From a virus, in the IMG/VR virus record IMGVR_UViG_3300043449_000947, positions 1 to 64,000 of that record: a stretch of 64,000 nucleotides of DNA, one strand, 5' to 3'. The notes beneath the pieces are model-generated. The model saw nothing but the letters and a program-made list of their open reading frames with translations, had not been told where the DNA came from and did no database searches. Below are positions 1 to 64,000 of this stretch, piece after piece. Positions within the stretch are counted from its first letter, which is position 1, and each line of letters opens with the position of its first letter. A program made the position numbers and the translations under genes.

Positions 1-1363
1 TATCGGTTAATGGCTTTAACGTTTCATAGGGCGGATACATATTCCGCTCAGTCATACGCTTCTCAAGCAACGGTTTTATAGCCTTCCAAATCTGTGATTC
101 TTCAAAGCCCAGAGTCAATGGAGCGGTTGGTTCACTGCCCCACCTCTCTGCCGCATTGAGAATCTCCTCCACGATCGTGAAGCTGTCTCCACGAAAGCGA
201 ACAATCTCTACTACGTGCAGATAGTCGTTCTCGTCCTGAATGATGGTAGCGCCTACCGTGTAGTCATTCATCTGCTTCTCGCCAATAGCAAAGTCCCACG
301 CTTGAAAGACGTTTCTCTGATAAGCCGCTGGAGGCACGGACTCGAACTTAAAATACTCCTTGCGGAAGTACATACCCTCATCAGGCACAGGATTCTGCTG
401 ATAGAGCGCTGACCATATCCGCACCGGCTGGTTGGCCTTCATGGCCACCATCATCTTCTCGTTATAGCGCTCAGGATGTAGTGCTTCGCCGGGCATGCGC
501 AGCAGCTCATACTCTTCGCTTATGGGTGTCGGTACGGACACACTCTGACTGCGTTGAGCTTCACGAAGAGATATATGCGCCAGATCCAGAGGCGTTTGTA
601 AGCGCTCGATCAGGTCCGTTTCTAAATTTCTATACTCCCACGTCTCTGCTATGGCTGGGTATTTGATTATTCTGAACTGGTCAGACTCCTCGTCTGTACG
701 CATCTTCTGCTGAAGACGTCCTGCCAGATCGTCATCGTGCCACCAAGTTTGAATAACCAGTACGCCTCCGCCCGGGGCAAGACGTGTGTAGGCAGTCGAC
801 CAGTACCAGTCCCAGAGACTGTCTCTCGTCACAATACTGTCAGCCTCTTCCTGATTCTTAATCGGATCATCAATGATCAGAATGGTGGCGCCTTTTCCTG
901 TAATACCACCACCTACGCCTGCAGCAGTAAAACCACCACCCATTGTGGTGTTCCACGCTTCAGCACTCTGTGAGTCAGGGTCCATCTGCGTCGTTTCAAA
1001 CATCGGCTTATAGCCCGGATCACGCACAATCTCTCTCACCTTGCGCGAAAACTTCATGGGCAGGTCGAGGTTATATCCACAGTTAATCACCTCCCATTCA
1101 GGGTGGTGACCTAAAACAAATGCAGGGAACCGGATCGACGCCAGCTCACTCTTCCCGTGTCGTGGGGGGACCAGCAGCATGAGTCGAGGGCTTTTCTTAT
1201 CTTCGACGTCGCGCATGAACTGTTCAAGTCTGCGCGCAATGTCGTGATGTACCCAGCCGGGGTTATATATTGGGTAAAATCTTTTGGTGAACTGAATAAG
1301 AGAACGGCGAGCTAGAACTCGTTTGGCTAACTCTAACTGAACCTTTGGATCAGGATTCGTCAC
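1..1363 (-). CDS. terL: Terminase large subunit (C-terminus beyond the window)
   Basis: This is the motor ATPase and nuclease that packages phage DNA into the prohead. From a GTG start at 1363 the frame stays open for 454 codons to the window edge. The ATPase domain shows Walker A PPRHGKS (residues 66-72) and Walker B ILIIDDP (161-167). The linker holds TWWHDDDLAGR (206-216). The RNase H-like nuclease domain begins at AWDFAIGEKQMNDYTVG (355-371), whose Asp residues would bind metal. A stop codon directly precedes the GTG, so no earlier start exists. It overlaps the end of the small-subunit gene by 14 nt, the usual terS-terL coupling. The missing end should hold the last nuclease acidic residues. 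Confidence 0.96.
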   Translation of the reverse strand, partial: MTNPDPKVQLELAKRVLARRSLIQFTKRFYPIYNPGWVHHDIARRLEQFMRDVEDKKSPRLMLLVPPRHGKSELASIRFPAFVLGHHPEWEVINCGYNLDLPMKFSRKVREIVRDPGYKPMFETTQMDPDSQSAEAWNTTMGGGFTAAGVGGGITGKGATILIIDDPIKNQEEADSIVTRDSLWDWYWSTAYTRLAPGGGVLVIQTWWHDDDLAGRLQQKMRTDEESDQFRIIKYPAIAETWEYRNLETDLIERLQTPLDLAHISLREAQRSQSVSVPTPISEEYELLRMPGEALHPERYNEKMMVAMKANQPVRIWSALYQQNPVPDEGMYFRKEYFKFESVPPAAYQRNVFQAWDFAIGEKQMNDYTVGATIIQDENDYLHVVEIVRFRGDSFTIVEEILNAAERWGSEPTAPLTLGFEESQIWKAIKPLLEKRMTERNMYPPYETLKPLTD

Positions 1364-1868
1364 TCAACACCTCTATAACCTCACCCTCAATAATACTCTG
1401 GCTCTCTTCTACCATTCGTAGAAGGTCTTCGTCAGACATAGTCTCGAGCTTGTCGATAATTCTCTTCGAGGTGATGTTGATATCAACCTTCTTCACTTCC
1501 GGAGCGTAATAACCGCACATACGCCCAATTTCTCTCCAGCCAGAGATCATTGCCGTAGCATCTGCCTGCAGTTTGGCCATATCAATCGCTTCCAGAAAGC
1601 CATCCATCACTTTCTTTCGCGTTACGTCTGCTACTTTCTCATTCTTCTTGTGCAGATAGCGAATAGCTTCCTGCATTTTTGGGCTTTTCAACACCGAATG
1701 TGCCTGTGATTCAGGCTGCGCATAACCCGCCATGCGTGCAGCCATTACAGGAGACGCTCCTTTCATCACCGCATCAATAAACATCTTCTGCTGATCGGTC
1801 AGCATTTGCAGAGGCGACGTTAGCCCGATCAATTTTTTCGAATGGCCTGATTTGGTGGCTAAATTCAT
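1350..1868 (-). CDS. terS: Terminase small subunit
   Basis: This is the DNA-recognition subunit that directs the packaging motor to phage DNA, 172 aa. Residues about 22-70 (LTDQQKMFIDAVMKGAS, then AARMAGYAQP and AHSVLKSPKMQEAI) have the helix-turn-helix pattern of Terminase_2-type small subunits. The C-terminal part is acidic and helical. The assigned ATG has no visible Shine-Dalgarno; a second Met at residue 22 directly precedes the conserved domain and could be the true start. Its terL overlap and size support the call. It is the first minus-strand gene left of the divergent region 1,869-2,166. Confidence 0.88.
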   Translation of the reverse strand: MNLATKSGHSKKLIGLTSPLQMLTDQQKMFIDAVMKGASPVMAARMAGYAQPESQAHSVLKSPKMQEAIRYLHKKNEKVADVTRKKVMDGFLEAIDMAKLQADATAMISGWREIGRMCGYYAPEVKKVDINITSKRIIDKLETMSDEDLLRMVEESQSIIEGEVIEVLSDES

Positions 1869-2010
1869 AAAATTTTTTTTAAAAACGGGGAATTACGAAG
1901 GGGGTATACCACTTCGGATTTGTAAAGACAACCCGACGAATTGCAAAGTTCAGAGGGTGTGATTGTAAAGAAAAACGACAAAAAGACCTTCAATGAGGGT
2001 GTGACAGTAC

Positions 2011-2088
2011 TCCCCCATCCCAATGCCAAGTGCCTACCCCACTTCGGATTCGGTTTCCGATCCGGCTGCATTGGCTCTCCATGGGGGA
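2011..2088 (+). promoter_or_regulatory. Nested three-helix hairpin in the divergent intergenic region
   Basis: Three perfect stems are nested on one axis: TCCCCCAT (2011-2018) with ATGGGGGA (2081-2088), CCAATGC (2020-2026) with GCATTGG (2068-2074), and CGGAT (2045-2049) with ATCCG (2060-2064). No T-tract follows, so it is not a standard intrinsic terminator. It lies between terS and the first plus-strand gene, just upstream of promoter-like element 1. CCACTTCGGATT occurs both inside it (about 2039) and at about 1909. It could be an RNA leader, an attenuator, or a protein-binding or packaging-related site. Confidence 0.55.
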
Positions 2089-2090
2089 CG

Positions 2091-2136
2091 TAGGTACTAA
2101 GTATTGGGTATCCGTTTACGTAACGATTTTCGTTAC
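2091..2136 (+). promoter_or_regulatory. Promoter-like repeated element, copy 1
   Basis: It contains TAGGTA, then TATTGGGTATCCGTTTACGT, then a palindrome GTAACG-N5-CGTTAC (2120-2136). Two more copies precede plus-strand genes at 2763 and 3238. Repetition only upstream of gene starts suggests a phage promoter or activator site. I cannot assign clear -35/-10 boxes. The first gene starts about 30 nt downstream. Confidence 0.6.
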
Positions 2137-2166
2137 ATTTCAACCACTTAGCAGGAGTAGATAGCA

Positions 2167-2370
2167 ATGAACATACCTTCATTTAATTTCCATAGCTTCA
2201 TGGAGAACCTCGGCATGTCAGTCGGTGCTGTATACCAGACTGACTCAAGCTTCGTAGCAGGGTACGCAGCTACTCAGACCAAACAGGCTTATGACTTGTT
2301 TGCAGAGTATGAGGCTAAGAGGCAGGTACGCCTCGCAGAAACCCTCAAAGCTCGTTATTCCAGCAACTAA
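2167..2370 (+). CDS. Small early protein of unknown function
   Basis: 67 aa, with an AGGAG ribosome site about ten bases before the ATG. It has a serine- and aromatic-rich N-terminus (SFNFHSFMENLG), no membrane segment, and a charged helical C-terminus (YEAKRQVRLAETLKARY). It is the first gene after promoter-like element 1 and is followed 18 bp later by the next gene, so the two form a unit ending at the terminator near 2,696. I do not recognise the family. Early phage genes in this position often modify the host, but nothing in the sequence shows that here. Confidence 0.7.
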   Translation: MNIPSFNFHSFMENLGMSVGAVYQTDSSFVAGYAATQTKQAYDLFAEYEAKRQVRLAETLKARYSSN

Positions 2371-2388
2371 TCCCTCTAGGAGACTACA

Positions 2389-2688
2389 ATGAAAACCACT
2401 AACCAGCTCGCTGACGGCATCACCATCTTCAGCACCTCACTCGGCCTTGATTTGATTCATCGTTTCAACGGTAATCAGCAGCGTAAGCTGCACCTCAAAC
2501 CCGAATCACAGGGCATTAAGCTCGCAGACGGAACAGAGTTCCAGCTGATCGTAGACAAGAAAAAACGCAAACTGCAGGCACGCCTCGCAGACGGCACGTT
2601 ACTCACCTTCATGAGCTACAGTGACAACAGCCGCTTCTTCACCTACATGCAGCCCATGCAGAAATCAGAACCTGCTCCGCTGTTCTAA
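2389..2688 (+). CDS. Small early protein with an internal LADGT repeat, unknown function
   Basis: 99 aa with an AGGAG ribosome site. LADG recurs at residues 8-11, 46-49 (KLADGTEFQLI) and 66-69 (RLADGTLLTFM). The last two copies look like an internal duplication of a short beta-hairpin unit. It is rich in lysine in the middle (VDKKKRKLQ). It is the second gene of the first plus-strand unit and ends just before an intrinsic terminator. I know no family for it. Confidence 0.72.
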   Translation: MKTTNQLADGITIFSTSLGLDLIHRFNGNQQRKLHLKPESQGIKLADGTEFQLIVDKKKRKLQARLADGTLLTFMSYSDNSRFFTYMQPMQKSEPAPLF

Positions 2689-2695
2689 CCTTTAC

Positions 2696-2728
2696 AGCCT
2701 CCAAGCCTTTCCGGCTTGGGGGCTTTTT
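2696..2728 (+). terminator. Intrinsic terminator
   Basis: AGCCTCCAAGCC pairs with GGCTTGGGGGCT around a short TTTCC loop, followed by a run of T. It ends the two-gene unit 2167-2688. Confidence 0.85.
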
Positions 2729-2762
2729 CTCTGCCCTTCCCAAGCTTTTTGTTTTTTTGTGT

Positions 2763-2795
2763 TAGGTAGTATGTATTGGGTATCCGTATATGTAC
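2763..2795 (+). promoter_or_regulatory. Promoter-like repeated element, copy 2
   Basis: TAGGTAGTATG then TATTGGGTATCCGTATATGT matches copies 1 and 3, but the downstream palindrome is missing. It lies about 30 bp upstream of the 2824 gene. Confidence 0.6.
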
Positions 2796-2823
2796 TTATT
2801 GTTGAATTTAAGGAGTAACAGTC

Positions 2824-3060
2824 ATGAACGTCTTCCTATCACATATAGATTGGTCTCCTCTGATCTATGGCTTAGTCATGTACGGTGGCATACACGTCAT
2901 GTACAAAAAGCTAATCAACGGCAGCTTCTTCAGCCTGCTTATAGACATCATCGTATTCACCTTAGTATTCAAACTACATGGTGGCACGATGGCAGGTGGC
3001 TTTAGTGCAATGATCGCTGCTCTTATCGCAGGCTTTACCTTCCCGAGGATGCTCAAATGA
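2824..3060 (+). CDS. Small multi-pass membrane protein
   Basis: 78 aa, start supported by AAGGAG. Hydrophobic segments lie at about residues 12-25, 38-52 and 56-73 (GGFSAMIAALIAGFTF), so two to three membrane passes are likely. It overlaps the next small membrane gene by four bases (ATGA), so the two are probably translated together. No family recognised. An inner-membrane role early in infection, such as exclusion or membrane modification, is only inferred from position. Confidence 0.72.
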   Translation: MNVFLSHIDWSPLIYGLVMYGGIHVMYKKLINGSFFSLLIDIIVFTLVFKLHGGTMAGGFSAMIAALIAGFTFPRMLK

Positions 3061-3155
3061 ATGAACAAGACTTCGCTATCCACCTAGTCATCCTAGGTGG
3101 CGCTATCTTCGCTGTCATAGCTGCTCTCATAGAACGCTATAAAGCTAATAAATAA
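3057..3155 (+). CDS. Single-pass membrane micro-protein (32 aa)
   Basis: It starts in an ATGA overlap with the previous gene. Residues 8-24 (HLVILGGAIFAVIAALI) form one membrane helix, followed by a basic tail (ERYKANK). The positive C-terminal tail suggests it faces the cytoplasm. It probably works with the preceding membrane protein. No family can be named. Confidence 0.6.
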   Translation: MNEQDFAIHLVILGGAIFAVIAALIERYKANK

Positions 3156-3160
3156 ACTTC

Positions 3161-3193
3161 TAGGCCCAATCGATGCTCAGTCGATTGGGCCTA
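3161..3193 (+). terminator. Strong hairpin after the membrane gene pair
   Basis: A 13-bp perfect inverted repeat, TAGGCCCAATCGA with TCGATTGGGCCTA around a 7-nt loop, lies six bases after the 3155 stop. There is no T-tract, so it may be an RNA-stabilising or processing hairpin instead of a true terminator. Confidence 0.5.
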
Positions 3194-3237
3194 TACCCAT
3201 GCAACTACCACCGGGAGCTTACACAAAGCTTTTTATG

Positions 3238-3283
3238 TAGGTAGTTGGGTATTGGGTATCCGTTTATGTACGGTTTTTCGTAC
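3238..3283 (+). promoter_or_regulatory. Promoter-like repeated element, copy 3
   Basis: TAGGTAGTTGG then TATTGGGTATCCGTTTATGT is followed by the palindrome GTACG-N6-CGTAC (3268-3283). This replaces the GTAACG/CGTTAC of copy 1 with changed but still paired arms. ATAAATAGGTATGTA just downstream also occurs before the MoxR gene (about 9447), so the leader is shared. Confidence 0.6.
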
Positions 3284-3303
3284 GTATAAATAGGTATGTA
3301 CAT

Positions 3304-3450
3304 ATGGAAGCAGACGATGAGTGGCTCTTGTTCAAGCAAGAGCAAGCTTATATGCAGTGGAAGCTGACTGTAGGCTGGACTAGCGAATCAGCTGATCCGC
3401 TTGAAATCTTAATCAACAACGAAGAAAACGAGGAAAACGAAAATGACTAA
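3304..3450 (+). CDS. Small acidic protein (48 aa)
   Basis: It begins with MEADDEWLLFKQEQAYMQW and ends in a run of Glu and Asn (EENEENEND). It follows the TAGGTATGTA leader and overlaps the next gene by eight bases. The acidic tail could mimic DNA, but that is speculation. No family recognised. Confidence 0.55.
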   Translation: MEADDEWLLFKQEQAYMQWKLTVGWTSESADPLEILINNEENEENEND

Positions 3451-4189
3451 TCTAAACAATACACTCGACCAGATCATGCACCTTCATGATGATGTAGCTG
3501 ATCTGGACATGAGGACTCTCATGACTGTCCTCCCTAGTTGGGGAGCCATAGTAAACAATAGCTGCATCAATCAAGCGATGCGCTTCATTCCAGAACACAA
3601 TGGTGATGCTGAAGGTATCGAAGGCTATAGCGCATACGAGATAGCTCGCAGAGCACTCATTCGCGAAGCAGAAGAATCCATCCTGCCTGCACTCATCAGC
3701 TTACAGCGCATGGTATGGGGCTGGATGGTAGACGCTGATCTACCCAAGACCATCACCACTGAGTCTACGCTGATGTATCTCAACAACTCAGTAAACTGGA
3801 GATCGCAAGTCCCATCGTCCAAGAAGTTCGAAGACGAATGGGATCTGCGTAAAAAGCTGATGCCTGACTTCGCTATCAGTAAGGAAGCATTCGTAGCCTA
3901 CGAGATGGATAGGGCTATGAACAACTATAACAAGCTCGTAGCCAAAGGCGATGATGCTGTCCGGCTCATAGACACCATCAGTCTAGACGTCAAATCAGAC
4001 GATCTTCCAGAATACCTTCCGGAAGCGTTCGAAACTAAAATGCTCGACAAGCTGCAAACGCGTTGGGGCATCCTCGAGATGGATCGCTGCAATGTCAGGA
4101 CTGACAAAAGCAAGCGTGATGAAGCCAAAGCCAACCAGCTAATGATCGCAGCGGTACTCCAAAAGTACGGCGAGACACCTAGCTTCTGA
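3443..4189 (+). CDS. Conserved-looking early protein, unknown function (248 aa)
   Basis: A soluble, mostly helical protein. Stretches with Trp and charged residues (MVWGWMVDADLP, SVNWRSQVPSSKKFEDEWDLRKK) suggest a folded globular domain. There is no membrane segment or recognised catalytic motif. It is the last gene of the third early unit and is followed directly by a strong terminator. The reading frame is well supported by codon pattern, an overlapping upstream gene and GAGGAAAACG before the ATG. I do not recognise the family. Confidence 0.8.
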   Translation: MTNLNNTLDQIMHLHDDVADLDMRTLMTVLPSWGAIVNNSCINQAMRFIPEHNGDAEGIEGYSAYEIARRALIREAEESILPALISLQRMVWGWMVDADLPKTITTESTLMYLNNSVNWRSQVPSSKKFEDEWDLRKKLMPDFAISKEAFVAYEMDRAMNNYNKLVAKGDDAVRLIDTISLDVKSDDLPEYLPEAFETKMLDKLQTRWGILEMDRCNVRTDKSKRDEAKANQLMIAAVLQKYGETPSF

Positions 4190-4196
4190 TAAACCA

Positions 4197-4229
4197 AAGA
4201 GACGATCCTTAGGGATCGTCTCTTTTTTT
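4197..4229 (+). terminator. Intrinsic terminator
   Basis: AGAGACGATCC pairs with GGATCGTCTCT around a TTAG loop, followed by seven T. It separates the early unit from the control region at 4.4 kb. Confidence 0.9.
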
Positions 4230-4387
4230 GGCTACGCCAAGCACTGGCGCATACACATAAAGGCAAAAAGTTGTTATTTATTCCTCAATAAAATCAACAA
4301 CTTACGCTCACCTCCCAACACTTTCAGAGGGTGTTGTAACAAACCACAACACACTTTTATTAACAAAAACAATGACTTAACCTCAAT

Positions 4388-4632
4388 TGTTGGGAAGTTG
4401 GGCTTTTTCAGGGTGCGCCTATTCCTATATAGAAAAACATTTTTCTTATTTTTATACAATTCTATAGTTCTATAGTGAGTAAGTAAAAAAAAGTACAACA
4501 TACAACAAATAGTATAAAAGCTAGAGATATCAAGGGCTGCACGTGTTGTGATTTGTGTTGTGATTTGTTTTTTCTGACCTCAAAAATCACAACACACAAC
4601 ACTTTTGAGCTTTTTGCCTCTGTTGTGGTTTA
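4388..4632 (+). repeat. Left copy of the inverted control region (IR-L)
   Basis: This region without genes (4190-4673) is AT-rich. Its core 4426-4528 (from TATATAGAAAAAC to GCTAGAGAT) recurs in inverted orientation at 26548-26651. The match extends outward to TTG(G/T)GAAGTTGGG on one side and TCTGTTGTGGTTT on the other. It carries direct repeats GTGTTGTGATTT (4543, 4555) and a perfect inverted partner AAATCACAACAC (4584-4595). Further CACAAC/GTTGTG boxes lie at 4331-4353. It is probably a transcription-control region or replication origin for the block that starts at 4674. Confidence 0.8.
4470..4498 (-). promoter_or_regulatory. Candidate outward (leftward) promoter in IR-L
   Basis: On the minus strand TTGTAC (4498-4493) is followed after 17 bases by CTATAG, within ACTCACTATAG. 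That 11-mer equals the core of the T7-type phage promoter; the same layout fits a weak sigma-70 promoter. The right-hand copy is identical in spacing. Leftward transcription would run antisense to 2167-4189 and then reach terS-terL. No single-subunit RNA polymerase gene lies in the window. Confidence 0.35.
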
Positions 4633-4673
4633 CAATCGCCTCCCCCTGACCCACCTGCTGTTAAGGAGCTCAT

Positions 4674-7007
4674 ATGCAGATAGACTTCCTCGAGGCTCAC
4701 ATGCCTCTGACCAAGAAGTACACAGCTACTACGAAGACGCCCTACCCCAACGCTTTTGAATTCAAGTCACACTCAGTGACTGTCAAAACTCTCGACGAAT
4801 TCGCTGACATGATCAAAGCCCATGCTGCACTGGGTCACTGTCTCCTTAAGGGCAGACTGGATAGAGCTATCGAGTGGGAGTCACGAGCAGGGCACACTGA
4901 TCCTCATGTACCAACTCACTGGCTCTGTCTGGACCTAGACGGACTCAAGGCTGTCTCATCTGTTGATGACGCTCTACACAAGATGGGACTGGGTGCTGTC
5001 TCCTATATCGTCCAGTGGAGCGCCTCTTATGGCATGTACGGTGATTTCTCACTCCGCTGCCACGTATTTATCATGCTCACAGCTCCTGTAAGCCCCGCTA
5101 CGATCAAAATATGGACTAAAGGTATCAACCTAGCGCACTTCACAGATGACGTCTCTCTGACCCGCTCAGACGTCGCCTTGCGCTGGCCTCTCGATATCAC
5201 TACCGGACAAAACGACAAGCTGATCTTTATCTCACCACCTGAGTGCGACCCACCCACACTCTGCCCCTTTACTGGTGACCGCATCATTGTCGTCAAGCGC
5301 ACTGTCGATCATCTCGATTTCAGCTCGCTGCACGTACCAAGCGCAGAAGACGTGCGTCAGAAAGAAATAGACATGATCAACACGCTGCGCAAAACCAAGG
5401 GCTTGTCCGAAAAGAAAGCCAACGCCTTCAAACTGAAAGACTTCAAGGGCGAGTCATACATGCCCAATCCGGGACATGCCACCATATCCGGACAGAAGAC
5501 TGAGCGTGGCTTCGTTTACTTCAACATCAACGGTGGTAACAGCTGGGGTTACTTCCACCCTGAAGACAACCCCATGTTCATCTTCAACTTCAAAGGCGAG
5601 CCCACCTACAAGACCAGCGAGCTGCTGCCTGATTACTGGGACAGCTTACAAAAAGCCAAGAAACAAAAACTGCGTGCTGTAAGCAAGGGCAGAATCTTTC
5701 TAGCCTTCAGAGACTTTCGCTCAGCTGAATATTTCAACGGCTGGTACGATCAGGCCACTGATGAGATCACTCTCTTTCAAGCCAAGACAGAGAAACAGCT
5801 AGCTGACTTCCTCGTCAGTTACGGTCAGCCTGTACCTGAAGCAGTGCCTCTCTGGGAGATCACACACGACCCCAACAGACCTGCGTTCGAGCCCACTCAT
5901 AACAGAGTGAACACCTTCAAGTTCTCGCCCTACATGAAGAAAACCAGTAGTGTGAAGAACGTACCCTATAAAGCCTTTCCTACCATAGAAAAGATCATCA
6001 CTCATGCAGTAGGGGCTTCATTACGAGATCACTTCATGAACTGGTTGGCCTTCTGCTACCAGTTTCGTGTATCGCCCAAAACAGCCATCGTTCTTCACGG
6101 TGTACAGGGCACAGGCAAAGGCATACTGATCAATCACATCATCGTGCCTCTGTTCGGTAGCTGGAACGTCTCACAACGCAGAATGGAGGAGCTTGAAGAT
6201 CGCTTCAACGCACATCTCGAAACCTCACTCATTGTTTTTGTAGATGAAGCACAGATCTCAGATTCAGCACGTTCCAAAATGATCACTGCGAACATCAAGA
6301 ATCAGATCACTGAGCCCACTATCACCATCAGAAAAATGCGGCAGACCTCATATGAAGTCCCCAACCGCGTTGGCTGGATATTTGGCTCTAACATGCCCGA
6401 TCCAGTGACTATCGATATGGCTGACAGGCGCTTCAACGTCGGTGATTTTCAGTCCAGTCGTCTGGACATTACCGATCAGGAGATAAGACAGATTGATGCA
6501 GAGCTGATGGACTTTGCTCTGTTCCTTCAACAACACAATGTCGATCACGACAAAGTACGCACACCACTACAGACCGAAGCACGCAATCAAATGATGCAGC
6601 TCTCGCTCTCATCAGCCGATATCGTAGCCAAAGCCATCATCGATGGTGATCTGTCTGTGTTATGGGAAGCGCTACCTACTGTGGATCAGTCAAAGATTCC
6701 AGCCTCGGTAGCCATCAAGCTCTCCACATACAAGTCTCTGTTGCATGAGCTTGTACGTACGAGAAGAACGAAGATCTCAAGAGACGAACTCCTGACAATC
6801 TTCGAATACAACATCGGTAACATTCCATCATCTGCATGGAAATTCACATCCTATCTTCGTCATCACGGTCTTGATATGAAGTACATACGCATAAATGACA
6901 AAGTAGTCACTGGTACGACCATCGACTGGATCAATTCAGACGAGTGGTTCGAAGAACGACTACAAGAGATAGGCTCAAACGTAACCAAACTGAAGACAGT
7001 CTCATGA
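4674..7007 (+). CDS. Primase-helicase (AEP-like primase with SF3/DUF5906-like helicase)
   Basis: It is expected to prime and unwind DNA at the phage fork (777 aa). The N-terminal part has the signature of archaeo-eukaryotic primases: DLD at residues 87-89, CHVFIML (129-135) and a basic PLDITTGQNDK segment near 168. The C-terminal half is a helicase of the D5/DUF5906 type with Walker A GVQGTGKG (476-483), Walker B IVFVDEAQ (520-527) and sensor-like GWIFGSNMPDP (near 566), followed by ADRRFNV. An AAGGAG site precedes the ATG; Met10 is an alternative start. It is the first gene of the replication block. The next gene starts in its stop codon. Confidence 0.88.
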   Translation: MQIDFLEAHMPLTKKYTATTKTPYPNAFEFKSHSVTVKTLDEFADMIKAHAALGHCLLKGRLDRAIEWESRAGHTDPHVPTHWLCLDLDGLKAVSSVDDALHKMGLGAVSYIVQWSASYGMYGDFSLRCHVFIMLTAPVSPATIKIWTKGINLAHFTDDVSLTRSDVALRWPLDITTGQNDKLIFISPPECDPPTLCPFTGDRIIVVKRTVDHLDFSSLHVPSAEDVRQKEIDMINTLRKTKGLSEKKANAFKLKDFKGESYMPNPGHATISGQKTERGFVYFNINGGNSWGYFHPEDNPMFIFNFKGEPTYKTSELLPDYWDSLQKAKKQKLRAVSKGRIFLAFRDFRSAEYFNGWYDQATDEITLFQAKTEKQLADFLVSYGQPVPEAVPLWEITHDPNRPAFEPTHNRVNTFKFSPYMKKTSSVKNVPYKAFPTIEKIITHAVGASLRDHFMNWLAFCYQFRVSPKTAIVLHGVQGTGKGILINHIIVPLFGSWNVSQRRMEELEDRFNAHLETSLIVFVDEAQISDSARSKMITANIKNQITEPTITIRKMRQTSYEVPNRVGWIFGSNMPDPVTIDMADRRFNVGDFQSSRLDITDQEIRQIDAELMDFALFLQQHNVDHDKVRTPLQTEARNQMMQLSLSSADIVAKAIIDGDLSVLWEALPTVDQSKIPASVAIKLSTYKSLLHELVRTRRTKISRDELLTIFEYNIGNIPSSAWKFTSYLRHHGLDMKYIRINDKVVTGTTIDWINSDEWFEERLQEIGSNVTKLKTVS

Positions 7008-7216
7008 ACACTTTCGAAGAGTGGTACGAACCCCGGAGGAATCTCTTGGACAATCGAGTAACTACCAAAGACCTGCAAGACTTATGGCTTGTAGCTCAAA
7101 AATCAGAAAGAGAACGGATTATAGCCATAATCAGCAACGTAGCCCTAGATTCGATGAGCGAACAATGGATGTGGTGCTGCAATGAAGTAAAAGATCGCAT
7201 TGAGGGACATCAATGA
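7004..7216 (+). CDS. Small protein of a three-member paralogous family (FxEWYE/ERER)
   Basis: 70 aa, beginning in the stop codon of the primase gene (ATGA). It begins with NTFEEWYEP and contains LWLVAQKSERERIIAII. The next gene (7213) and the gene at 25804 share the same layout: F-(D/E)-E-W near the N-terminus, then W/L-x-A-A-x-K-x-E-R-x-R, then Trp and an E-I ending. Such small proteins are common in phages and their role is unknown. An earlier in-frame ATG would overlap the primase by 60 nt and is unlikely. Confidence 0.7.
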   Translation: MNTFEEWYEPRRNLLDNRVTTKDLQDLWLVAQKSERERIIAIISNVALDSMSEQWMWCCNEVKDRIEGHQ

Positions 7217-7419
7217 ACCAACGTGAATTTGAAGAGTGGCTAGAAAAAACTCCGCTATGTGTCGGCAACGCCTACGACTGCAAATTAGCATGGCAAGCCG
7301 CACAGAAAGCAGAAAGAGAGCGGACGACTGCGATTATCTTGAAGCACATGAATCGATACCCCATGCCTTGGGATTCATGTGCAAGCGAGGCATTGGAGGA
7401 AATCAATGAAGCCGTTTGA
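7213..7419 (+). CDS. Paralogue of the 7004 gene (FEEWLE/AWQAAQKAERER)
   Basis: 68 aa, with four-base ATGA overlap to the previous gene. REFEEWLEK, LAWQAAQKAERERT and the C-terminal ALEEINEAV align with the neighbours at 7004 and 25804, so this is a tandem duplication of one family. Function unknown. Confidence 0.72.
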   Translation: MNQREFEEWLEKTPLCVGNAYDCKLAWQAAQKAERERTTAIILKHMNRYPMPWDSCASEALEEINEAV

Positions 7420-7759
7420 TCTCGAACAAGCCCTAGCAGGGCATCCAGTGCAGACCCGTGACGGAAGACCCGTGACGCAGTTGGTGAAGTTTGATTGTAA
7501 ATATGATTATTGTGTATTTGGGGTTTTAGATGACGCCCCGGCGAGCTGGATGGAATCAGGACAACATACTTGTGACGGAAATAACCCATACGACTTATTC
7601 ATGGCCCCCGTCAAAAAGACCGGGTGGGTGGTTACGGACACAAATAGCCTTGGGGAAAGATTTATGAGAACTCGTATATACGAAAATCAGGAAGAAGCGC
7701 AGAAAGAATTTTTCGGTAGAGCAATTAGATACCACGAGATTGAGTGGATGGAGGACTAA
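7406..7759 (+). CDS. FDLExAL-family small phage protein
   Basis: 117 aa. The start at 7406 is preferred because GGAGGAAATCA precedes it; an earlier in-frame ATG at 7379 has no such site. N-terminal PFDLEQALAGHPVQTRDG and VTQLVKF, then a DLFMAP segment, match the gene at 22147 (FDLESALDGADVCTRSG, SQL, DLFMEP). The two are paralogues 15 kb apart. Proteins opening with this FDLExAxAGxPVxTRDG pattern are widespread in phages without known function. Confidence 0.75.
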   Translation: MKPFDLEQALAGHPVQTRDGRPVTQLVKFDCKYDYCVFGVLDDAPASWMESGQHTCDGNNPYDLFMAPVKKTGWVVTDTNSLGERFMRTRIYENQEEAQKEFFGRAIRYHEIEWMED

Positions 7760-8004
7760 TGAGCCAACGTGAACTGCTTCAGCGGGCTATGGAGGCGCTG
7801 ATTGCCTGTGACTACCTCAATTATGGTGGGGATATTGATGACTTAATTGAAGACATCCGAGCCGAACTTGAGAAGCCGGAGCCGATGACGTGTGGGTATG
7901 TGGGTGTAACTAATGGAGCTTTACTTGGTTTCAGATTCAACCTTTCAGAGAACGGCAACTACAAATTACTGGCAGTGAGGATTGATGATGAGCAAGCAAC
8001 ATGA
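7759..8004 (+). CDS. Small protein of unknown function (81 aa)
   Basis: The ATG overlaps the previous stop as TAATG, which favours 7759 over the ATG 15 bases earlier. It contains an acidic helix (DDLIEDIRAELEKPEP) typical of small phage proteins that end in a conserved GYV segment. No family is firmly recognised. Confidence 0.65.
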   Translation: MSQRELLQRAMEALIACDYLNYGGDIDDLIEDIRAELEKPEPMTCGYVGVTNGALLGFRFNLSENGNYKLLAVRIDDEQAT

Positions 8005-8134
8005 ACAAATCTATTGGGCCTTTACATTCCGCAAACCCGGAACAATCTTTAGACACGGCCCATTCCTTTACAAAGTAGAACGCAGAGCATTCGTCGGCAG
8101 CTGGGTATCGAGGTATACGAAATGGAGGACTTAG
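7985..8134 (+). CDS. Small basic protein (49 aa)
   Basis: It begins with MMSKQHEQIYWAFTFRKPG and is rich in Arg, Lys and aromatic residues. It overlaps the previous gene by 20 nt and the next by 13 nt. It keeps the unbroken chain of overlapping genes here. The second Met (7988) is an equally good start. Function unknown. Confidence 0.5.
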   Translation: MMSKQHEQIYWAFTFRKPGTIFRHGPFLYKVERRAFVGSWVSRYTKWRT

Positions 8135-8460
8135 AAGTACGTATCCTAGCCGTATTCAAAGAGCAGCCTACCAAGGCATTTACGAATACAGACCTGTGTT
8201 TACTGCTGAATGTAGCTGAAAGAAAGATGAGACGTACCACACAAGCCTTGGCTGAAGCAGCCAAAATATCCGTATCAGGTCGTAAGGGCTCATCGAATCT
8301 ATATCAGCTACCACCCAAGCTGCTGTATGCACATCAGAAGTCTTATAACGAAGGCTATGAAGCTGGACTTAAAGCTTCAAACTTGGAAGCCTTCACTGAA
8401 GGTAAACGATCGGCTATACGATCCATCGCTAGAAAAATAGGAGTATCCATACATGTCTAG
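8122..8460 (+). CDS. Putative winged-helix DNA-binding protein
   Basis: 112 aa. Residues 1-62 read as a winged helix: a first helix (VRILAVFKEQP), a TNTDLCLLLNV helix-turn, a recognition-type helix (ERKMRRTTQALAEAA) and a wing (ISVSGRKGSSNLYQLP). The C-terminal half is helical and basic. It could regulate phage genes or act in replication. It overlaps the MazG-like gene by eight bases. Confidence 0.55.
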   Translation: MEDLEVRILAVFKEQPTKAFTNTDLCLLLNVAERKMRRTTQALAEAAKISVSGRKGSSNLYQLPPKLLYAHQKSYNEGYEAGLKASNLEAFTEGKRSAIRSIARKIGVSIHV

Positions 8461-8761
8461 CTTCAATGAACTAGAGCTTAAAATCATTCGCTGGGCTGAA
8501 GTTCGTAACATCTTCAAACACGCTACGCCCAACACTCAGTTTCTCAAAACAGTCTCTGAAATGGGTGAGCTGTCCGATGCCATACTCAAAAGAGATCACG
8601 ACGGTATACGCGATGGCATAGGTGATGTGCTCGTCACGCTCATTCTCGTCGCAGAACTGGAGGGAACGCATTTGTTAGAATGCCTTGATCACGCCTATAA
8701 CGAGATCAAAGATCGTACTGGCAGACTCAACGAAAACGGAGCGTTTATCAAAGATGGCTGA
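8453..8761 (+). CDS. MazG-like nucleotide pyrophosphohydrolase
   Basis: 102 aa. Members of this superfamily hydrolyse (d)NTPs to NMP and pyrophosphate, or lower alarmone levels. The metal-binding motif is visible as SEMGEL (Glu36, Glu39) followed by IRDGIGDVLVTLI (Asp54, Asp58). Length fits single-domain phage MazG proteins. It lies in a run with a TraR-like zinc-finger gene and a dATP/dGTP diphosphohydrolase-like gene, so a role in the nucleotide pool is likely. Confidence 0.85.
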   Translation: MSSFNELELKIIRWAEVRNIFKHATPNTQFLKTVSEMGELSDAILKRDHDGIRDGIGDVLVTLILVAELEGTHLLECLDHAYNEIKDRTGRLNENGAFIKDG

Positions 8762-8969
8762 TGATGTAGACAGAGCACAAGAAGCGAACGAGCTGTTTGA
8801 TGCCATACGTATGAATCAACATAAACAACAATCAAACAAGAGAGAGTTAGAACCCGATGGATACTGCCACGTCTGCGGAGAACTATGTCCAAGTAATAGG
8901 CACATCTTCTGTACCTCCGAGTGTAGAGATGACTATGAACGTATCAAGCGAAGTCGATCCGTTTGGTAA
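8754..8969 (+). CDS. Small zinc-finger protein, TraR/DksA-like
   Basis: 71 aa. The opening ADDVDRAQEANELFDAI resembles the N-terminal helix of phage TraR/DksA proteins (MADxxDRAxE). A zinc-binding site follows as CHVCGE and FCTSEC, four cysteines spaced C-x2-C and C-x3-C. TraR-like proteins bind the secondary channel of host RNA polymerase. The second half (SECRDDYERIKR) departs from TraR, so a plain zinc finger is possible. The start overlaps the MazG-like gene by eight bases. Confidence 0.55.
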   Translation: MADDVDRAQEANELFDAIRMNQHKQQSNKRELEPDGYCHVCGELCPSNRHIFCTSECRDDYERIKRSRSVW

Positions 8970-9276
8970 GAATCCTCATCAGTCAGGAGCCAAACTCGAT
9001 GCACATAAACTACAAGCTGATCTTCTGCTAGACTTCCGCGACGCGTTGCTTGCTGTAGCCTCAATCTCTGATTTTGGTGCCAGAAAATATACGCGTCACG
9101 GATGGATCGATGTACCCAACGGACAAGAAAGATATATGGCTGCTCTATTACGTCACTTGCTTCAAGAAGGCAACGACCCTGACTCAGGACTACCACACAA
9201 ATGGCACGCTTTATGGAATCTACTAGCAGTAGTGCAACTGGATATAAACTCAGCCTCAGAGACACCTTCGCAATAA
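8929..9276 (+). CDS. dATP/dGTP diphosphohydrolase-like protein (DUF5664)
   Basis: 115 aa from the chosen ATG. The family pattern is clear: SGAKLDAHK (19-27), DALLAVASISDFGARKYTRHGW (39-59), RYMAALLRHL (68-77) and DSGLPHKWHALWNLL (85-99). Family members are annotated as dATP/dGTP diphosphohydrolase domains and are frequent in phages. A longer version from 8857 would overlap the zinc-finger gene by 113 nt, so 8929 or 8935 is preferred. With MazG, ThyX and dCMP deaminase it points to active control of dNTPs. Confidence 0.78.
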   Translation: MTMNVSSEVDPFGKNPHQSGAKLDAHKLQADLLLDFRDALLAVASISDFGARKYTRHGWIDVPNGQERYMAALLRHLLQEGNDPDSGLPHKWHALWNLLAVVQLDINSASETPSQ

Positions 9277-9428
9277 AGGCATTTCAAGAGGTTTTAGCTG
9301 TTCATGACATTGAGTTCCTCGATGCTCACAAAGCAGAAAAAATAGCTCGATCAGCGTATGCGCTAGCAGACGAAATGCTACGAATACGAAAAGAGACAAA
9401 AAGAGATCCACACGAAATCGCCCGTTAG
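9201..9428 (+). CDS. Small helical protein of unknown function
   Basis: 75 aa. The C-terminal part (AHKAEKIARSAYALADEMLRIRKE) resembles short helical phage proteins of the AxxAxxxADAML type. The start is uncertain: the listed ATG overlaps the previous gene by 76 nt, and the ATG at 9213 also fits. The stop codon lies inside the terminator hairpin that closes this unit. Confidence 0.55.
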   Translation: MARFMESTSSSATGYKLSLRDTFAIKAFQEVLAVHDIEFLDAHKAEKIARSAYALADEMLRIRKETKRDPHEIAR

Positions 9429-9441
9429 GGCGGTTTTTTTT
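9417..9441 (+). terminator. Intrinsic terminator
   Basis: ATCGCCC pairs with GGGCGGT around GTTA, followed by eight T. It separates the nucleotide-metabolism cluster from the MoxR cluster. Confidence 0.85.
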
Positions 9442-9466
9442 ATCCCTCATAAATAGGTATGTATAT

Positions 9467-10447
9467 ATGAAACCATCACAAGCAGCTGAAGCTATCGCCA
9501 AATGTATTCAAGTTAAACAGCCTCTGTTCCTTTGGGGACAGCCGGGTGTAGGTAAATCAGCCATCACCAGAGATGTAGCTGCTGCACTCAATCTCGAGCT
9601 GATTGATCTACGCCTATCACTACTTGATTCTGTTGATCTGCGGGGCTTTCCGCACATGGAGAACAAGCGTATGCACTTTGCTACGCCGATTTTCCTTCCA
9701 ACTGATCCCAATTCATCAGGCATTCTGTTCCTTGATGAAATGAACGCTGCACCACCAGCTGTTCAGTCTGCTGCCTATCAGCTCGTACTCGATCGTCGTA
9801 TCGGTGAATACAAGCTACCTGACGGTTGGGCCATCATTGCAGCAGGCAATCGTGAGACTGATCAGGGTGTGACTTACACCATGCCTGCACCGCTAGCCAA
9901 CCGCTTCACTCATATCGACTTCGATGTAAACTATGACGACTGGCGTGCATGGGCTCTCAAGAATGGCATCAAGCCAGAAATCATCAACTTCATCTCGTTC
10001 CGACCCAATCTGCTCAATGACTTTGACCCTGACAAGCGTGCATTTCCTACTCCTCGTTCATGGGAGTTTGTCAGTCGTATTATTGATGGCAAGCAGTCTA
10101 TTGAAATAGAACGTGCGCTTATCTCTGGCTCTGTTGGCGAAGGTGCTGCAGCTGAGCTAGCTGGCTTCCTCAAAATCTATAGAAATCTGCCCAATCCTGA
10201 CGTAGTTCTCATGAACCCGTCCAAGGCAGATGTGCCTACCGATCCAGCTACTCTCTATGCTCTGTGCGGTGCGCTCTCAGCACGTGCCAGTCAGAACAAC
10301 TTCGATCGTCTCATTGAGTACTGCGAGCGCATCAAGCCTGAATTTCAGGTTCTGTGTATTCGTGATGCATTCACTCGTGACAATACGCTTGCTCATACGC
10401 AGGCATTCAGCAACTGGGCTGCTAAGAACAGCTCCGTAATCCTCTAG
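9467..10447 (+). CDS. MoxR-family AAA+ ATPase
   Basis: 326 aa. The AAA+ core is complete: Walker A WGQPGVGKS (23-31), Walker B GILFLDEMNA (85-94), sensor 1 IIAAGN (123-128) and an arginine-finger region PLANRF (142-147). MoxR ATPases act as chaperones that remodel or insert metal cofactors with a VWA-domain partner; such a partner is encoded at 12430. The leader ATAAATAGGTATGTA is shared with the 3304 gene. Together with the DUF3150-like gene (11254) this forms a recurring phage cluster of unknown function. Confidence 0.9.
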   Translation: MKPSQAAEAIAKCIQVKQPLFLWGQPGVGKSAITRDVAAALNLELIDLRLSLLDSVDLRGFPHMENKRMHFATPIFLPTDPNSSGILFLDEMNAAPPAVQSAAYQLVLDRRIGEYKLPDGWAIIAAGNRETDQGVTYTMPAPLANRFTHIDFDVNYDDWRAWALKNGIKPEIINFISFRPNLLNDFDPDKRAFPTPRSWEFVSRIIDGKQSIEIERALISGSVGEGAAAELAGFLKIYRNLPNPDVVLMNPSKADVPTDPATLYALCGALSARASQNNFDRLIEYCERIKPEFQVLCIRDAFTRDNTLAHTQAFSNWAAKNSSVIL

Positions 10448-10455
10448 GAGTATTT

Positions 10456-11052
10456 ATGTACGTAGGTAAATCTAAACAGCTTCATAGCGACATCGAAAGC
10501 AATATCGATAAACTGTTCGAGCCTCGACTCGAGCAGGCTGAAAACTGGTTCAACTACGGCATGGGTAAAGAACAGCTTGCACGAGCTGTACTCGATGCCG
10601 TCATTCCTCACGAAGATCAGCAAGCCATCAACAAGCTGGGCGATAAGTACTTCCATAAGTACACTGAGCTGCATGTGTATATAGGTAATGATACGTATAC
10701 CTTCGATGTAGGATCTGTGTATATCCCTCCGAAACTCACTCAACGATACAACACGCCCAACAAGATCACGGAGGGTCCAGTGTTCGACATCTTCACACGT
10801 AGACAAGCAGCCATCGACGCCATACGTAACGAGCGTATGAGTTTTAAAACAGCGTTCAACAAGGCATGGGAGGCTGTACCTAGTGTCAACGCTCTGCTCA
10901 AGGTATGGCCTGCAGCTGAACACCTGATATCTAGCATAGTGATTCAGCGCATCAACACCAAGGGTAAGCGCTACGACAAGGCACAGATTGCTGAAGAGAT
11001 TGACGTCGGCAATCTATCCACTCAACTACTCAAAGCGAAGATGCAGTCATGA
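10456..11052 (+). CDS. Unknown protein of the MoxR/VWA cluster (198 aa)
   Basis: An AGGAG site precedes the ATG, eight bases after the MoxR stop. The sequence is soluble and has helical ends with a beta-rich middle (YTELHVYIGNDTYTFDVGSVYIP). The C-terminal AFNKAWEAVPSVNALLKVWP segment recalls phage proteins annotated with a nucleotide-modification-associated domain (Nmad5), but the match is too weak to call. It overlaps the next gene by four bases. Confidence 0.7.
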   Translation: MYVGKSKQLHSDIESNIDKLFEPRLEQAENWFNYGMGKEQLARAVLDAVIPHEDQQAINKLGDKYFHKYTELHVYIGNDTYTFDVGSVYIPPKLTQRYNTPNKITEGPVFDIFTRRQAAIDAIRNERMSFKTAFNKAWEAVPSVNALLKVWPAAEHLISSIVIQRINTKGKRYDKAQIAEEIDVGNLSTQLLKAKMQS

Positions 11053-11264
11053 ACTTGAACGATATCAGCGGCATAACTACCACTGAAGTGGCTACTGGCT
11101 TTCATCTGATCGAAACCTTCGATGGGTACAAGTTCTACATAGAGCATGTGCCCATCTCTTCCAGCTATCACTTCAAACAATTCGAAAATACTGACCCGTT
11201 CATAGCGGCGCATCTCACGCTCAGATATAAACTACATATGAGGTTGAATTGGCATGAGTATTGA
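11049..11264 (+). CDS. Small unknown protein (71 aa)
   Basis: ATGA coupling with the previous gene and an 11-nt overlap with the next. It is beta-rich and aromatic (GFHLIETFDGYKFYIEHVP). Position suggests it serves the MoxR/VWA cluster. Function unknown. Confidence 0.6.
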   Translation: MNLNDISGITTTEVATGFHLIETFDGYKFYIEHVPISSSYHFKQFENTDPFIAAHLTLRYKLHMRLNWHEY

Positions 11265-12078
11265 ATCCACGTGCATCCTAGTAAAGCTCAAGATCTCTTT
11301 CTGGGATGGCTTCAAGAAAGATAAAGAAGCATCGAACAAGGTAGATCAGGTGTTTCTTACCGAAGGTAAAGTAGGCAATTACAACAAGCGCCTGTTTGCC
11401 AAGAACGTATTCAAACCCATCCGAGAGGTGCTCACGACTGTACGTAATGAGCACCACAGAATGACCATGCCTTGGTGCTACAACGGTGTGTACATTCTGC
11501 CTAACGAGCTGTTCTTTCCGTACACCGAGACTATGCGTACGTGCAAAGATCGTCTCGATGCGGTAGTCGACAACTTCATTCTTCAGTATCCAGTGTATGT
11601 AGCAGCACAGCGCACCAAGCTAGGTGAACTGTTCAAGGGTGAAGACTATCCCGACCCTTCGTTTTTACGTGACAAATACAAGATTGAATTCAATTTTTTT
11701 CCGGTTCCTCAATCGGAGCATTTCATTCTTGATTCACAAAAAGACCTACAAGAGCAGCTAAAGAAGACGCTTTACGATACGCAGAAATCAGCACTCACCA
11801 ACCTATATAATAAGATCCTCGAGCTGGTAGAACGCCTGCACGATCGTCTCAATGATCCTGAAAGTGTTCTTCGTGAAAGCCTGCTGGAGAATCTTGATGC
11901 ACTCGTATCAGTCCTTCCGGGATTGAACGTATTCGATGATGATGTACTGAACAAAGTTTATACGCAGCTGCGTGAGAAAGTGCTCATGTACGATACTCAA
12001 GAGCTTCGTAATGACATGACCAAGCGTCGAGAAATCGTAGCTCATGCGTTCGACGTAGCAGCTCTGTTGCGTGGATAG
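11254..12078 (+). CDS. DUF3150-like protein
   Basis: 274 aa, mainly helical. The N-terminal segment ILVKLKISFWDGFKKDKEAS and the later YNKRLFAKNVFKP and MPWCYNGVYILP are typical of the phage DUF3150 family, whose genes regularly sit between a phage MoxR ATPase and a VWA-metallopeptidase gene, as here. Residues 165-215 form a coiled-coil region. The biochemical role is not known; a substrate or adaptor of the MoxR machine is a reasonable inference. An intrinsic terminator follows directly. Confidence 0.75.
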   Translation: MSIESTCILVKLKISFWDGFKKDKEASNKVDQVFLTEGKVGNYNKRLFAKNVFKPIREVLTTVRNEHHRMTMPWCYNGVYILPNELFFPYTETMRTCKDRLDAVVDNFILQYPVYVAAQRTKLGELFKGEDYPDPSFLRDKYKIEFNFFPVPQSEHFILDSQKDLQEQLKKTLYDTQKSALTNLYNKILELVERLHDRLNDPESVLRESLLENLDALVSVLPGLNVFDDDVLNKVYTQLREKVLMYDTQELRNDMTKRREIVAHAFDVAALLRG

Positions 12079-12079
12079 C

Positions 12080-12112
12080 ATCGACATAACTGAATAACAT
12101 GTCGATTTTTCT
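12080..12112 (+). terminator. Intrinsic terminator
   Basis: ATCGACAT pairs with ATGTCGAT around an 11-nt loop, followed by five T. It directly follows the DUF3150-like stop codon. Confidence 0.8.
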
Positions 12113-12145
12113 TCGTTTCGTCGACATATACCCTAGCGGATAGTG

Positions 12146-12244
12146 GGTTAAAACTTCCGAGGCAGAGACAGTGCGCAGGTTTTCCTCGTCCCTTACGTCG
12201 TGTTCCCCTGAATGCGTGGGCTCTGCCACCCCTATTTTTTAACC
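12146..12244 (+). promoter_or_regulatory. Structured 5' leader (three coaxial helices)
   Basis: GGTTAAAA (12146-12153) pairs with TTTTAACC (12237-12244), GGCAGAG (12161-12167) with CTCTGCC (12221-12227), and GCGCA (12173-12177) with TGCGT (12213-12217). This 99-nt foldable element fills the gap between the terminator and the 12255 gene. It may control translation of the membrane and VWA genes below it. No riboswitch class is recognised. Confidence 0.5.
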
Positions 12245-12254
12245 GAGAACTACT

Positions 12255-12449
12255 ATGCCTTTTATAGAAATCGTTCTACTGGCTGGTCTTTTAAGTTTCT
12301 TCTATGCCTATCTCGTAGAGAGGCACAAGAAGAGTGTGCTGGAAGACCACTTAACTAACCTAGTAGAGATACTCGCAGATGTAGCCGATAAAAAGGCTGT
12401 GTGTACTCGAACTCCTGAAGGACACGTCAATGTCGAAAAAGTCAGCTGA
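12255..12449 (+). CDS. Small membrane-anchored protein (64 aa)
   Basis: One N-terminal membrane helix (IEIVLLAGLLSFFYAYLV, residues 4-21) is followed by a charged helical tail, so it is a signal-anchor protein facing the cytoplasm. It overlaps the VWA-metallopeptidase gene by 20 nt and follows the structured leader. It might tether the MoxR/VWA system to the membrane, but that is inference. Confidence 0.65.
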   Translation: MPFIEIVLLAGLLSFFYAYLVERHKKSVLEDHLTNLVEILADVADKKAVCTRTPEGHVNVEKVS

Positions 12450-13542
12450 ACTCATATCCAAAGCCGTCACTGCTATCGTTCTTGATGATCCGTTCTACGG
12501 CTATCTCTTGCTTCGTCAAGAGATCGAACCATCAGACGCTATACCTGTAGCAGCTACCAACGGCAAACGTATCATCTATAACCCCAAAGCTATTGAAGAC
12601 TTTTCTCCCGCTCAAATTAAGGGTCTGCTCAAGCATGAGGTTATGCACATGGCGCACATGCACCACTTGCGTAGAGGTTCTCGTGATTCTCAGAAGTGGA
12701 ACATGGCTGCTGACTATGTCATCAACGCTGTACTTGTTGAAGCTGGCGTTACATTACCTGACAACGGTCTGGTCGATCCTCAGTACAAGGAATTTTCGAC
12801 TGAACATGTCTACAACATGCTGCCCGATCCTCCTGAGGGCGGTTCTCCCAGCTGGGACTGGGGTGGTGTAGAAGACGCTCCGGGCTCAGACGATGAGCCC
12901 ACTCGTCAGCAGATGGAGGACGACTGCAAGGTTGATCTCATTCAAGCAGCCAATACTGCCAAGATGATGGGCAAGCTGCCTGCACATCTCGAACGTCTCG
13001 TTAATAAAGTACGTGAATCCAAGATGCCTTGGCGTCAGATTCTGGCTAGGTTCTTTCGAGCTACAGCCAAGACTGACTATTCATGGCTGCGCCCCAATCG
13101 TCGCTTTCTAGCTAGCGGTATATACCTGCCTAGTCTATATAGCGAAGCGCTTGGTCCTGTAGTCATAGCTGTCGATACTTCGGGCTCAATCATGGGTGAA
13201 GAACTTGAACAGTTCTTCGGCTGTATCAACGGCATTCTTCGTCAGACCAAGCCAGAAGCAGTGCATGTCCTGTACTGCGACTCGGATGTAGCCAATGTTC
13301 AGGTATTTAAACCATCTGACTATCCGCTCAAGTTGAACAAGTTCAAGCCTGCGGGTGGTGGTGGTACAGACTTCGTACCTGTCTTTGATTACGTCAAAGA
13401 AAAACGCCTTAACCCTGTAGCGCTTCTGTATCTCACAGATATGTATGGTCGTTTTCCAGAACGCGCTCCTTCATATCCTACGATCTGGTGTGCTACTTCA
13501 GATGTACAAGCTCCTTTCGGTAAAACATTATGCTTGAAGTAA
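12430..13542 (+). CDS. VWA-domain protein with DUF2201-type metallopeptidase region
   Basis: 370 aa. The N-terminal domain carries the zincin motif HEVMHMAHMHH (69-79) with the WNMAADYVINA helix downstream, as in DUF2201 putative metallopeptidases. The C-terminal VWA-like domain has a complete MIDAS: DTSGS (249-253), GGGGTDF (309-315) and LTDMYG near 337. A Pro- and acid-rich linker joins them. Such proteins pair with MoxR ATPases; the partner is at 9467. Likely role: metal-dependent chaperone or protease target recognition. The actual function in phages is unknown. Confidence 0.88.
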   Translation: MSKKSAELISKAVTAIVLDDPFYGYLLLRQEIEPSDAIPVAATNGKRIIYNPKAIEDFSPAQIKGLLKHEVMHMAHMHHLRRGSRDSQKWNMAADYVINAVLVEAGVTLPDNGLVDPQYKEFSTEHVYNMLPDPPEGGSPSWDWGGVEDAPGSDDEPTRQQMEDDCKVDLIQAANTAKMMGKLPAHLERLVNKVRESKMPWRQILARFFRATAKTDYSWLRPNRRFLASGIYLPSLYSEALGPVVIAVDTSGSIMGEELEQFFGCINGILRQTKPEAVHVLYCDSDVANVQVFKPSDYPLKLNKFKPAGGGGTDFVPVFDYVKEKRLNPVALLYLTDMYGRFPERAPSYPTIWCATSDVQAPFGKTLCLK

Positions 13543-14318
13543 AATATAACAACCCTCCATACAACCGCGATTTTCACTCATACTATAATATGGCATTGCG
13601 CCAGTACGATAAACATGAATTTGGTGTTCCTACATATCGTGGCGTGTTCTATCACAAGCTTCCTAATAATATTTATGTTGCTTCTTACAACGGCAACAGG
13701 ATCATGGAGTGGCACCCTAACGGTGACATCGTATTTATCTTTTCCGAGAACCACACGCCGTCTGTATCTACACGCATGAGCGTGCTGTTTACCATCTACT
13801 CAGTACTCAAGAAAAAAAATGCCAGAGGTGATATTCATTACCTCGTATCTATCGGTACTGATGGTAATTCTCATCAGGTAAAAGTCCATAACAGATTAAC
13901 CGTTCGTGTTTTTGACAGAACTATTCAGCTTATTCCTGATGAAATTCCAGAAACTACCAAGGATAACGCTAAGTACAGAGCGTTCAACAAGCAGCTGAAA
14001 GAACTCAAAGTTGCTTTGGCAGCGCAGTGTATGTTCGGTGCCTATAAGCATATAGATTATAGAGGGCAGGCACGTACGCGATTAGCTGATCCATATATAT
14101 CGCATGAAGCAGCCAAAAAGAAACTCTATGAGCTTTCGTTAGAATGGATAGAGACTAAAAATCCAAAACTTCTAGAACACGTGGCTACATTTTCGTTCTG
14201 TATCTCATCAGGCATTGCTTGGAACTCGCCCAGTAATCCAGAAGTTCAGAAAAAAGCTGTGCTTAATGCTATGCGTCAAGTGCAGCTGATGTACCTCAGA
14301 AGCGAATGCGTGATCTGA
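13530..14318 (+). CDS. Conserved phage protein, unknown function (262 aa)
   Basis: It overlaps the VWA gene by 13 nt. Residues 20-110 read as a beta-rich domain (GVFYHKLPNNIYVASYNGNR, then MEWHPNGDIVFIF), and the C-terminal half is helical. No catalytic motif is recognised. It is closer in position to the MoxR/VWA genes than to the nuclease-helicase genes, which begin after a likely promoter at 14316. Confidence 0.75.
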   Translation: MLEVKYNNPPYNRDFHSYYNMALRQYDKHEFGVPTYRGVFYHKLPNNIYVASYNGNRIMEWHPNGDIVFIFSENHTPSVSTRMSVLFTIYSVLKKKNARGDIHYLVSIGTDGNSHQVKVHNRLTVRVFDRTIQLIPDEIPETTKDNAKYRAFNKQLKELKVALAAQCMFGAYKHIDYRGQARTRLADPYISHEAAKKKLYELSLEWIETKNPKLLEHVATFSFCISSGIAWNSPSNPEVQKKAVLNAMRQVQLMYLRSECVI

Positions 14319-14324
14319 TATAAT
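14316..14324 (+). promoter_or_regulatory. Extended -10 promoter candidate
   Basis: TGATATAAT is a perfect extended -10 (TGnTATAAT) for host sigma-70. It overlaps the end of the 13530 gene, 32 bp upstream of the nuclease start. No good -35 is visible, which extended -10 promoters can tolerate. Confidence 0.45.
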
Positions 14325-14355
14325 TCCGGAGCCCTAACTCCATAAGGAAAGCTCC

Positions 14356-15114
14356 ATGATAAAAACAGTCTCGTACTCTCGTTTGATGGACTTCGAAAAG
14401 TGTAAATACTTAGCTAAACTCAAGTACTTAGATAAGGTTCCACAGCCTGCTCGCCCACTTCCTCCCGGTAAAACAGAACATGCCAATGATCGCGGTTCAC
14501 GTGTTCATGAGGCAGGTGAGTTATATGTCCGTGGAGGAGTGGAGCTTGTTCATGAGCTTCATGGCTTTAGAGAAGATTTTGACGAACTCAAGAAGCTCTA
14601 CAAGGAAGGTGTAGTAGAACTCGAAGGCGAGTGGGCTGTAGATAAGGAATGGAATCCTGTCGCATGGGCTTCCGATACCGCATGGTGCCGCATGAAGCTA
14701 GATGCCTTCGTTAAGACATCACCTACGACAGCTAGGGTTATCGATTACAAGACAGGAAGACGTATCGGTAACGAGATCAAGCATACAGAACAAGGCCAGA
14801 TTTACCAACTGGCCACTTTTTTACGTCATCCAGAACTGGACCATATTCTTGTAGAGTTCTGGTACATCGACCAAGGTGAGAAGGATATCAAACAGTACAC
14901 TCGTCAACAGGGTACCGGCTACTTTGATAAATACCACAATCGGTTAAATAAAATAACCGACTGCACTGAATTCGATCCTAACCCCAACGCTTTTAGCTGT
15001 AAGTGGTGTCCGTACAAGGGTAACGCTTGTGAATACGGTGTTACTCCTGATCCCAACGCTCAAAAAGCTAAAGCTAAAATACGAGCTATTAAGAAAAACC
15101 ATGGATTTGTTTAA
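14356..15114 (+). CDS. RecB/Cas4-like PD-(D/E)XK nuclease with Fe-S cysteines
   Basis: 252 aa. The catalytic core is clear: GSRVHEAGE with His51, LDAF with Asp116, VIDYKTG with Asp130 and Lys132, and QGQIYQLATF with Gln147. One N-terminal cysteine (Cys16) and a C-terminal CKWC...NAC set (215, 218, 225) match the [4Fe-4S] site of Cas4 and AddB-type nucleases. It probably processes DNA ends in recombination or replication. An AAGGAAAGCTCC ribosome site precedes the ATG. It overlaps the helicase gene by 14 nt. Confidence 0.9.
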   Translation: MIKTVSYSRLMDFEKCKYLAKLKYLDKVPQPARPLPPGKTEHANDRGSRVHEAGELYVRGGVELVHELHGFREDFDELKKLYKEGVVELEGEWAVDKEWNPVAWASDTAWCRMKLDAFVKTSPTTARVIDYKTGRRIGNEIKHTEQGQIYQLATFLRHPELDHILVEFWYIDQGEKDIKQYTRQQGTGYFDKYHNRLNKITDCTEFDPNPNAFSCKWCPYKGNACEYGVTPDPNAQKAKAKIRAIKKNHGFV

Positions 15115-16441
15115 ACACCAACGTGAAAGCCTTAAATTCATCAGAGAGCGACCGAGAGTATTTGATGCGAGCGACCCGGGTACTGGAAAAACTCGCGTCG
15201 CAATCGAGAGCTTTGCTGAGCGACGCGTGCGTGGAGGAGGTAAAGCGCTTGTTCTCGCACCCAAATCTCTACTTAGAGCAGCATGGGACGCCGATATTAA
15301 GAAATTTGCGCCGTCTCTCCGTACTTCTATCGCGTATGCAGAAAATCGAGCAGATGCTTTCGACGCGTTTGCAGACATCTACGTCACTAACCATGACGCC
15401 GCCAAGTGGCTCGCTAAGCAACCCGCTAAATTTTTTGACGGCTTCGACACTCTCATCATTGACGAAGTCGGGGCTTTCAAGCACGCGACTAGTCAACGAA
15501 GCAAGTCTATTAGCAAGATCAAAAAGTTTTTTACGTATCGGTTGGTAATGAATGGAACACCGACGCCTAATTCCATCACGGAGTTATGGCATCAGATGTT
15601 CATCATCGATGACGGGGCCCGATTAGGGCCCAGTTTTTTCGCTTTCAGAAATGCGGTCTGTATTCCTAAACAGGTAGGACCGCTCGCTACCATGATGAAG
15701 TGGGAAGATCGCCCCGGTGCAGCTGATGCTGTAGCCAAGCTGGTGGAAGATGTAACCATCCGTCATGAGTTCGAAAAGTGCATCGACATTCCAGAGAACT
15801 TCGAGCATGCAGTGCCTTACTATCTGACTCCTACGCAAATGAAGGTCTACGACGAGATGCGCAAGGATCAGCTAGCCATCCTCGACTCGATGGAGATGAT
15901 CACCGCAGTCAATGCAGCTGCAGTCACTACCAAGCTGCTGCAGATTGCTTCAGGTGCTGTGTACTCAAGTGATGAAAAATATCATCTGGTAGACGAAGCT
16001 CGCTACGAACTGATCATGGATCTGATCGAAGAACGTCAGCACTGCGTAGTATTTTTCCTTTGGAAACATCAACGTGAGCAGCTTGTGAAAAAAGCACTTG
16101 CTCGTGGAATTACGCACTGTATCATCGACGGCTCTGTATCGGCCTCAGTCCGAAATCAGGACATCGACTACTACCAGAAAGGGCTCTACAAAGTAGCGTT
16201 CATTCATCCGCAGTCTGGTGCACATGGACTTACCTTAACACGAGGTACGTCCACAATATGGGCTAGTCCCACTTACAATCTTGAACATTATCAACAGGGA
16301 ATCAAGCGAATCTATCGAGCAGGACAAACCCAAAAAACAGAAACAATAATGGTCGTCGCTCAGAATACGTTGGAAGACAAGGTCTGGCTGGCGCTGCAGA
16401 ATAAAAGAATACAAATGAATGAGCTGTTAAAACAACTATGA
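15101..16441 (+). CDS. SNF2-family DNA helicase/translocase
   Basis: 446 aa. Both RecA-like lobes are present: motif I DPGTGKTR (25-32), motif II IIDEVGAFK (119-127; usually DEAH), motif III LVMNGTPTPNS, motif IV VVFFLWKHQREQL, motif V GAHGLTLTRG, and motif VI QGIKRIYRAGQT. This layout fits phage SNF2 proteins that remodel replication or recombination intermediates. The start at 15101 (MDLFKHQRES) is chosen because it begins the helicase fold and overlaps the nuclease by only 14 nt. The two genes probably act together. Confidence 0.92.
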   Translation: MDLFKHQRESLKFIRERPRVFDASDPGTGKTRVAIESFAERRVRGGGKALVLAPKSLLRAAWDADIKKFAPSLRTSIAYAENRADAFDAFADIYVTNHDAAKWLAKQPAKFFDGFDTLIIDEVGAFKHATSQRSKSISKIKKFFTYRLVMNGTPTPNSITELWHQMFIIDDGARLGPSFFAFRNAVCIPKQVGPLATMMKWEDRPGAADAVAKLVEDVTIRHEFEKCIDIPENFEHAVPYYLTPTQMKVYDEMRKDQLAILDSMEMITAVNAAAVTTKLLQIASGAVYSSDEKYHLVDEARYELIMDLIEERQHCVVFFLWKHQREQLVKKALARGITHCIIDGSVSASVRNQDIDYYQKGLYKVAFIHPQSGAHGLTLTRGTSTIWASPTYNLEHYQQGIKRIYRAGQTQKTETIMVVAQNTLEDKVWLALQNKRIQMNELLKQL

Positions 16442-16638
16442 GTAAATTAGCTTCACTCACTACTCGTCATGGAACCCTCTATCGACATGACGACACTGTT
16501 ATCGTTATGGAAGACGACGATTTATGGGTAACAGTAACTATCTTGGACGGTAGTAGTTCAGTACTAATCGATAGAGAGGAATGGCCAGCTTTTGTTGAAA
16601 TGGTAGAAGAAATAGATAGAGCAAGGAAGGATAAATGA
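16438..16638 (+). CDS. Small acidic protein, unknown function (66 aa)
   Basis: ATGA-coupled at both ends, to the SNF2 gene and to thyX. It is beta-rich (TLYRHDDTVIVMEDDDLWVTVTI is the visible strand pattern, residues 13-35) with an acidic helical C-terminus. No family recognised. Confidence 0.65.
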   Translation: MSKLASLTTRHGTLYRHDDTVIVMEDDDLWVTVTILDGSSSVLIDREEWPAFVEMVEEIDRARKDK

Positions 16639-17264
16639 GTGTAAAACTAATCTGGATTACTCCAAACGCAGAAGATCTGATTGCTCACATGGCTCGTGTA
16701 AGCAATCCTAAAAATCAAAATAGCGAAGACATCGAAGAACTTATCCGCTACATGATGAGACACAAGCATTGGTCACCTTTCGAGATGGCCAATGCAGTCT
16801 TTGAGATCAACACGACAAGAGATATTGCTCGTCAGATCCTTCGTCACAGAAGCTTTTCTTTTCAGGAATTCTCTCAAAGATATGCTTCGATTAAAGAGCT
16901 GCCTGCTACGATTCACAGAGAATGTCGGCTGCAGGGCATAACTAACAGGCAGAGCAGTATCGAGACTAGCAATAGCGACATGGTTTCGCTCTGGTCAGAT
17001 ATTCAGAAGACGGTGCATGACATTACTCAAGAAGCATACTTCGCAGCACTTGATGCAGGTATTGCCAAGGAGCAAGCGCGTGCTCTTCTTCCTGAAGGAT
17101 TGACGCCTACTCGTATGTACATGAACGGTACCATCCGCAGCTGGCTTCACTATCTTGATCTTCGTTGTAAAGAAGATACGCAGAAAGAACATAGGTTAAT
17201 CGCAGAGCAGATCGCATCAATACTTTCTCAGGAGCTCCCTACTATATATGCTGCTAACTCTTGA
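16635..17264 (+). CDS. thyX: Flavin-dependent thymidylate synthase
   Basis: It converts dUMP to dTMP using methylene-tetrahydrofolate, FAD and NADPH. The ThyX signature RHRSFSFQEFSQR is at residues 70-82 (RHRxxSxxxxSxR). HWSPFEMANAVFEI (45-58), ARALLPEGLTPTRMYM and RSWLHYLDLR also match. At 209 aa it is close to usual ThyX length. It overlaps the polymerase gene by 17 nt, so dTMP supply and replication are co-expressed. Together with the dCMP deaminase at 21723 it forms a route from dCMP to dTMP. Confidence 0.97.
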   Translation: MSVKLIWITPNAEDLIAHMARVSNPKNQNSEDIEELIRYMMRHKHWSPFEMANAVFEINTTRDIARQILRHRSFSFQEFSQRYASIKELPATIHRECRLQGITNRQSSIETSNSDMVSLWSDIQKTVHDITQEAYFAALDAGIAKEQARALLPEGLTPTRMYMNGTIRSWLHYLDLRCKEDTQKEHRLIAEQIASILSQELPTIYAANS

Positions 17265-19086
17265 TTTTGAAACTTATTTCAGCCAAACCTATTCATTACG
17301 CAACAAGAAGATAAACACTAGCGAGTATATTCGTCACCCAGAGTTTAAGGTTCAATGCGTAGGTATTAAAGTAAACGATGAAAAAACTGTATGGTTTCCT
17401 GATAGATTCGTTGACCGAGCTCTTAGTTCTTTTGACTGGAGTACTGTTGACCTTCTTTGTCATAATACCGCTTTCGATGGCTTTATTCTGTCTCATCACT
17501 ATGGCATTGTGCCTAGATATTATCTCGATACCTTATCGATGGCTCGAGCGCTCCACTCAACGAAGATCGGTGCGGGACTCGATGAAGTAGCTCGTTATTA
17601 CAATCTTGGTAACAAGATTCCTGATGTTTTAGGCAAGACCAAAGGCGTACGTGATCTGGATCAAGAGCTAATGCTTGGTCTAGGTATGTACTGCGCTGAA
17701 GACGTTGAGCTGACTAAGCGCATCTACGACAAGATGATTCTGGGCTATCCCAAGAAAGAGCTAGACCTGATCGATCTGACAATCCGTATGTTCTGTGACC
17801 CGCTGCTTGAGGTAGACATACCTCGAGTTGAGCGCGAGCTTGAGAATGAGGTTGAAGAGAAGAAACGCTTGATAGCTATGACCAAGTCATCGATCGATGA
17901 TCTGTCATCAGCTAACAAATTTGCAGAAGCGCTTGTCGCTCTAGGTGCTACTCCTCCCAAGAAAGAATCATTACGAACAGGCAAGCAGACGTGGGCGTTT
18001 GCCAAGAATGACATAGAGTTTCAGAAACTCCGTGATCATGAATTTGAAGCAGTTCGTGATCTAGTCAACGCGCGTCTAGCCGCTAAGTCTACAATCGGTG
18101 AGACACGCGCACTTCGCTTTCTTACCGCAGGTGAGAATGGCTGGAAGCTTCCCGTATTACTCAAATACTACGGAGCTCATACCGGCAGGTGGAGTGCTGG
18201 CAACTCAATGAACATGCAGAATCTGAAACGAGGTGGTGAGCTTAGGCAATCTATCCTCGCTCCTGATGGACACTCGATCGTTGTAGTGGACTCAGGTCAG
18301 ATTGAAGCTCGCGTAACTGCATGGCTTGCTCAGGATAAGGAGCTGCTTGAGCTGTTCAGAGAAGGTCGAGATGTATACAAGTACATGGCCTCTCAGATCT
18401 ATGACGTGCCTGTAGAAGAAGTTACTAAAGATCAACGCTTCATCGGCAAGATCGCTATTCTCGGTCTTGGCTATGGTATGGGTGGTCCCAAGTTCTTTAC
18501 GACACTCGTATCAGGAGCGATGGGTCCTGTAGTAGATATCGAGTTAGCTGAATGCTACCGAATCGTTAACTCCTATCGACTGGCTCGTAATAAGATTGTC
18601 GATCTCTGGGAGTATCTCGATAGTACTGTCCTGCTCAATCTGTCTCTCGAGACTGAAGCTCCGTTTGGACCTAACGACTTTCTGTCTACCAAGAAAGAAT
18701 TTCGTATAGCGCTACCCAATGGTATGCACCTACAGTATCCGAATCTCTCAGGAGATGAAGGTAACTACACGCACTGTTCTGACAAAGAGAACAGAAAGGC
18801 AGAACCCAAGTTCAAGAAGATCTATGGAGGTCTTCTTACAGAGAATATTGTTCAAGCGTTAGCTCGAATAATAATTGCGGATCAGCTCCTTAAGATTTCT
18901 GACAATCTTAAAGGTATTGGCCGCGTCGTTACGACTACTCACGATGAAATCGTGGTGGTTGTTCCAGATCATCTGGCAGAGAGTACTCTAGCCATGATGC
19001 ATAAAGAAATGACGACTCCATCCGAATGGTGCATGGATCTTCCTCTAGCAGCAGAAGGTGGTTTCGCTCATAACTACTCAAAATAA
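17248..19086 (+). CDS. Family A DNA polymerase with 3'-5' exonuclease
   Basis: The replicative polymerase, 612 aa. Exonuclease motifs: DFET (6-9), NTAFD (73-77) and YCAEDVELT (about 151-159). Polymerase motifs: HTGRWS, motif A VVDSGQIEAR (346-355; Asp348), O-helix region IAILGLGYGMGGPKFF, and motif C HDE (565-567). There is no 5'-3' exonuclease domain, as is normal for phage enzymes. Motif B has GLGYGMG, like other phage polymerases of this kind. The ATG opens directly into the exonuclease domain. Confidence 0.95.
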   Translation: MLLTLDFETYFSQTYSLRNKKINTSEYIRHPEFKVQCVGIKVNDEKTVWFPDRFVDRALSSFDWSTVDLLCHNTAFDGFILSHHYGIVPRYYLDTLSMARALHSTKIGAGLDEVARYYNLGNKIPDVLGKTKGVRDLDQELMLGLGMYCAEDVELTKRIYDKMILGYPKKELDLIDLTIRMFCDPLLEVDIPRVERELENEVEEKKRLIAMTKSSIDDLSSANKFAEALVALGATPPKKESLRTGKQTWAFAKNDIEFQKLRDHEFEAVRDLVNARLAAKSTIGETRALRFLTAGENGWKLPVLLKYYGAHTGRWSAGNSMNMQNLKRGGELRQSILAPDGHSIVVVDSGQIEARVTAWLAQDKELLELFREGRDVYKYMASQIYDVPVEEVTKDQRFIGKIAILGLGYGMGGPKFFTTLVSGAMGPVVDIELAECYRIVNSYRLARNKIVDLWEYLDSTVLLNLSLETEAPFGPNDFLSTKKEFRIALPNGMHLQYPNLSGDEGNYTHCSDKENRKAEPKFKKIYGGLLTENIVQALARIIIADQLLKISDNLKGIGRVVTTTHDEIVVVVPDHLAESTLAMMHKEMTTPSEWCMDLPLAAEGGFAHNYSK

Positions 19087-19097
19087 GGTATTCATCT

Positions 19098-19463
19098 ATG
19101 AAATTATCGACTCTTGTTGAGTCTCTGGGCACTCTTGTCCAGAGGAAAAAAGCTCTTGAGCGTCAGCTCAAGGAGATTACTGAAGGGATAGCGCTGGTTG
19201 AATCAGATATAATGCATGCTATGGACGATGAAGGTATTCAGCAGTCCGTTAGCAATCATATGAAAGTAAAGATAAACGAAGCTACGTATCCGCATGTAGA
19301 AAACTGGGATCAGTTTTATGACTTTATCTATGACAACCGTTACTTTCATCTTCTCGAGAAACGCCCAACTGTCGTTGCTTACAGAGAACTTCTAAGCCTC
19401 GGTAAAAAAGTTGATGGTGTAGTCCCTTTCGTAAAACGCAAACTTAGCTTCACTGAGGTATAA
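19098..19463 (+). CDS. Conserved replication-module protein with coiled-coil N-terminus
   Basis: 121 aa. Residues 1-45 are a coiled coil (LVQRKKALERQLKEITEGIA). The C-terminal half has the phage-family pattern VENWDQFYDFIYDN...FHLLEKRPTVVAYREL. The family regularly sits next to phage polymerase genes, but its function is not known to me. It is followed three bases later by the next gene. Confidence 0.75.
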   Translation: MKLSTLVESLGTLVQRKKALERQLKEITEGIALVESDIMHAMDDEGIQQSVSNHMKVKINEATYPHVENWDQFYDFIYDNRYFHLLEKRPTVVAYRELLSLGKKVDGVVPFVKRKLSFTEV

Positions 19464-19465
19464 CC

Positions 19466-20173
19466 ATGTCTACTGATATTTCACTTATCCACTCTCAGCT
19501 GCCTGCTGAGCTTATTGAGCAGCTTAAAGTTCAAGCCGATCTTGAGCGTGCTCGTTTAGGTAACAATAGCGAGGCTGATGTTATCCGTGTTTCTCAGAAT
19601 AAGAAATTTCAGTTTCCTAAATCTGACGAATTAGTCGACGAGTTCGATGCAGTTATCGTCAACTTCGCTTTTCGCAATAACTATTATCTGGGTCGTTACA
19701 ATCCTAAAGAAGTTGTACCGCCAGCGTGTTTCGCTATCTCTGAGAACTCGAGAGATCTGGTTCCATCAGTCAATTCTCCTAAAATTCAGGCTGATGACTG
19801 TGCGTCTTGTCAGCAGAATCAGTTTGGCTCTAGCCCGACAGGTGGTGGCAAGGCTTGTAAGAATACGGTGGTCATCGGTGTAGTTCCTGCTGACGATCAG
19901 GAGAATCATCCGATTATGGTTGTTAACGTCTCACCGACTTCTCTCACTGCGTTTAACAAGTATGTTAACCATGTGATGGACAAGACCAAGCTTACGGTCC
20001 AGACTGTCGTCACCAAGTTCTACTTTGATCCCAAATCAGACTATCCGTCCATACGATTCGAGATGGTTGCTCCCAATACCAAGATCATGGAGACTTTCGC
20101 TCGCAAGGACGAAGCTCTTCGTCGAGTCATGGCTGAGCCAGATGTATCTGGTTTTTCAGAAGGTAAGAAATAG
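19466..20173 (+). CDS. Conserved phage protein with Cys motif, candidate ssDNA-binding
   Basis: 235 aa. The middle holds PPACFAISENSRDLVPSVNS, then DDCASCQQNQFGS and GKACKN, a zinc-finger-like cysteine set. The C-terminal half is beta-rich (HPIMVVNVSPTSLTAFNKY). This family is common beside phage polymerases; a single-stranded DNA-binding role is plausible from position and cysteines but not shown. An intrinsic terminator follows 10 nt after the stop. Confidence 0.72.
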   Translation: MSTDISLIHSQLPAELIEQLKVQADLERARLGNNSEADVIRVSQNKKFQFPKSDELVDEFDAVIVNFAFRNNYYLGRYNPKEVVPPACFAISENSRDLVPSVNSPKIQADDCASCQQNQFGSSPTGGGKACKNTVVIGVVPADDQENHPIMVVNVSPTSLTAFNKYVNHVMDKTKLTVQTVVTKFYFDPKSDYPSIRFEMVAPNTKIMETFARKDEALRRVMAEPDVSGFSEGKK

Positions 20174-20182
20174 ATGACCTTT

Positions 20183-20211
20183 TCCCCCGGTAACCCCGGG
20201 GGATTTTTTTT
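20183..20211 (+). terminator. Intrinsic terminator
   Basis: CCCCCGG pairs with CCGGGGG around TAACC, followed by eight T. It ends the polymerase unit; the next gene starts only six bases after the T-tract with no visible ribosome site. Confidence 0.9.
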
Positions 20212-20216
20212 CGCCT

Positions 20217-20429
20217 ATGAACTCTACAGCCGCTTTAAAAATTCTGGATATATTGGTTCACGCCGATATCGCTTATCACCTTAAAGGCACTTCCTATCGA
20301 GAATTTCTAACGCCTTACTACCATCGATCGATGGGTGAGTTACGTAAAGAATTAGGCAAAATCTTAGCATTGGGGACTGATATGCATAGATTTATCGATA
20401 TTTTTATACAGGAGTTGAATGATGAATGA
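20217..20429 (+). CDS. Small unknown protein (70 aa)
   Basis: Helical and soluble (ALKILDILVHADIAYH, then ELRKELGKILALGTDM). It starts immediately after the terminator T-tract with no Shine-Dalgarno, so expression may depend on read-through or a leaderless start. It overlaps the exonuclease gene by 11 nt. Confidence 0.6.
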   Translation: MNSTAALKILDILVHADIAYHLKGTSYREFLTPYYHRSMGELRKELGKILALGTDMHRFIDIFIQELNDE

Positions 20430-20961
20430 TGTCATGCTCGACATAGAGACTCTTGATGTATCCGCATCATCAGTCATTCTTTCTATAGGCGCTGTTCGTT
20501 TCGATATCGATCAAATCGATTCATTCGGACCAGCCTTTTCTGCTCATCTCAGCATAGCTGATCAGATCAGGCTCGATAAGCGCACGATCTCTGAAGACAC
20601 GTTGTTCTGGTGGTTAGGGCAAAGCGATGAAGCACGCAATGCACTTCTTTCTCAGACTAGAGAAGACCCATCGATAGTGCTGCGTGAACTAGCTCAGTTC
20701 ATTTCTCCCACTGACTTTGTGTGGGGCAATGGCTCTGATTTCGATAACGCCATATTGGCTGATGCCTATCGATCGAAAAATTATCCACTTCCGTGGAGAT
20801 ATAGAAACAACCGCTGCTACCGAACTATGAAGGCTGCATTTCCATATGTACCCAAACCAGCCTTTGTAGGCATTCCACACAATGCCGTAGACGATGCAAG
20901 AAATCAGGCATTACATCTACAACATATCCGGGCACATATTAAGAATGAGCAGCAAGCCTGA
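20419..20961 (+). CDS. DnaQ-fold 3'-5' exonuclease (Rv2179c-like)
   Basis: 180 aa. Exonuclease motifs: I MLDIETLDVSASSVILSIGA (6-25; Asp8, Glu10), II GNGSDFDNAIL (about 98-108) and III HNAVDDARNQA (about 155-165; His, Asp). The overall layout, including the FWWLGQS segment, matches the Rv2179c/DexA-like exonucleases found in many phages. It may trim DNA or RNA ends. An AGGAG site precedes a double ATG; either could start the protein. It overlaps the VRR-NUC gene by 17 nt. Confidence 0.9.
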   Translation: MMNDVMLDIETLDVSASSVILSIGAVRFDIDQIDSFGPAFSAHLSIADQIRLDKRTISEDTLFWWLGQSDEARNALLSQTREDPSIVLRELAQFISPTDFVWGNGSDFDNAILADAYRSKNYPLPWRYRNNRCYRTMKAAFPYVPKPAFVGIPHNAVDDARNQALHLQHIRAHIKNEQQA

Positions 20962-21346
20962 AACCGTCTATTACAGATCAATCCTTAAACTCCTACCGAG
21001 AGGACTTTATGTTGAAAAGATGTACAACCCGCTTAAAGGCGGAACACCTGATCTATGGCTATCTGGCACTGCTGATGATCTCTGGCTTGAAGTTAAGTTC
21101 GTTAACCCTATTCCCGTACATGTACCCATCAGAATATACAAAATCCTCAGTCCTCTTCAGCGGAAGTGGCTCTCTGACAGATATACAGAAGGGCGCAACA
21201 CGGCTGTTCTTCTCGGAACACCCAAAGGTTCAATCATCATCGAAAACAAAGACTGGGAGGTGCTCGACGTGCTAGCTGCTGAAACTGAATGGCTAGACAA
21301 ACAACAAATCGCCAATCATTTATCAGAGAGACTCATGTTTACATGA
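20945..21346 (+). CDS. VRR-NUC-type nuclease
   Basis: 133 aa. The start at 20945 (MSSKPETVYYRSIL) is chosen because it begins the fold and limits overlap. The VRR-NUC core shows GGTPDLWLSG (Asp active-site residue near 36) and LWLEVKF (Glu-x-Lys near 49), the PD-(D/E)XK arrangement of this family. KWLSDRYTEGR follows as usual. Such nucleases act on branched or single-stranded DNA. It lies next to a second exonuclease gene. Confidence 0.82.
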   Translation: MSSKPETVYYRSILKLLPRGLYVEKMYNPLKGGTPDLWLSGTADDLWLEVKFVNPIPVHVPIRIYKILSPLQRKWLSDRYTEGRNTAVLLGTPKGSIIIENKDWEVLDVLAAETEWLDKQQIANHLSERLMFT

Positions 21347-21480
21347 AATTTTTGCGCTTCTTACGTTTCCTTAACCTAACTACGCGCCTCATCTACGGAA
21401 CCGCTCTGGCTCTGTTCATGACGTACGAAATAACTACTCATAGACCCAAGAGACTTACTCATGACCCAAGACCTGAATGA
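21343..21480 (+). CDS. Small membrane-associated protein (45 aa)
   Basis: The ATG is in the stop codon overlap of the nuclease gene (ATGA). A basic amphipathic N-terminus (KFLRFLRFLNLTTR) precedes a short hydrophobic helix (LIYGTALALFMTY). It overlaps the next gene by 20 nt. Unknown function. Confidence 0.55.
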   Translation: MKFLRFLRFLNLTTRLIYGTALALFMTYEITTHRPKRLTHDPRPE

Positions 21481-21742
21481 AGTTCGCGATGAATTTTTTA
21501 GAAATCTTACAGAGAAGCATGGTGAGCGCATCACCATGTACACCATAGCTGGTATAAATCTAATGGCGCTTAATTCATATGTGCCAGAAGAGCAGTTCGA
21601 AAGTGTAAAAGACTGTACGCAAGTGATCACTTCTTCGATCATTCAGCTTGCAGGCATCACTGAAGACGAGCACAGGCTCTCAGTAGAGCAGGCAGCTGTC
21701 TATTTCAAGCTATTTGAACCACATGAATCCGAAGCATCGTAA
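21461..21742 (+). CDS. Unknown helical protein (93 aa)
   Basis: Soluble, helical (LNEVRDEFFRNLTEKHGER; VEQAAVYFKLFEPHE). It overlaps both neighbours (20 nt on each side), typical of this block. No family recognised. Confidence 0.65.
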   Translation: MTQDLNEVRDEFFRNLTEKHGERITMYTIAGINLMALNSYVPEEQFESVKDCTQVITSSIIQLAGITEDEHRLSVEQAAVYFKLFEPHESEAS

Positions 21743-22160
21743 ATTTATAGCCATCGCTCAGGCGGTGGCTTCTCTTTCCAAAGATGACAGCACAAAAGTT
21801 GGTGCCATTGCCTTGGGCCCCGCAGGGGAAATCCGTGCTATGGGATATAACGGAATGCCGAGGGGGTGCGACGATACGAACGCGGTTAAATGTGTCAGAC
21901 CAGAAAAGTATTTTTGGTTTGAACACGCTGAGAGGAATCTCATCTATAACGCTGCTCGCATCGGAGTGCCTCTCGAAGGCTCAACTCTTATCCTATCGGG
22001 ACTCTATCCTTGCATGGACTGTGCGAGAGCGATTGTTCAGTCCGGAATTCGAGAAGTTATTGCCCCTAGTATCCCTCAAGACTCGCGATGGACAGATCAT
22101 GCTATCCGAGCTAATCAACTGTTTGCAGAATGTGGAGTCATAGTTCATGAATATATTTGA
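21723..22160 (+). CDS. dCMP deaminase
   Basis: It converts dCMP to dUMP, the substrate of ThyX. Zinc-site motifs are HAE (68-70) and PCMDC (96-100), with GYNGMPRGCDD (41-51) as in phage dCMP deaminases. At 145 aa it is of usual length. The ATG at 21723 fits the family start; a TTG nine bases earlier is less likely. It overlaps the 22147 gene by 14 nt. Confidence 0.95.
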   Translation: MNPKHRKFIAIAQAVASLSKDDSTKVGAIALGPAGEIRAMGYNGMPRGCDDTNAVKCVRPEKYFWFEHAERNLIYNAARIGVPLEGSTLILSGLYPCMDCARAIVQSGIREVIAPSIPQDSRWTDHAIRANQLFAECGVIVHEYI

Positions 22161-22518
22161 TCTTGAATCAGCTCTTGACGGAGCTGATGTGTGTACTCGC
22201 AGCGGCTTGTGTGTATCTCAGCTGCGTACGTTCTCTGATGATGAAGAATCACTCATCGGAGTAATCCACACCTCTGGTGGACGATCGATTCTAGGTCGCT
22301 GGAATACAGACGGGCTCTCTGTAGCTAAAGAGTCTCTTGATCTGTTTATGGAGCCTACGCAAGAAGAGCTCTTCATCAATCTCTATAAGAAGGATGGAGT
22401 GATCAAGTCAGGAAAGGTCCATACCTCACGAACCGAAGCACTTAACGCAGCTAACAGCTCGCCTATGTATTTCGGAACTCTAGCGTTTGATCCCAACGAG
22501 ATAGACGCTCTAAGCTAA
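22147..22518 (+). CDS. FDLExAL-family protein, paralogue of the 7406 gene
   Basis: 123 aa. NIFDLESALDGADVCTRSG, SQLRTF, IGVIHTSGGR and DLFMEP line up with the 7406 gene product. The C-terminal part (VHTSRTEALNAANSS) is different. Function unknown. A terminator follows directly. Confidence 0.75.
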   Translation: MNIFDLESALDGADVCTRSGLCVSQLRTFSDDEESLIGVIHTSGGRSILGRWNTDGLSVAKESLDLFMEPTQEELFINLYKKDGVIKSGKVHTSRTEALNAANSSPMYFGTLAFDPNEIDALS

Positions 22519-22524
22519 CAACGA

Positions 22525-22546
22525 AGCCGCTGCAGAGCGGCTTTTT
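22525..22546 (+). terminator. Intrinsic terminator
   Basis: AGCCGC pairs with GCGGCT around TGCAGA, followed by five T, just after the 22518 stop. Confidence 0.8.
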
Positions 22547-22563
22547 CATATCCGGAGAATTTT

Positions 22564-22857
22564 ATGGGTTATCTATACACACTTAATAACGACACTGTGG
22601 AAGTTGAGTACAGCGGTACTCCATACATTCCAGCTTATATATCCGGACCTCCTGAGGACTGCTACCCAGAAGAGGGTGGCGAGATCGAAATCGAGTCTGT
22701 CGAATACGAAACCAGTGGTCGAGTCATGATCGACGGTAAATGGGTAGCTGTTAAGCGAGTAGTTGTGGATATCTCTCCGCTACTTAGCGAAGCTCAGCTT
22801 GAAGACATTACTGACAAAATTGCTCATTTTAATCACGATGAATATCTTTGTCCTTGA
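22564..22857 (+). CDS. Conserved small phage protein (97 aa)
   Basis: CGGAGA ribosome site. Acidic and beta-rich, with EYSGTPYIPAYISGPPEDCYP, EIEIESVEY and the C-terminal ISPLLSEAQLEDITDKI helix. Small phage proteins with this beta domain followed by an LLSE..LE.I helix are common and unassigned. It overlaps the next gene by 20 nt. Confidence 0.7.
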   Translation: MGYLYTLNNDTVEVEYSGTPYIPAYISGPPEDCYPEEGGEIEIESVEYETSGRVMIDGKWVAVKRVVVDISPLLSEAQLEDITDKIAHFNHDEYLCP

Positions 22858-23314
22858 TCAGAACCCACGTCTTGCAGGCATGATGCACTGCGACAAGCAT
22901 GTCTCAAAAATGCTGCTCGAGAGTGCTCAGATGATCTGCACTACCATTAATCATATTGGTGGTGTATCTCCCTACAAGACTTCGCATCTGAACCATCCTT
23001 GTTCTGTATGGGCTAGGGCTAGTTCAGAAAATCTCAACTGGTTGAGCTACCTAGCCAAGGAGCTCAACAACCAGTACCGCGTTAGATATAACAAGGATCA
23101 CAACCACAAATCGTGGGAAGTAATAAAACACGTAATAAAACACAATGAAACACTGATAACAGAAAAGATGCATCACATCGGTCCTACTCCGTTCGTATTG
23201 GCCATGCCTGAACAGTACAAGTGCTCTGATCCTGTACAGGCGTACAGGGCTTATTACAAATCCAAAGAATTCGCTCAGTGGAACAAAGGTGTTCCAACTC
23301 CTTACTGGTGGTGA
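22838..23314 (+). CDS. Widespread phage protein, possibly DNA-repair related
   Basis: 158 aa from the ATG at 22838, which gives the typical family start MNIFVLDQNP. Family landmarks are MHCDKHVSKMLLESAQMI, NHPCSVWAR, NLNWLSYL, MPEQYK and AYRAYYKSKEFAQWNK with a final PYWW. The family is frequent in cyanophages and other phages. The DKHVxKMxLE and NHPxxxW pattern recalls pyrimidine-dimer glycosylase (Pyr_excise) proteins, so a distant relation is possible but unproved. Confidence 0.75.
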   Translation: MNIFVLDQNPRLAGMMHCDKHVSKMLLESAQMICTTINHIGGVSPYKTSHLNHPCSVWARASSENLNWLSYLAKELNNQYRVRYNKDHNHKSWEVIKHVIKHNETLITEKMHHIGPTPFVLAMPEQYKCSDPVQAYRAYYKSKEFAQWNKGVPTPYWW

Positions 23315-23315
23315 C

Positions 23316-23918
23316 ATGACTGGTTCTTTATCTAAACCGTCCAAGATGCCGGGCTTTGGCTACGGCCTACCAGCTCTTACGTCTTGTAAGGTTGGTAGTG
23401 AATTGGCTAAAATACCCGGGTCTGTTTGCAACAAGTGTTACGCGTTAAAGGGACGATATGTAATGCCTGTTGTACAACAGGCCCAAGCTCTTCGTCTTGC
23501 GTCCATAGAAGGTCCGAACTGGGTCGATGATATGGTTAAGCTGATAGGACGCAAACGAGAAAAACATTTTCGCTGGCATGATTCGGGAGACTTAGTCTCC
23601 CTTGTTCATTTAGTGAATATTGTTTCTATTGCTCGACGCTTACCAGAATTTCTTTTCTGGCTTCCTACAAGAGAACGAAAGATAGTTAATTCATATGAAC
23701 GTCTTTTCGGTGATTTTCCAGACAACCTTATCGTGCGTATCAGCGTAGCGATGGTTGATGGCAAACCTCCTCAAACTTCTTTGTGTACATCTACGGTCCA
23801 TAAGGACAGCGTTCCTATCGGCTACATGTGTCCCGCTCATCTACAGAACAACAAGTGTGTTTCTTGTCGAGCCTGCTGGGACAAGACAATAAAGAACATT
23901 TCTTACTTGGAACACTGA
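23316..23918 (+). CDS. Gp88-family phage protein
   Basis: 200 aa. The Gp88 family pattern is present: MPGFGYGLPALTSCKVG, GSVCNKCYALKGRY (Cys38, Cys41), FRWHDSGDL, LPTRE, IVRISVAM and a cysteine-rich end (CPAHLQNN, CVSCRACW). The many conserved cysteines suggest a metal or Fe-S site. Function unknown. The start at 23316 overlaps nothing and is two bases after the previous stop; its stop overlaps a 19-residue hydrophobic reading frame. Confidence 0.85.
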   Translation: MTGSLSKPSKMPGFGYGLPALTSCKVGSELAKIPGSVCNKCYALKGRYVMPVVQQAQALRLASIEGPNWVDDMVKLIGRKREKHFRWHDSGDLVSLVHLVNIVSIARRLPEFLFWLPTRERKIVNSYERLFGDFPDNLIVRISVAMVDGKPPQTSLCTSTVHKDSVPIGYMCPAHLQNNKCVSCRACWDKTIKNISYLEH

Positions 23919-23977
23919 TGGAATTGATAGCAGCAGCTGTTGTACTTCTTATCCTTATAGCAACGGTGGATTGTTAG
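23918..23977 (+). CDS. Hydrophobic micro-protein (19 aa)
   Basis: ATGA-coupled to the Gp88 gene. Almost the whole peptide (LIAAAVVLLILIATV) is one membrane helix. The next small gene starts one base after its stop, so the chain of genes is unbroken. It could be a membrane micro-protein or only a coupling leader. Confidence 0.4.
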   Translation: MELIAAAVVLLILIATVDC

Positions 23978-23978
23978 T

Positions 23979-24152
23979 ATGATCGCGAATATCGAAGAAA
24001 TTTTAGTTAATTCAAGACGTGCTCTCATAAAAAATCCAACAAATGACGAAGCTAAATCGGCGTTGTCATGGTGTATCTTTAATCTTCTGCAGATTCGAGC
24101 AGAAGTCCCAAAAGAGATAGAACATATAGTCAGAAAATGTTCGCAAGCTTAA
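23979..24152 (+). CDS. Small helical protein (57 aa)
   Basis: It begins with MIANIEEILVNSRRALIK and ends with EIEHIVRKCSQA. Soluble and helical. The stop codon abuts the first stem of the structured RNA region. No family recognised. Confidence 0.55.
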   Translation: MIANIEEILVNSRRALIKNPTNDEAKSALSWCIFNLLQIRAEVPKEIEHIVRKCSQA

Positions 24153-24447
24153 TGGGCGGCGGAAATCCTTTTAACCAAGGGTTCACAAAACGACTGTCGC
24201 CCACCCTTTACGGAGTAGCACTGCGTATGACGATACGAAATCCTGTTGCGATGGCGGTATAAAAACCGGACTCGGATTGACGAGTTAAGTCGGGTAGCTA
24301 CTCCACCCTTTAATGACCCTCGGCCTTACTTTCTATCTTATTTTTTGGGATGGACAGTTCGATCAAAATCTCCGAGGGTCACCCATTTACAGCGCAAAAT
24401 AGCGAACAGAAGGCCAGAGCTGCACATCGTAGCGCAATGCAATTAAA

Positions 24448-24510
24448 GAAAACGCGCTGAGAATTCAGCCAATACAGGCCCATTTATGGGCCTTATTTGG
24501 GTGGGTTTTC
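24448..24510 (+). repeat. Three-way-junction RNA motif, copy A
   Basis: Outer stem GAAAAC (24448-24453) with GTTTTC (24505-24510). Second hairpin GCTGA-GAAT-TCAGC (24456-24469). Third hairpin AGGCCCAT (24476-24483) with ATGGGCCT (24486-24493), closed by CAA/TTG. The junction side keeps GGGTGG before the outer 3' strand. Compare with copy B. Confidence 0.7.
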
Positions 24511-24559
24511 CCATCAGATGCAAGATAGTGCAAATACAAGAACCGCAAAACATAGCATC

Positions 24560-24625
24560 GAAAGCAAGTGAGCTGAGAATTCAGCCAGTGCGAGACTCTC
24601 TGAGTCTCCATCTGGGTGAGCTTTC
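24560..24625 (+). repeat. Three-way-junction RNA motif, copy B
   Basis: Outer stem GAAAGC (24560-24565) with GCTTTC (24620-24625). Second hairpin GCTGA-GAAT-TCAGC (24572-24585), identical to copy A. Third hairpin GAGACTC (24592-24598) with GAGTCTC (24602-24608), closed by CAG/CTG. The third helix has an entirely different sequence from copy A yet pairs perfectly; the outer stem has an A-U to G-C change on both strands. GGGTG is conserved. Confidence 0.7.
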
Positions 24626-24707
24626 AATAATTGATTTGCTCCGCCATGCATCGCATCGATAGTAAATTAAATGCAATGTCTTTATCACTTCAACTCAGGA
24701 AATCATC

Positions 24708-25304
24708 ATGTCTATTGAATCTATTAACGTAAAAATTTCCGGTATCCAACCTCTGCTGATGAGTAATCCGCAGACGGTGGATCGTTTCAATCCCTTTGCT
24801 AAAGAGATAGCCAAGATTAACGCCAAGAAAACTCGTCGTACTGACGAAGATTACAGGCATCTGGCTGATCTTGAAGTTCGTTCCAAAGTCCATTGGTCTG
24901 ACGATCATGGCGTGTTCGTTCCTAGCACTTGGTTGTTAGCAGCTCTGTGCAAGAACGGCTTTAATCTTAAGAAGCTCGCGAAAGATAAGATTCGCGGCTC
25001 GGTATTCACTACCGCTCCAAAGATCAAGCTTAACTACGAAGGACAGGATGTTGTTCAGACGCTTGATGATGTCGTAGGCAATCCTCGCTTTCGTTATCAG
25101 ATGAACGTGAAGCAAGGACAGGTACGCATCATGAAGTCCATGCCTATCTTCAAAGACTGGTCTTTTGAGACTGAACTTGAATTTGAAAACACTCAGATCG
25201 ATCCATCTGACCTCAAGGCTTTGCTTGAATACTCGGCCAAGTACGGTGGTTTCGGTGACTTCCGTCCTACCTTCGGTCGTTCTGTTGCAGAGGTAACCAT
25301 CTGA
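24708..25304 (+). CDS. Widespread phage protein with GDxRPxxGR C-terminus, RAMP-like candidate
   Basis: 198 aa. Family landmarks are ISGIQPLLMSNP near the N-terminus, KKTRRTDEDYRHLADLE, VFVPSTWLLAALCKNG, MKSMPIFKDWSFETELEFE and the C-terminal GGFGDFRPTFGRSVAEV. I know this as a common phage family without assigned role. The glycine-rich RP-G-R ending and alternating strands resemble RAMP-fold RNA-binding proteins (Cas5/Cas7-like), but this is fold-level inference. CTCAGGAAATCATC gives a ribosome site. Its placement just after the structured RNA region is notable. Confidence 0.7.
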   Translation: MSIESINVKISGIQPLLMSNPQTVDRFNPFAKEIAKINAKKTRRTDEDYRHLADLEVRSKVHWSDDHGVFVPSTWLLAALCKNGFNLKKLAKDKIRGSVFTTAPKIKLNYEGQDVVQTLDDVVGNPRFRYQMNVKQGQVRIMKSMPIFKDWSFETELEFENTQIDPSDLKALLEYSAKYGGFGDFRPTFGRSVAEVTI

Positions 25305-25732
25305 TGAAAACTAGAGAAGACATCGTCTCTTGGTTCAGAGCAAATAAACTGGACCAGTATGGAGCTGTAATCAGAAGAACAGACATCCTTTCATTTGCCG
25401 ATATAGAGGTTCCCGCAGTCGGTACGATGAAGGAGTTCGAACAGATTGCTCTGCTTGAAGTAGGTATCACTCAGTATCTGCGTGATCTTCTACTCAAGGA
25501 GGGCAAATACCTGAAAAAAGATGGAGACTTCTATAGAATTCTCCTTCCATCCCAAAACCTTCAGCAGATCCAGTCGTACATGCGCTCCGCAGATAAGAAG
25601 CTACGTAGAGCTCGTATATTGAGCGTCAACACTCCTGTGCAGCATCAAGACATCGCTGACAATCTTAAGGTGCGCATTCACATGAAAGAACAGTCGACAC
25701 GCCATGCACGTGCATACGGTCATGCTGTTTAA
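25304..25732 (+). CDS. Basic protein paired with the 24708 gene, unknown function
   Basis: 142 aa, coupled by a TGATG overlap to the 24708 gene. The middle (DFYRILLPSQNLQQIQSYMRSADKKLRRAR) and the end (MKEQSTRHARAYGHAV) are basic, consistent with nucleic-acid binding. The N-terminal half resembles a winged or helical domain. No family firmly recognised. Confidence 0.7.
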   Translation: MKTREDIVSWFRANKLDQYGAVIRRTDILSFADIEVPAVGTMKEFEQIALLEVGITQYLRDLLLKEGKYLKKDGDFYRILLPSQNLQQIQSYMRSADKKLRRARILSVNTPVQHQDIADNLKVRIHMKEQSTRHARAYGHAV

Positions 25733-25759
25733 GATCACCTCCTGAGGGTGAAGGACGCT

Positions 25760-25781
25760 TGCCGAGAGCGATATCTCGGCA
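25760..25781 (+). promoter_or_regulatory. Intergenic hairpin
   Basis: TGCCGAGA pairs with TCTCGGCA around GCGATA. No T-tract follows, so it is more likely an RNA-processing or leader hairpin. It lies in the 71-bp gap before the 25804 gene. Confidence 0.4.
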
Positions 25782-25803
25782 TCTATTCAATCAGGAGAGA
25801 ACA

Positions 25804-26022
25804 ATGATCGATTTCGATGAGTGGTATGCAGAGAACTACCAGCTCTACACTTCAAAGAATGGGCTAGCTCTAGCGGCATGGCAAGCTGCAGCCAAGATGG
25901 AACGAGATCGATTGGTTCAGACTCTCCTCAACAATCTAGAAGCTGAAAAGTGCTGGTGTGAAGGCATTCAGAAGTCTCTGAACGAAATCGACATAGTGCT
26001 CAAACAGAACAGATGGCTTTAA
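25804..26022 (+). CDS. Third member of the FDEWY/AWQAAxKxER family
   Basis: 72 aa; the ATG at 25804 follows AGGAGAGAACA and is preferred to an in-frame ATG at 25759. DFDEWYAEN and ALAAWQAAAKMERDRL align with the paralogues at 7004 and 7213. Function unknown. Confidence 0.7.
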   Translation: MIDFDEWYAENYQLYTSKNGLALAAWQAAAKMERDRLVQTLLNNLEAEKCWCEGIQKSLNEIDIVLKQNRWL

Positions 26023-26033
26023 CGGAGAAAACA

Positions 26034-26174
26034 ATGACTGCGCAAGAAAAACTGAACTACATAATCGAAGCAATCAAGACAATCAACCAGACGATCGACA
26101 ACGAAGCGCCAGACCTCGCTTACAGACGTCTGTCGTTACTGCTCGAAGAGATAGAGGGATGGACCAATGAATGA
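26034..26174 (+). CDS. Small helical protein (46 aa)
   Basis: It follows an ACGGAGAAAACA ribosome site. Helical (EKLNYIIEAIKTINQTIDNE; RRLSLLLEEIEGW). It overlaps the next gene by eight bases. Unknown function. Confidence 0.55.
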   Translation: MTAQEKLNYIIEAIKTINQTIDNEAPDLAYRRLSLLLEEIEGWTNE

Positions 26175-26376
26175 AGAAGAGAACTGGGTCATCATAAACA
26201 CAGGCTGGAACGAAGGTATAGCGCTGCCGTTCTCAGACTTTGCAACCATGGCTGATCGTCTGATCCATGTCGGCGTCGACAATGACGCCATCACCGTCAA
26301 AGACGCTCTCAAGTTCACTCTCGTAAGAGGTGAAGTCATCAACGCTGCCCGCGTAAGGGCCAGAATCACCCAGTAG
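26167..26376 (+). CDS. Small unknown protein (69 aa), last gene of the replication block
   Basis: It is acidic at the start (NEEENWVIINTGWNEG), with a mixed alpha/beta pattern. GAGGGATGGACC gives a weak ribosome site. The stop codon lies within the terminator hairpin. No family recognised. Confidence 0.6.
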   Translation: MNEEENWVIINTGWNEGIALPFSDFATMADRLIHVGVDNDAITVKDALKFTLVRGEVINAARVRARITQ

Positions 26377-26389
26377 GGTGATTTTTTTT
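26364..26389 (+). terminator. Intrinsic terminator ending the replication block
   Basis: AATCACCC pairs with GGGTGATT around AGTA, followed by eight T. Confidence 0.9.
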
Positions 26390-26432
26390 GCTCAAAGAGC
26401 TGCGAATAGCCCCTTTTTCTGCTGTCTTTGAA

Positions 26433-26690
26433 AAAACCACAACAGACCTAACACACCCGAAATCGCTAAAAAGTGTTGTGATGTTGTGATTTTCAGCTGG
26501 CGAAAATAAGAATCACAACAGAATCACAACACCCTCAAACCCTTACCATCTCTAGCTTTCTTATATATTTGTTGTATGTTGTACTTTTTTTAGCTTACTC
26601 ACTATAGAAATACAAAAATGTAAAAAAATAGAAAAAATGTTTTTCTATATATGACTTAGCGAGTGAAAAAACCCCAACTTCACAACAAGC
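26433..26690 (-). repeat. Right copy of the inverted control region (IR-R)
   Basis: The gap between the convergent plus and minus blocks (26377-26750) holds an inverted copy of the 4.4-kb region. Core 26548-26651 reads, on the minus strand, from TATATAGAAAAAC to GCTAGAGAT. Paired boxes are GTGTTGTGAT (26473-26482) with ATCACAACAC (26523-26532), and TGTTGTGATT (26482-26491) with AATCACAACA (26511-26520). AAACCACAACAGA (26434) matches TCTGTTGTGGTTT of the left copy. No gene starts beside this copy, so a pure promoter role is unlikely. Confidence 0.8.
26579..26607 (+). promoter_or_regulatory. Candidate outward (rightward) promoter in IR-R
   Basis: TTGTAC (26579-26584), 17 bases, then CTATAG (26602-26607) within ACTCACTATAG, the same arrangement as the left copy. 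It would transcribe antisense into the 3' end of the late operon. Confidence 0.35.
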
Positions 26691-26750
26691 CATGTCGGGC
26701 CTGCTCTAGCGACTGTTGGGGTCCGTTTTAGAAACTACAACTTCACAACA

Positions 26751-29700
26751 CTACAGCCATTGATCGTACAGCTTGTATGCTGGTAACGCTTCCACGATCC
26801 ACTTGTGCATTGACTCCGGATCATCACTGCCTACAGCCTTGAGTCCTTTACGCATCTGTCCCAGTGTAGGACCTGCGAAGCTTTCGTACCCACCACCGCC
26901 CCAATCAACATCCTGCTGCGAGTCGATGAAGAACTGACCTACACCGGTCAGACCTGACCGTTCTACGCCTCTCTTCATGTAATCGACTGCACCCCAGTCT
27001 TTCTTATAAGGTGGTTCCTCACCTGAATTGGCGATCATGTCCTTCGCAAAGTCTGCAGCAATCATTCCCGGCACATACAGAGAAGCGATTAAAACCGGTT
27101 TGAAGTTGCCATGCGACATCTCGTGTGTCAGACGATCGATGATTACCGCCTGAAAGCTCCACACGAACTGTTTAAGGTGCGAAATGAGTGCGAGGTAGGG
27201 GTTACTAGCCCATGCAGGCAATTCGGCGCTAGAGGGGTTCAGGAGGCTCTGGTGGACTATCTTCTCCATAGCGTTCCTCAACTTGGCTTCCGTGGCCTTA
27301 GCCTGCTTCATAGTCATCTTCGGATTCAGCGCCTTGATTTCATCAGCCGTAAGCGCTAACCGGTCCAGATTTTCATCAAACATGATGTCTGGTTTTTCTA
27401 GCCCCAGCTCCTCCAGATAACGAGCACTCTGCTCCTTACCAAAGAAGTCTTCAGAACTTCTTTGCAGGAAGGTATTCGCCGCTCTGACTGCCATGATGGT
27501 GTTGTTACGTATCCATCCACTCAGCAGGTTAACTTTGAAGAACTTGTCGTTGATATCCTTCAATTTGCCTGACATGGTGATGCCGTCATAGCGGTTGTAG
27601 GCGTTGATCACCGTACCTGAGTCAGCGATGATGCCCCAGTCCTGAGCGATCTGCTCCCACTGATCTCGTGTGTACTCTCCATGCCACTCCTTGAACATGT
27701 TCTTCAACGAGTAGGTAAAGGCGTCCCACCCAGCCGTCACGCTGTTAGTGCGGATAGCGATGCCCAGCGGATCAACGAGCGACGAGAAGATAGCCAGAGG
27801 TAGGAGACGGATATTCTGGTAAGTAGTCATCACTCCCATCAGATCCTTCATCTCTCTACTCATACCAATTTCCTTGTTGCCCATCAGGCCATCAAGATAA
27901 TTCTTGGCTAGAGCCAGATCGTCTGGCGTAGCGCCGTAACGATCCTGCGCTTCTTTGATCAGTGCGTTGAATTTCTTACCACCGTTACCGAAAGTGCGTA
28001 CGAATTCAGCCTGACGTACTGCCTGCTTGATGTAGCGCGTGGCGGTATGTACTGGATCATCCTCCATGAACTTGCGGCGATCGGCTGCGTCGAGAAAGCC
28101 CAGAGTACGCGTGCGAGTATGAGCAGCCATGGGCTCATTTTCATCACCCATGACGTTAACCAGATCTTCTCCTCTCTCCAGATAAGAGACGATGGAGTTA
28201 TAGAGCTCATCCGGAGTCTTCATCAGCGTATCCATGTACTGCTTGTACTTGGGCTGATTGAGCATCTTGAGAAAACCTTCCTTGTCTGCAGCCACCTTCT
28301 CCGGATCGAAAGCTAGCGGGTAGTAGTTCTTGATCTCTCCAAGAATCACACCTGCGTCTTTCTGGTACGCCAGCACTTGGCTGTAGAACGTACGCAGCGC
28401 CTTGGCTCTGTTTGCTACGAGCGGATCGTTTGTAGGAATGCGCCCAGCAATCAGTGCATCGTGTACTGCCAGCTGCTGTTCTTCAGTCAAGTCGCCCAGA
28501 ATCTTGCTGATTCTGTTCTGAAACGCTTGCGTCTCGTTACGCATGCGCTGAACCATACCGCTTTCGTTCCCATCCATACCTGTAGCCTGATAGCCCAGCT
28601 GAGCTATACGGGCTAGAGGAGGGATGGTTGAGTTATTCAGACGGTTGTACACCGAGGTGAAGATCACATCGTAGAGTTTCTCCAGAGCTAACAGAGCGTC
28701 CTTACCGACTTTGAGAGCCTTCTCTCCAGAGGTCATATTCCTGTCCAACACCCTCTGCAATGGAGTGGCTCCTCGCTTGGCTCTTTCACCACTAGCGAAG
28801 TCCTGCATGATCATCTCAGCCTTCATGTTGTTGTCCATGATGCTGAGGATGCTGTAGATCCAGTCTTTGATCTTCTGAAAGAGCCCTTCAGTCTTCGGAC
28901 CTACCTTCAGTATCGAAGGATCAGCTACCCACAACTGAAAACCATAAGCTGCAGCCTCTTCACCATTCTCCAACTGCTTCAGAACAGCCTTGTCGTTCTT
29001 GAAGTAATCGCGCAGCTTCTTAGCTACCGGTCCTTGTGTGAAGGCAGTAGCCAGAATCCTTCTTTCATCAGTGCTGAAGAAGAACTGGAAGGCAGCATGA
29101 ACTGGTTCATGATCAGCTAACGCGATGTTTTTCTCCGCACCCGCAGCCAGCTTGATTACACCGAGCAGTGCCTGATCTTTGGTAAGCCGCTCTTCTTCAT
29201 TAAGCAGGCGATCGATCCCTGCCTTAAGCTGAGCGTCAGTTAGCTTGGATTCACGATCTTCAGGTTTCTGTTTGAGTTCTTTTACAAGATTTCTTCTTTC
29301 GTTAGTTACGTTTTCTATCGCTTCCTTGATATTGACGTACTCACCTTTAGCCTGATTCTCGAGCACTTGCTCGAACTGCACGGCTACTCTATGTCCTAGC
29401 AGTTTTTCTACTCTGGCAATGAAAGCCTTCTGAGCTTTGCTGTACTCCCACGGCCCTTTTTTCGAACCCTTTTTAGGAGACTTCGGAGGCTTTGGAGGTT
29501 CGTTACCGAATAGATCAGTAGGCTCACCCCCACCGGGAGGAGCTTCCTCTCCCTCTTCTTCTCCTTCTCCCTGCTCTCCAAAGAGATTAGTAGGCTCACC
29601 TCCTCCGGGAGGAGCTTGTTCATTCTGATCGTTTGCTGCAGCCAGACTATCTACCCACTGTTTGAAAGTAGTAGATGGCTGCATCACCGCGATCACGTCA

Positions 29701-32700
29701 TCAAAGAACTGCCGCATCTTTGCGGTGACTTTGTTCCAGAAACCGGCTTCTTTTACAGAAACCTTACCCGCAACTTTCTCTTGTACCGCATGTTTAGCGA
29801 ACTGATTAGCAAACCACTCGCTGAAAGATAGGGTGTACCCCGGTTTGTTACGGGCGTCGTTTGCTTCAGCGAATTTTTTACCAGACCCAACCTCATCCAT
29901 CTTGCTGCTATTCATGATGTCCTGCATAGCAGCTGGGTTTGAGAACTTCTCACCCAGTTCGAATAGCGTCTGAGAACCGCTGTTGAAAGCAGCCAAATCT
30001 GCTTCGTACTGAGCGTAGATAGCATCCTTCACAGACTGATCTGCTGACAGATATATGTGGTACATCAGAGCATGGCCGAATTCATGCGCTAACGTAGTGG
30101 CGGTACGAAGGCCACGCAGCCTAGTAGGGTTTAGCTCGATGTAGTTCTTATTGGTATCGACATCAAAACGCTGCTGCCCATATCCTTGAATCTCACGATT
30201 GATAGAAATCGTAAGGTCCATGTTTGGCGCGTATTTAGCGATCCATTCCTTGACGATTTCCTTAGCCTTTGCGAGATAGCGCCGATCTGTCAGCTCCATC
30301 TTGGCGATCTTTTTATCGGCCATACTAAGCAGCTGCTGCATCGTTCCCTTACGCAGCTGGGTAGTCTTCTTGATGTTCTCAATTACCGCCTGTACTTCTT
30401 GTACAGTTTTGGCTTTAGCTAGCTCTTCTCTAGCTTTCTTCGCGGGAACGACTTCAGCTTCGGAGTTCTGCTCTTGTTTCTCTTCCTGAGCAGGAGCCTT
30501 AGGCTGTCTTCTAGCCTGTGCTGCCCTTAGCGCCTCTAATCTAGCAGTATCTCCGTTTTTGATTGCTTCAGCTATCTCGAATAAGAGCCCTTCATCGTCC
30601 AGTTCGTCCAGCTGGAAAGGGTTGAAGAATGGTTTCTGCTCTTGCTTCTGTTTCTGAGTACCGCCTAGTTCTTTCTTCTTATCGGTCAGAGCCTTCAGCA
30701 GCTCCTTCCTCTCTTCTGGAATAAGCTTGCTTTCATTACTCAGCTTTATGCCCGACAAGTCTTTAAGTGTTTTAGCCTCGCTGATCTGCTTACGTAACTC
30801 ATCTACTCGTTCCAGCTGGATCGGATAGATCTTCTCGCCCTTGGTATTTTTTCTATTGGCTCTAGCACGCGCAGCAGTCTCCTTGTGCATAGGAGTCTTT
30901 CTATACTCCTCCATTTCTCCTGCAGCACGCTCGTCAGCAGTGGGGTCTTGTCCAGCAGCAGTATCTACTGAGTCACTACCAGAGCCCAGTTCAGCTACGT
31001 CTTTTTCTGATAGCAGCCCGTCTAGATCGAAATTCCTCCGACCTTCGATCATGGGTATTCCAAGATCTTTTAGTATCTGGCGTCCGGTAGCAGCTTCTTT
31101 GGAATCGATGGCTTTAGTATCGTATTCCTTCTTCGCATCTTTGAGTTTCGCTTTCTTGAACGCAGCTTCTATCTGTTCAGGAGATTTCTTCCTAGCATTC
31201 TTCTTTCTGGTAGCGAGCTCTTCGCGTTCTTCGTCTGTATATTTTCCTGCCTCAATACGCGCCTTCTCTCTCGCTAATATTTCAGAAGACTCGAGATTAG
31301 CGTCCTGAATGTTGTAAGCATGTCCGATGAGCTGAAGACCTTGTTCAGAGATAGCTCCGCTACGGAAAGCAGAATTCAGTATGCTGTCTTCTTCTCGAAC
31401 ACGAGTGTCTCTGATTTTCTTTGGGTAGTTCTTCTTGGCTTCTGCAAAAGCCTTCTCATCCTTGATCCCCTTCTTTAGAGAATTCAGATGATTCAACTGC
31501 CCAACAAGCTTCGCGTACTTTTTTGTACCCGCCCTACTTGAATTTACGGCTTTCTGAACATTTTTGATCTCAGCGTTGAGTGCGCTCAGAGTCTCGAACT
31601 TATCTGCAGTTTTAGACATCTGCGCCAGCTTGGCAGACGTAGGCCATCCACCTTTACGGCTTTCAGTAGCCTTGCGAATAGTGAAGGGATCACCGCCTTT
31701 GTTATTGATGACCTTACCGCCTAGAAAGGCGTCTTCAGGTACTTCGACTTTTAGACGATTACCGTTGTGGTCGATGCCCAGATCAGCAAGAGTAGCGACC
31801 AGACTGCCATAACGATTGAACGCATTTTGGTCAGGCGATTGCTTTTCATTGTATTCGCTTAGATAACTGTGGAAGGCACCACGGTTGTCTTCGGTAGCTG
31901 CCATGTTGGTCAGAGACATTGGATTTATATCCAACGACAAAGACCCGTCTTCGTTCAGCTCTTTACCCAGCTCTTTAGCGAACTCTTCAACACCTTCACC
32001 AGAAACTCGTACAGGGAACTGCGTGTTTTTACTGTTGTTGTATTGAGGATCAGCGAGAGACTCGGTTATGGTTTTGGAATTGAATGGAGACAGCGCGGTT
32101 TCTTCCAGATCGACTTTGTTGCCGTCCTGATCGTACAGACCGTTAGTCTGGCCGGATTCATCGAGCAGCTCGTCACTTTCAGTTGGTTTGAAGAAACCCC
32201 CAGAGTTATCGAACCCGTCCGTATCGACAGAACTTTCGTCTGCGGCGGCAGAGTAATCTCTAGCATGCAGCTTACCGGCTTTAGCCTGTTCTGCTTGTTT
32301 CAGAGCGTCGTCGCTGGTTACTGATAGATGCGCGTACAGCTCCTCAGGAGATAGATCGGTCTTGCTAGCTAACATCTCCAACAAACCGGCCTGATCGTCG
32401 GACATGTCTTCCAAACGAGTGCCAGCTAACTCCTGAAGAACAGGTACAGCTTCAGTGCCTAGTTTTTGGTCAACAGCCAGCGCTTCGATATTTGATTTAG
32501 TAATCTTGTGCGTAGCTACATTGTTCTCTCTATTGTTATAGGCGTTGATTACAGAGAACAGATCGGTACCAGTGCTGTCTTCCCATGCCTTGGCGATATT
32601 GGCACTGGCTGGATTTCTCTCGAGAGCTTCTGGTGTGTATTGAGCGGGATCACTAGCGGCCATAGAGAACAGCTGAGCCAGATCTCTCTTATCGATAATC

Positions 32701-34166
32701 GTAGAACCCTTCTGCTCGATGAGGTCTTTCAGAGCTGGGTGAACTGCCTTCAGCCCGTTAAGGATGGGCTCAGGTTTGAAACCCTCCATAGAGGCTTTCT
32801 GATCCGTATCATCCTTGAAGAGTCCCTTAACGGCGTCGCTCGTCCACTTAAAGATTCTGGGAGCTTCATTGGCTATACGGTTCTTGGCTACGCCAGCGGC
32901 CATACCGGCGTTTTCCATGAACTCCTGACCAGTAGCCGACTTGAGCAGCAGCTTGTATGTAGCCCAATCCGTCGCAGTCTTAGCGCCAAGAGAGGCCGCG
33001 TCCTGCGTAAATTTCTCTCTGATTTCTGGGTCTTTAATGTGCTGAGCAACGAACGCGTTTACGTCCTCTGCAGTTTTGCCCAAGAACTTCTCGGCATTAT
33101 CCAGACCTTCTCCACGAAGATAACCCAGACCTTCACCCGCCTTGGATATGGCTCCAAGGGTCATGTTCTTTAGGTCTTCTCCCAGCTCTCCTGAATTCTG
33201 TAGTCTGCTGAACAGAGCGTCGAAAGAACGAGCGGTTTTATTTACCGGAGGTGCTACTGCTGCGAAGGTATTGTCTCTAGCGGCTTGTGCAGCACCGCCC
33301 ATAGTGCCCATAGGAGCGCCACCAATGGCACCACCAATCATCGCTTCCTTGGTTTGACCGAAGTCATACTGGCTCTGTGGATTTAGGGCTTTGAGCGCAG
33401 TCTGACCCGTCAGGTCCTGCAGACCTTCTTCCATACCTTCGCCAGCAGCCGAGCGAAGTGTAGCTAGACCCACGGTCTTGAAAGCGTTGCCCAGACCAGC
33501 GCCAGAGGTAATACCTTTACCTAGCAGAGAGGGTAGAACGAGCGCCCGCTCGTTTATATTCTCTATGTATGCGTTACCAGCACCCACAGCTCCAGCCATA
33601 GCCGCTCGTTTCCAAGCAGGCTGCTGCATAGCAACAGGATCATTCAGCGTATCAAGAACCTGACCACCGGCTTCCATAGGAATAAGCGGAGCCGTACCGC
33701 CAACCAGTGCTCCTCTAGCACCACCTAGAGCGCCGCCTAGAGCTGTACCAGCTAAGGCCATACCGGAAGTCATCGCACCTTCGCCTACTTTACCCGCAGC
33801 GTAATTGGCAAAATCTGCAACGGAGTGCACGTCATCAGATTCAGCTACCTGCGGGGCCCATGCCTGAGGCATGTCTCGAATACTCTGAGCAGCAGCTCGT
33901 TGTGTACGAAGACCTTCCTCAGGATTGGATAGCTCTTGCAGCTGACCATAAGCTGCTTTGGTAGCCTCACCAGCACTGTATGCAGCGCGACGAAGCCCCT
34001 TAACGAACTCACCACCACTGAACTGATAATCACGGTCTGCTTGTGTCAGCTCTTCAGCTGAAACAGCTTCGCCAGCTCCAGTTCTGTTTATGATCCCTAA
34101 TCTGTTTCTAAAGGCTTGCTCAAGAGGAGAAAGAGGGAGCGGTGCGCGAGGGTCGTTTATATCCAT
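26751..34166 (-). CDS. Giant virion protein (2,471 aa) with two HExxH motifs
   Basis: The size and the position at the end of the late operon fit an ejected internal virion protein of podoviruses or a large polyvalent protein. Residues about 130-165 are Gly/Ala-rich and hydrophobic (GMALAGTALGGALGGARGAL). A zincin-like motif LAHEFGHALMYH lies at about 1359-1370 (HEFGH 1361-1365). A second, DHEPVHAAF, has HEPVH at 1686-1690. Charged helical linkers with KKKE-rich runs join the regions. A duplicated PPGGGEPTxLFG linker lies at about 1517-1555. The C-terminus (LKQFVWSFQAVIIDRL onward) is conserved in phage giant proteins by my reading. It overlaps the 34166 gene by one base. Confidence 0.85.
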   Translation of the reverse strand: MDINDPRAPLPLSPLEQAFRNRLGIINRTGAGEAVSAEELTQADRDYQFSGGEFVKGLRRAAYSAGEATKAAYGQLQELSNPEEGLRTQRAAAQSIRDMPQAWAPQVAESDDVHSVADFANYAAGKVGEGAMTSGMALAGTALGGALGGARGALVGGTAPLIPMEAGGQVLDTLNDPVAMQQPAWKRAAMAGAVGAGNAYIENINERALVLPSLLGKGITSGAGLGNAFKTVGLATLRSAAGEGMEEGLQDLTGQTALKALNPQSQYDFGQTKEAMIGGAIGGAPMGTMGGAAQAARDNTFAAVAPPVNKTARSFDALFSRLQNSGELGEDLKNMTLGAISKAGEGLGYLRGEGLDNAEKFLGKTAEDVNAFVAQHIKDPEIREKFTQDAASLGAKTATDWATYKLLLKSATGQEFMENAGMAAGVAKNRIANEAPRIFKWTSDAVKGLFKDDTDQKASMEGFKPEPILNGLKAVHPALKDLIEQKGSTIIDKRDLAQLFSMAASDPAQYTPEALERNPASANIAKAWEDSTGTDLFSVINAYNNRENNVATHKITKSNIEALAVDQKLGTEAVPVLQELAGTRLEDMSDDQAGLLEMLASKTDLSPEELYAHLSVTSDDALKQAEQAKAGKLHARDYSAAADESSVDTDGFDNSGGFFKPTESDELLDESGQTNGLYDQDGNKVDLEETALSPFNSKTITESLADPQYNNSKNTQFPVRVSGEGVEEFAKELGKELNEDGSLSLDINPMSLTNMAATEDNRGAFHSYLSEYNEKQSPDQNAFNRYGSLVATLADLGIDHNGNRLKVEVPEDAFLGGKVINNKGGDPFTIRKATESRKGGWPTSAKLAQMSKTADKFETLSALNAEIKNVQKAVNSSRAGTKKYAKLVGQLNHLNSLKKGIKDEKAFAEAKKNYPKKIRDTRVREEDSILNSAFRSGAISEQGLQLIGHAYNIQDANLESSEILAREKARIEAGKYTDEEREELATRKKNARKKSPEQIEAAFKKAKLKDAKKEYDTKAIDSKEAATGRQILKDLGIPMIEGRRNFDLDGLLSEKDVAELGSGSDSVDTAAGQDPTADERAAGEMEEYRKTPMHKETAARARANRKNTKGEKIYPIQLERVDELRKQISEAKTLKDLSGIKLSNESKLIPEERKELLKALTDKKKELGGTQKQKQEQKPFFNPFQLDELDDEGLLFEIAEAIKNGDTARLEALRAAQARRQPKAPAQEEKQEQNSEAEVVPAKKAREELAKAKTVQEVQAVIENIKKTTQLRKGTMQQLLSMADKKIAKMELTDRRYLAKAKEIVKEWIAKYAPNMDLTISINREIQGYGQQRFDVDTNKNYIELNPTRLRGLRTATTLAHEFGHALMYHIYLSADQSVKDAIYAQYEADLAAFNSGSQTLFELGEKFSNPAAMQDIMNSSKMDEVGSGKKFAEANDARNKPGYTLSFSEWFANQFAKHAVQEKVAGKVSVKEAGFWNKVTAKMRQFFDDVIAVMQPSTTFKQWVDSLAAANDQNEQAPPGGGEPTNLFGEQGEGEEEGEEAPPGGGEPTDLFGNEPPKPPKSPKKGSKKGPWEYSKAQKAFIARVEKLLGHRVAVQFEQVLENQAKGEYVNIKEAIENVTNERRNLVKELKQKPEDRESKLTDAQLKAGIDRLLNEEERLTKDQALLGVIKLAAGAEKNIALADHEPVHAAFQFFFSTDERRILATAFTQGPVAKKLRDYFKNDKAVLKQLENGEEAAAYGFQLWVADPSILKVGPKTEGLFQKIKDWIYSILSIMDNNMKAEMIMQDFASGERAKRGATPLQRVLDRNMTSGEKALKVGKDALLALEKLYDVIFTSVYNRLNNSTIPPLARIAQLGYQATGMDGNESGMVQRMRNETQAFQNRISKILGDLTEEQQLAVHDALIAGRIPTNDPLVANRAKALRTFYSQVLAYQKDAGVILGEIKNYYPLAFDPEKVAADKEGFLKMLNQPKYKQYMDTLMKTPDELYNSIVSYLERGEDLVNVMGDENEPMAAHTRTRTLGFLDAADRRKFMEDDPVHTATRYIKQAVRQAEFVRTFGNGGKKFNALIKEAQDRYGATPDDLALAKNYLDGLMGNKEIGMSREMKDLMGVMTTYQNIRLLPLAIFSSLVDPLGIAIRTNSVTAGWDAFTYSLKNMFKEWHGEYTRDQWEQIAQDWGIIADSGTVINAYNRYDGITMSGKLKDINDKFFKVNLLSGWIRNNTIMAVRAANTFLQRSSEDFFGKEQSARYLEELGLEKPDIMFDENLDRLALTADEIKALNPKMTMKQAKATEAKLRNAMEKIVHQSLLNPSSAELPAWASNPYLALISHLKQFVWSFQAVIIDRLTHEMSHGNFKPVLIASLYVPGMIAADFAKDMIANSGEEPPYKKDWGAVDYMKRGVERSGLTGVGQFFIDSQQDVDWGGGGYESFAGPTLGQMRKGLKAVGSDDPESMHKWIVEALPAYKLYDQWL

Positions 34167-35794
34167 CAGTTAACCTTTGGTGGAGTTCTGAGGTTACCGT
34201 TTTCGTCGTAGAACTGTCTGATGACGTCTTCATCCATCATATCGTCATCACCCTTGAACATATCTCTCCCCAGACCTATCAAGTTCCCCTTACCATCACG
34301 AATAGCTTGAGACCCTCTAGTTTTATTCCACGGCAATATGTCACCTAAACCCACATCATCCCTAGTTACAGCATCCATGACGCCCGGGCCTTTGCCTATG
34401 TAGTAGTTTCTAGCGTCGCGCAGACTGGAGGCACCTATGCCCTCACTACCAGATAGGTTTGAAGAAACCCGGTTTCTGTTTCTGTTGAGCTTGATAATAG
34501 GAGCTAGCATCGTCAGAGCTTCGCGTGTCTGTTCTGGTGACAGTTTGTCTAGGTCCAGACCTTTATCTTTAAGAAGAGGCTGAACCAGATTGTAAGCACG
34601 CTGAACAGAAGCTGGGTCTTTCTTACCATCTATAGCAAAAGCAGAAGCCAGAAGATCTTCCTTGGTAGCTCTAAGATCGTTCTTCTGCTCAAGCTGCTCT
34701 TTAGCTACATCGCGATCTCTATCATCAAGCTTCAGCGCCATATCCAGCTCGTCTTTAGCTGGATTAGAACTCTTTCCGCCAGCCTTGCCGCGAAGACCAC
34801 CCAATCCAGCTCGAGTAAGACGTGTGTCGCCCAAAGCTTCATCACTTTCGTTATTCAGCTGAGTCTGATGCAGACTCATCTGCTTATCGTACACACTCAG
34901 ATTGAACGCATCCGTTTCTTTATCGCCAGTAGGAGTAGGTGTTTTTGGAGTATCCAGATACTCGCGATTACGCCGCTGAAACGCTTCTTCTCTAGCAGCG
35001 CGCTGTTCTCTGGCATCAATCAACGATTGAGGAGTCTTATACGCAGGTACCGTCATAAAGTTGTTGCTGACATAAGACTGCCCATCTTTAGGCTGAATGC
35101 CTCGCATACCTGCTTCAACTCGAGCCATACCTTCTTTATCGCTCGACTCGACATAACCGCCCATCGTATTCAGGCGATTACCCACACGATTGACGTTGGG
35201 AGAGAAACCAGACGATCTGTCCGGCCCCATTACGTCACCTTCACGTGCTGGCGTGTTTTGAGCAGCAGCATTCGCTTCAGTGGCTTTTTTGTTTAGATTT
35301 TTCCATTCATTAAAATCAGCGCCAGAGGCATAAGATTCCCGCACATCCTTAGGCATATTTACGAAGCGGTTAGCTTCATCGGGTTCCATCGGTCCTTGCC
35401 GCCTTAGAGCGACAGCGCCTCTGCCAACGATATCTCCGATTTCTCCTCCAGCGAACATACCTACAAGAGAACTTCCCGGCACCTTAGCTAGCCCTCCTAG
35501 CTTAGCGCCTCCACCTACACCCATCACTTTATATGTAGAACGAAGCCCTTGATCTGCCGTATCTACGGGCAGTGCAGAAGGGTCTTGGGATACGTCATAG
35601 ATATCTTTCCCTTCCATACCAGCAGCGACGACGGTACCTGCTGGCCCGCTCACTTTCTTTAAATTACTACCGACTCTACCCACGACACCTTTAGCGCCTT
35701 CTACAGCATCCGCAGTAGCGGTAGCACCACCACCTCTGAATTTATTACGAAAAGCGCTCGCTTTTTCGCGAAGAGAATCAAAATTAAAGTCCAT
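34166..35794 (-). CDS. Putative internal virion protein (542 aa)
   Basis: The N-terminal third is Gly/Ala-rich with helical, membrane-compatible stretches (GVVGRVGSNLKKVSGPAGTV; VGMFAGGEIGDIVGRGAVAL). The rest is charged and helical with a coiled-coil-like section near 320-400 (KLDDRDRDVAKEQLEQKND). This composition and direct coupling (TGATG) to the giant gene fit an ejected or internal virion protein. No enzymatic motif is visible. The assignment rests on position and composition only. Confidence 0.65.
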   Translation of the reverse strand: MDFNFDSLREKASAFRNKFRGGGATATADAVEGAKGVVGRVGSNLKKVSGPAGTVVAAGMEGKDIYDVSQDPSALPVDTADQGLRSTYKVMGVGGGAKLGGLAKVPGSSLVGMFAGGEIGDIVGRGAVALRRQGPMEPDEANRFVNMPKDVRESYASGADFNEWKNLNKKATEANAAAQNTPAREGDVMGPDRSSGFSPNVNRVGNRLNTMGGYVESSDKEGMARVEAGMRGIQPKDGQSYVSNNFMTVPAYKTPQSLIDAREQRAAREEAFQRRNREYLDTPKTPTPTGDKETDAFNLSVYDKQMSLHQTQLNNESDEALGDTRLTRAGLGGLRGKAGGKSSNPAKDELDMALKLDDRDRDVAKEQLEQKNDLRATKEDLLASAFAIDGKKDPASVQRAYNLVQPLLKDKGLDLDKLSPEQTREALTMLAPIIKLNRNRNRVSSNLSGSEGIGASSLRDARNYYIGKGPGVMDAVTRDDVGLGDILPWNKTRGSQAIRDGKGNLIGLGRDMFKGDDDMMDEDVIRQFYDENGNLRTPPKVN

Positions 35795-35810
35795 AGCAAC
35801 CTCTTAATCG

Positions 35811-37838
35811 TTAAGCCGATACGTATTCAGTTTCAGATGTCGATCCGCCCCATTCAATACTGTGCGTCAAGCCAGTACCGAAGGTAGAGTTAACCGTACC
35901 ACCACCCTGTGCTGAAGCCGATACGTGCAACGCGCTCATAGCTCCTTGCGCTAGTCCTGCTAGAGCGGATGCTTTAGCTGCCAACGCTCCCGCGCTAACC
36001 TTCGCAGCCTCTGCTTTGGCTTGGTTAGTTAGCGATAAAGAGCGAGCTGCGTTTTCAGAAGACGACATACTATAACTCATAGTAGCGGCATTATGATCAG
36101 CTAACGCTCTGTTATATGTAGAGAAAGAACGTACCTGTTTGTCAAAAGCACTGGCTCTGGAAGAGAGTACATCAGCTTCGGCAGACACTCTAGCTGAATG
36201 GGCTCTGAGGTATCCTTCGTTCACATTGGCTGCGTCTTTGAATGTCTGCAGATTAGCCATGAGAATCTCTGCCTGCTCTGCCGAGAAAGTTCTGTAGACG
36301 GTGTTTCTCTTGGCGGCTTCCTGCACATAGGCAGCATAAGCCTGAGCATTGGTTTCACTAACTCCTACGCCAGAACTAGCCGCTTGTATCTGAGCAGCGT
36401 AGGCATCAATCTCAGACGTAGCCGCTTCAACTGCAGCAGCATAACCCGACACAGCATCACGATAAGCTTCAACGTTAGCCACGATGATATCGGCGTTGGC
36501 CTTTATACCAGTAACCTTGTCCTTGAACGCTTCAATAGGCGCGAGACTGGCTTTGACCTCTGAACTGAAAACATCAGACTGAGCTTTAACCAGTTTGGCT
36601 TGTGCTCCATATACCGATACCTTCGCTTCGTTCGTTGTCGCGACGGCAGCAGCCCCTTCTACCGCTACGCTATAAGCACTGATGGATTCAAGCTTACCCT
36701 GCACATAAGTGTTATAGGCGTCGATATCTGCGTTTATGGCAGAGCTCTTGGCGTTGTACAGATCGAGCATAGCGTTGTACAAACCCATCTGCGCCTGTAC
36801 TCGAATCTTCTCTTCAACCAGCAGCTGCTGCAGATAGAATACGTGCAGTTCGACGAAACACTGTTCGAGCCCCATATAGAACTCGACATCTCCAGCGAAG
36901 TCATCGGCAACCAGCTTGGCGACGGTCTTGTTTACTTCAGAAGAGACTTCTCGAAGCTTTCTACCTACTTCTTCCTCCAGCGTATTGTTCTGACCTACAG
37001 CCATACCGGGAGCGATGGAGAAGTTACGAGATGCCCACAGCGAGAAGATGTTACTCATCTCACCCATCATCTTGCGGTCAAGCTCGACACCAGCAATATC
37101 CATCAAACGGCTGCGGTAGAGAGCTAGTTTCTCTCTGTAATTCTCGAAGATCGTATCCTCGTAGTACGAGGTGATCTCTAAATAACTAGCCTCCGTATTG
37201 GCTTTAGCGACACGAAATCTACTTTCTGCTGCAGCAATAAGAGCTTCAGCTTTAGCCAGAAAAGAATTCAGTGCACTCTCGTCGGGATTGGGTACGTCTT
37301 TACCGAACGGAACAATCACCGGCAGTACCAGTGGAGGCGGGGCTATGGGTAGGTATGTAGGCTCTATAGGCAGCGCCAGTACAGGCCCGCTTCCTATAGT
37401 TAGCGGAGGTGGCTCAGGAATCTCCAGCGTAGCTGCCGTAGGGTAGTTAGTAGGAGGTGCTTCCAGAGACGGTGACGGTCTGCCGGGAACAGATACAGGC
37501 GAGCCATAAACAGGATTCGGTATAGCTCTAGACGTAGCAAGCGCTATATTTCCCGTAGGAGTAAACGTCACTGCCGTCGGGTTTACAGAGATCGGTGTAT
37601 CAGGAGCAGCGCCTGAATCAGGAGATATAGGCGCAACAAAAGTTGTTTCTGACGGGAAGACAATACCTATCTCTATAGGAGCTAACTGACCGATACCCGT
37701 AATAGTAGTGTTCGCAGCTGTAGTAGCTGCTGTCCCCCACCCCTTAATGGCCCCCATATGCTCGGTGATGATCTTATCGACATCGTCGATATGAGTTGTA
37801 GCTAAGGGGTCACCCGTTCCGTTAGATCCGGTTGGCAT
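35811..37838 (-). CDS. Long helical virion protein, paralogue of the next gene
   Basis: 675 aa. A Pro-rich N-terminal 200 residues (many P-S-P and P-P-L repeats) lead into about 400 residues of Ala-rich helix with heptad character (AYRDAVSGYAAAVEAATSEI). The end carries LSLTNQAKAEAAKVSAG and SALHVSASAQGGGTVNST. The neighbour at 37846 has the same layout and end (SAVHVNANMQGSGH), so the pair arose by duplication. Likely a fibre, collar or internal structural protein. Confidence 0.7.
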   Translation of the reverse strand: MPTGSNGTGDPLATTHIDDVDKIITEHMGAIKGWGTAATTAANTTITGIGQLAPIEIGIVFPSETTFVAPISPDSGAAPDTPISVNPTAVTFTPTGNIALATSRAIPNPVYGSPVSVPGRPSPSLEAPPTNYPTAATLEIPEPPPLTIGSGPVLALPIEPTYLPIAPPPLVLPVIVPFGKDVPNPDESALNSFLAKAEALIAAAESRFRVAKANTEASYLEITSYYEDTIFENYREKLALYRSRLMDIAGVELDRKMMGEMSNIFSLWASRNFSIAPGMAVGQNNTLEEEVGRKLREVSSEVNKTVAKLVADDFAGDVEFYMGLEQCFVELHVFYLQQLLVEEKIRVQAQMGLYNAMLDLYNAKSSAINADIDAYNTYVQGKLESISAYSVAVEGAAAVATTNEAKVSVYGAQAKLVKAQSDVFSSEVKASLAPIEAFKDKVTGIKANADIIVANVEAYRDAVSGYAAAVEAATSEIDAYAAQIQAASSGVGVSETNAQAYAAYVQEAAKRNTVYRTFSAEQAEILMANLQTFKDAANVNEGYLRAHSARVSAEADVLSSRASAFDKQVRSFSTYNRALADHNAATMSYSMSSSENAARSLSLTNQAKAEAAKVSAGALAAKASALAGLAQGAMSALHVSASAQGGGTVNSTFGTGLTHSIEWGGSTSETEYVSA

Positions 37839-37845
37839 AAATCAC

Positions 37846-39876
37846 CTACGTCGCAGAGGGTTTGTGAGATTTGGAGTAATTCAGATGATCTGAAATAGCT
37901 AGCGTAACGCCTGCGTGCTCTGTTTCACCCGCCGTGATATGTCCAGAACCCTGCATGTTAGCGTTCACATGTACTGCAGAATAAGCACCCACCGCTACCG
38001 ACGCAGCAGATTGTCCAGCAGCATTCTGCGCTATCTTCGATGATTCAACAGCAGCCGACATTGCACGAAACGCTTGCTCCGACGCTCTGAACGAGGAGTC
38101 AGACGCCAGCGCGAAGTATCTGGCCGCAGCTTGATTTTCCGCAGCAATGGCCTCGTTCTGTGCATCCTTTACCTGAATATTGGATGACCAAACGACACTG
38201 CTCTGTCTACCAATATTCGCTTGTATCTGCGCATTGATAGCTTCGATAGAGTTTCTAAGAGCCTGATTCTCATATTCAGCTCCTCGCTGGCGTGCCTGCA
38301 GTTTCAGTTGTTCAGATTCTACCTGCATTTTTATGGCAGCAGAGTCTGCTTCAGAACCAGCAGCCTGCATGTCTGCCATAGAGATTTTAGTTTTGGCTTC
38401 TTCTACCTGATTCAGAGAAGAGACAGCTCTTACCGAAGCAGTGAAGGCCTGAAACTCAGCCTTGTATCCAGCTAACGAAGCACTGTATCCAGCGACAACT
38501 CCTTTGTACTGACGAAGAGCCGCCTGAGCTACATCAGCCTGTGCAGCAAAAGCCTGCATACGAGCTGAGTAGGCAGAGACTTTAGCCATCAACGCCTGCA
38601 CCTTAGCTTCATATACATCAGCTTTGGTACCTTCAGCCTGTACAGCAATCTCGTAATTACGCCCAAGCTGCTGATTGACTTTAGCCTTGCTCATCTCAGC
38701 GCTGACTCTAGCCTTCCATGCTTCAAGATTGGCCAGCTCGGCTTTAATACCTACTTTATACAGCTCCGCTTCCAGCTTGAACTGAACCAGCAGACCGTTA
38801 TAGAGAGCCGCAGAGGATTTAAGTAGTTCACCAAACGCTCCTGCATAGAACTCGTCTTTCTCCAGCTCAGTCTTCAGATAAGTCATCGTGTTCACTTTGA
38901 ACAGAACGTCTTTAAACTGACTGAGGTTCTGCTTCGCTTCAGTCCACGCAGCGTCACGAGCTATAACGAAGCGGTCAACATCCTGCTGCAGGCGCTCTCT
39001 GTTATTGAGCAGCGAGCTTCTGTCTCTTACATAAGTTGTCTGAGCTTCCAGAACATCATCACTTAACGTCTGTCCGCGAGAGGACCATATATTTTCGGAC
39101 ATCCACAGTTCACGCTCAACGAGTCGCGGATAGAACAGAACCAGACACTCGTTGATAGCCTCTCTGAACGTTCTGGCTGCAGCTTTTTGATCGAATTTAA
39201 TAGCATATGCGCTAGCTTCCGGCCCTCGATCGAAGTCAATAGGAGCAGGCAAGCTAGGCATAGACCCGAGGATGTACTGCGCTATCTCTACGACGGGCAT
39301 GTCAGGTAGAGAGATATCTTCAAGCGTAGGAGCTACCAGCTGAAAATCCGGAGGAGATTCAGGAGATACGTAGTCAGGACTCGACGGAACAGTAATCGTT
39401 TCAGTTGGCGGAGCTCCGGGCTTACCACCTACGTTCATCGATGGAGACGAGAACGACTGAATAGGCCGCAGCGTAGGCACCTGACCTGATATAGCGTCAG
39501 GCATAGCTGACGTTATATTGAAGGAAAACGATCCCGTATCAGGAGCTGACGGAAGATTTCCGCTAGTATTTCCGGAAAAACTTCCGGGCAAAGTTGGACT
39601 CGTTGCTGTATAGGTGGGGATCGTATACGCGAACGTAATATCACCGGGCTTGAACGCACTTAAAGCTTCAATAGCTCCCGTAGCGTTACCAAGCGCAGTT
39701 CCAGCATCTACTTTTAGGTCACCTAAATGTGTCCTGACCTTAGAGATGGTACCGTTAGCAGCCGAAGTAGCTTTATCTATACCTGCAGAAAGGTTGGACG
39801 ATATCGACCGCGTCGCAAACGACGTCGAGATTGTGGGAGGGCTCTCCGGATTAAAGGCGTCAGTAACACTGGTCAT
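37846..39876 (-). CDS. Long helical virion protein, paralogue of the 35811 gene
   Basis: 676 aa, eight bases from its paralogue. It has the same Pro-rich N-terminus (EPPP-like spacing, SPDYVSPESPPDFQ), a long helical rod (ARVSAEMSKAKVNQQLGR; AYSARMQAFAAQADVAQAAL) and a C-terminal VGAYSAVHVNANMQGSGH segment. Near-equal length and order of parts show tandem duplication with strong divergence. Role in the particle is inferred. Confidence 0.7.
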   Translation of the reverse strand: MTSVTDAFNPESPPTISTSFATRSISSNLSAGIDKATSAANGTISKVRTHLGDLKVDAGTALGNATGAIEALSAFKPGDITFAYTIPTYTATSPTLPGSFSGNTSGNLPSAPDTGSFSFNITSAMPDAISGQVPTLRPIQSFSSPSMNVGGKPGAPPTETITVPSSPDYVSPESPPDFQLVAPTLEDISLPDMPVVEIAQYILGSMPSLPAPIDFDRGPEASAYAIKFDQKAAARTFREAINECLVLFYPRLVERELWMSENIWSSRGQTLSDDVLEAQTTYVRDRSSLLNNRERLQQDVDRFVIARDAAWTEAKQNLSQFKDVLFKVNTMTYLKTELEKDEFYAGAFGELLKSSAALYNGLLVQFKLEAELYKVGIKAELANLEAWKARVSAEMSKAKVNQQLGRNYEIAVQAEGTKADVYEAKVQALMAKVSAYSARMQAFAAQADVAQAALRQYKGVVAGYSASLAGYKAEFQAFTASVRAVSSLNQVEEAKTKISMADMQAAGSEADSAAIKMQVESEQLKLQARQRGAEYENQALRNSIEAINAQIQANIGRQSSVVWSSNIQVKDAQNEAIAAENQAAARYFALASDSSFRASEQAFRAMSAAVESSKIAQNAAGQSAASVAVGAYSAVHVNANMQGSGHITAGETEHAGVTLAISDHLNYSKSHKPSAT

Positions 39877-39878
39877 CT

Positions 39879-41033
39879 CTATACTCTCCGCTGAGAAACT
39901 GCGATGTCGATATCAGCTGCCAGCAGCTTGTACTTAACATCCGTAGCACCGATTTTGAACTGAACATACCGCCCTCGAAGACCTTTGCCTATCAGCGTAC
40001 GGTTGTTTCTGTAATCAGACTGATCTCTCAACTCGAGATCATAGTCGTATGATTCTTTCTGCCCATTAAGATCAGCGGTGACTGTAACATTCAGGGGTGC
40101 GTCGGAATAGCCTGCTGCATACAGAGCAGACACGCGTTTCATCTGAGCAGCACCCATATCTTTCACACCCATCAATATGTGAGAGTCGATAGGAGTACCA
40201 GCATCGTTGATAGCGTCTAGTTTCCAGAGGTTGTTTCCTGAACCGTACTTACCCGCTATGGTAGTAAAGGCGTAGTTCGAGAACGTACTCATACCCCACG
40301 TCACAATCGAGCAGGTGTACGCTCGTCCATACGAGGGAGGTGTAGCGCTACCGTATATGTACGCTCTGTCCAGCAGCACACCACCAGACTGAAGTGTCAT
40401 CGAGAGACTGTCAGATACTCTGGCTTTCTCTCTCAATATGTTGCGGTAGCTTACGTCTGGGTGGACCAGCGTAGACAGCAGAGCTACTTCACGGTTATTT
40501 ATTCGTACGTGCAGGCGGGTTGTAGCTGTACCCAGTACCGTCGCCGTTTCAGATACGTTGGTATAAGCCGCAGCTCTAACACGGCTGTATAGCTTGGCTG
40601 TCTCTTTAAGTGAGCGACGAATTTTGAACGATGGGAGGATGATGTCGTTGAGCTTGGCTGTATCTCTTAGAGCGACATCTGTATTCGAAACGACGGTATC
40701 AGCCACCAGAGCGATTTCTGACAGGATGTTTTCAGAACGAACTCCTGCACGGACTCTGGTCTTTAATAGAGCTACCTCTCGTAAAGAGCGCACACGAATG
40801 AGGTGTGGGTAGGCAGTAGAAGAGATCAGCGCCTCATCTATCAACAGCGAGCTAACGTCTTCGTAGTACGCGTCGTTTAATTGAGCTACTTCAGCCAGCC
40901 AAGCAACTGGAACAGGAGTGGTTGCTTCGATGATTACAGCTGTTTCACGCAGCGGAGCGATGACCCACACACTATGCGGTTCAAGCTCTACTAAAAGAGC
41001 TGTTTCGCGAACAGTTTCGGTGACGGTACTCAT
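39879..41033 (-). CDS. Virion protein with eleven 18-20-residue repeats
   Basis: 384 aa. The first 210 residues hold repeats of the type (L/x)-R-E-(T/V)-A-x-L: RETALL (9), RETAVI (29), EVAQLN (48), DEALIS (66), REVALL (85), SEIALV (105), RDTAKL (123), KETAKL (143), SETATV (161), REVALL (181) and REKARV (201). The regular spacing suggests a solenoid or fibre stem. The C-terminal part (GLRGRYVQFKIGATDVKYKL) is a beta domain of a kind often seen in phage tail proteins. It overlaps the next gene by four bases. Confidence 0.7.
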   Translation of the reverse strand: MSTVTETVRETALLVELEPHSVWVIAPLRETAVIIEATTPVPVAWLAEVAQLNDAYYEDVSSLLIDEALISSTAYPHLIRVRSLREVALLKTRVRAGVRSENILSEIALVADTVVSNTDVALRDTAKLNDIILPSFKIRRSLKETAKLYSRVRAAAYTNVSETATVLGTATTRLHVRINNREVALLSTLVHPDVSYRNILREKARVSDSLSMTLQSGGVLLDRAYIYGSATPPSYGRAYTCSIVTWGMSTFSNYAFTTIAGKYGSGNNLWKLDAINDAGTPIDSHILMGVKDMGAAQMKRVSALYAAGYSDAPLNVTVTADLNGQKESYDYDLELRDQSDYRNNRTLIGKGLRGRYVQFKIGATDVKYKLLAADIDIAVSQRRV

Positions 41034-43645
41034 TCAATGACTCCGGTATAGCAGGTCATAACGCCTGCGTGCATGGATGAAGGACCGCCGTAATACTCCA
41101 CTACATAGCCGTCCATATCGGTATGATAATTCACAATAGTATTCCCTAGACAGGATTCTGTAACTCCCATCCAAGGCATGGCTCCTGAGTCAGGGTCTGG
41201 TGAGAACTTAAACCACCAGATACTCAAATCCAGATCATAGATTTCCGCATTCGGAGCCGTCACTGAGTCTTTTTTAGTACGTATGGGACCGCTATTACCG
41301 GTGACCATCCAGATTTCAGAGGCATGAGTGATAGAGGGTGATCCCAGCACTTCTAAATACGTCGAAGGCATCTTTATATTAGGCCATTTGGCAGACCCGA
41401 GTATTCCGTTACCCCACGGAGCCATAACAACCGTAGGCTCTGTATGACTAGGGTACATAGGAGTTACGGCGTAGTAGAACGCTGGAATCTGATCCGCTAC
41501 GCAAGACTCACTCAGATACTCGCCAAATTTTTTCGCTATTGGTCCTATAGTCCCTGCGTCGATGTTGGCTTCACCGCCACAACGGCCTACCCAGTGAAAA
41601 ACGAAGTTGTATAGTCTCCAGAGCTGCGAGTGCGGGCCAGTGGCTGACTGAATACCAGAACCGGCCGTTTCGGGAGTGTTAAATTTTGAATCGTGGCGAA
41701 CCATGTAGTAACAGTCGCGAGCATGGAACGGAATAGCGGCGGCTATACCTGTACTTCTCCCTGAGTACCCTGATGACCTAGAAGAGACATTAAAAGATGT
41801 TTCTGATCCTACGGTTATACATTGTGAAAAGAAATCCTGTGCTGCCGCTACACCTTGTACGCCCAGCTTCACGCCGCTGAACGCCGTAGTGCGTACCTCT
41901 GGAACGATTTCCTCTCGCCAGTCCCAGCGAGCGCTGTAAAAATTACCTGCTATGAAGGGCTCTCCTCCATAAGTCGTAGACGTCCATCCACCGGTAAACT
42001 GGCACTCAACTCTGTCGTTTTCAGGAGGAGGAGTTGTTCTCGGTCGAGCGTCATAGAAGTAATTGATAACTTCTAAATCATCGTCGATATGGCACACGAA
42101 CATCGGCGCATCACATCTATCGATACCAACACCTGTTTCGTACGGACCAAAATCAAACGAAACCAGACCACCCATGAGTGGTTCAGGAAACTTGATCTGC
42201 GGCTGGCCCTTTGGCCGCGCTGGGTGGTAGAGGAAGCCAGAACGTACTAACTGAAGTGAGGCTATCCCGGTCATAGACGGAGTAACAGACACAGCCTTAA
42301 ATTCTGTCATTCCCGCTTCTACACCAGCGCTGGTAATGAGTTTGAGTATGGATGTAGCCACTGCTTCAGCCATGCGTTTGGCTTTATTTATCTGCCACGT
42401 CTTAGTCAGAGACAATGCGCTGATTAGACTCGCACCCGGGCCGCTGGTTTTTAACGGCGCTTCCTTACCTAGTTTTATACGTACTCTGTAATGGTTACCG
42501 GTGGATTTAAAATCCTCGGTTCCAACAGCGCAGTTATGTGCTTCGCTTCCACGATTGTTAAACGACCAGCCGATATCGGAACTGAACATCCCTTTGGAAT
42601 AGAAGTCGCTCATCTGGCCAGCACTAAGCAGTTCTACGATCTCACCGGCTTTTTTGTAGTCTTCGAATTCGACAGTAGTCGGAAAGCCAGTACCTATCGG
42701 TATGCCCTTAAACTCATCTATGAAATCCGCCAATTCTGGACTAGCTGCTTTGTAGCGCTCCTGACCGTCTTTAGTAGTAGATACAGGATCGAGGTGCAGG
42801 CGCATAGCATGCACACCCCGCGTAGATATCTCTATCACCCACGGTTTTCCATCTCCGTCGAATGAAATCCCATGTGTTCTGGCAAAGCGATAATCCCATT
42901 TCAGAGTCACAACGCCATCTGTCTTGGAGCCGTACAGCCCAAAAGCGCTGGTCATAGCAGGATCAGGTTCGTCCTCACCAGTAGGGATATCAGTCAAAAA
43001 ACTCTCTAAGGTTTTGTTTTTGATCTGAGTCTCTTCCCATGTGGGGCGCACTAGCTGCCCGATGCCCAGTACGAGCTGAACAACTCTACGCATAGCCCCA
43101 GAGTATTGAGAGGGTTTTACGTGAGCGTGTTCGGAATAAATGAGTTCTGGGTTTGCGTCGATCGCAGAGAAGGCTGCGTCCTCTTTTACACCCAGACGAT
43201 ATCTACGCTGAACGTCAGTGTAGCGTTCCTCCGTGTACTCACATGGAACGAACCCATTGAGCAGTAGTTTTTTTACGGTACCCTTTTTACCGGGAGTAAT
43301 CGCGCTAGCTGATATCTCCTCTTCTACCAGAGTAGGAGAGTAGACGATCCCGCTGACTACATCGATTACACCAGTAGTAGGAGGTTCTTCAGTATCAAAC
43401 TCAGGAAGCGTTACTTCGCTACTGAAGGTAGGCGGGCAGACAACGAGAAGACTGCGGATATTCTGTAGGTCAGCAACTACACAGTAGCTGCCATCACCAA
43501 GATCAAAAGCTTTACTGACTGCAGGGATGTTCTGTGCGGTTTTCCATGCGTTTAGCTGATTAGCTATGTCGAGTGCTTTGGGGAGGAGTTGTTCTGCTCC
43601 TCCCCTATCACCTTCTAGGAGTACGCGCCCAGAAAATCCAGCCAT
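41030..43645 (-). CDS. Large virion structural protein (871 aa)
   Basis: A soluble, beta-rich protein with many Trp, Tyr and Gly residues (SRSSGYSGRSTGIAAAIPFH; YYMVRHDSK; WGNGILGSAKWPNIKMP). No catalytic motif is recognised. It overlaps the genes on both sides by one to four bases, within the structural cluster. Probably a tail or base component. Confidence 0.7.
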   Translation of the reverse strand: MAGFSGRVLLEGDRGGAEQLLPKALDIANQLNAWKTAQNIPAVSKAFDLGDGSYCVVADLQNIRSLLVVCPPTFSSEVTLPEFDTEEPPTTGVIDVVSGIVYSPTLVEEEISASAITPGKKGTVKKLLLNGFVPCEYTEERYTDVQRRYRLGVKEDAAFSAIDANPELIYSEHAHVKPSQYSGAMRRVVQLVLGIGQLVRPTWEETQIKNKTLESFLTDIPTGEDEPDPAMTSAFGLYGSKTDGVVTLKWDYRFARTHGISFDGDGKPWVIEISTRGVHAMRLHLDPVSTTKDGQERYKAASPELADFIDEFKGIPIGTGFPTTVEFEDYKKAGEIVELLSAGQMSDFYSKGMFSSDIGWSFNNRGSEAHNCAVGTEDFKSTGNHYRVRIKLGKEAPLKTSGPGASLISALSLTKTWQINKAKRMAEAVATSILKLITSAGVEAGMTEFKAVSVTPSMTGIASLQLVRSGFLYHPARPKGQPQIKFPEPLMGGLVSFDFGPYETGVGIDRCDAPMFVCHIDDDLEVINYFYDARPRTTPPPENDRVECQFTGGWTSTTYGGEPFIAGNFYSARWDWREEIVPEVRTTAFSGVKLGVQGVAAAQDFFSQCITVGSETSFNVSSRSSGYSGRSTGIAAAIPFHARDCYYMVRHDSKFNTPETAGSGIQSATGPHSQLWRLYNFVFHWVGRCGGEANIDAGTIGPIAKKFGEYLSESCVADQIPAFYYAVTPMYPSHTEPTVVMAPWGNGILGSAKWPNIKMPSTYLEVLGSPSITHASEIWMVTGNSGPIRTKKDSVTAPNAEIYDLDLSIWWFKFSPDPDSGAMPWMGVTESCLGNTIVNYHTDMDGYVVEYYGGPSSMHAGVMTCYTGVIE

Positions 43646-44220
43646 TACGAGTCTTGAAGTTCTACTTCATAGCCTAGTTCAAACGCATCGCCAGAATAGA
43701 CCTGACGAACAGTAGTGAAGCGTGAAGCAGATGCAAGCACACCAGCCGTACCGCCACGAACATTGCTGGACAACAGAGCTGCACCAGAGATATTAACGCT
43801 GGTAGTACAGACGATGTTGAACACAGCCTTGGAGCTCAGGTTACCAATGACACCTGCGGTAGCATTGCCCGGAGTCCATGCAGGGCGAGTGACGTTGGAA
43901 TAACCTTCAGTCGTGCTGGTAATCTCAGTTGCCTGAGTAGCGAAATTGGCAGCAGTCCAGTTAGAAGCTGGGCTAACATTGCCAGAGAACGCAGCCAGAT
44001 ACCACGCGCTGATCTTGGCAGTAGAGCCCAGAGCAGAGTCGAGGATGTAGGCAATACCTTCGGCGGGGATCAGGTTGAAGTCAATCTGTTCGTCTTTACC
44101 GTTGACTGAGTGGGTATATTTACCACGAGCCATGATGGAGCGATGGATGAGCAGACCTTCGGAGGTCTTTTCAAAATCACCATTCTTTAAAAAATCAGCA
44201 ATCTCATTAGCATGTTTCAT
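43645..44220 (-). CDS. Virion structural protein (191 aa)
   Basis: The N-terminal 30 residues are helical (MKHANEIADFLKNGDFEKTS); the rest is beta-rich with small residues (TAKISAWYLAAFSGNVSPASNW; SSKAVFNIVCTTSVNISGAALL). An AAGGAG site precedes the ATG. The composition recalls small tail or decoration proteins; no family is named. Confidence 0.7.
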   Translation of the reverse strand: MKHANEIADFLKNGDFEKTSEGLLIHRSIMARGKYTHSVNGKDEQIDFNLIPAEGIAYILDSALGSTAKISAWYLAAFSGNVSPASNWTAANFATQATEITSTTEGYSNVTRPAWTPGNATAGVIGNLSSKAVFNIVCTTSVNISGAALLSSNVRGGTAGVLASASRFTTVRQVYSGDAFELGYEVELQDS

Positions 44221-44231
44221 AGGAAAACTCC

Positions 44232-45362
44232 TTATTGTGACAGAGCAATTAAGCGGTCACCCTCGAAAGAGAGGGAACCAGTTCCGAGCGGGAGACCGCT
44301 CAATAGATCAGCCTGAGGGTAAAGGATATTTCCCGACGGTAGACCTAAAGCAAATCCCTTGTGAGTAAGCCATACAGCTACCCACTCAGGTTTGGACTGC
44401 AGTTCTAGCTTCATCTGAGCAGTTGGAACCAATAGAGAAGAACCAGCCTGCGCCGGTATTATATCTGCTATCTTACGTTCCCACTTTTCAGGCATCTCTC
44501 CAGCTAGAAAGTGCACTCCCGAATCCCTTAGAGCGACAAACACGCCGCCTTCTACAGGTTCGATAAAATCAATACGTGATTCAAAAGTAACAAACCCACT
44601 ACTACGATCATACATGCCATAGCGCATCGGGTCTGAGAAAAATAGTGTACGTCCGCGAGCCACGAGCAGACGACCTCTCCAGTACCGTACGTAATCTCCT
44701 CCGGGCATACGAGCCTTGTTCAGAGTATCAGCCGGTTTGCCAAACAAGTCTGTGCGAATGTCGGGTACAGTCGTACTGACTGTAATTTCCTTAACCATAT
44801 AAAGAACATCACTGCGTGGCTTGTATATACGCATACGAGCTACGGTGTTCTCACTCGGAGGAGCTATGGTGTTCCCCACAAAGACTGGTGACAACGGTCC
44901 TTCTTCTCCATCGAAGTTCACGAAAGCGACAGCGGTGCTGTCTTCCGTTAACTCCTGAGTCCCCAGACTGGGAACTACAGGTAACTCAACTCCGATTTTC
45001 TTCACACCGTCTGAGGTCAACCGAGCCAGAATGGAGTGATTGGTAAAGACGGGTTCTTCGTTAAGAAGACTCCAAGTGACTTTACCTTCTATATCGAATG
45101 AGCTTAATACCGTAGCTCCACTGTCGTGGAATTCGCAGACGCGTTTGTTGTAAATACCGAAGACGCGGCCTGCATGTGTAAAAAGGCTGTGCCCCCCGGT
45201 GGATACTAGCGAATACCCAGCGCGAGGCACAATCGAGCCATCTGAGGTAATCAAAACATTATTGGCCTCCAGCACGCTTCCAGAAGGGCACGCAGCCGGG
45301 TCATTCACATTTTGAATTCCTCTAGCCCAAGGCCCTAAGGAGACGGATGAATCTTGTTTCAT
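44232..45362 (-). CDS. Nozzle-like tail protein candidate
   Basis: 376 aa. The opening ARGIQNVNDPAACPSGSVLEANNV with DGSIVPRAGY resembles the start of podoviral tail-tube (nozzle, T7 gp12-like) and tail-stabilisation proteins: P-x-G-x-L-x-x-A-x-N-V ... G-x-x-x-x-R-x-G. Repeated short strands (HAGRVFGIYNKRVCEFHDSG; WRGRLLVARGRTLFFSDP) suggest a beta-propeller. It closes the tail or conducts DNA, if the call is right. Confidence 0.5.
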   Translation of the reverse strand: MKQDSSVSLGPWARGIQNVNDPAACPSGSVLEANNVLITSDGSIVPRAGYSLVSTGGHSLFTHAGRVFGIYNKRVCEFHDSGATVLSSFDIEGKVTWSLLNEEPVFTNHSILARLTSDGVKKIGVELPVVPSLGTQELTEDSTAVAFVNFDGEEGPLSPVFVGNTIAPPSENTVARMRIYKPRSDVLYMVKEITVSTTVPDIRTDLFGKPADTLNKARMPGGDYVRYWRGRLLVARGRTLFFSDPMRYGMYDRSSGFVTFESRIDFIEPVEGGVFVALRDSGVHFLAGEMPEKWERKIADIIPAQAGSSLLVPTAQMKLELQSKPEWVAVWLTHKGFALGLPSGNILYPQADLLSGLPLGTGSLSFEGDRLIALSQ

Positions 45363-45386
45363 AACGTAGGATTGTAAATCAATATG

Positions 45387-48326
45387 TTACCCCGTGATAG
45401 TCGCTCTACCGAAGCATCTAGGTGCTGGAATCTGGTAGGGGCGCATCGCCTGTATCTTCAGAGTTACCTCCGTCTTACCAAAAGAAGAAGTGTCGCCTAG
45501 AGAAGCTTGTACGGGAGGATTTTTCTTTCTAACACGCATCCGCTGATTGAAATACATCGGCGTGTAGTCGCACTCGAACGAATCAAACCCTACCGGATAT
45601 ATCTGCCGAATCTTATATTCAACACGTGCTGTTCCCCAATCAAGGAAATCAGTACCCCCCATATTACTCACTACGCGAGGGAAATGAATCATCGGCTGAT
45701 TGTTACCGTACACATCCATGCGGCTACCGACCGGATAGATCGTTCGATTGAACAGCTCTACGAACTGTTTATCCGAGGCAAAGAAATTCGTACCTTCAGG
45801 ATAGATAGTTCTGGTAAACGGTTCTACGTACCCAAGCGTTACTTCTGGTTTACCCCAGAGCGTGAAATTCTCATCGCCGATATAGACGAAAGATATCGAA
45901 GGTATGTCAGGAATGCCCGCACGCTTTGGCGGTATTCCGTCCAGATAGAGGCGTCGATTCTTGAGCTGAAGTTCCAGATCTTCACTGACCACCTCACCCA
46001 TCGTGCTGTCTCCAGCGAGGACGTTGTGATAGTGGTAGAGCACGCGGTTTGATTTACACGTAACGAGCGGCCTGCCCCACTGCACATCAGGCGTACGTAT
46101 CGGGACTATCAATCCTCCGGGATAGTTGATCGGGTTAGATACGTCATCCAGCTCTAGGAACGTATGAGATTCTGGATGGTTATCCACCGCCTGTTGCGGC
46201 GTATCCAGACGACACCAGACTGTATGTGGAGATATGCGCGGCTTGCCCCATTGAATTAACGGCGTAGGGTCAGCTTCTCCAGACGCTTCCGGATTACCGG
46301 GACCCACACCATTTACTACAACTGGCTGAACGGTAGCGTTCTTGATCTCCTGAGCATGAGGGATGAAGGGGATACCAAACACACTGTCTGGCCAATCCCA
46401 TAACGGACTACAGCCTTGTATATGAACTTCTACCGTACCGAACCTAGAGCTCTCCCAGTCGTCGGGGGATACGCGATTGCCTCTGAGAACTGGTCTGCCA
46501 ACATTAGAGTTATTTGTAGACGTTTCCTCTGTGGAATATCCGGCAGGCACTACCGTCTGAGGAGCGGGAATCTGCGGCTCGTCTATACGTACATCGTGCA
46601 GGCGCGAAATGAGTGACGCGTCAAAGCCAACGATCGGTAGCGTCTTGGTCCGAAACTCGACGTGTGGGCGGGGCAGGAATTCAAGCGCTGGCGGAATTGA
46701 CTGCCCAGACACACTGACTGTACGAGTGTACAGACCTACGTAGTGTTTAGTAGACGGCTCAAACTCAATCCACGGCCATGCTTTTATCTCCGGAGTAACG
46801 TTCTGAACAGAGGGCGTACCCCACTCGTCAGTCTGCGGCCCCCACGGCTTGAAGATCGTGAACTTGACCTCGAAGACATGACCACCAATACCCAGAGGAG
46901 GTATACCCTCCGCAACAGTCAGCTGTCTGAATAGACCTACATAGTGAGTGAGCGGTACGTTGAAGTCAGGAGGAGGGATGCCATTACTGAGCAACGCACC
47001 CGGCTGCTTGTCCAGTGAGACAGTGCGCACGCCATGAGCGACGAACTGATCACCCCAGCGTATGTGCAGATTGTTCGAGCCAAACAGATCAATCCACTGA
47101 GTGTTGCTCCAGACGTAGGGAACGCCTGCATACAAACGTGGAATACCTGACGGAGCAATTACCTGCGCGTAGTTGTAAATCTCGGTCCAGCGGAAGACCG
47201 TCGATGATTCCCAGCCAGCAGGATTGAGGGTGCGGATCGCAGCAGAGACGAACGCCGTACCGTACTCAGCATGATCGTAGCCGTGCTGCTCGAGCACACG
47301 AGCATTGTTATAGACGTAAGTGCCGCTACCGAACCGTGAGGAGCTCCACCCGTAGTTGGTGACGGTCTTATTGCCGTTCTCGACACCCCACGGGATACCA
47401 ACGACTATCGGAGTATCCAGACCTTCTGGATAGACGTATCGAGGAGATTGAGAAACCCACGTAGAACCCCACTCGGTGAAGTTCTCGATAGTCTGTGGAG
47501 TTACGTAGCGGGTTAGAAGCTGTACATCAGGCTGACCTGCCTCACCTTCGATAGACGGCGGGTATACAACGACCTCGTTGCGAGCGACGCCTGCAGTACC
47601 AAACTGCAAGCTATCCCAGCCATCGAGTGCAAAGGTTCTGGTAGCGTATTCGACCTTACCGAAACGTCCAGTCTGCTCCCAGTCATATGTATATGGCCAG
47701 ACACTAGGAGGAGTGACGTAACGAATACTGAACCAGACAGTAGGTGTGCCCGGAGTCGGCGGGTTGATCTGGTGGGTGCTGAGATCGACCGTGCGGATCG
47801 TGCTCTCAACGACTGCCGTACCGTAGGCAGAAGTGCTGAGTCCACCGACATTGGTCAGGTAGCGCGTGCGGTTGTAGACCTCCGCAGTACCAGACGCGAA
47901 GCCGATGATGCTGCGGTTGACCAGATCTACATACTGGTTCTCCGGGATGTAGACGTGCCCGTAGCCGAAACTACCGAAGGACGTGCCTTCGGGATAGATC
48001 GTCTGGAGAACACCGGCAATGTAGGTAAACGGAGTGCCGAACAGCGCGGCATCCCAACCATGAGTGACGACCCTTCGGCCTACAACAACAGAGCCGAAGT
48101 CCGCTTGGTCGGAGAGCGTTACACCTAGGAGAGTGTTTGTGGAAGGAGGGGCAAACTCAAGGATGACTGACGCACCGGATGGCGCGGTGTAGGCATCACC
48201 AAAGTTTAGAACTACGGAGCTACCACTAGGCGGTATGTAGCTCTGTACAGCAAACTGAAAATTTTGAGAAGGAGTATATTCACCGACAGCAGTGAATATA
48301 AAATCGCTATCGGGAGTGTAAGCCAC
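45387..48326 (-). CDS. Large repeat protein with W-x-S-x-x-FGT motifs
   Basis: 979 aa, almost all beta-strand. A motif of the type G-W-(D/E)-S-x-x-F-G-T-x-x-V recurs: GWDAALFGTPF (90-100), LSTSAYGTAVV (163), GWDSLQFGTAG (236), then GWSSSRFGSGTY, GYDHAEYGTAFV, DDWESSRFGTVEV, WPDSVFGIPF and DTSSFGKTEV. IYPEGTxF and RTIYPxG also recur. The first 65 residues have another short repeat (Y-x-P-x-x-x-F-x-F). The protein is probably a long fibre or particle-surface protein. Confidence 0.75.
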   Translation of the reverse strand: MAYTPDSDFIFTAVGEYTPSQNFQFAVQSYIPPSGSSVVLNFGDAYTAPSGASVILEFAPPSTNTLLGVTLSDQADFGSVVVGRRVVTHGWDAALFGTPFTYIAGVLQTIYPEGTSFGSFGYGHVYIPENQYVDLVNRSIIGFASGTAEVYNRTRYLTNVGGLSTSAYGTAVVESTIRTVDLSTHQINPPTPGTPTVWFSIRYVTPPSVWPYTYDWEQTGRFGKVEYATRTFALDGWDSLQFGTAGVARNEVVVYPPSIEGEAGQPDVQLLTRYVTPQTIENFTEWGSTWVSQSPRYVYPEGLDTPIVVGIPWGVENGNKTVTNYGWSSSRFGSGTYVYNNARVLEQHGYDHAEYGTAFVSAAIRTLNPAGWESSTVFRWTEIYNYAQVIAPSGIPRLYAGVPYVWSNTQWIDLFGSNNLHIRWGDQFVAHGVRTVSLDKQPGALLSNGIPPPDFNVPLTHYVGLFRQLTVAEGIPPLGIGGHVFEVKFTIFKPWGPQTDEWGTPSVQNVTPEIKAWPWIEFEPSTKHYVGLYTRTVSVSGQSIPPALEFLPRPHVEFRTKTLPIVGFDASLISRLHDVRIDEPQIPAPQTVVPAGYSTEETSTNNSNVGRPVLRGNRVSPDDWESSRFGTVEVHIQGCSPLWDWPDSVFGIPFIPHAQEIKNATVQPVVVNGVGPGNPEASGEADPTPLIQWGKPRISPHTVWCRLDTPQQAVDNHPESHTFLELDDVSNPINYPGGLIVPIRTPDVQWGRPLVTCKSNRVLYHYHNVLAGDSTMGEVVSEDLELQLKNRRLYLDGIPPKRAGIPDIPSISFVYIGDENFTLWGKPEVTLGYVEPFTRTIYPEGTNFFASDKQFVELFNRTIYPVGSRMDVYGNNQPMIHFPRVVSNMGGTDFLDWGTARVEYKIRQIYPVGFDSFECDYTPMYFNQRMRVRKKNPPVQASLGDTSSFGKTEVTLKIQAMRPYQIPAPRCFGRATITG

Positions 48327-48330
48327 GCCC

Positions 48331-49413
48331 TTACACCGCGATCAAAGGGCCGTGCATCAGCGGACGAATGAACCGCCCTTTGTTGGTCCATATGACATCG
48401 CCATCAGCTACGGTAGCGCCTAGTGTGGTTGGCCAGATTGGTTCCGACGATCCTGTTAGTGCATTTAGCGTAAACTCGCTGGCTGGCTCGGTAAAATCTG
48501 CCGTATATCGAGCGGCCTTTGTGATACGTATGCTATCCATATACCCTTTAAGCGCGTAAGTGTATCCGGTATAAAGATGCGCACCGACGGTGAGTGCAGT
48601 GGCGACGTCCGCAATAGTGGTGTTATGAGTCTGGTTTGCGCCAGCCTGAGTACCATTTACGAAAAACCGAAGCGTTGTTCCTGACTTGCACACCGCAAGG
48701 TGATACCACGTATCAAGGCTGAAAGTATAATTTACGGTGAGTTCTGTGCCTGCTGTCGAAAACACGATAGCCGTGTAACTATTACTCGTTCCGGTTATTT
48801 TCCAGTGGAAGGCGCGAGCGCCTATCTGATCCTTCCCGACCAAGACAGCCGCGTAAAAACCGCCAAAACTGTTTGAATACCCGGTGAATCGCACCCACGA
48901 CTCTAGAGTGAAATCACCGCTACCCAGCTCAAAATCAGCAGAATCTCCACAATCCAGATAATCGCCAGTACCGTCCAACAAACAGGACGCACCACCGAAT
49001 TTGCTTTGCGCGGTACTGATCTTCGCATCTCCAGCAGGAGTGATGGCGTGACCCTTGGCGTCAGTGAATGCTGTCGCTCCGTTGTTTCCATTACAGTTCA
49101 GTAACAGCACGGTGTTACCTGAGAAACTCTCTCCCGAAGCTGTGGTAGCTTTGAAAATGTATGGCGTGGTCGCTGGCGAGGTTGGCACGCTGTAATCATT
49201 AAGTAGGGTTTCGTGGCCTGCCGACCACGCTGGGCCTGTTTTCGGCCTGCAACTCACCACATACGCCTTCCCTGCCGCCAACCCTGTGATCGTATAGCTG
49301 TTCAGCACCACAGCTGCTGCACCAGCAAAGGCGTGAGTGTCTGCATCGAAGGCAGTAGCAATCCAGTCGGTGGGGTCACCGATGGTAGTTACTGTTCCGG
49401 TAATAGACGCCAT
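48331..49413 (-). CDS. LamG-domain virion protein
   Basis: 360 aa. A concanavalin/LamG-like fold spans about residues 100-320: VLLLNCNGNNGATAFTDAKG, DGTGDYLDCGDSADFELGSG, FTLESWVRF, WYHLAVCKSGTTLRFFVNG and GYMDSIRITKAARY. Such domains bind carbohydrate and occur in phage fibre and decoration proteins. The N-terminal 90 residues form a small beta domain. It lies beside a discoidin-like gene, so both may contact the cell surface. Confidence 0.85.
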   Translation of the reverse strand: MASITGTVTTIGDPTDWIATAFDADTHAFAGAAAVVLNSYTITGLAAGKAYVVSCRPKTGPAWSAGHETLLNDYSVPTSPATTPYIFKATTASGESFSGNTVLLLNCNGNNGATAFTDAKGHAITPAGDAKISTAQSKFGGASCLLDGTGDYLDCGDSADFELGSGDFTLESWVRFTGYSNSFGGFYAAVLVGKDQIGARAFHWKITGTSNSYTAIVFSTAGTELTVNYTFSLDTWYHLAVCKSGTTLRFFVNGTQAGANQTHNTTIADVATALTVGAHLYTGYTYALKGYMDSIRITKAARYTADFTEPASEFTLNALTGSSEPIWPTTLGATVADGDVIWTNKGRFIRPLMHGPLIAV

Positions 49414-49414
49414 G

Positions 49415-50233
49415 CTAGTACGTCATGAGAATAGGATTAACGTGTGCGTAGATTACGCTATTTCGGCTTGCAGATTCATCTACGCCGATTACAGACCATG
49501 GCCCGGCCCCAATGTTTTCAAATAAGAAGACTCCATCCTCTCCAGAATAGATAGACCTCGCAAGCAGACCTGATTTTTGTTCAACAAGATCAACCCTTCG
49601 CGAATAAGGTTCTCCTAGAACAGTAGTAGATCCAGCTATGTAATACGGTCCTGAGAAAGGCGTATTGTTGGTGAATCTCTCTGGGCAATGCCATAAAAAA
49701 CCTGTAGTTACAGCACCTGCGTTGTATCTGTACTGAAGATCATGAACTACGTGCCCAGTGGAATTAAATACCGTAACGTCGTAAGTCTTAGTCTCTCCGT
49801 CAGTAAAGACTTGATTAGACCACGAACATTTGTGCGTGAAGGTAGTTCCATTATCGCTATAGAAAAGCGAGAAATCACGAGGGTTACCGATTTGTGAGTT
49901 GTTTGAGTGCTCGTAGAGACGCATCTCAACAACATCGATAGCGTTTCCGGCACCCATGTCGTACTGAAGCCACCCTTGACCTTGGTAATAGCCGTTGGCT
50001 AATACGTATTCAGTACTGGAATACCACCAATTGGTAGCTGAAAAAACCCCGTCAAAAGCTGCGGATGGCGGGTTTGTAGTGATGTAAGCGGTACTGCTGG
50101 CCGTAGCCGTCCCGCCTACAGCAGCCTGTGCGCCACCGGGAGTAGTGGCGAGGATTATTTCGTTTATACGAGTCTTGTTATCGTTACTGTATGGCCTCCA
50201 TACTACGAGTCGCCAATAGCGATGCGCAGCCAT
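49415..50233 (-). CDS. Discoidin-like (F5/8 type C) virion protein
   Basis: 272 aa. The opening AHRYWRLVVWRP, then AFDGVFSATNWWYSS, GWLQYDMGAGNAIDVVEMRLY and PRDFSLFYSDNGTTF follow the galactose-binding discoidin fold. The C-terminal 70 residues form a separate domain (RRVDLVEQKSGLLARSIYSG; IGVDESAS) of the kind attached to phage fibre proteins. Likely surface carbohydrate binding. It starts one base after the 50235 gene. Confidence 0.82.
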   Translation of the reverse strand: MAAHRYWRLVVWRPYSNDNKTRINEIILATTPGGAQAAVGGTATASSTAYITTNPPSAAFDGVFSATNWWYSSTEYVLANGYYQGQGWLQYDMGAGNAIDVVEMRLYEHSNNSQIGNPRDFSLFYSDNGTTFTHKCSWSNQVFTDGETKTYDVTVFNSTGHVVHDLQYRYNAGAVTTGFLWHCPERFTNNTPFSGPYYIAGSTTVLGEPYSRRVDLVEQKSGLLARSIYSGEDGVFLFENIGAGPWSVIGVDESASRNSVIYAHVNPILMTY

Positions 50234-50234
50234 A

Positions 50235-51410
50235 TTAAGTGTCCCATGGGCCCGTGATATCTATGACGCAGGAGCACTCACCGGAACCTGTTTGGCCGCG
50301 CATGAATAGGAATCTCCTACCAGTGTAGCCAACTATATTTTCTATAAGTGTCGCGTTAGGTAATGCGGGGCCATGCATCCCTTCAAAAAATCCCGGCAAC
50401 CTTCCACGAATAATATTAGCTTGTGTCAGGAATGCCGGAACCATATAAAAACCATTGTCTGGGGCATTCGGGAAATTGACGTAGGAAGTAAAACCAAGCG
50501 AAGTGCTGAGGCCAGAAGCAAAAACCTGCGCAATCTTTGATCCTGATATCCCCGAATAGTCCCGAGCTGTTGCAAGCAGGGGTGTGGTAGTCCCCGGAGT
50601 GCCTGCAGTTACGCTGTTAGCTGAATTAAACAATCCACAATATTGGGTTGTGCTGGACTGGCCAGATATAGAACTACCAGTACAAAACGCGCTGTACGCA
50701 TCTCCCGGTTTATAGGACAGATACTCACCAAACGCAAAAGCGTTTTTATATAGACCCGGCGATTCTATAGCAGCGCCGTTAAAGTAAGTGAAGCCGTATA
50801 CCGTCTTACCATCCGTGATGATCAGCCAGTTGCGTGCGGATGTATTCAGCGCGTCTGACTTCATAATGATGAAGCCGCTAGCGTACTGCGCTGCTGTGGG
50901 AAAGATATCTGTGCCAGTGTCTATATCGCTCATAGACATGTAGCACGTGAGGAGTCCTTCGCGTTGAGTGGTTGCCGCGTTATCAACAATACGTACATAC
51001 GGGCGCGAACCAGTCAGGTTGTTTGTACGATAGACTCCTTTGCCCGTAGCTGTATAGATTTTAGTGAATCCAGCTGGAGCACGTTTACTTGTAATCGTGC
51101 CGGTAGCAGGAGACGTTGGGCTATTAGCTACTATATAAGTAAACGAAGTACTACTTACGAAGGTGATTAGAAATTCACCGTTGTAATCCACCTCGGTGGC
51201 TCCTGCTATGAGGACGGTATCTCCCGTCGCCAATCCATGCGACGTAGCTGTAGTGACGGTGGCAGTACCGCTTGATTGTGTAATCGAAGACACACTGACG
51301 GACCCATACCCATCAACGAGTACGGCATCGAGAACAGTGTTAAGAGCTCCAGCTGAACCGCTAAGTGTTGGAGCTCCTAACTGATCAGAGCGGTATACCT
51401 TGACCGTCAT
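50235..51410 (-). CDS. Virion protein with a GLxTGDxVxIxGA module
   Basis: 391 aa. Residues 40-100 carry a module seen in many phage structural proteins (SHGLATGDTVLIAGATEVDY, NGEFLITFVSSTSFTY). The rest is beta-rich and resembles tail-associated proteins (ASGFIIMKSDALNTSARNW). It lies in the decoration and fibre cluster. No enzyme motif is seen. Confidence 0.7.
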   Translation of the reverse strand: MTVKVYRSDQLGAPTLSGSAGALNTVLDAVLVDGYGSVSVSSITQSSGTATVTTATSHGLATGDTVLIAGATEVDYNGEFLITFVSSTSFTYIVANSPTSPATGTITSKRAPAGFTKIYTATGKGVYRTNNLTGSRPYVRIVDNAATTQREGLLTCYMSMSDIDTGTDIFPTAAQYASGFIIMKSDALNTSARNWLIITDGKTVYGFTYFNGAAIESPGLYKNAFAFGEYLSYKPGDAYSAFCTGSSISGQSSTTQYCGLFNSANSVTAGTPGTTTPLLATARDYSGISGSKIAQVFASGLSTSLGFTSYVNFPNAPDNGFYMVPAFLTQANIIRGRLPGFFEGMHGPALPNATLIENIVGYTGRRFLFMRGQTGSGECSCVIDITGPWDT

Positions 51411-51415
51411 GGTGA

Positions 51416-51823
51416 TTACAGCTTAAAGATCTTGTTCGTGCCGTTGTCCCACGTGACGATGATGTCACCACCGTTGGGAGTGATTGGCAGACCAGTTGCC
51501 GTGTCGATGTAGGCAATCAGCGGGGAGGTAGCTTCTACACCAGTGTCCTTGTAAATGATCAGAGCTTCAATCGACGGACCTGATACAGCAGAGAACGTCA
51601 CGTCTGCGGCGTCTGCAGCACCGCCAGTCGTAGACTTACCAGTCAGAGTGACGGGCGTAGTGATACGAGCGGAGTTAGAAACGTCAGAGAGGAATTCGTG
51701 AGAAGCCAGAACCGGTGTGTACGCTCCAGTGTCGACCATCAGAACCTTGATGGTATCGGTCAGCCAGTTGAATTGACCTTCGAGGAAGCGCTGACGACCT
51801 TTATCATATAAAGCGTTTGCCAT
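51416..51823 (-). CDS. Small conserved virion protein (135 aa)
   Basis: The pattern YDKGRQRFLEGQFNWLTDTI, KVLMVDTGAYTPVLASHEFL, LTGKSTTGGAADAADVTFSAV and a final TWDNGTNKIFKL is common in phage structural operons. It is probably a tail-fibre-associated or decoration protein. A TCAGGAGTTATTTCC ribosome site precedes the ATG. Confidence 0.78.
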   Translation of the reverse strand: MANALYDKGRQRFLEGQFNWLTDTIKVLMVDTGAYTPVLASHEFLSDVSNSARITTPVTLTGKSTTGGAADAADVTFSAVSGPSIEALIIYKDTGVEATSPLIAYIDTATGLPITPNGGDIIVTWDNGTNKIFKL

Positions 51824-51882
51824 GGAAATAACTCCTGAAATGAAGTGGTTAGGTTAAACGATCGAATCGTACTTGGAAAGAA

Positions 51883-52038
51883 TTATCGCCGCCCATTAAG
51901 AGCTTCCTCAACCTGCCAGATACAGAACGGGCATAACACCCATTCTGTTTTGGGAGGAAGGGGTTGAGCGCAGAGTTTGCACAGCTGCTCATGAGTGACA
52001 GGCGGCGCTGCAGTTGGCGTATTTGGTGTGGACTGCAT
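51883..52038 (-). CDS. Small zinc-ribbon protein (51 aa)
   Basis: It begins with MQSTPNTPTAAPPVTHEQ and has a clear zinc ribbon: LCKLCAQ then LCPFCIW (C-x2-C, 14 residues, C-x2-C). It overlaps the upstream membrane gene by 50 nt in another frame. It fills an otherwise empty stretch of the late operon. Unknown role. Confidence 0.6.
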   Translation of the reverse strand: MQSTPNTPTAAPPVTHEQLCKLCAQPLPPKTEWVLCPFCIWQVEEALNGRR

Positions 52039-52144
52039 GAGCCATAAACCGTCCGGAGTTAAAAACCATATCGCCTGCGAATGTTATGACTATCCCGATA
52101 GCGATACCGAACAGGGCTATACACACTCGTGTGTACAGGCTCAT
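51989..52144 (-). CDS. Small membrane protein (51 aa)
   Basis: One membrane helix (IALFGIAIGIVITFAGDMVF) follows a short MSLYTRV start. The start overlaps the upstream stop as ATGA, which is better than an upstream in-frame start. It is part of the lysis region. Holin-like or accessory role is possible. Confidence 0.55.
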   Translation of the reverse strand: MSLYTRVCIALFGIAIGIVITFAGDMVFNSGRFMAHAVHTKYANCSAACHS

Positions 52145-52395
52145 TTTATGTGAGTGCGTATCCATTCCCATGCACCCGCAGCTACAGTAATAAAGGAAAC
52201 TGTACCTATAATAAAGATTCTGAACCACTTGGCGCCCATCTCCCACTCGGTAACTTTCTGTTCGAGTTTGAGTTGAGCTTCACGCATTTCATATTGCTTC
52301 TGCTGGATGGGCTGTAATTCTTCGCGAATCACCGCACGGAACTCATAATCGTAAAGACGAGTGCGTCTTTCTTCTCCACTCCAGTCATCACTCAT
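52141..52395 (-). CDS. Holin-like protein with C-terminal membrane helix
   Basis: 84 aa from the ATG preceded by GGGAGACTCAAGA. It is charged at the start (SDDWSGEERRTRLYDYEF), followed by a coiled coil (IQQKQYEMREAQLKLEQKV) and a C-terminal membrane segment (FRIFIIGTVSFITVAAGAW). This layout is seen in small phage lysis proteins. It could be a holin, antiholin or spanin-like component; the sequence does not decide. Confidence 0.6.
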   Translation of the reverse strand: MSDDWSGEERRTRLYDYEFRAVIREELQPIQQKQYEMREAQLKLEQKVTEWEMGAKWFRIFIIGTVSFITVAAGAWEWIRTHIK

Positions 52396-52591
52396 TCTTG
52401 AGTCTCCCATCCAAGTCGTAAATACAGTTTGTCACTGCTTTGGCATTATGCCAGTCTTCGAGACATCTAGTGTCTTGAAATTGAACACCAATTTTACACT
52501 GAACAAACGGTAATGCGTGTTTATTTAAGGAGCATCCGGTTTGAGTAACGTACGCGCACGCACATAACCACGCAGCAAGGTGTCTCCGCAA
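52388..52591 (-). CDS. Possible nested lipoprotein (o-spanin-like), TTG start
   Basis: In the frame overlapping the end of the lipobox gene, a TTG at 52591 would begin RRHLAAWLCACAYVTQTGCS, which looks like a lipoprotein signal with a TGC cleavage site, followed by 48 residues. It fills the 115-bp gap between the 52525 and 52141 genes. No ribosome site is clear and position -3 is not ideal, so it is tentative. Confidence 0.25.
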   Translation of the reverse strand: MRRHLAAWLCACAYVTQTGCSLNKHALPFVQCKIGVQFQDTRCLEDWHNAKAVTNCIYDLDGRLKNE

Positions 52592-52809
52592 TCGTTTGCG
52601 GTGACTTTGTCCCCCTGAATGTCCAGCAGACAATCCGTCCCAACCGGCGGCATGATTAGCTTTGGGCAGGATTGGGCTGGTTTTTCGGGCACAGAAATGT
52701 CCACCAACTTGGGGGAACAGCCGGTCAAAAAAATGAAGCCCGCCACTACGAAAACGGCGAGGGTCAAGCTGACGAATTCTGCCAGCAGGTCTTCGTGTGG
52801 GTCTCTCAT
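52525..52809 (-). CDS. Lipobox-containing lysis-region protein (o-spanin candidate)
   Basis: 94 aa. Residues 13-32 are a hydrophobic helix ending in the lipobox FLTGCS (lipid-modified Cys31 expected), after an acidic N-terminus. The mature part is short with Pro residues (SVPEKPAQSCPKLIMPP) and further cysteines. Position after the endolysin fits an outer-membrane spanin. ATGA overlap with the preceding small membrane gene. Confidence 0.6.
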   Translation of the reverse strand: MRDPHEDLLAEFVSLTLAVFVVAGFIFLTGCSPKLVDISVPEKPAQSCPKLIMPPVGTDCLLDIQGDKVTANDCGDTLLRGYVRARTLLKPDAP

Positions 52810-52904
52810 ACGAGTGCCGCGTAGAGCACAGACGTGAGAGCGGTAGCGATGCCGAACACAATCAGCACGCCTATCATCACCTGTTTCATGAATTCGTCTT
52901 TCAT
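52806..52904 (-). CDS. Small membrane protein in the lysis cassette (32 aa)
   Basis: MKDEFMKQV is followed by one membrane helix (MIGVLIVFGIATALTSVLYAAL). It overlaps the endolysin stop and the next start by four bases on each side (ATGA both times). It may be a spanin or holin accessory. Confidence 0.6.
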   Translation of the reverse strand: MKDEFMKQVMIGVLIVFGIATALTSVLYAALV

Positions 52905-53431
52905 TTCATTGCCCTCAGACGTCTTACTGCGATTGCTGCGATCTTCGCTGCCTTATCCTTTCCATTGATGCACCTGCGCGCACCGATGTAGTCGGTATGT
53001 TTAGCGTTGATATAGTCCGTGATCTTCTTGCCCGTGAAGACGCCGTACTTGAAACCGTGGACGAGAATGAAGTTCGCAATCGCTGGCTCCATAGCCCGGT
53101 CTGGCTCTTTTACTAGATCGATACCGAGAAGTTCAGTATACCGAGCATAGTTATACTTCCAAGTCAGCTGGACGAATCCGCGTCCATAATAAGGAAAATA
53201 TCGGAGGTTCCTTCTGCGCCAGCTCTCGGACAGCCAGTAGGCTTCCTTGACCGGCCTGAACGTATCGTTCGTTTCCCACTCGGTAGTGGCAAGAACGTAC
53301 GCAATCTGAGTCTTGAGTACGAGCCCTTGGCGCTTGCACTCATCCTCAATCGCTGCCACCGTCCCTGCTCGCGTTGTGTAGTCACGTCCTTCTGACAGCG
53401 AGTCTAGGAGCGGTGTCAGCGACTCAGTCAT
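52901..53431 (-). CDS. GH19-type endolysin
   Basis: 176 aa. It cuts peptidoglycan glycan strands at the end of infection. ATTEWETNDTFRPVKEAYW (residues 48-66; Glu51/Glu53) and the conserved YYGRGFVQLTWKYNYARY (81-98) are the landmarks of GH19-like phage lysozymes. There is no signal peptide, so export must rely on a holin. It overlaps the upstream membrane gene by eight bases and the downstream one by four. Confidence 0.88.
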   Translation of the reverse strand: MTESLTPLLDSLSEGRDYTTRAGTVAAIEDECKRQGLVLKTQIAYVLATTEWETNDTFRPVKEAYWLSESWRRRNLRYFPYYGRGFVQLTWKYNYARYTELLGIDLVKEPDRAMEPAIANFILVHGFKYGVFTGKKITDYINAKHTDYIGARRCINGKDKAAKIAAIAVRRLRAMK

Positions 53432-53672
53432 CGTCGCGACCCTCTCTGAGAACGTCCCTCAGGTCTTTCTCGACCATGAGTTCTTCAGCCGCTTCGGGCG
53501 GGATATTGCCGACCGTCAGCCAGCTAATGACCATCATCGTGATCATGAACAATCCCAGCAGGAAGGTCTTATCCCAGCCGGGTTCCATAATGACGATGGC
53601 CCCAGAGATGCCGTAGACAGCCGCTTTTAGATCACCGGCTTTGTCTGTCGTAAGTCCGAACATCTGTTTCAT
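53424..53672 (-). CDS. Holin candidate (82 aa, two membrane helices)
   Basis: Membrane segments at about residues 17-30 (AAVYGISGAIVIME) and 36-56 (TFLLGLFMITMMVISWLTVGN), then an acidic C-terminus (EKDLRDVLREGRDDD). Two helices, small size and direct coupling to the endolysin gene fit a class II holin. Confidence 0.65.
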   Translation of the reverse strand: MKQMFGLTTDKAGDLKAAVYGISGAIVIMEPGWDKTFLLGLFMITMMVISWLTVGNIPPEAAEELMVEKDLRDVLREGRDDD

Positions 53673-53674
53673 AG

Positions 53675-53944
53675 CTACACCTTCTCTAAAGATTTACCTT
53701 GTTCAACACGCAGTGCTGCCACTGCCAGACCAATCAAAAGAAAGCTGGTGAATTGAGCCAACTTAATACCAATGAGCTCAAGCTCCTGCTGTACGTTGGC
53801 TCGTTTCTCATCACCCGAATAAGGGACCCCATCTGGATCAACTTTGTCATCCCAACGCTCTACAGCACCTCTAATACGGTCAAACAGATTGTCAGGAATA
53901 AGCTGAGCTATAGCAGCCATAGCAGTGATCCAGAAGGGGCTCAT
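53675..53944 (-). CDS. Small membrane protein next to the holin (89 aa)
   Basis: An amphipathic N-terminus (SPFWITAMAAIAQLIPDNLFDRI), an acidic middle and a C-terminal membrane helix (FTSFLLIGLAVAALRV). It is two bases from the holin candidate, so it may be a lysis regulator or a second holin. Confidence 0.6.
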   Translation of the reverse strand: MSPFWITAMAAIAQLIPDNLFDRIRGAVERWDDKVDPDGVPYSGDEKRANVQQELELIGIKLAQFTSFLLIGLAVAALRVEQGKSLEKV

Positions 53945-53946
53945 AT

Positions 53947-54123
53947 CTATTCTCCGGTTTCTTCGTTAACTTCGACTTCTTCGATCGGCAGAGAAGCGCG
54001 TGCCTCCTGCTGGATTGCGTGGATAAGACCTGCGGTCTGCTCATACGGCTGCTTGGCGAGATAGCCGATGACAGCGTCGGTCAGTTTGAGAGAAAGCACT
54101 ACGGTCTGAATCTGGTCTTCCAT
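53947..54123 (-). CDS. Small acidic protein (58 aa)
   Basis: It begins with MEDQIQTVVLSLKLTD and ends with an acidic EEVEVNEETGE tail. The middle (VIGYLAKQPYEQTAGLIHAIQQE) is helical. It lies between the fibre-region gene and the lysis genes. Unknown role. Confidence 0.55.
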   Translation of the reverse strand: MEDQIQTVVLSLKLTDAVIGYLAKQPYEQTAGLIHAIQQEARASLPIEEVEVNEETGE

Positions 54124-54161
54124 TCTTGGTTCTCGTTGGTTAGAAAAGCGCAGATAGTTTA

Positions 54162-54806
54162 TCAGACGGTTTGTGATAGCGCCTTTACTTCAGCTTCTTG
54201 GGCCAGCAAATTCTTCAGGATTGGTACGTTTTCGGGGAGCAGTCTGTCCTGAATACGCCCTTGTTCAATACACTCTTTGATATGTGTAATCTCGGGCAAG
54301 ATACTCGCGGCGAAATCAGGGTGCATGCGCATCGTATTGAACTCGTCGATGGGGATCGTCCCTGAAGTCATCAGGCAGTTCTCTGCACGATGGATCAGCT
54401 CCAGCCTCCACTCTTCTCTCTGAGATGCTTCATGTGCTTCAGGAAGTGAGAGATGTGCGTGCTTGCGGTATGGTTGCAACTTCTCCATACACTGCTCGAG
54501 GAAGGCCAGTTCCTTATACGCCGCCGCTACACACCGTTTTTTCGTATCTTCAAAGGCCTCCATTTCTTCCAGATCAGCTTCGCCATTCAGACGATCAACC
54601 TCGTCGGCACTGTCGGTAAGCCTTTCTGCAACCAGTCGTTTAGCACGCGCTCTCAGCTCGTCTGCCTTAAGCTTCTTAACTACGTTCGACCTCTCTTCCC
54701 AGAGATCACAGAGAAGAGAATAAGCGCCGTCAGGCGTATGGCACGAGCCAACAAGGAAGTAGAGAATCTGGAAGTCTGTATTTCTGCGGTTGTTTTGAGT
54801 AAGCAT
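54162..54806 (-). CDS. Unknown helical late protein (214 aa)
   Basis: Highly helical and charged (ERSNVVKKLKADELRARAKRL; EVDRLNGEADLEEMEAFED), probably coiled coil. No membrane segment. It begins four bases after the propeller-like fibre gene, so it may be an assembly chaperone for a neighbouring fibre; that is inference. Confidence 0.65.
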   Translation of the reverse strand: MLTQNNRRNTDFQILYFLVGSCHTPDGAYSLLCDLWEERSNVVKKLKADELRARAKRLVAERLTDSADEVDRLNGEADLEEMEAFEDTKKRCVAAAYKELAFLEQCMEKLQPYRKHAHLSLPEAHEASQREEWRLELIHRAENCLMTSGTIPIDEFNTMRMHPDFAASILPEITHIKECIEQGRIQDRLLPENVPILKNLLAQEAEVKALSQTV

Positions 54807-54809
54807 GTT

Positions 54810-55823
54810 TTAGAAACCACCCGGAGGATTTGATACGCCGCATCCGTAGGTCCCCCCAACTGAGAAACTTATCGTAAACGATGCGACGGTGTTATTAGAG
54901 TATGTGTATTTGCTTCTACCGCCACTGTCTCCCCCGCCCCAAAGACCTACGGTGGGGTTGCCTGCGTATATACCGTAGCATAGACCATATGTTATAGCGG
55001 TTCCGTTGGTCTTTGTATTTGCAGAGAAAGACACGATAGCGGTTGTACCGCCGTCACTGAAGTAGCCATTAGTAGTAGTGCTACAAGCACCGCCCCACTG
55101 ACTGTAAGTCTGAGTTAGCGCAACGCCAGCAGCTTTTGTATTGGAAGAATATGTCCACCTGTCATCAGTATGGATATTACCGTAATAGCAAAAATGTCCA
55201 TACGTCGCATTGCCGCAGGCATAACCCATTTCGTGAACACCTGCAGATGCTGTACCAGTAGTACAACTGGTTCCGTAAGTGTAGATGTTCGTAGCGCTGC
55301 CAATGCTGTTAGTGCTGTTATATCCACCTGTCGAGATAGCTTTGGTAGCGTTACCAGCAGTACAGGACCTATTCGACGCATTGGTCAGCGACACGCCTGA
55401 TTGCGCCGAGGTATTTCCAGAGAAAGTAAACGTGCGAACAGAAGCAACCGAATTTGCATAGGGATCTGTAGTCCCGCCGAAGAAATATCCGACGGTTGAA
55501 GTGCTAGTGCCTCGCGCTCCCGCTGTATCTTCGCCTGATACGACAACTAACGAAGTAGTTTGTTTGTACGCGTTAGTGCTGAATTCATTCTTCCACATCA
55601 ACAGAGCGCCGTCGTGATACAGCGCGTAGTTCGAGGTGATGTCGTTAGATTTGCCGTAGAAACTACTGATCGATATCTGACCTGACGCTACGCCAGCGAG
55701 TGTGCGAAGCGCAGATTCGTTGAGGTTAGAAGATGTTGTCGCGGTACGCCCAAGCTCAAGGTTGATCGACTGACCAGCAGTCGACCCGCCTATGCTGAGC
55801 GTACCTGAAGCATTAAGTGCCAT
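54810..55823 (-). CDS. Kelch-like beta-propeller fibre protein
   Basis: 337 aa. The N-terminal 60 residues form an attachment module (LNASGTLSIGGSTAGQSINL; LAGVASGQISISSFYGKS) used by several phage fibres. The rest contains repeated blades of the form FSGNT, GY-x-x-GG, FxFSxNT and YTYSSNTK, with many Gly, Ser and Thr residues, as in kelch-like propellers. Probably a receptor-binding protein. Confidence 0.72.
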   Translation of the reverse strand: MALNASGTLSIGGSTAGQSINLELGRTATTSSNLNESALRTLAGVASGQISISSFYGKSNDITSNYALYHDGALLMWKNEFSTNAYKQTTSLVVVSGEDTAGARGTSTSTVGYFFGGTTDPYANSVASVRTFTFSGNTSAQSGVSLTNASNRSCTAGNATKAISTGGYNSTNSIGSATNIYTYGTSCTTGTASAGVHEMGYACGNATYGHFCYYGNIHTDDRWTYSSNTKAAGVALTQTYSQWGGACSTTTNGYFSDGGTTAIVSFSANTKTNGTAITYGLCYGIYAGNPTVGLWGGGDSGGRSKYTYSNNTVASFTISFSVGGTYGCGVSNPPGGF

Positions 55824-55826
55824 AGA

Positions 55827-56288
55827 TTACGCAGGCGCAGACGGAGTAACGTCGTACCACTCCTGATTAGCCTCATCCCATTCCCACATACCAGTTTCTG
55901 GTTTAGGAACCGGAGCTTCCCATTGCTGCGACATTTCGTTGTACGTCCAGCTAGGATACGGTTGCGGCCCCATGTCACGCTCTTTTGCGAGGTGGAAATA
56001 GAGCGAGTGGATCAGGACGAACAAGTCCTGATACTTGGCATAGGCGTCGATGTACTCGTCGGTTTCTGGATTGCGGAGCTGAAACTCTGTCAGAGCATTC
56101 TCTGCTGTAAGAAGAGTAGCGACAGAGCTGCCAGTGCGGGAGTTGGCGACTTTCCCGCCCGATAGGGCGATGACATCTTCTTCGTCGAAGCGGATAGACG
56201 GTGTAGCCCCATACTCGTTAGAACCGACGATCTGAAACGATCGTGTCCATGATTCGCCCTGTACCGTAGATTCGTTGTACTTAGCCAT
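55827..56288 (-). CDS. Fibre-associated protein with tandem WxW modules
   Basis: 153 aa. The C-terminal part has two short motifs, SWTYNEMSQQWEAPVPKP and MWEWDEANQEWYDV, common in phage fibre-tip or chaperone-like proteins. It overlaps the S74 fibre gene by eight bases. Likely a tail-fibre assembly or accessory protein. Confidence 0.65.
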   Translation of the reverse strand: MAKYNESTVQGESWTRSFQIVGSNEYGATPSIRFDEEDVIALSGGKVANSRTGSSVATLLTAENALTEFQLRNPETDEYIDAYAKYQDLFVLIHSLYFHLAKERDMGPQPYPSWTYNEMSQQWEAPVPKPETGMWEWDEANQEWYDVTPSAPA

Positions 56289-58794
56289 TTGCTTTGCTCT
56301 CCAGATTTTTTACTTTCGCAGACAGTTCTTTGATTGCTTGCAGTAGCACAGGCACGAGCTTGTCGTACTGCACGGTCAGATATTCATCCCCACTGATCGA
56401 ATACTCCTCGCCGTCCTCAGTGTAGGCAGAATCAAACGGAGCTCGCTTGACGACCTCCGGTAGTTCTTTCTGTACCTGCTGGGCGATAACACCGACCTGA
56501 CGATTCTTCTTGGTGTATCCAAACTGTTCAGCCAGCTTGTTGCTGGTGTAGTAGACCCCAGACATGCGCTCGACCTTGCCGAGGGCGTCAGTGATCTCGC
56601 CTTCGATGTCTTTGAGACGCTGGTCGGAGTAGTACGCGGTGACGTTGTTGGTGGCGCGGATTTCACCTGCTACTGCCGAACCGGCAGTACCGACACCTAC
56701 TGAGTTGAACTGTGAGTTCTGCGTGGTGCTGGTGAACGTGGCTGAGGAGCCATCGATCGACGTGATGCCCGTCAGAGCGAGCGACGCGCTGGCGCGGTTA
56801 ATAACAACAGCAGTCGTACCGATGTACATCGTCTGGTTGGTAGCAGCCCTTGTCGTGTCCGTAGGGTGGACATGATCTTGTCGCGCAGCAAGCGTGGAAG
56901 TACCTACCGCCGCCGTCCCGTTTGCTGCCGGGGCAGCAGACGCCAGCCCTGTAATGCCATTGAAGCTTGTAGCGGTACACGCTGCCCCTAGATAGCTATT
57001 GCCTGAAGCAATGTAGAGCGAATAAGGGGTTGTTACTGTTACGTTGGTCGAGGCTACTGGGGCACCGGCAATATACACTGAGGATGCCCTTGTGTAGGTG
57101 GATGCTCCTACAGCTTGTAGTGTTTTAATGCCTACTGAATTGACTACAAAATCAGCAACCCCGCCTGTTTCATACAAAACGGTTTCTGTGTCAGTTGTGA
57201 TGTCAGTCCCCACCCCTGTCACCGGCACTGGACCAAACCTACTGGACATGACGTCGACCACCCTGCTCCAGTGCATACGGGTAGTATTTAGCGTATGTGT
57301 CCCAGCAAATCTTGTCTGATAGGTTTTACCAAAGTTTGATGTACCTACACTTACATTAACGATGGCGCTATCAATGTCCCCGGAAACGTCGGCATCAGTA
57401 GCTCTAGTTAACGTCCAGACAACGGACGTAGATCCTGTGGCTGAGACATAGTAAATGCCGTTGTATTTAGCCGCATCCGCCACAACGAGGCCACCCAAGG
57501 TACTTTGGTCTTTAACAAGAACACGGTCATTGACTGCCAGAGTTACGCCGTCGATAGCAAGTGCGGCGATAGTCTGGGTGAACGTGGTTGTCACCGCAGA
57601 CGCTGCGGCGGTAGCCGCTGCCGACATCACGAAAGTAGTGGCGTTAGTGATGGAAGTAACTGTTGTACTCGCCGGTATGTTGGCATTGCCGGAAATCACC
57701 GCGCCGACTTTGATTCCGGCTGTGGATGTTGTCGTGGCTGTCGTGCTGCTTGCCGTAGTGGTGACTGCTAAGGATTGAGTGTTCGAATAGCCTGTTAGTA
57801 CGTTGGATACAAATGTAGATGCGGCCAAATCTGCAACAGTAGCCACCCGTACAATCTTCTTGTAGCTCGAGTCAGGTAAGTGAACAGAAAGATCAAGTAT
57901 CGGGATATCGGCTGCGACGATAGCTCTAAAAGTAGGCACTCCCGCCGTTCCGCTGGGTGCCGCCAAAATCGTGTTGGCTGTCTGAGAGGCAAAATTACTA
58001 GCTGTAACGGCCAGTGTTCCGCCCAGTGTCAGGCTGCCTGTGCTAGTGACCGTGCCAGAGAGGGTTAGCCCTGAGACAGTACCTGTGCCGCCTACGGAGG
58101 TGACGGTGCCACCAGAGTTGGTATCGGTCCAAGGGACATTCACCAGCATCTGCCCCGCCGCATTAAGCTGCACGGCATATGAGCGGGATGCTGTGGTGGT
58201 TACGGCATTGGCGGCTACGGTCTGCGCGGTGTCGGAACCAAGTTCGACCAGACCCGGTACGGTAGATGTGGCTAGAGAGTATGTGGTGTTGGTGCTACTG
58301 ATCGTGAAGTTGGGGTACGTACCTGTGATGGTTGTAGCACCACCCTGTGTCAGCGTGACCGTCTGATCCGGAGCCGTGTTAGTTACAGTGATCGTGCCGC
58401 TGCCGGTGATCGGTGATCCAGCTACTGAAATACCAGTCCCGTTGGCGATTGCTACGCTAGTAACCGTACCGAGGTTAGTCGTGTAGGCCGTGGTATCCAG
58501 CGTCCACGTATCCGCAGCTGTCTTCTTCAGCAGCCCCGTCGTACCAGACAGCGCAGCGATGGCGCTCAGGTCTGCGTCGTACGCCTGAACATCGACGCCA
58601 ATCTCGGCAGGCGAGAGGTAGTCAGTCCCAGCGACGGCTGCGGTGATTTCTCCGGTGCCGTTCCCCATCAGCAGGCCGGTGACCGTCACTGGGTTGGAAG
58701 TTAACCAGCTCGTACCATTCCATATCCATGTCTTGCCATTAGCGGTATACGCTTGGCCGACGGTAGGGGATGATGGGAAATTAAGTGCAGCCAT
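56281..58794 (-). CDS. Tail fibre with C-terminal S74 intramolecular chaperone
   Basis: 837 aa. A long Thr/Ser/Gly-rich beta stem is followed by the peptidase S74 chaperone. Its start YYSDQRLKDIEGEI lies at 721-734 with the expected cleavage serine at 723, and GVIAQQVQKELPEVV at about 768-782. The chaperone helps the trimeric fibre fold and then cuts itself off. A LAVNDRVLVKDQST module near 445 is shared with the fibre at 60979. The opening SSPTVGQAYTANGKTWIWNG is a common attachment domain. Confidence 0.92.
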   Translation of the reverse strand: MAALNFPSSPTVGQAYTANGKTWIWNGTSWLTSNPVTVTGLLMGNGTGEITAAVAGTDYLSPAEIGVDVQAYDADLSAIAALSGTTGLLKKTAADTWTLDTTAYTTNLGTVTSVAIANGTGISVAGSPITGSGTITVTNTAPDQTVTLTQGGATTITGTYPNFTISSTNTTYSLATSTVPGLVELGSDTAQTVAANAVTTTASRSYAVQLNAAGQMLVNVPWTDTNSGGTVTSVGGTGTVSGLTLSGTVTSTGSLTLGGTLAVTASNFASQTANTILAAPSGTAGVPTFRAIVAADIPILDLSVHLPDSSYKKIVRVATVADLAASTFVSNVLTGYSNTQSLAVTTTASSTTATTTSTAGIKVGAVISGNANIPASTTVTSITNATTFVMSAAATAAASAVTTTFTQTIAALAIDGVTLAVNDRVLVKDQSTLGGLVVADAAKYNGIYYVSATGSTSVVWTLTRATDADVSGDIDSAIVNVSVGTSNFGKTYQTRFAGTHTLNTTRMHWSRVVDVMSSRFGPVPVTGVGTDITTDTETVLYETGGVADFVVNSVGIKTLQAVGASTYTRASSVYIAGAPVASTNVTVTTPYSLYIASGNSYLGAACTATSFNGITGLASAAPAANGTAAVGTSTLAARQDHVHPTDTTRAATNQTMYIGTTAVVINRASASLALTGITSIDGSSATFTSTTQNSQFNSVGVGTAGSAVAGEIRATNNVTAYYSDQRLKDIEGEITDALGKVERMSGVYYTSNKLAEQFGYTKKNRQVGVIAQQVQKELPEVVKRAPFDSAYTEDGEEYSISGDEYLTVQYDKLVPVLLQAIKELSAKVKNLESKANG

Positions 58795-60935
58795 TATGCA
58801 ACCCTGATTGCGGTGATCTGTGAAGCGTTGTTACCTGCGCTGTTGGCGGTCATCGCGGCCTTGATGAGACTGTTGGCATTACCGGCGCTAGTAGCCATCT
58901 GCGCTCTGATCGTGGTCGTACTGCCCAGCGTGATGACGGCGGTCATCGTCATCGGAACGCCTGTGCCCGACACCGAGGCGTGATAGCCCTGCTGTGAGGC
59001 GTAATGATTGGTGCCGTCCGAGATACGTCCGTAGATGGTTTCCGCCGTGGTCGCAGCTCTGACTTGCGTCAGGTGTGCAGTAACCAACCAAGTGCCCGCG
59101 TCCAGACTGACACTAGGCCCGTTGTACCAAGTATTGCTGCTGGGCATCTGCACATCGGCAGACAGGGACGCCTCGGCGTGGGTCAGCGTCGCGCCACTCG
59201 AAGGGGTTTGCCAGCTATAGTCGTGGTCGGTGTTGGTGTCCTTGGTCAGCACCTGCCCCGTCGTACCGCCTGATGGAGGTTCATTGATCGGGATATCGCC
59301 AGAGCCCAGTAGAGAGGTGGACTTCACAGTTTTGATGCTGGTGCCGGAAACAAGATCGTCCTGCTTGGCATCCAGAGCAGTCTGCAGTCCGGTGATAGCC
59401 CCGATGGTGTGCTGATCTGGGTCTTGTCGGTCAGTCAGTGAGTCGTGGCTGGTTGCAGAGAAAGTGCTGCTCGAGGCCGCTACACGATCTTGAATCGTCC
59501 GCACGGCAGCGATGACTACGTGCGGTGTGTTGGCTGTGTACGCCGTGCTGGTCTGCAGCACGATCTGGTACATGGCGACAATCTCAGCCACAGAAACGCC
59601 GTAGCCTTCGAAATTCTCCTGATAGGCAGCATCTACCGTGTCATGTGCCAGACGGCCCATGACGAGCCGCACAGGGTTCACTTGGCTATTGGTCGCTACC
59701 AGCCAGTAGCTGATGTATTTTCCTTCGCCTGCGTCGGCCAGTGAACCACTGCCGCCTGAGATGGGGTTGTAGCGGGCTGTCGTGGTTCCTGCCACCCAAG
59801 GAGTGGTCGACGCGGTCGTCATGACGTACGTCGTACCGTTCAGGTACATGACCGGCAGTGAAGCCGCTCCGGTCAGAATCTGCTCGAACGGATTCGTAGG
59901 CGAAGCCGCATGAGTGATTGTGTGCTCAAGGTCTTCGTCTGCGATGACCAGCGGAGCTGCTACCGCCACCGAAACCGCAGAGGCATTATTGAGGGTATAG
60001 GTCAGTGATCCGCCAGACCGCCAGATGGTGCCGACATTCCTGTGATGGACGTAGTGCCATTCCGGGTCACCTGTGACCGAGTGCCGTTCATCCCCTATGA
60101 TGAGTGCCTTGCTGTTCGTCGCGTCCCACATGACATAGGCCGCGTTGATGCTGTTCTTGATGTCCCCGAAAGTACCTGCGTCATAGAGCGCCCATGTGGT
60201 CGGGTTGATGCTGTAATACTTGCCCTGCGAGGTGTCTGGAACGGTGAACGTCAGCGCACTGGAGTAAGTGTGCTTCTCGCCGCGATAGTAGACGTCAAAT
60301 GACGCACCTGTCGGTGCAATCGACAGAACGCGAGTGCTCTCGTTGAAAGTGATCGTAGAGGAGGTGCGATCGACGAAACCAGTGATCTGGCCGTTGATGC
60401 TACCTACTGCAGTGCGGGCTTTCGCGTCGAGGTTGGTCCACGATGTGTCGTAATTAGTGCTGCTGGACTTGAGCAGAATGTCGCCAGACACACCGCCCGT
60501 AGGGAACGGCTGGCTGGGGTTAGCCCATTGCGTGTCGTAATCAGTGCCAGAAACTTTGGCGAGTACCTGCCCGGTTGTGCCCCCAGAGATCACGCCTGCG
60601 CCGGGAACGCCTTGTGGGCCGATGGCCCCAGTGTTGGCGTCTACCCACTGGGTAGAAGTCCCGTCGTTATAGAAAACCTTGAGCACACCGTTGGTGCTGT
60701 CCCACCACAGATCGCCGTCATTCGGCGAAGAAGGAGGAGTTGTGGAAACCGTTACGGATGCGCCACCAGCCGTGCCAGCAGACAGATCGACGATCGTGTC
60801 GACGCCACCTACGCTCTTCTTGGTGTAGAGCTTGCCGTCGTTAGTGTTGAGCGCGAGCTCACCTAACTGTAAATCGGAAGTCTGCGGTACTCTTCCGGGT
60901 ACCGCAGATCTTTTGAGCTTGAGTGTGTTTGCCAT
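58794..60935 (-). CDS. Tail fibre protein (713 aa)
   Basis: The N-terminal attachment module ANTLKLKRSAVPGRVP and QLGELALNTNDGKLY is standard in phage fibres. Spaced GGTTGQVLxKxSxTxYDxxW repeats (near 115, 150 and 600) form a stem. The C-terminal 100 residues (GSTTTIRAQMATSAGN) form a beta-rich tip. It overlaps the S74 fibre by one base. Confidence 0.85.
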   Translation of the reverse strand: MANTLKLKRSAVPGRVPQTSDLQLGELALNTNDGKLYTKKSVGGVDTIVDLSAGTAGGASVTVSTTPPSSPNDGDLWWDSTNGVLKVFYNDGTSTQWVDANTGAIGPQGVPGAGVISGGTTGQVLAKVSGTDYDTQWANPSQPFPTGGVSGDILLKSSSTNYDTSWTNLDAKARTAVGSINGQITGFVDRTSSTITFNESTRVLSIAPTGASFDVYYRGEKHTYSSALTFTVPDTSQGKYYSINPTTWALYDAGTFGDIKNSINAAYVMWDATNSKALIIGDERHSVTGDPEWHYVHHRNVGTIWRSGGSLTYTLNNASAVSVAVAAPLVIADEDLEHTITHAASPTNPFEQILTGAASLPVMYLNGTTYVMTTASTTPWVAGTTTARYNPISGGSGSLADAGEGKYISYWLVATNSQVNPVRLVMGRLAHDTVDAAYQENFEGYGVSVAEIVAMYQIVLQTSTAYTANTPHVVIAAVRTIQDRVAASSSTFSATSHDSLTDRQDPDQHTIGAITGLQTALDAKQDDLVSGTSIKTVKSTSLLGSGDIPINEPPSGGTTGQVLTKDTNTDHDYSWQTPSSGATLTHAEASLSADVQMPSSNTWYNGPSVSLDAGTWLVTAHLTQVRAATTAETIYGRISDGTNHYASQQGYHASVSGTGVPMTMTAVITLGSTTTIRAQMATSAGNANSLIKAAMTANSAGNNASQITAIRVA

Positions 60936-60978
60936 GTGGCTCCCTGTTAACGCCTATATAGGCAGGGGTTTACAAAAC

Positions 60979-62409
60979 TTAGAACGTACCGCCGTCGATC
61001 GTAGATGCGTCGCTCAGAATCGTACCGCTGGTCGGCAGGGTGACTGACGTCGCTGCAGTCAGCGCGATAGAGCCGGTGAACGCTCCGGTGAACGACAGCG
61101 CTGCTGCAGTGCTCAGGTTGCCGCCGACAGTGATCGTGCTCGCACCGTTGTTGACGCCAGTACCGCCGTAGGTGCCGCCGATGACGGAGCCCTGCCAAGT
61201 ACCAGTACCGATCGTACCCAGCGTCGTGATGCTGGACTGACCGACGTAGGTGGAAGCGATGTCGATTGAGTCAGCATTGACCGTGATGCGGTTGCTGGTA
61301 CCGATGACGTCGAGGGTGTTACCGGTCTTGGTAAGACCCGCACCAGCAGTGACCTGACCTGCACCGGAGAACTGAACAAAAGTCAGAGCAGTGGTGTTCA
61401 GGACGATCGTATCGTTGGTGGACAGTACCCAGCCGCTGTCGGCGTTGGTCGTACCTTCAGCAACGAAGGTGAACATGCCTGCGGTGACTTCAGCGCTGGA
61501 GTCTGCATCCGTCGAACGAGACCATGCACCGGCAGCAACGACGTAGATACCGTTGGTAGAAGCTGTGGACTGATCCTTGACCAGCACACGATCGCCAGCA
61601 ATCAGAACGACGCCATCGATTGTCTGCGTACCAGTCAAGCTGATGTTGGCAGTGGTGGCTGCGCGAACACTGGCTTTGACATCGAGGCCGGAACGAGCTG
61701 CATCGACGTATGCCTTGGTAGCTGCGTCCTGATCACCGACCGGGTCTGCCAGATTAGTCAGTTTGAAGCCGCCAATAGACAGATCGGCAGTCGGCGCGCT
61801 CAGATCACTCAGAGAGGCAGTAGCTGTGCTGGTGACGCGACCGTAGGTGTCGACCGTGACCTTGGTGAAGGTGCCAACGCCAGAGCCACCGATCGTCAGA
61901 GAAGTCAGATCAACTGTCGGATTGCCTGCGACGCCATCGCCATTGGTCAGAGTGATGCGACCGGAAGTGCCAGTAATAGAACGCTGGGCCCATGTGTCAG
62001 AACCAGTACGTACTGCCAGACCAGTGCTAGACAGTCCTTCCAGAGCAGACAGGTCGTTGGCCAGAGCCAGCGTAGGATTGCCAGAGACGCCGTCGCCATT
62101 GGTGACCGTGATACCTGCCGCAGGCTGAGTAAGAGTACGAGTGGCGACACTACCAGTTGCCGTACGCGCCACAATACCGTTGGTGGCAAGGTTAGCGAAC
62201 GCAGTTAGATCGCTGTCTAGCGGCTGGAATGCACCAGAGCCGCCAATGGCAATTACAGAGGTAGCTGAACCACCCGCTCCACCAGTACCAGTACCGTAGT
62301 AAAGCGTATTGTCCTGTTCGTTGAACGCCAGCTCTGCGTTCTGCAGACTGGCAGGAGCGCCTGCAGCACCGCCTGCAGCACGCCGTTTGATTCGAATGAT
62401 GTTAGCCAT
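60979..62409 (-). CDS. Tail fibre protein (476 aa)
   Basis: The attachment domain ANIIRIKRRAAGGAAGAP and NAELAFNEQDNTLYYGTG is followed by a beta-rich stem. GDQDAATKAYVDAARSGLDV and VVLIAGDRVLVKDQST (near 270-290) recur in the S74 fibre. The last residues, STIDGGTF, resemble the end of the collagen-like protein next to it (TLSDGGNF). Confidence 0.85.
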   Translation of the reverse strand: MANIIRIKRRAAGGAAGAPASLQNAELAFNEQDNTLYYGTGTGGAGGSATSVIAIGGSGAFQPLDSDLTAFANLATNGIVARTATGSVATRTLTQPAAGITVTNGDGVSGNPTLALANDLSALEGLSSTGLAVRTGSDTWAQRSITGTSGRITLTNGDGVAGNPTVDLTSLTIGGSGVGTFTKVTVDTYGRVTSTATASLSDLSAPTADLSIGGFKLTNLADPVGDQDAATKAYVDAARSGLDVKASVRAATTANISLTGTQTIDGVVLIAGDRVLVKDQSTASTNGIYVVAAGAWSRSTDADSSAEVTAGMFTFVAEGTTNADSGWVLSTNDTIVLNTTALTFVQFSGAGQVTAGAGLTKTGNTLDVIGTSNRITVNADSIDIASTYVGQSSITTLGTIGTGTWQGSVIGGTYGGTGVNNGASTITVGGNLSTAAALSFTGAFTGSIALTAATSVTLPTSGTILSDASTIDGGTF

Positions 62410-62420
62410 CGCAAAGACTC

Positions 62421-62735
62421 CTAAAAATTACCGCCGTCAGACAGCGTGGTTTTGTGTACATTTACCCAGCTACTACCGCTGAATTCCAGATGATCTCCTG
62501 TCGATAGATTTACCGGCGCGACGATAGCCCCGCCTAGATAGTTATCGCCCGGAGGTCCCTGAATTCCTTGCTCGCCTTGAACTCCTTGAATCCCTTGGAT
62601 TCCTTGGGGCCCGATCGGACCTTGTTCACCGACAGAAACTACGGAGTGTTCAGAATCAATCGTAACGACGCTGCTGTCATTTTCGACGACAGTTACAGTG
62701 ATGTCGTTTTCAATGACAGCAATGTTGTCGCTCAC
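62421..62735 (-). CDS. Collagen-like fibre protein (104 aa)
   Basis: A Gly-x-y repeat runs from GEQGPIGPQGIQGIQGV to QGPPGD (residues about 37-63) and should form a collagen triple helix. The N-terminal 35 residues contain alternating Val and Thr (ITVTVVENDSSVVTI). The C-terminal domain ends in HKTTLSDGGNF, like the end of the 60979 fibre. It is probably a trimeric adaptor or short fibre. Confidence 0.85.
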   Translation of the reverse strand: MSDNIAVIENDITVTVVENDSSVVTIDSEHSVVSVGEQGPIGPQGIQGIQGVQGEQGIQGPPGDNYLGGAIVAPVNLSTGDHLEFSGSSWVNVHKTTLSDGGNF

Positions 62736-63328
62736 GTCGTGATTTCCTTCACCACCGTTACTGCTCCGGACAGGAGTGTGGATACACGGTCGTCTGTCGT
62801 TACCATCTCTAATTCATAAACGCCTTTAGTCCACGTAAATGCTTCAGTGTCTTCGGCGCTGATAAACAGCTGGATAGTCTTGGCAGCATCATCGAGGATG
62901 ATTCGATCGTTAGCCGTCGTAAGAGAAAACAGGACCGTGCCTCCTACTTTGTCCTTGATGGACATACGCGCTTGGAAGTCGGTCAAGTCTACGGGAGTGT
63001 TGTACTGGACATAGCCGCCAGACTGATACGGTTTGTAATCAGCGGCGTTTATGGAATTCAATTCCAATGTATCGGAGTCGATTACCGTCGCTTTGTGAAA
63101 GTCTTTAGTCTTAGGGGGTATATTTTCAGAGTTGATCTGCGTCATGCCCTTGACGGATACGATGGCTACACGCCATCCGTCAGGAACACCGTGATCGGGA
63201 CAGGTTATTTGTGCGGGAGCCGCTTTGGTTATGCCTGTAATTGCCTTATAGACAATAGGGCCTGCCTCCCAGCGCAGTGTCTTGGAGTAGGTCTTGCCTT
63301 GAGCAATTACTAGATCAGATGCCGCCAT
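62732..63328 (-). CDS. Conserved virion protein of the connector/fibre region (198 aa)
   Basis: The C-terminal half shows the phage-family pattern VDLTDFQARMSIKDKVGGTV, LFSLTTANDRIILDD, KGVYELEMVTTDDRVSTLL and a final VTVVKEITT. The family occurs next to fibre genes in many phages. It overlaps the collagen-like gene by four bases and the adaptor gene by 14. Confidence 0.72.
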   Translation of the reverse strand: MAASDLVIAQGKTYSKTLRWEAGPIVYKAITGITKAAPAQITCPDHGVPDGWRVAIVSVKGMTQINSENIPPKTKDFHKATVIDSDTLELNSINAADYKPYQSGGYVQYNTPVDLTDFQARMSIKDKVGGTVLFSLTTANDRIILDDAAKTIQLFISAEDTEAFTWTKGVYELEMVTTDDRVSTLLSGAVTVVKEITT

Positions 63329-63995
63329 ATCGAACTACTCGCACTTTGTGTTTTGCCCGGTCCTTCTCTCGCCTTACAAAGTCGCAGTAGCTGGTGAAAG
63401 CCGCCGCGTCTTCCGCTGCCTTTATCTTATTAAAGGTTTCAGCGTCTTGCTTATTATACGCGAGAGAACGCATCCATTTAAGCAAATGTATATGGTGATG
63501 GCTAGGAACATCAACGAGTTCCTGACCGCCGTCCGTTATATCAACAAGTGGGAGTCGTTCGACAAGCAGTCTTACTGAATAGTCACGATCTGGTATGGCC
63601 ACCCACTCGACTAATCCGGGCTGCATACCAATCACGATGTAGCGCACTTTACCGATGGTGGTAGTACTGTTCAGATGACGGAGAATTCCGTAGTCGATAT
63701 CTGAAAGAGTGCTGACATCCTGTGCGTTAATTACTTTAACCTCGTCACCCGTATCTTCTAGGGTGGCGGTACGGACTAACAAGATTTTCTGACTGATCTC
63801 TCCATTACGCTCGCCTTCAGCTGCAGTGAGCTGACAGACGTCAGAGAGATAATCAGGAATTCCGCCGACGAGGCGCACGAACATGTAGTACGCATCGTTC
63901 ATGTATGCGTACACCTCTTCGTCGGACCAGAGATACGGTCTAGCTGTATCTACTACGTCCTTACGGAACAAATCATGCAGTTCGTCACTGGTCAT
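63315..63995 (-). CDS. Phage adaptor-like protein
   Basis: 226 aa. An N-terminal helical region (SDELHDLFRKDVVDTARPYLWSDEEVYAYMNDAYYMFVRLV, broken here only by position) matches the connector or adaptor layout of podoviruses, and the C-terminal LLKWMRSLAYNKQDAETFNK helix is typical. Such proteins bind below the portal and dock fibres. The gene continues the late operon from beyond the right edge. Confidence 0.7.
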   Translation of the reverse strand: MTSDELHDLFRKDVVDTARPYLWSDEEVYAYMNDAYYMFVRLVGGIPDYLSDVCQLTAAEGERNGEISQKILLVRTATLEDTGDEVKVINAQDVSTLSDIDYGILRHLNSTTTIGKVRYIVIGMQPGLVEWVAIPDRDYSVRLLVERLPLVDITDGGQELVDVPSHHHIHLLKWMRSLAYNKQDAETFNKIKAAEDAAAFTSYCDFVRREKDRAKHKVRVVRYGGI

Positions 63996-64000
63996 CGTTG

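Follow-up and report, generated by a model that had tools for sequence, protein, structure and literature searches.

What is encoded in the roughly 500 nt between two genes of a phage in which an earlier note had seen structured RNA and no credible gene? The interval lies in a window of 64,000 nt, i.e. the whole stretch of viral DNA that was analyzed, within a long block of rightward genes and on their coding strand, and is bounded by a 57-aa ORF, which ends at 24152, and by a gene starting at 24708. The stretch consists of two parts: a block of three hairpin elements, E1 to E3 (24153-24381), and an array of guide RNAs (vrRNAs) of the VIPR (Viral Interference Programmable Repeat) type (24389-24632). 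VIPR, described in a 2026 preprint (PMC13142463), is a CRISPR-like system used by phages against competing genetic elements; it is a months-old discovery in which DNA is recognized by RNA guides through a gapped code, and it has been proposed to be older than CRISPR.

Coding content and folding of the interval

Candidate ORFs in the interval had codon scores from -0.46 to +0.07 bits/codon, mostly below zero, whereas real genes score mostly above zero; this agrees with the reported lack of a credible gene, albeit codon scores are weak evidence for ORFs as short as these. Folding was exceptional in the region 24150-24629 (+ strand), whose z score of -8.5 was the lowest among 133 windows of 480 nt over 64 kb (runner-up -5.7), on a grid that was aligned to this region and so favors it. 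In comparison with shuffled sequences, 24150-24707 gave z = -6.1 on the + strand vs -4.0 on the - strand, which folded more weakly (z -3.4 to -4.0), and both halves were significant separately (E1-E3, z = -4.15; array, z = -5.0), so the strong foldability claimed before is beyond chance. The region was not singled out on a grid of 120-nt windows, since this grid cuts the stems. Apart from this locus, the 120-nt windows 3121-3240, located in a short gene-poor gap, and 63361-63480 folded very strongly (z about -7). No promoter-like site was present in the interval. Nor was there a terminator-like site on the + strand, in agreement with the view that the stems are no ordinary terminators.

No close relatives of the source phage were found, its nearest polymerase being 39-40% identical, and a DNA similarity search against phages yielded no useful match. 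The phage is a distant relative of the Pseudomonas phages of the KPP25 group, and the locus thus puts VIPR in a phage of such affinity.

The genes following the interval

Two intact genes follow the array directly:

24708..25304, + strand: vipr, encoding a 198-aa RAMP/Cas7-like protein with the G-rich loop GGFGDFRPTFGR, phrog_4652 (assigned from sequence and fold)
25304..25732, + strand: vap-like partner gene (142 aa), which shares one base with the end of vipr

By sequence, the product of the first gene had one significant match in the PDB, the entry 36pp ("SUSP1 Vipr protein"), with an E value of 5.9e-24 for the single sequence and 4.5e-33 for a profile. It is 49-54% identical to eight aligned homologs, and the G-rich loop (GGFGDFRP..GR) is kept among the aligned sequences (8-9). 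When an AlphaFold2 model (pLDDT 83.5) was compared with the PDB using Foldseek, the best matches were to backbone subunits from CRISPR complexes of types VII and III (TM about 0.5), and the protein shares its fold and G-rich loop with the backbone proteins of Class 1 CRISPR systems (Cas7 family, type III Csm, type VII). It therefore represents the single-RRM RAMP homolog with a G-loop that is expected of VIPR, listed in PHROG under an entry of unknown function.

The accessory gene expected beside vipr is found as well. The vap-like product is 37-42% identical to the vipr-adjacent genes in loci L001-L012, and this neighbor is kept in ten related loci (E about 1e-30 to 1e-9), with weaker similarity to its counterparts in Listonella phage phiHSIC and Vibrio phage 1.266.O and no detected similarity to the vipr neighbor of Felixounavirus wV8. 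The closest known system is type II VIPR of Escherichia phage SUSP1 (PMC13142463; PDB 36pp), which likewise has a homologous Vipr RAMP protein, a second gene after vipr, and intergenic RNAs in which a tract of pentanucleotides containing variable NN is joined to a structured 3' tail. Unlike in SUSP1, both guides of the present phage lie upstream of vipr and are preceded by three extra hairpins, and the triplet is a loose, GCA-like one instead of GGY.

Guide tracts and tails of the vrRNA array

The second part of the interval contains the following features:

24389..24443, + strand: vrRNA1 guide tract, 11 loose GCA/NN pentamers (best GCA/NN run of the window)
24444..24516, + strand: vrRNA1 3' tail with the hairpins GCUGAGAAUUCAGC, CCAAUAC..UAUUUGG and GUGGGUUUUCCCAU (alternatively, a single long irregular hairpin)
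24520..24564, + strand: vrRNA2 guide tract, 9 pentamers (second-best GCA/NN run)
24565..24632, + strand: vrRNA2 3' tail, a paralog of the vrRNA1 tail that differs in stem sequence and has the same pairing
24648..24677, + strand: possible truncated third tract, GCATC GCATC GATAG TAAAT TAAAT GCAAT, with no tail (from sequence)

A published VIPR RNA comprises 9-16 pentamers and a structured tail, and in its scaffold variable NN alternates with a fixed triplet, for which GGY "or a related consensus" is given (PMC13142463). The tracts found here have 11 repeats (ACAGC GCAAA ATAGC GAACA GAAGG CCAGA GCTGC ACATC GTAGC GCAAT GCAAT) and 9 repeats (GCAAG ATAGT GCAAA TACAA GAACC GCAAA ACATA GCATC GAAAG), with the GCA consensus common to relatives; vrRNA1 may extend by two further pentamers, reaching 24453, and CAAGT is a possible tenth pentamer of vrRNA2. 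They are the top two GCA/NN runs of the 64 kb on both strands, in a search whose triplet was taken from the relatives, and the top score was reached by 2/3000 shuffles of the region and never in 60 shuffles of the entire 64 kb. When all 64 triplets were compared, GCA came out best here as well. The scaffold is nevertheless loose, with 24/33 matches to GCA in vrRNA1 and 19/27 in vrRNA2; the only position that hardly varies, in either tract, is the A that closes the triplet, and strict GGY is absent. Similarly, the lag-5 autocorrelation (0.38-0.49 in the window) is weaker than in the clean tracts of relatives with the same gene context, where it amounts to 0.53-0.68 vs about 0.2-0.3 at most lags other than multiples of 5. 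Around the third tract, which alone is not significant, it was 0.49 (24629-24690).

The tails form two direct-repeat copies (D1 and D4) spaced 115-116 nt apart. They had been described as two copies of a three-way junction; the two copies are real, whereas the junction is not the sole fold, as an irregular hairpin of about 20 pairs fits both. Comparison of the copies revealed five pairs changed on both sides in the model alignment, or six when the loop gap was placed by hand, vs one broken pair. In a random-substitution test, the observed pairing of copy 2 was reached in 913 of 200,000 trials, and the observed covariation in 22 of 500 shuffles. With two copies, the compensated pairing is supportive, though not decisive alone. 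In further searches for the tails, an exact 18-mer had a single chance match in IMG/VR, inside a portal-like gene, a spaced tail pattern had none, and a covariance model built from the two tandem copies found, besides these copies, a weak match in L009, about 250 nt upstream of the vipr homolog. A pseudoknot has been reported in the vrRNA tails of the SUSP1 clade (PMC13142463).

Conservation of the array in related loci

In unrelated phages, tandem long hairpins were present upstream of the vipr homolog (L001-L010), and the hairpins of phiHSIC, Vibrio phage 1.266.O, and wV8 are likewise accompanied by pentamer-periodic spacers, GCANN in the first two and GGTNN in wV8. In these relatives, the tail is a single long hairpin, after which a short one usually comes. 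The homologous loci that the earlier note had wished to see compared thus exhibit a conserved architecture, to which the compensated pairs between the two tail copies may be added. In a sample of 398 genomes, which represents one phylum and was drawn through a Hyphomicrobiales MAG, phrog_4652 was carried by 14, and clear pentamer tracts were found at 14 of the 15 vipr loci, mostly GGY/NN. Tracts with GGC are present in Gordonia phage Trine and Mycobacterium phage prophiBWHA-1. The record L104 encodes a divergent Vipr (E = 1e-15) with GTT/NN tracts around it and a helix-turn-helix gene. In the divergent VIPR locus L132 (2041-2457), GTT/NN tracts separate vipr, a helix-turn-helix gene, and the gene after it. 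Such arrays are unrecognized or misannotated in public phage records: that of wV8 is annotated merely as "repeat_region DR_4", and the annotated ORF21 of phiHSIC (L128, 4614-4895) is an antisense reading across the vrRNA array and probably spurious.

Taken together, the homology and fold of Vipr, the tracts, the compensated tails, and a layout that recurs in unrelated loci make it highly probable that 24389-24632 carries a pair of VIPR vrRNAs. The earlier note had overlooked two features that account for the second half of the stretch, namely the neighboring vipr gene and the tracts of 5-nt periodicity that separate the hairpins, and had called the whole stretch undescribed; it is indeed outside Rfam, and E1-E3 are undescribed, whereas the second half belongs to a published class. 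The class of the array is therefore known (PMC13142463), and what is new is this member with its unusually loose repeat scaffold. Scaffold triplets are highly variable (GCA, GGY, GTT, and nearly A-only here), which bears on the bases that Vipr needs.

Points against the VIPR reading are the looseness of the scaffold, the lack of a promoter-like site in the interval, the partial third tract, and target searches that yielded nothing above chance. Owing to this loose, non-GGY scaffold, the array could also be diverged or decaying. That it is a degenerate, inactive one, which retains vipr and vap while its guides decay, is a minority reading that we still take seriously: the scaffold matches are far fewer than in relatives, and the third tract has no tail, yet both genes are intact, compensated changes keep the tails paired, and the A closing the triplet hardly varies in either tract.

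The leader RNA of TRAP consists of 11 repeats of (G/U)AGNN. The resemblance to the present tracts, i.e. a triplet plus two spacer bases repeated about 11 times, is an analogy only, as the protein and the triplet are different and the array has hairpin tails and hypervariable NN.

The E1-E3 hairpin block

The first part of the interval comprises:

24153..24201, + strand: E1, hairpin with a 10-bp closing stem including two G-U pairs (24153-24162/24192-24201) and a 7-bp inner stem, beginning at the stop codon that ends the preceding ORF
24203..24210, + strand: linker ACCCTTTA after E1, continuing as CGGAG, Shine-Dalgarno-like
24212..24304, + strand: E2, branched element with an 8-bp perfect closing stem (24212-24219/24297-24304)
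24305..24312, + strand: linker ACCCTTTA after E2
24314..24381, + strand: E3, hairpin with a 10-bp perfect closing stem (24314-24323/24372-24381), followed by CACCCATTTA

Of the three closing stems reported as perfect, those of E2 and E3 are so, and that of E1 is not. The sequence said to flank E2 on both sides was recovered as CCACCCTTTA at 24201 and 24303, and each of the three elements is followed by ACCC(A)TTTA. No run of GCA/NN pentamers was found in E1-E3; we read them as operon-internal hairpins rather than vrRNAs, and they probably form an element of their own within the transcript that carries the array.

The closest match to the block was found in L104 (4827-5002, - strand), in which a stem, ACCCTTTACGGAG, a second stem, and ACCCTTTA follow one another in a non-coding gap, the gene upstream of which encodes an ERF recombinase; among the matches to patterns with paired ACCCTTTA it was the one real structural match, the others being chance coding matches. 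Across the compared loci, stems immediately preceded ACCCTTTA at 8 of 60 sites vs 0-2 for control words, a count that is biased because several loci were retrieved by that very motif. Single hairpins of the E1-E3 kind also stand directly before ribosome sites in Erwinia phage Zoomie, L116, and L119. A 16-mer linker match and a blastn match in Zoomie were rejected as relatives of the block, being ordinary intergenic hairpins before a ribosome site.

Such hairpins might be sites of mRNA processing or 3'-end stabilization (RNase III type) in an early operon. For E1-E3, this is the most likely explanation. Extended to the entire stretch, with A-rich spacers devoid of meaning, it is improbable: it fits the long irregular hairpins of about 20 pairs, the lack of a promoter-like or terminator-like site of their own, and the intergenic occurrence of a single hairpin with ACCCTTTA, Shine-Dalgarno sequence, and ATG in other phages, but does not predict pentamer-periodic spacers recurring beside vipr in unrelated loci. 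A bolder proposal is that the scaffold of this clade needs only the A at the third position and that E1-E3, with their ACCCUUUA linkers, are a second, undescribed RNA component traveling with VIPR. We consider this joint proposal rather unlikely; its second part draws on L104, the sole other phage found with the two-stem layout, which encodes a divergent Vipr and GTT/NN tracts. As the Vipr of L104 is encoded elsewhere in its genome than this layout, the link of E1-E3 to VIPR is possible and unproven.

That the interval holds small protein genes is improbable, too. The potential product of the ORF 24152-24262, which overlaps the preceding stop codon (TAATG), is MGGGNPFNQGFTKRLSPTLYGV...; it is similar to an ORF of L104, with which it has PTLYG in common. 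The codon score of 24152-24262, however, is below most genes of the phage, the shared DNA conserves synonymous positions too, the L104 peptide had no tblastn match in 50,697 phage records, and such a gene would account for E1 at most.

A large ornate phage RNA, which the length and stem density might suggest, is hardly credible, as Rfam at two thresholds (gathering threshold included) gave no family match for the stretch, GOLLD, ROOL, OLE, and HEARO among those searched, and a relaxed scan of the region yielded only chance-level matches to other families. A tRNA search returned nothing, leaving a tRNA-like reading of E1-E3 unsupported. A CRISPR array was rejected, too: the stems vary between copies, the spacers are pentamer-periodic, near-identical direct repeats with unique spacers are absent, and family searches of nearby proteins found no cas genes.

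Proposed mechanism and targets

In published VIPR systems, Vipr binds the RNA and represses transcription, double-stranded DNA being recognized through the NN pairs, which skip 1 nt; the natural targets are mainly satellites and prophages (PMC13142463). By extension, each vrRNA of the present phage would consist of a 5' tract of fixed-triplet/variable-dinucleotide pentamers and a structured 3' tail, and the transcribed array would be processed into RNAs of about 100 nt. Vipr would bind them with its subunits aligned along the tract, possibly forming an RNA-lined RAMP oligomer by analogy with Class 1 CRISPR backbones, from which it would differ by the discontinuous reading of the guide. The NN pairs would then be read against double-stranded DNA with one base skipped (NNxNNx...), provided that the skip rule applies to this clade, and the bound complex may block transcription of a competing element.

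No target rose above chance in the loci and genomes covered, a weak outcome being expected of a search that could not be aimed at the host and its rivals. Matches with a 1-nt skip among the compared loci were at chance level and no better than those with other skips, the skip-3 matches being array-to-array matches. In the 398 genomes, the predicted target of vrRNA1 had one match with two mismatches, which is about the chance expectation; it lies at L148 (G102:C6:88966-88997), and the genome concerned has a vipr gene as well.

An additional observation concerns AT-rich segments at about 4440-4510 and 26560-26670, where the rightward gene block begins and ends; they seem to be inverted copies of one another (GTTGTATGTTGTACTTTTTTT..CTTACTCACTATAG) and include a sequence resembling the core of a T7-type promoter.
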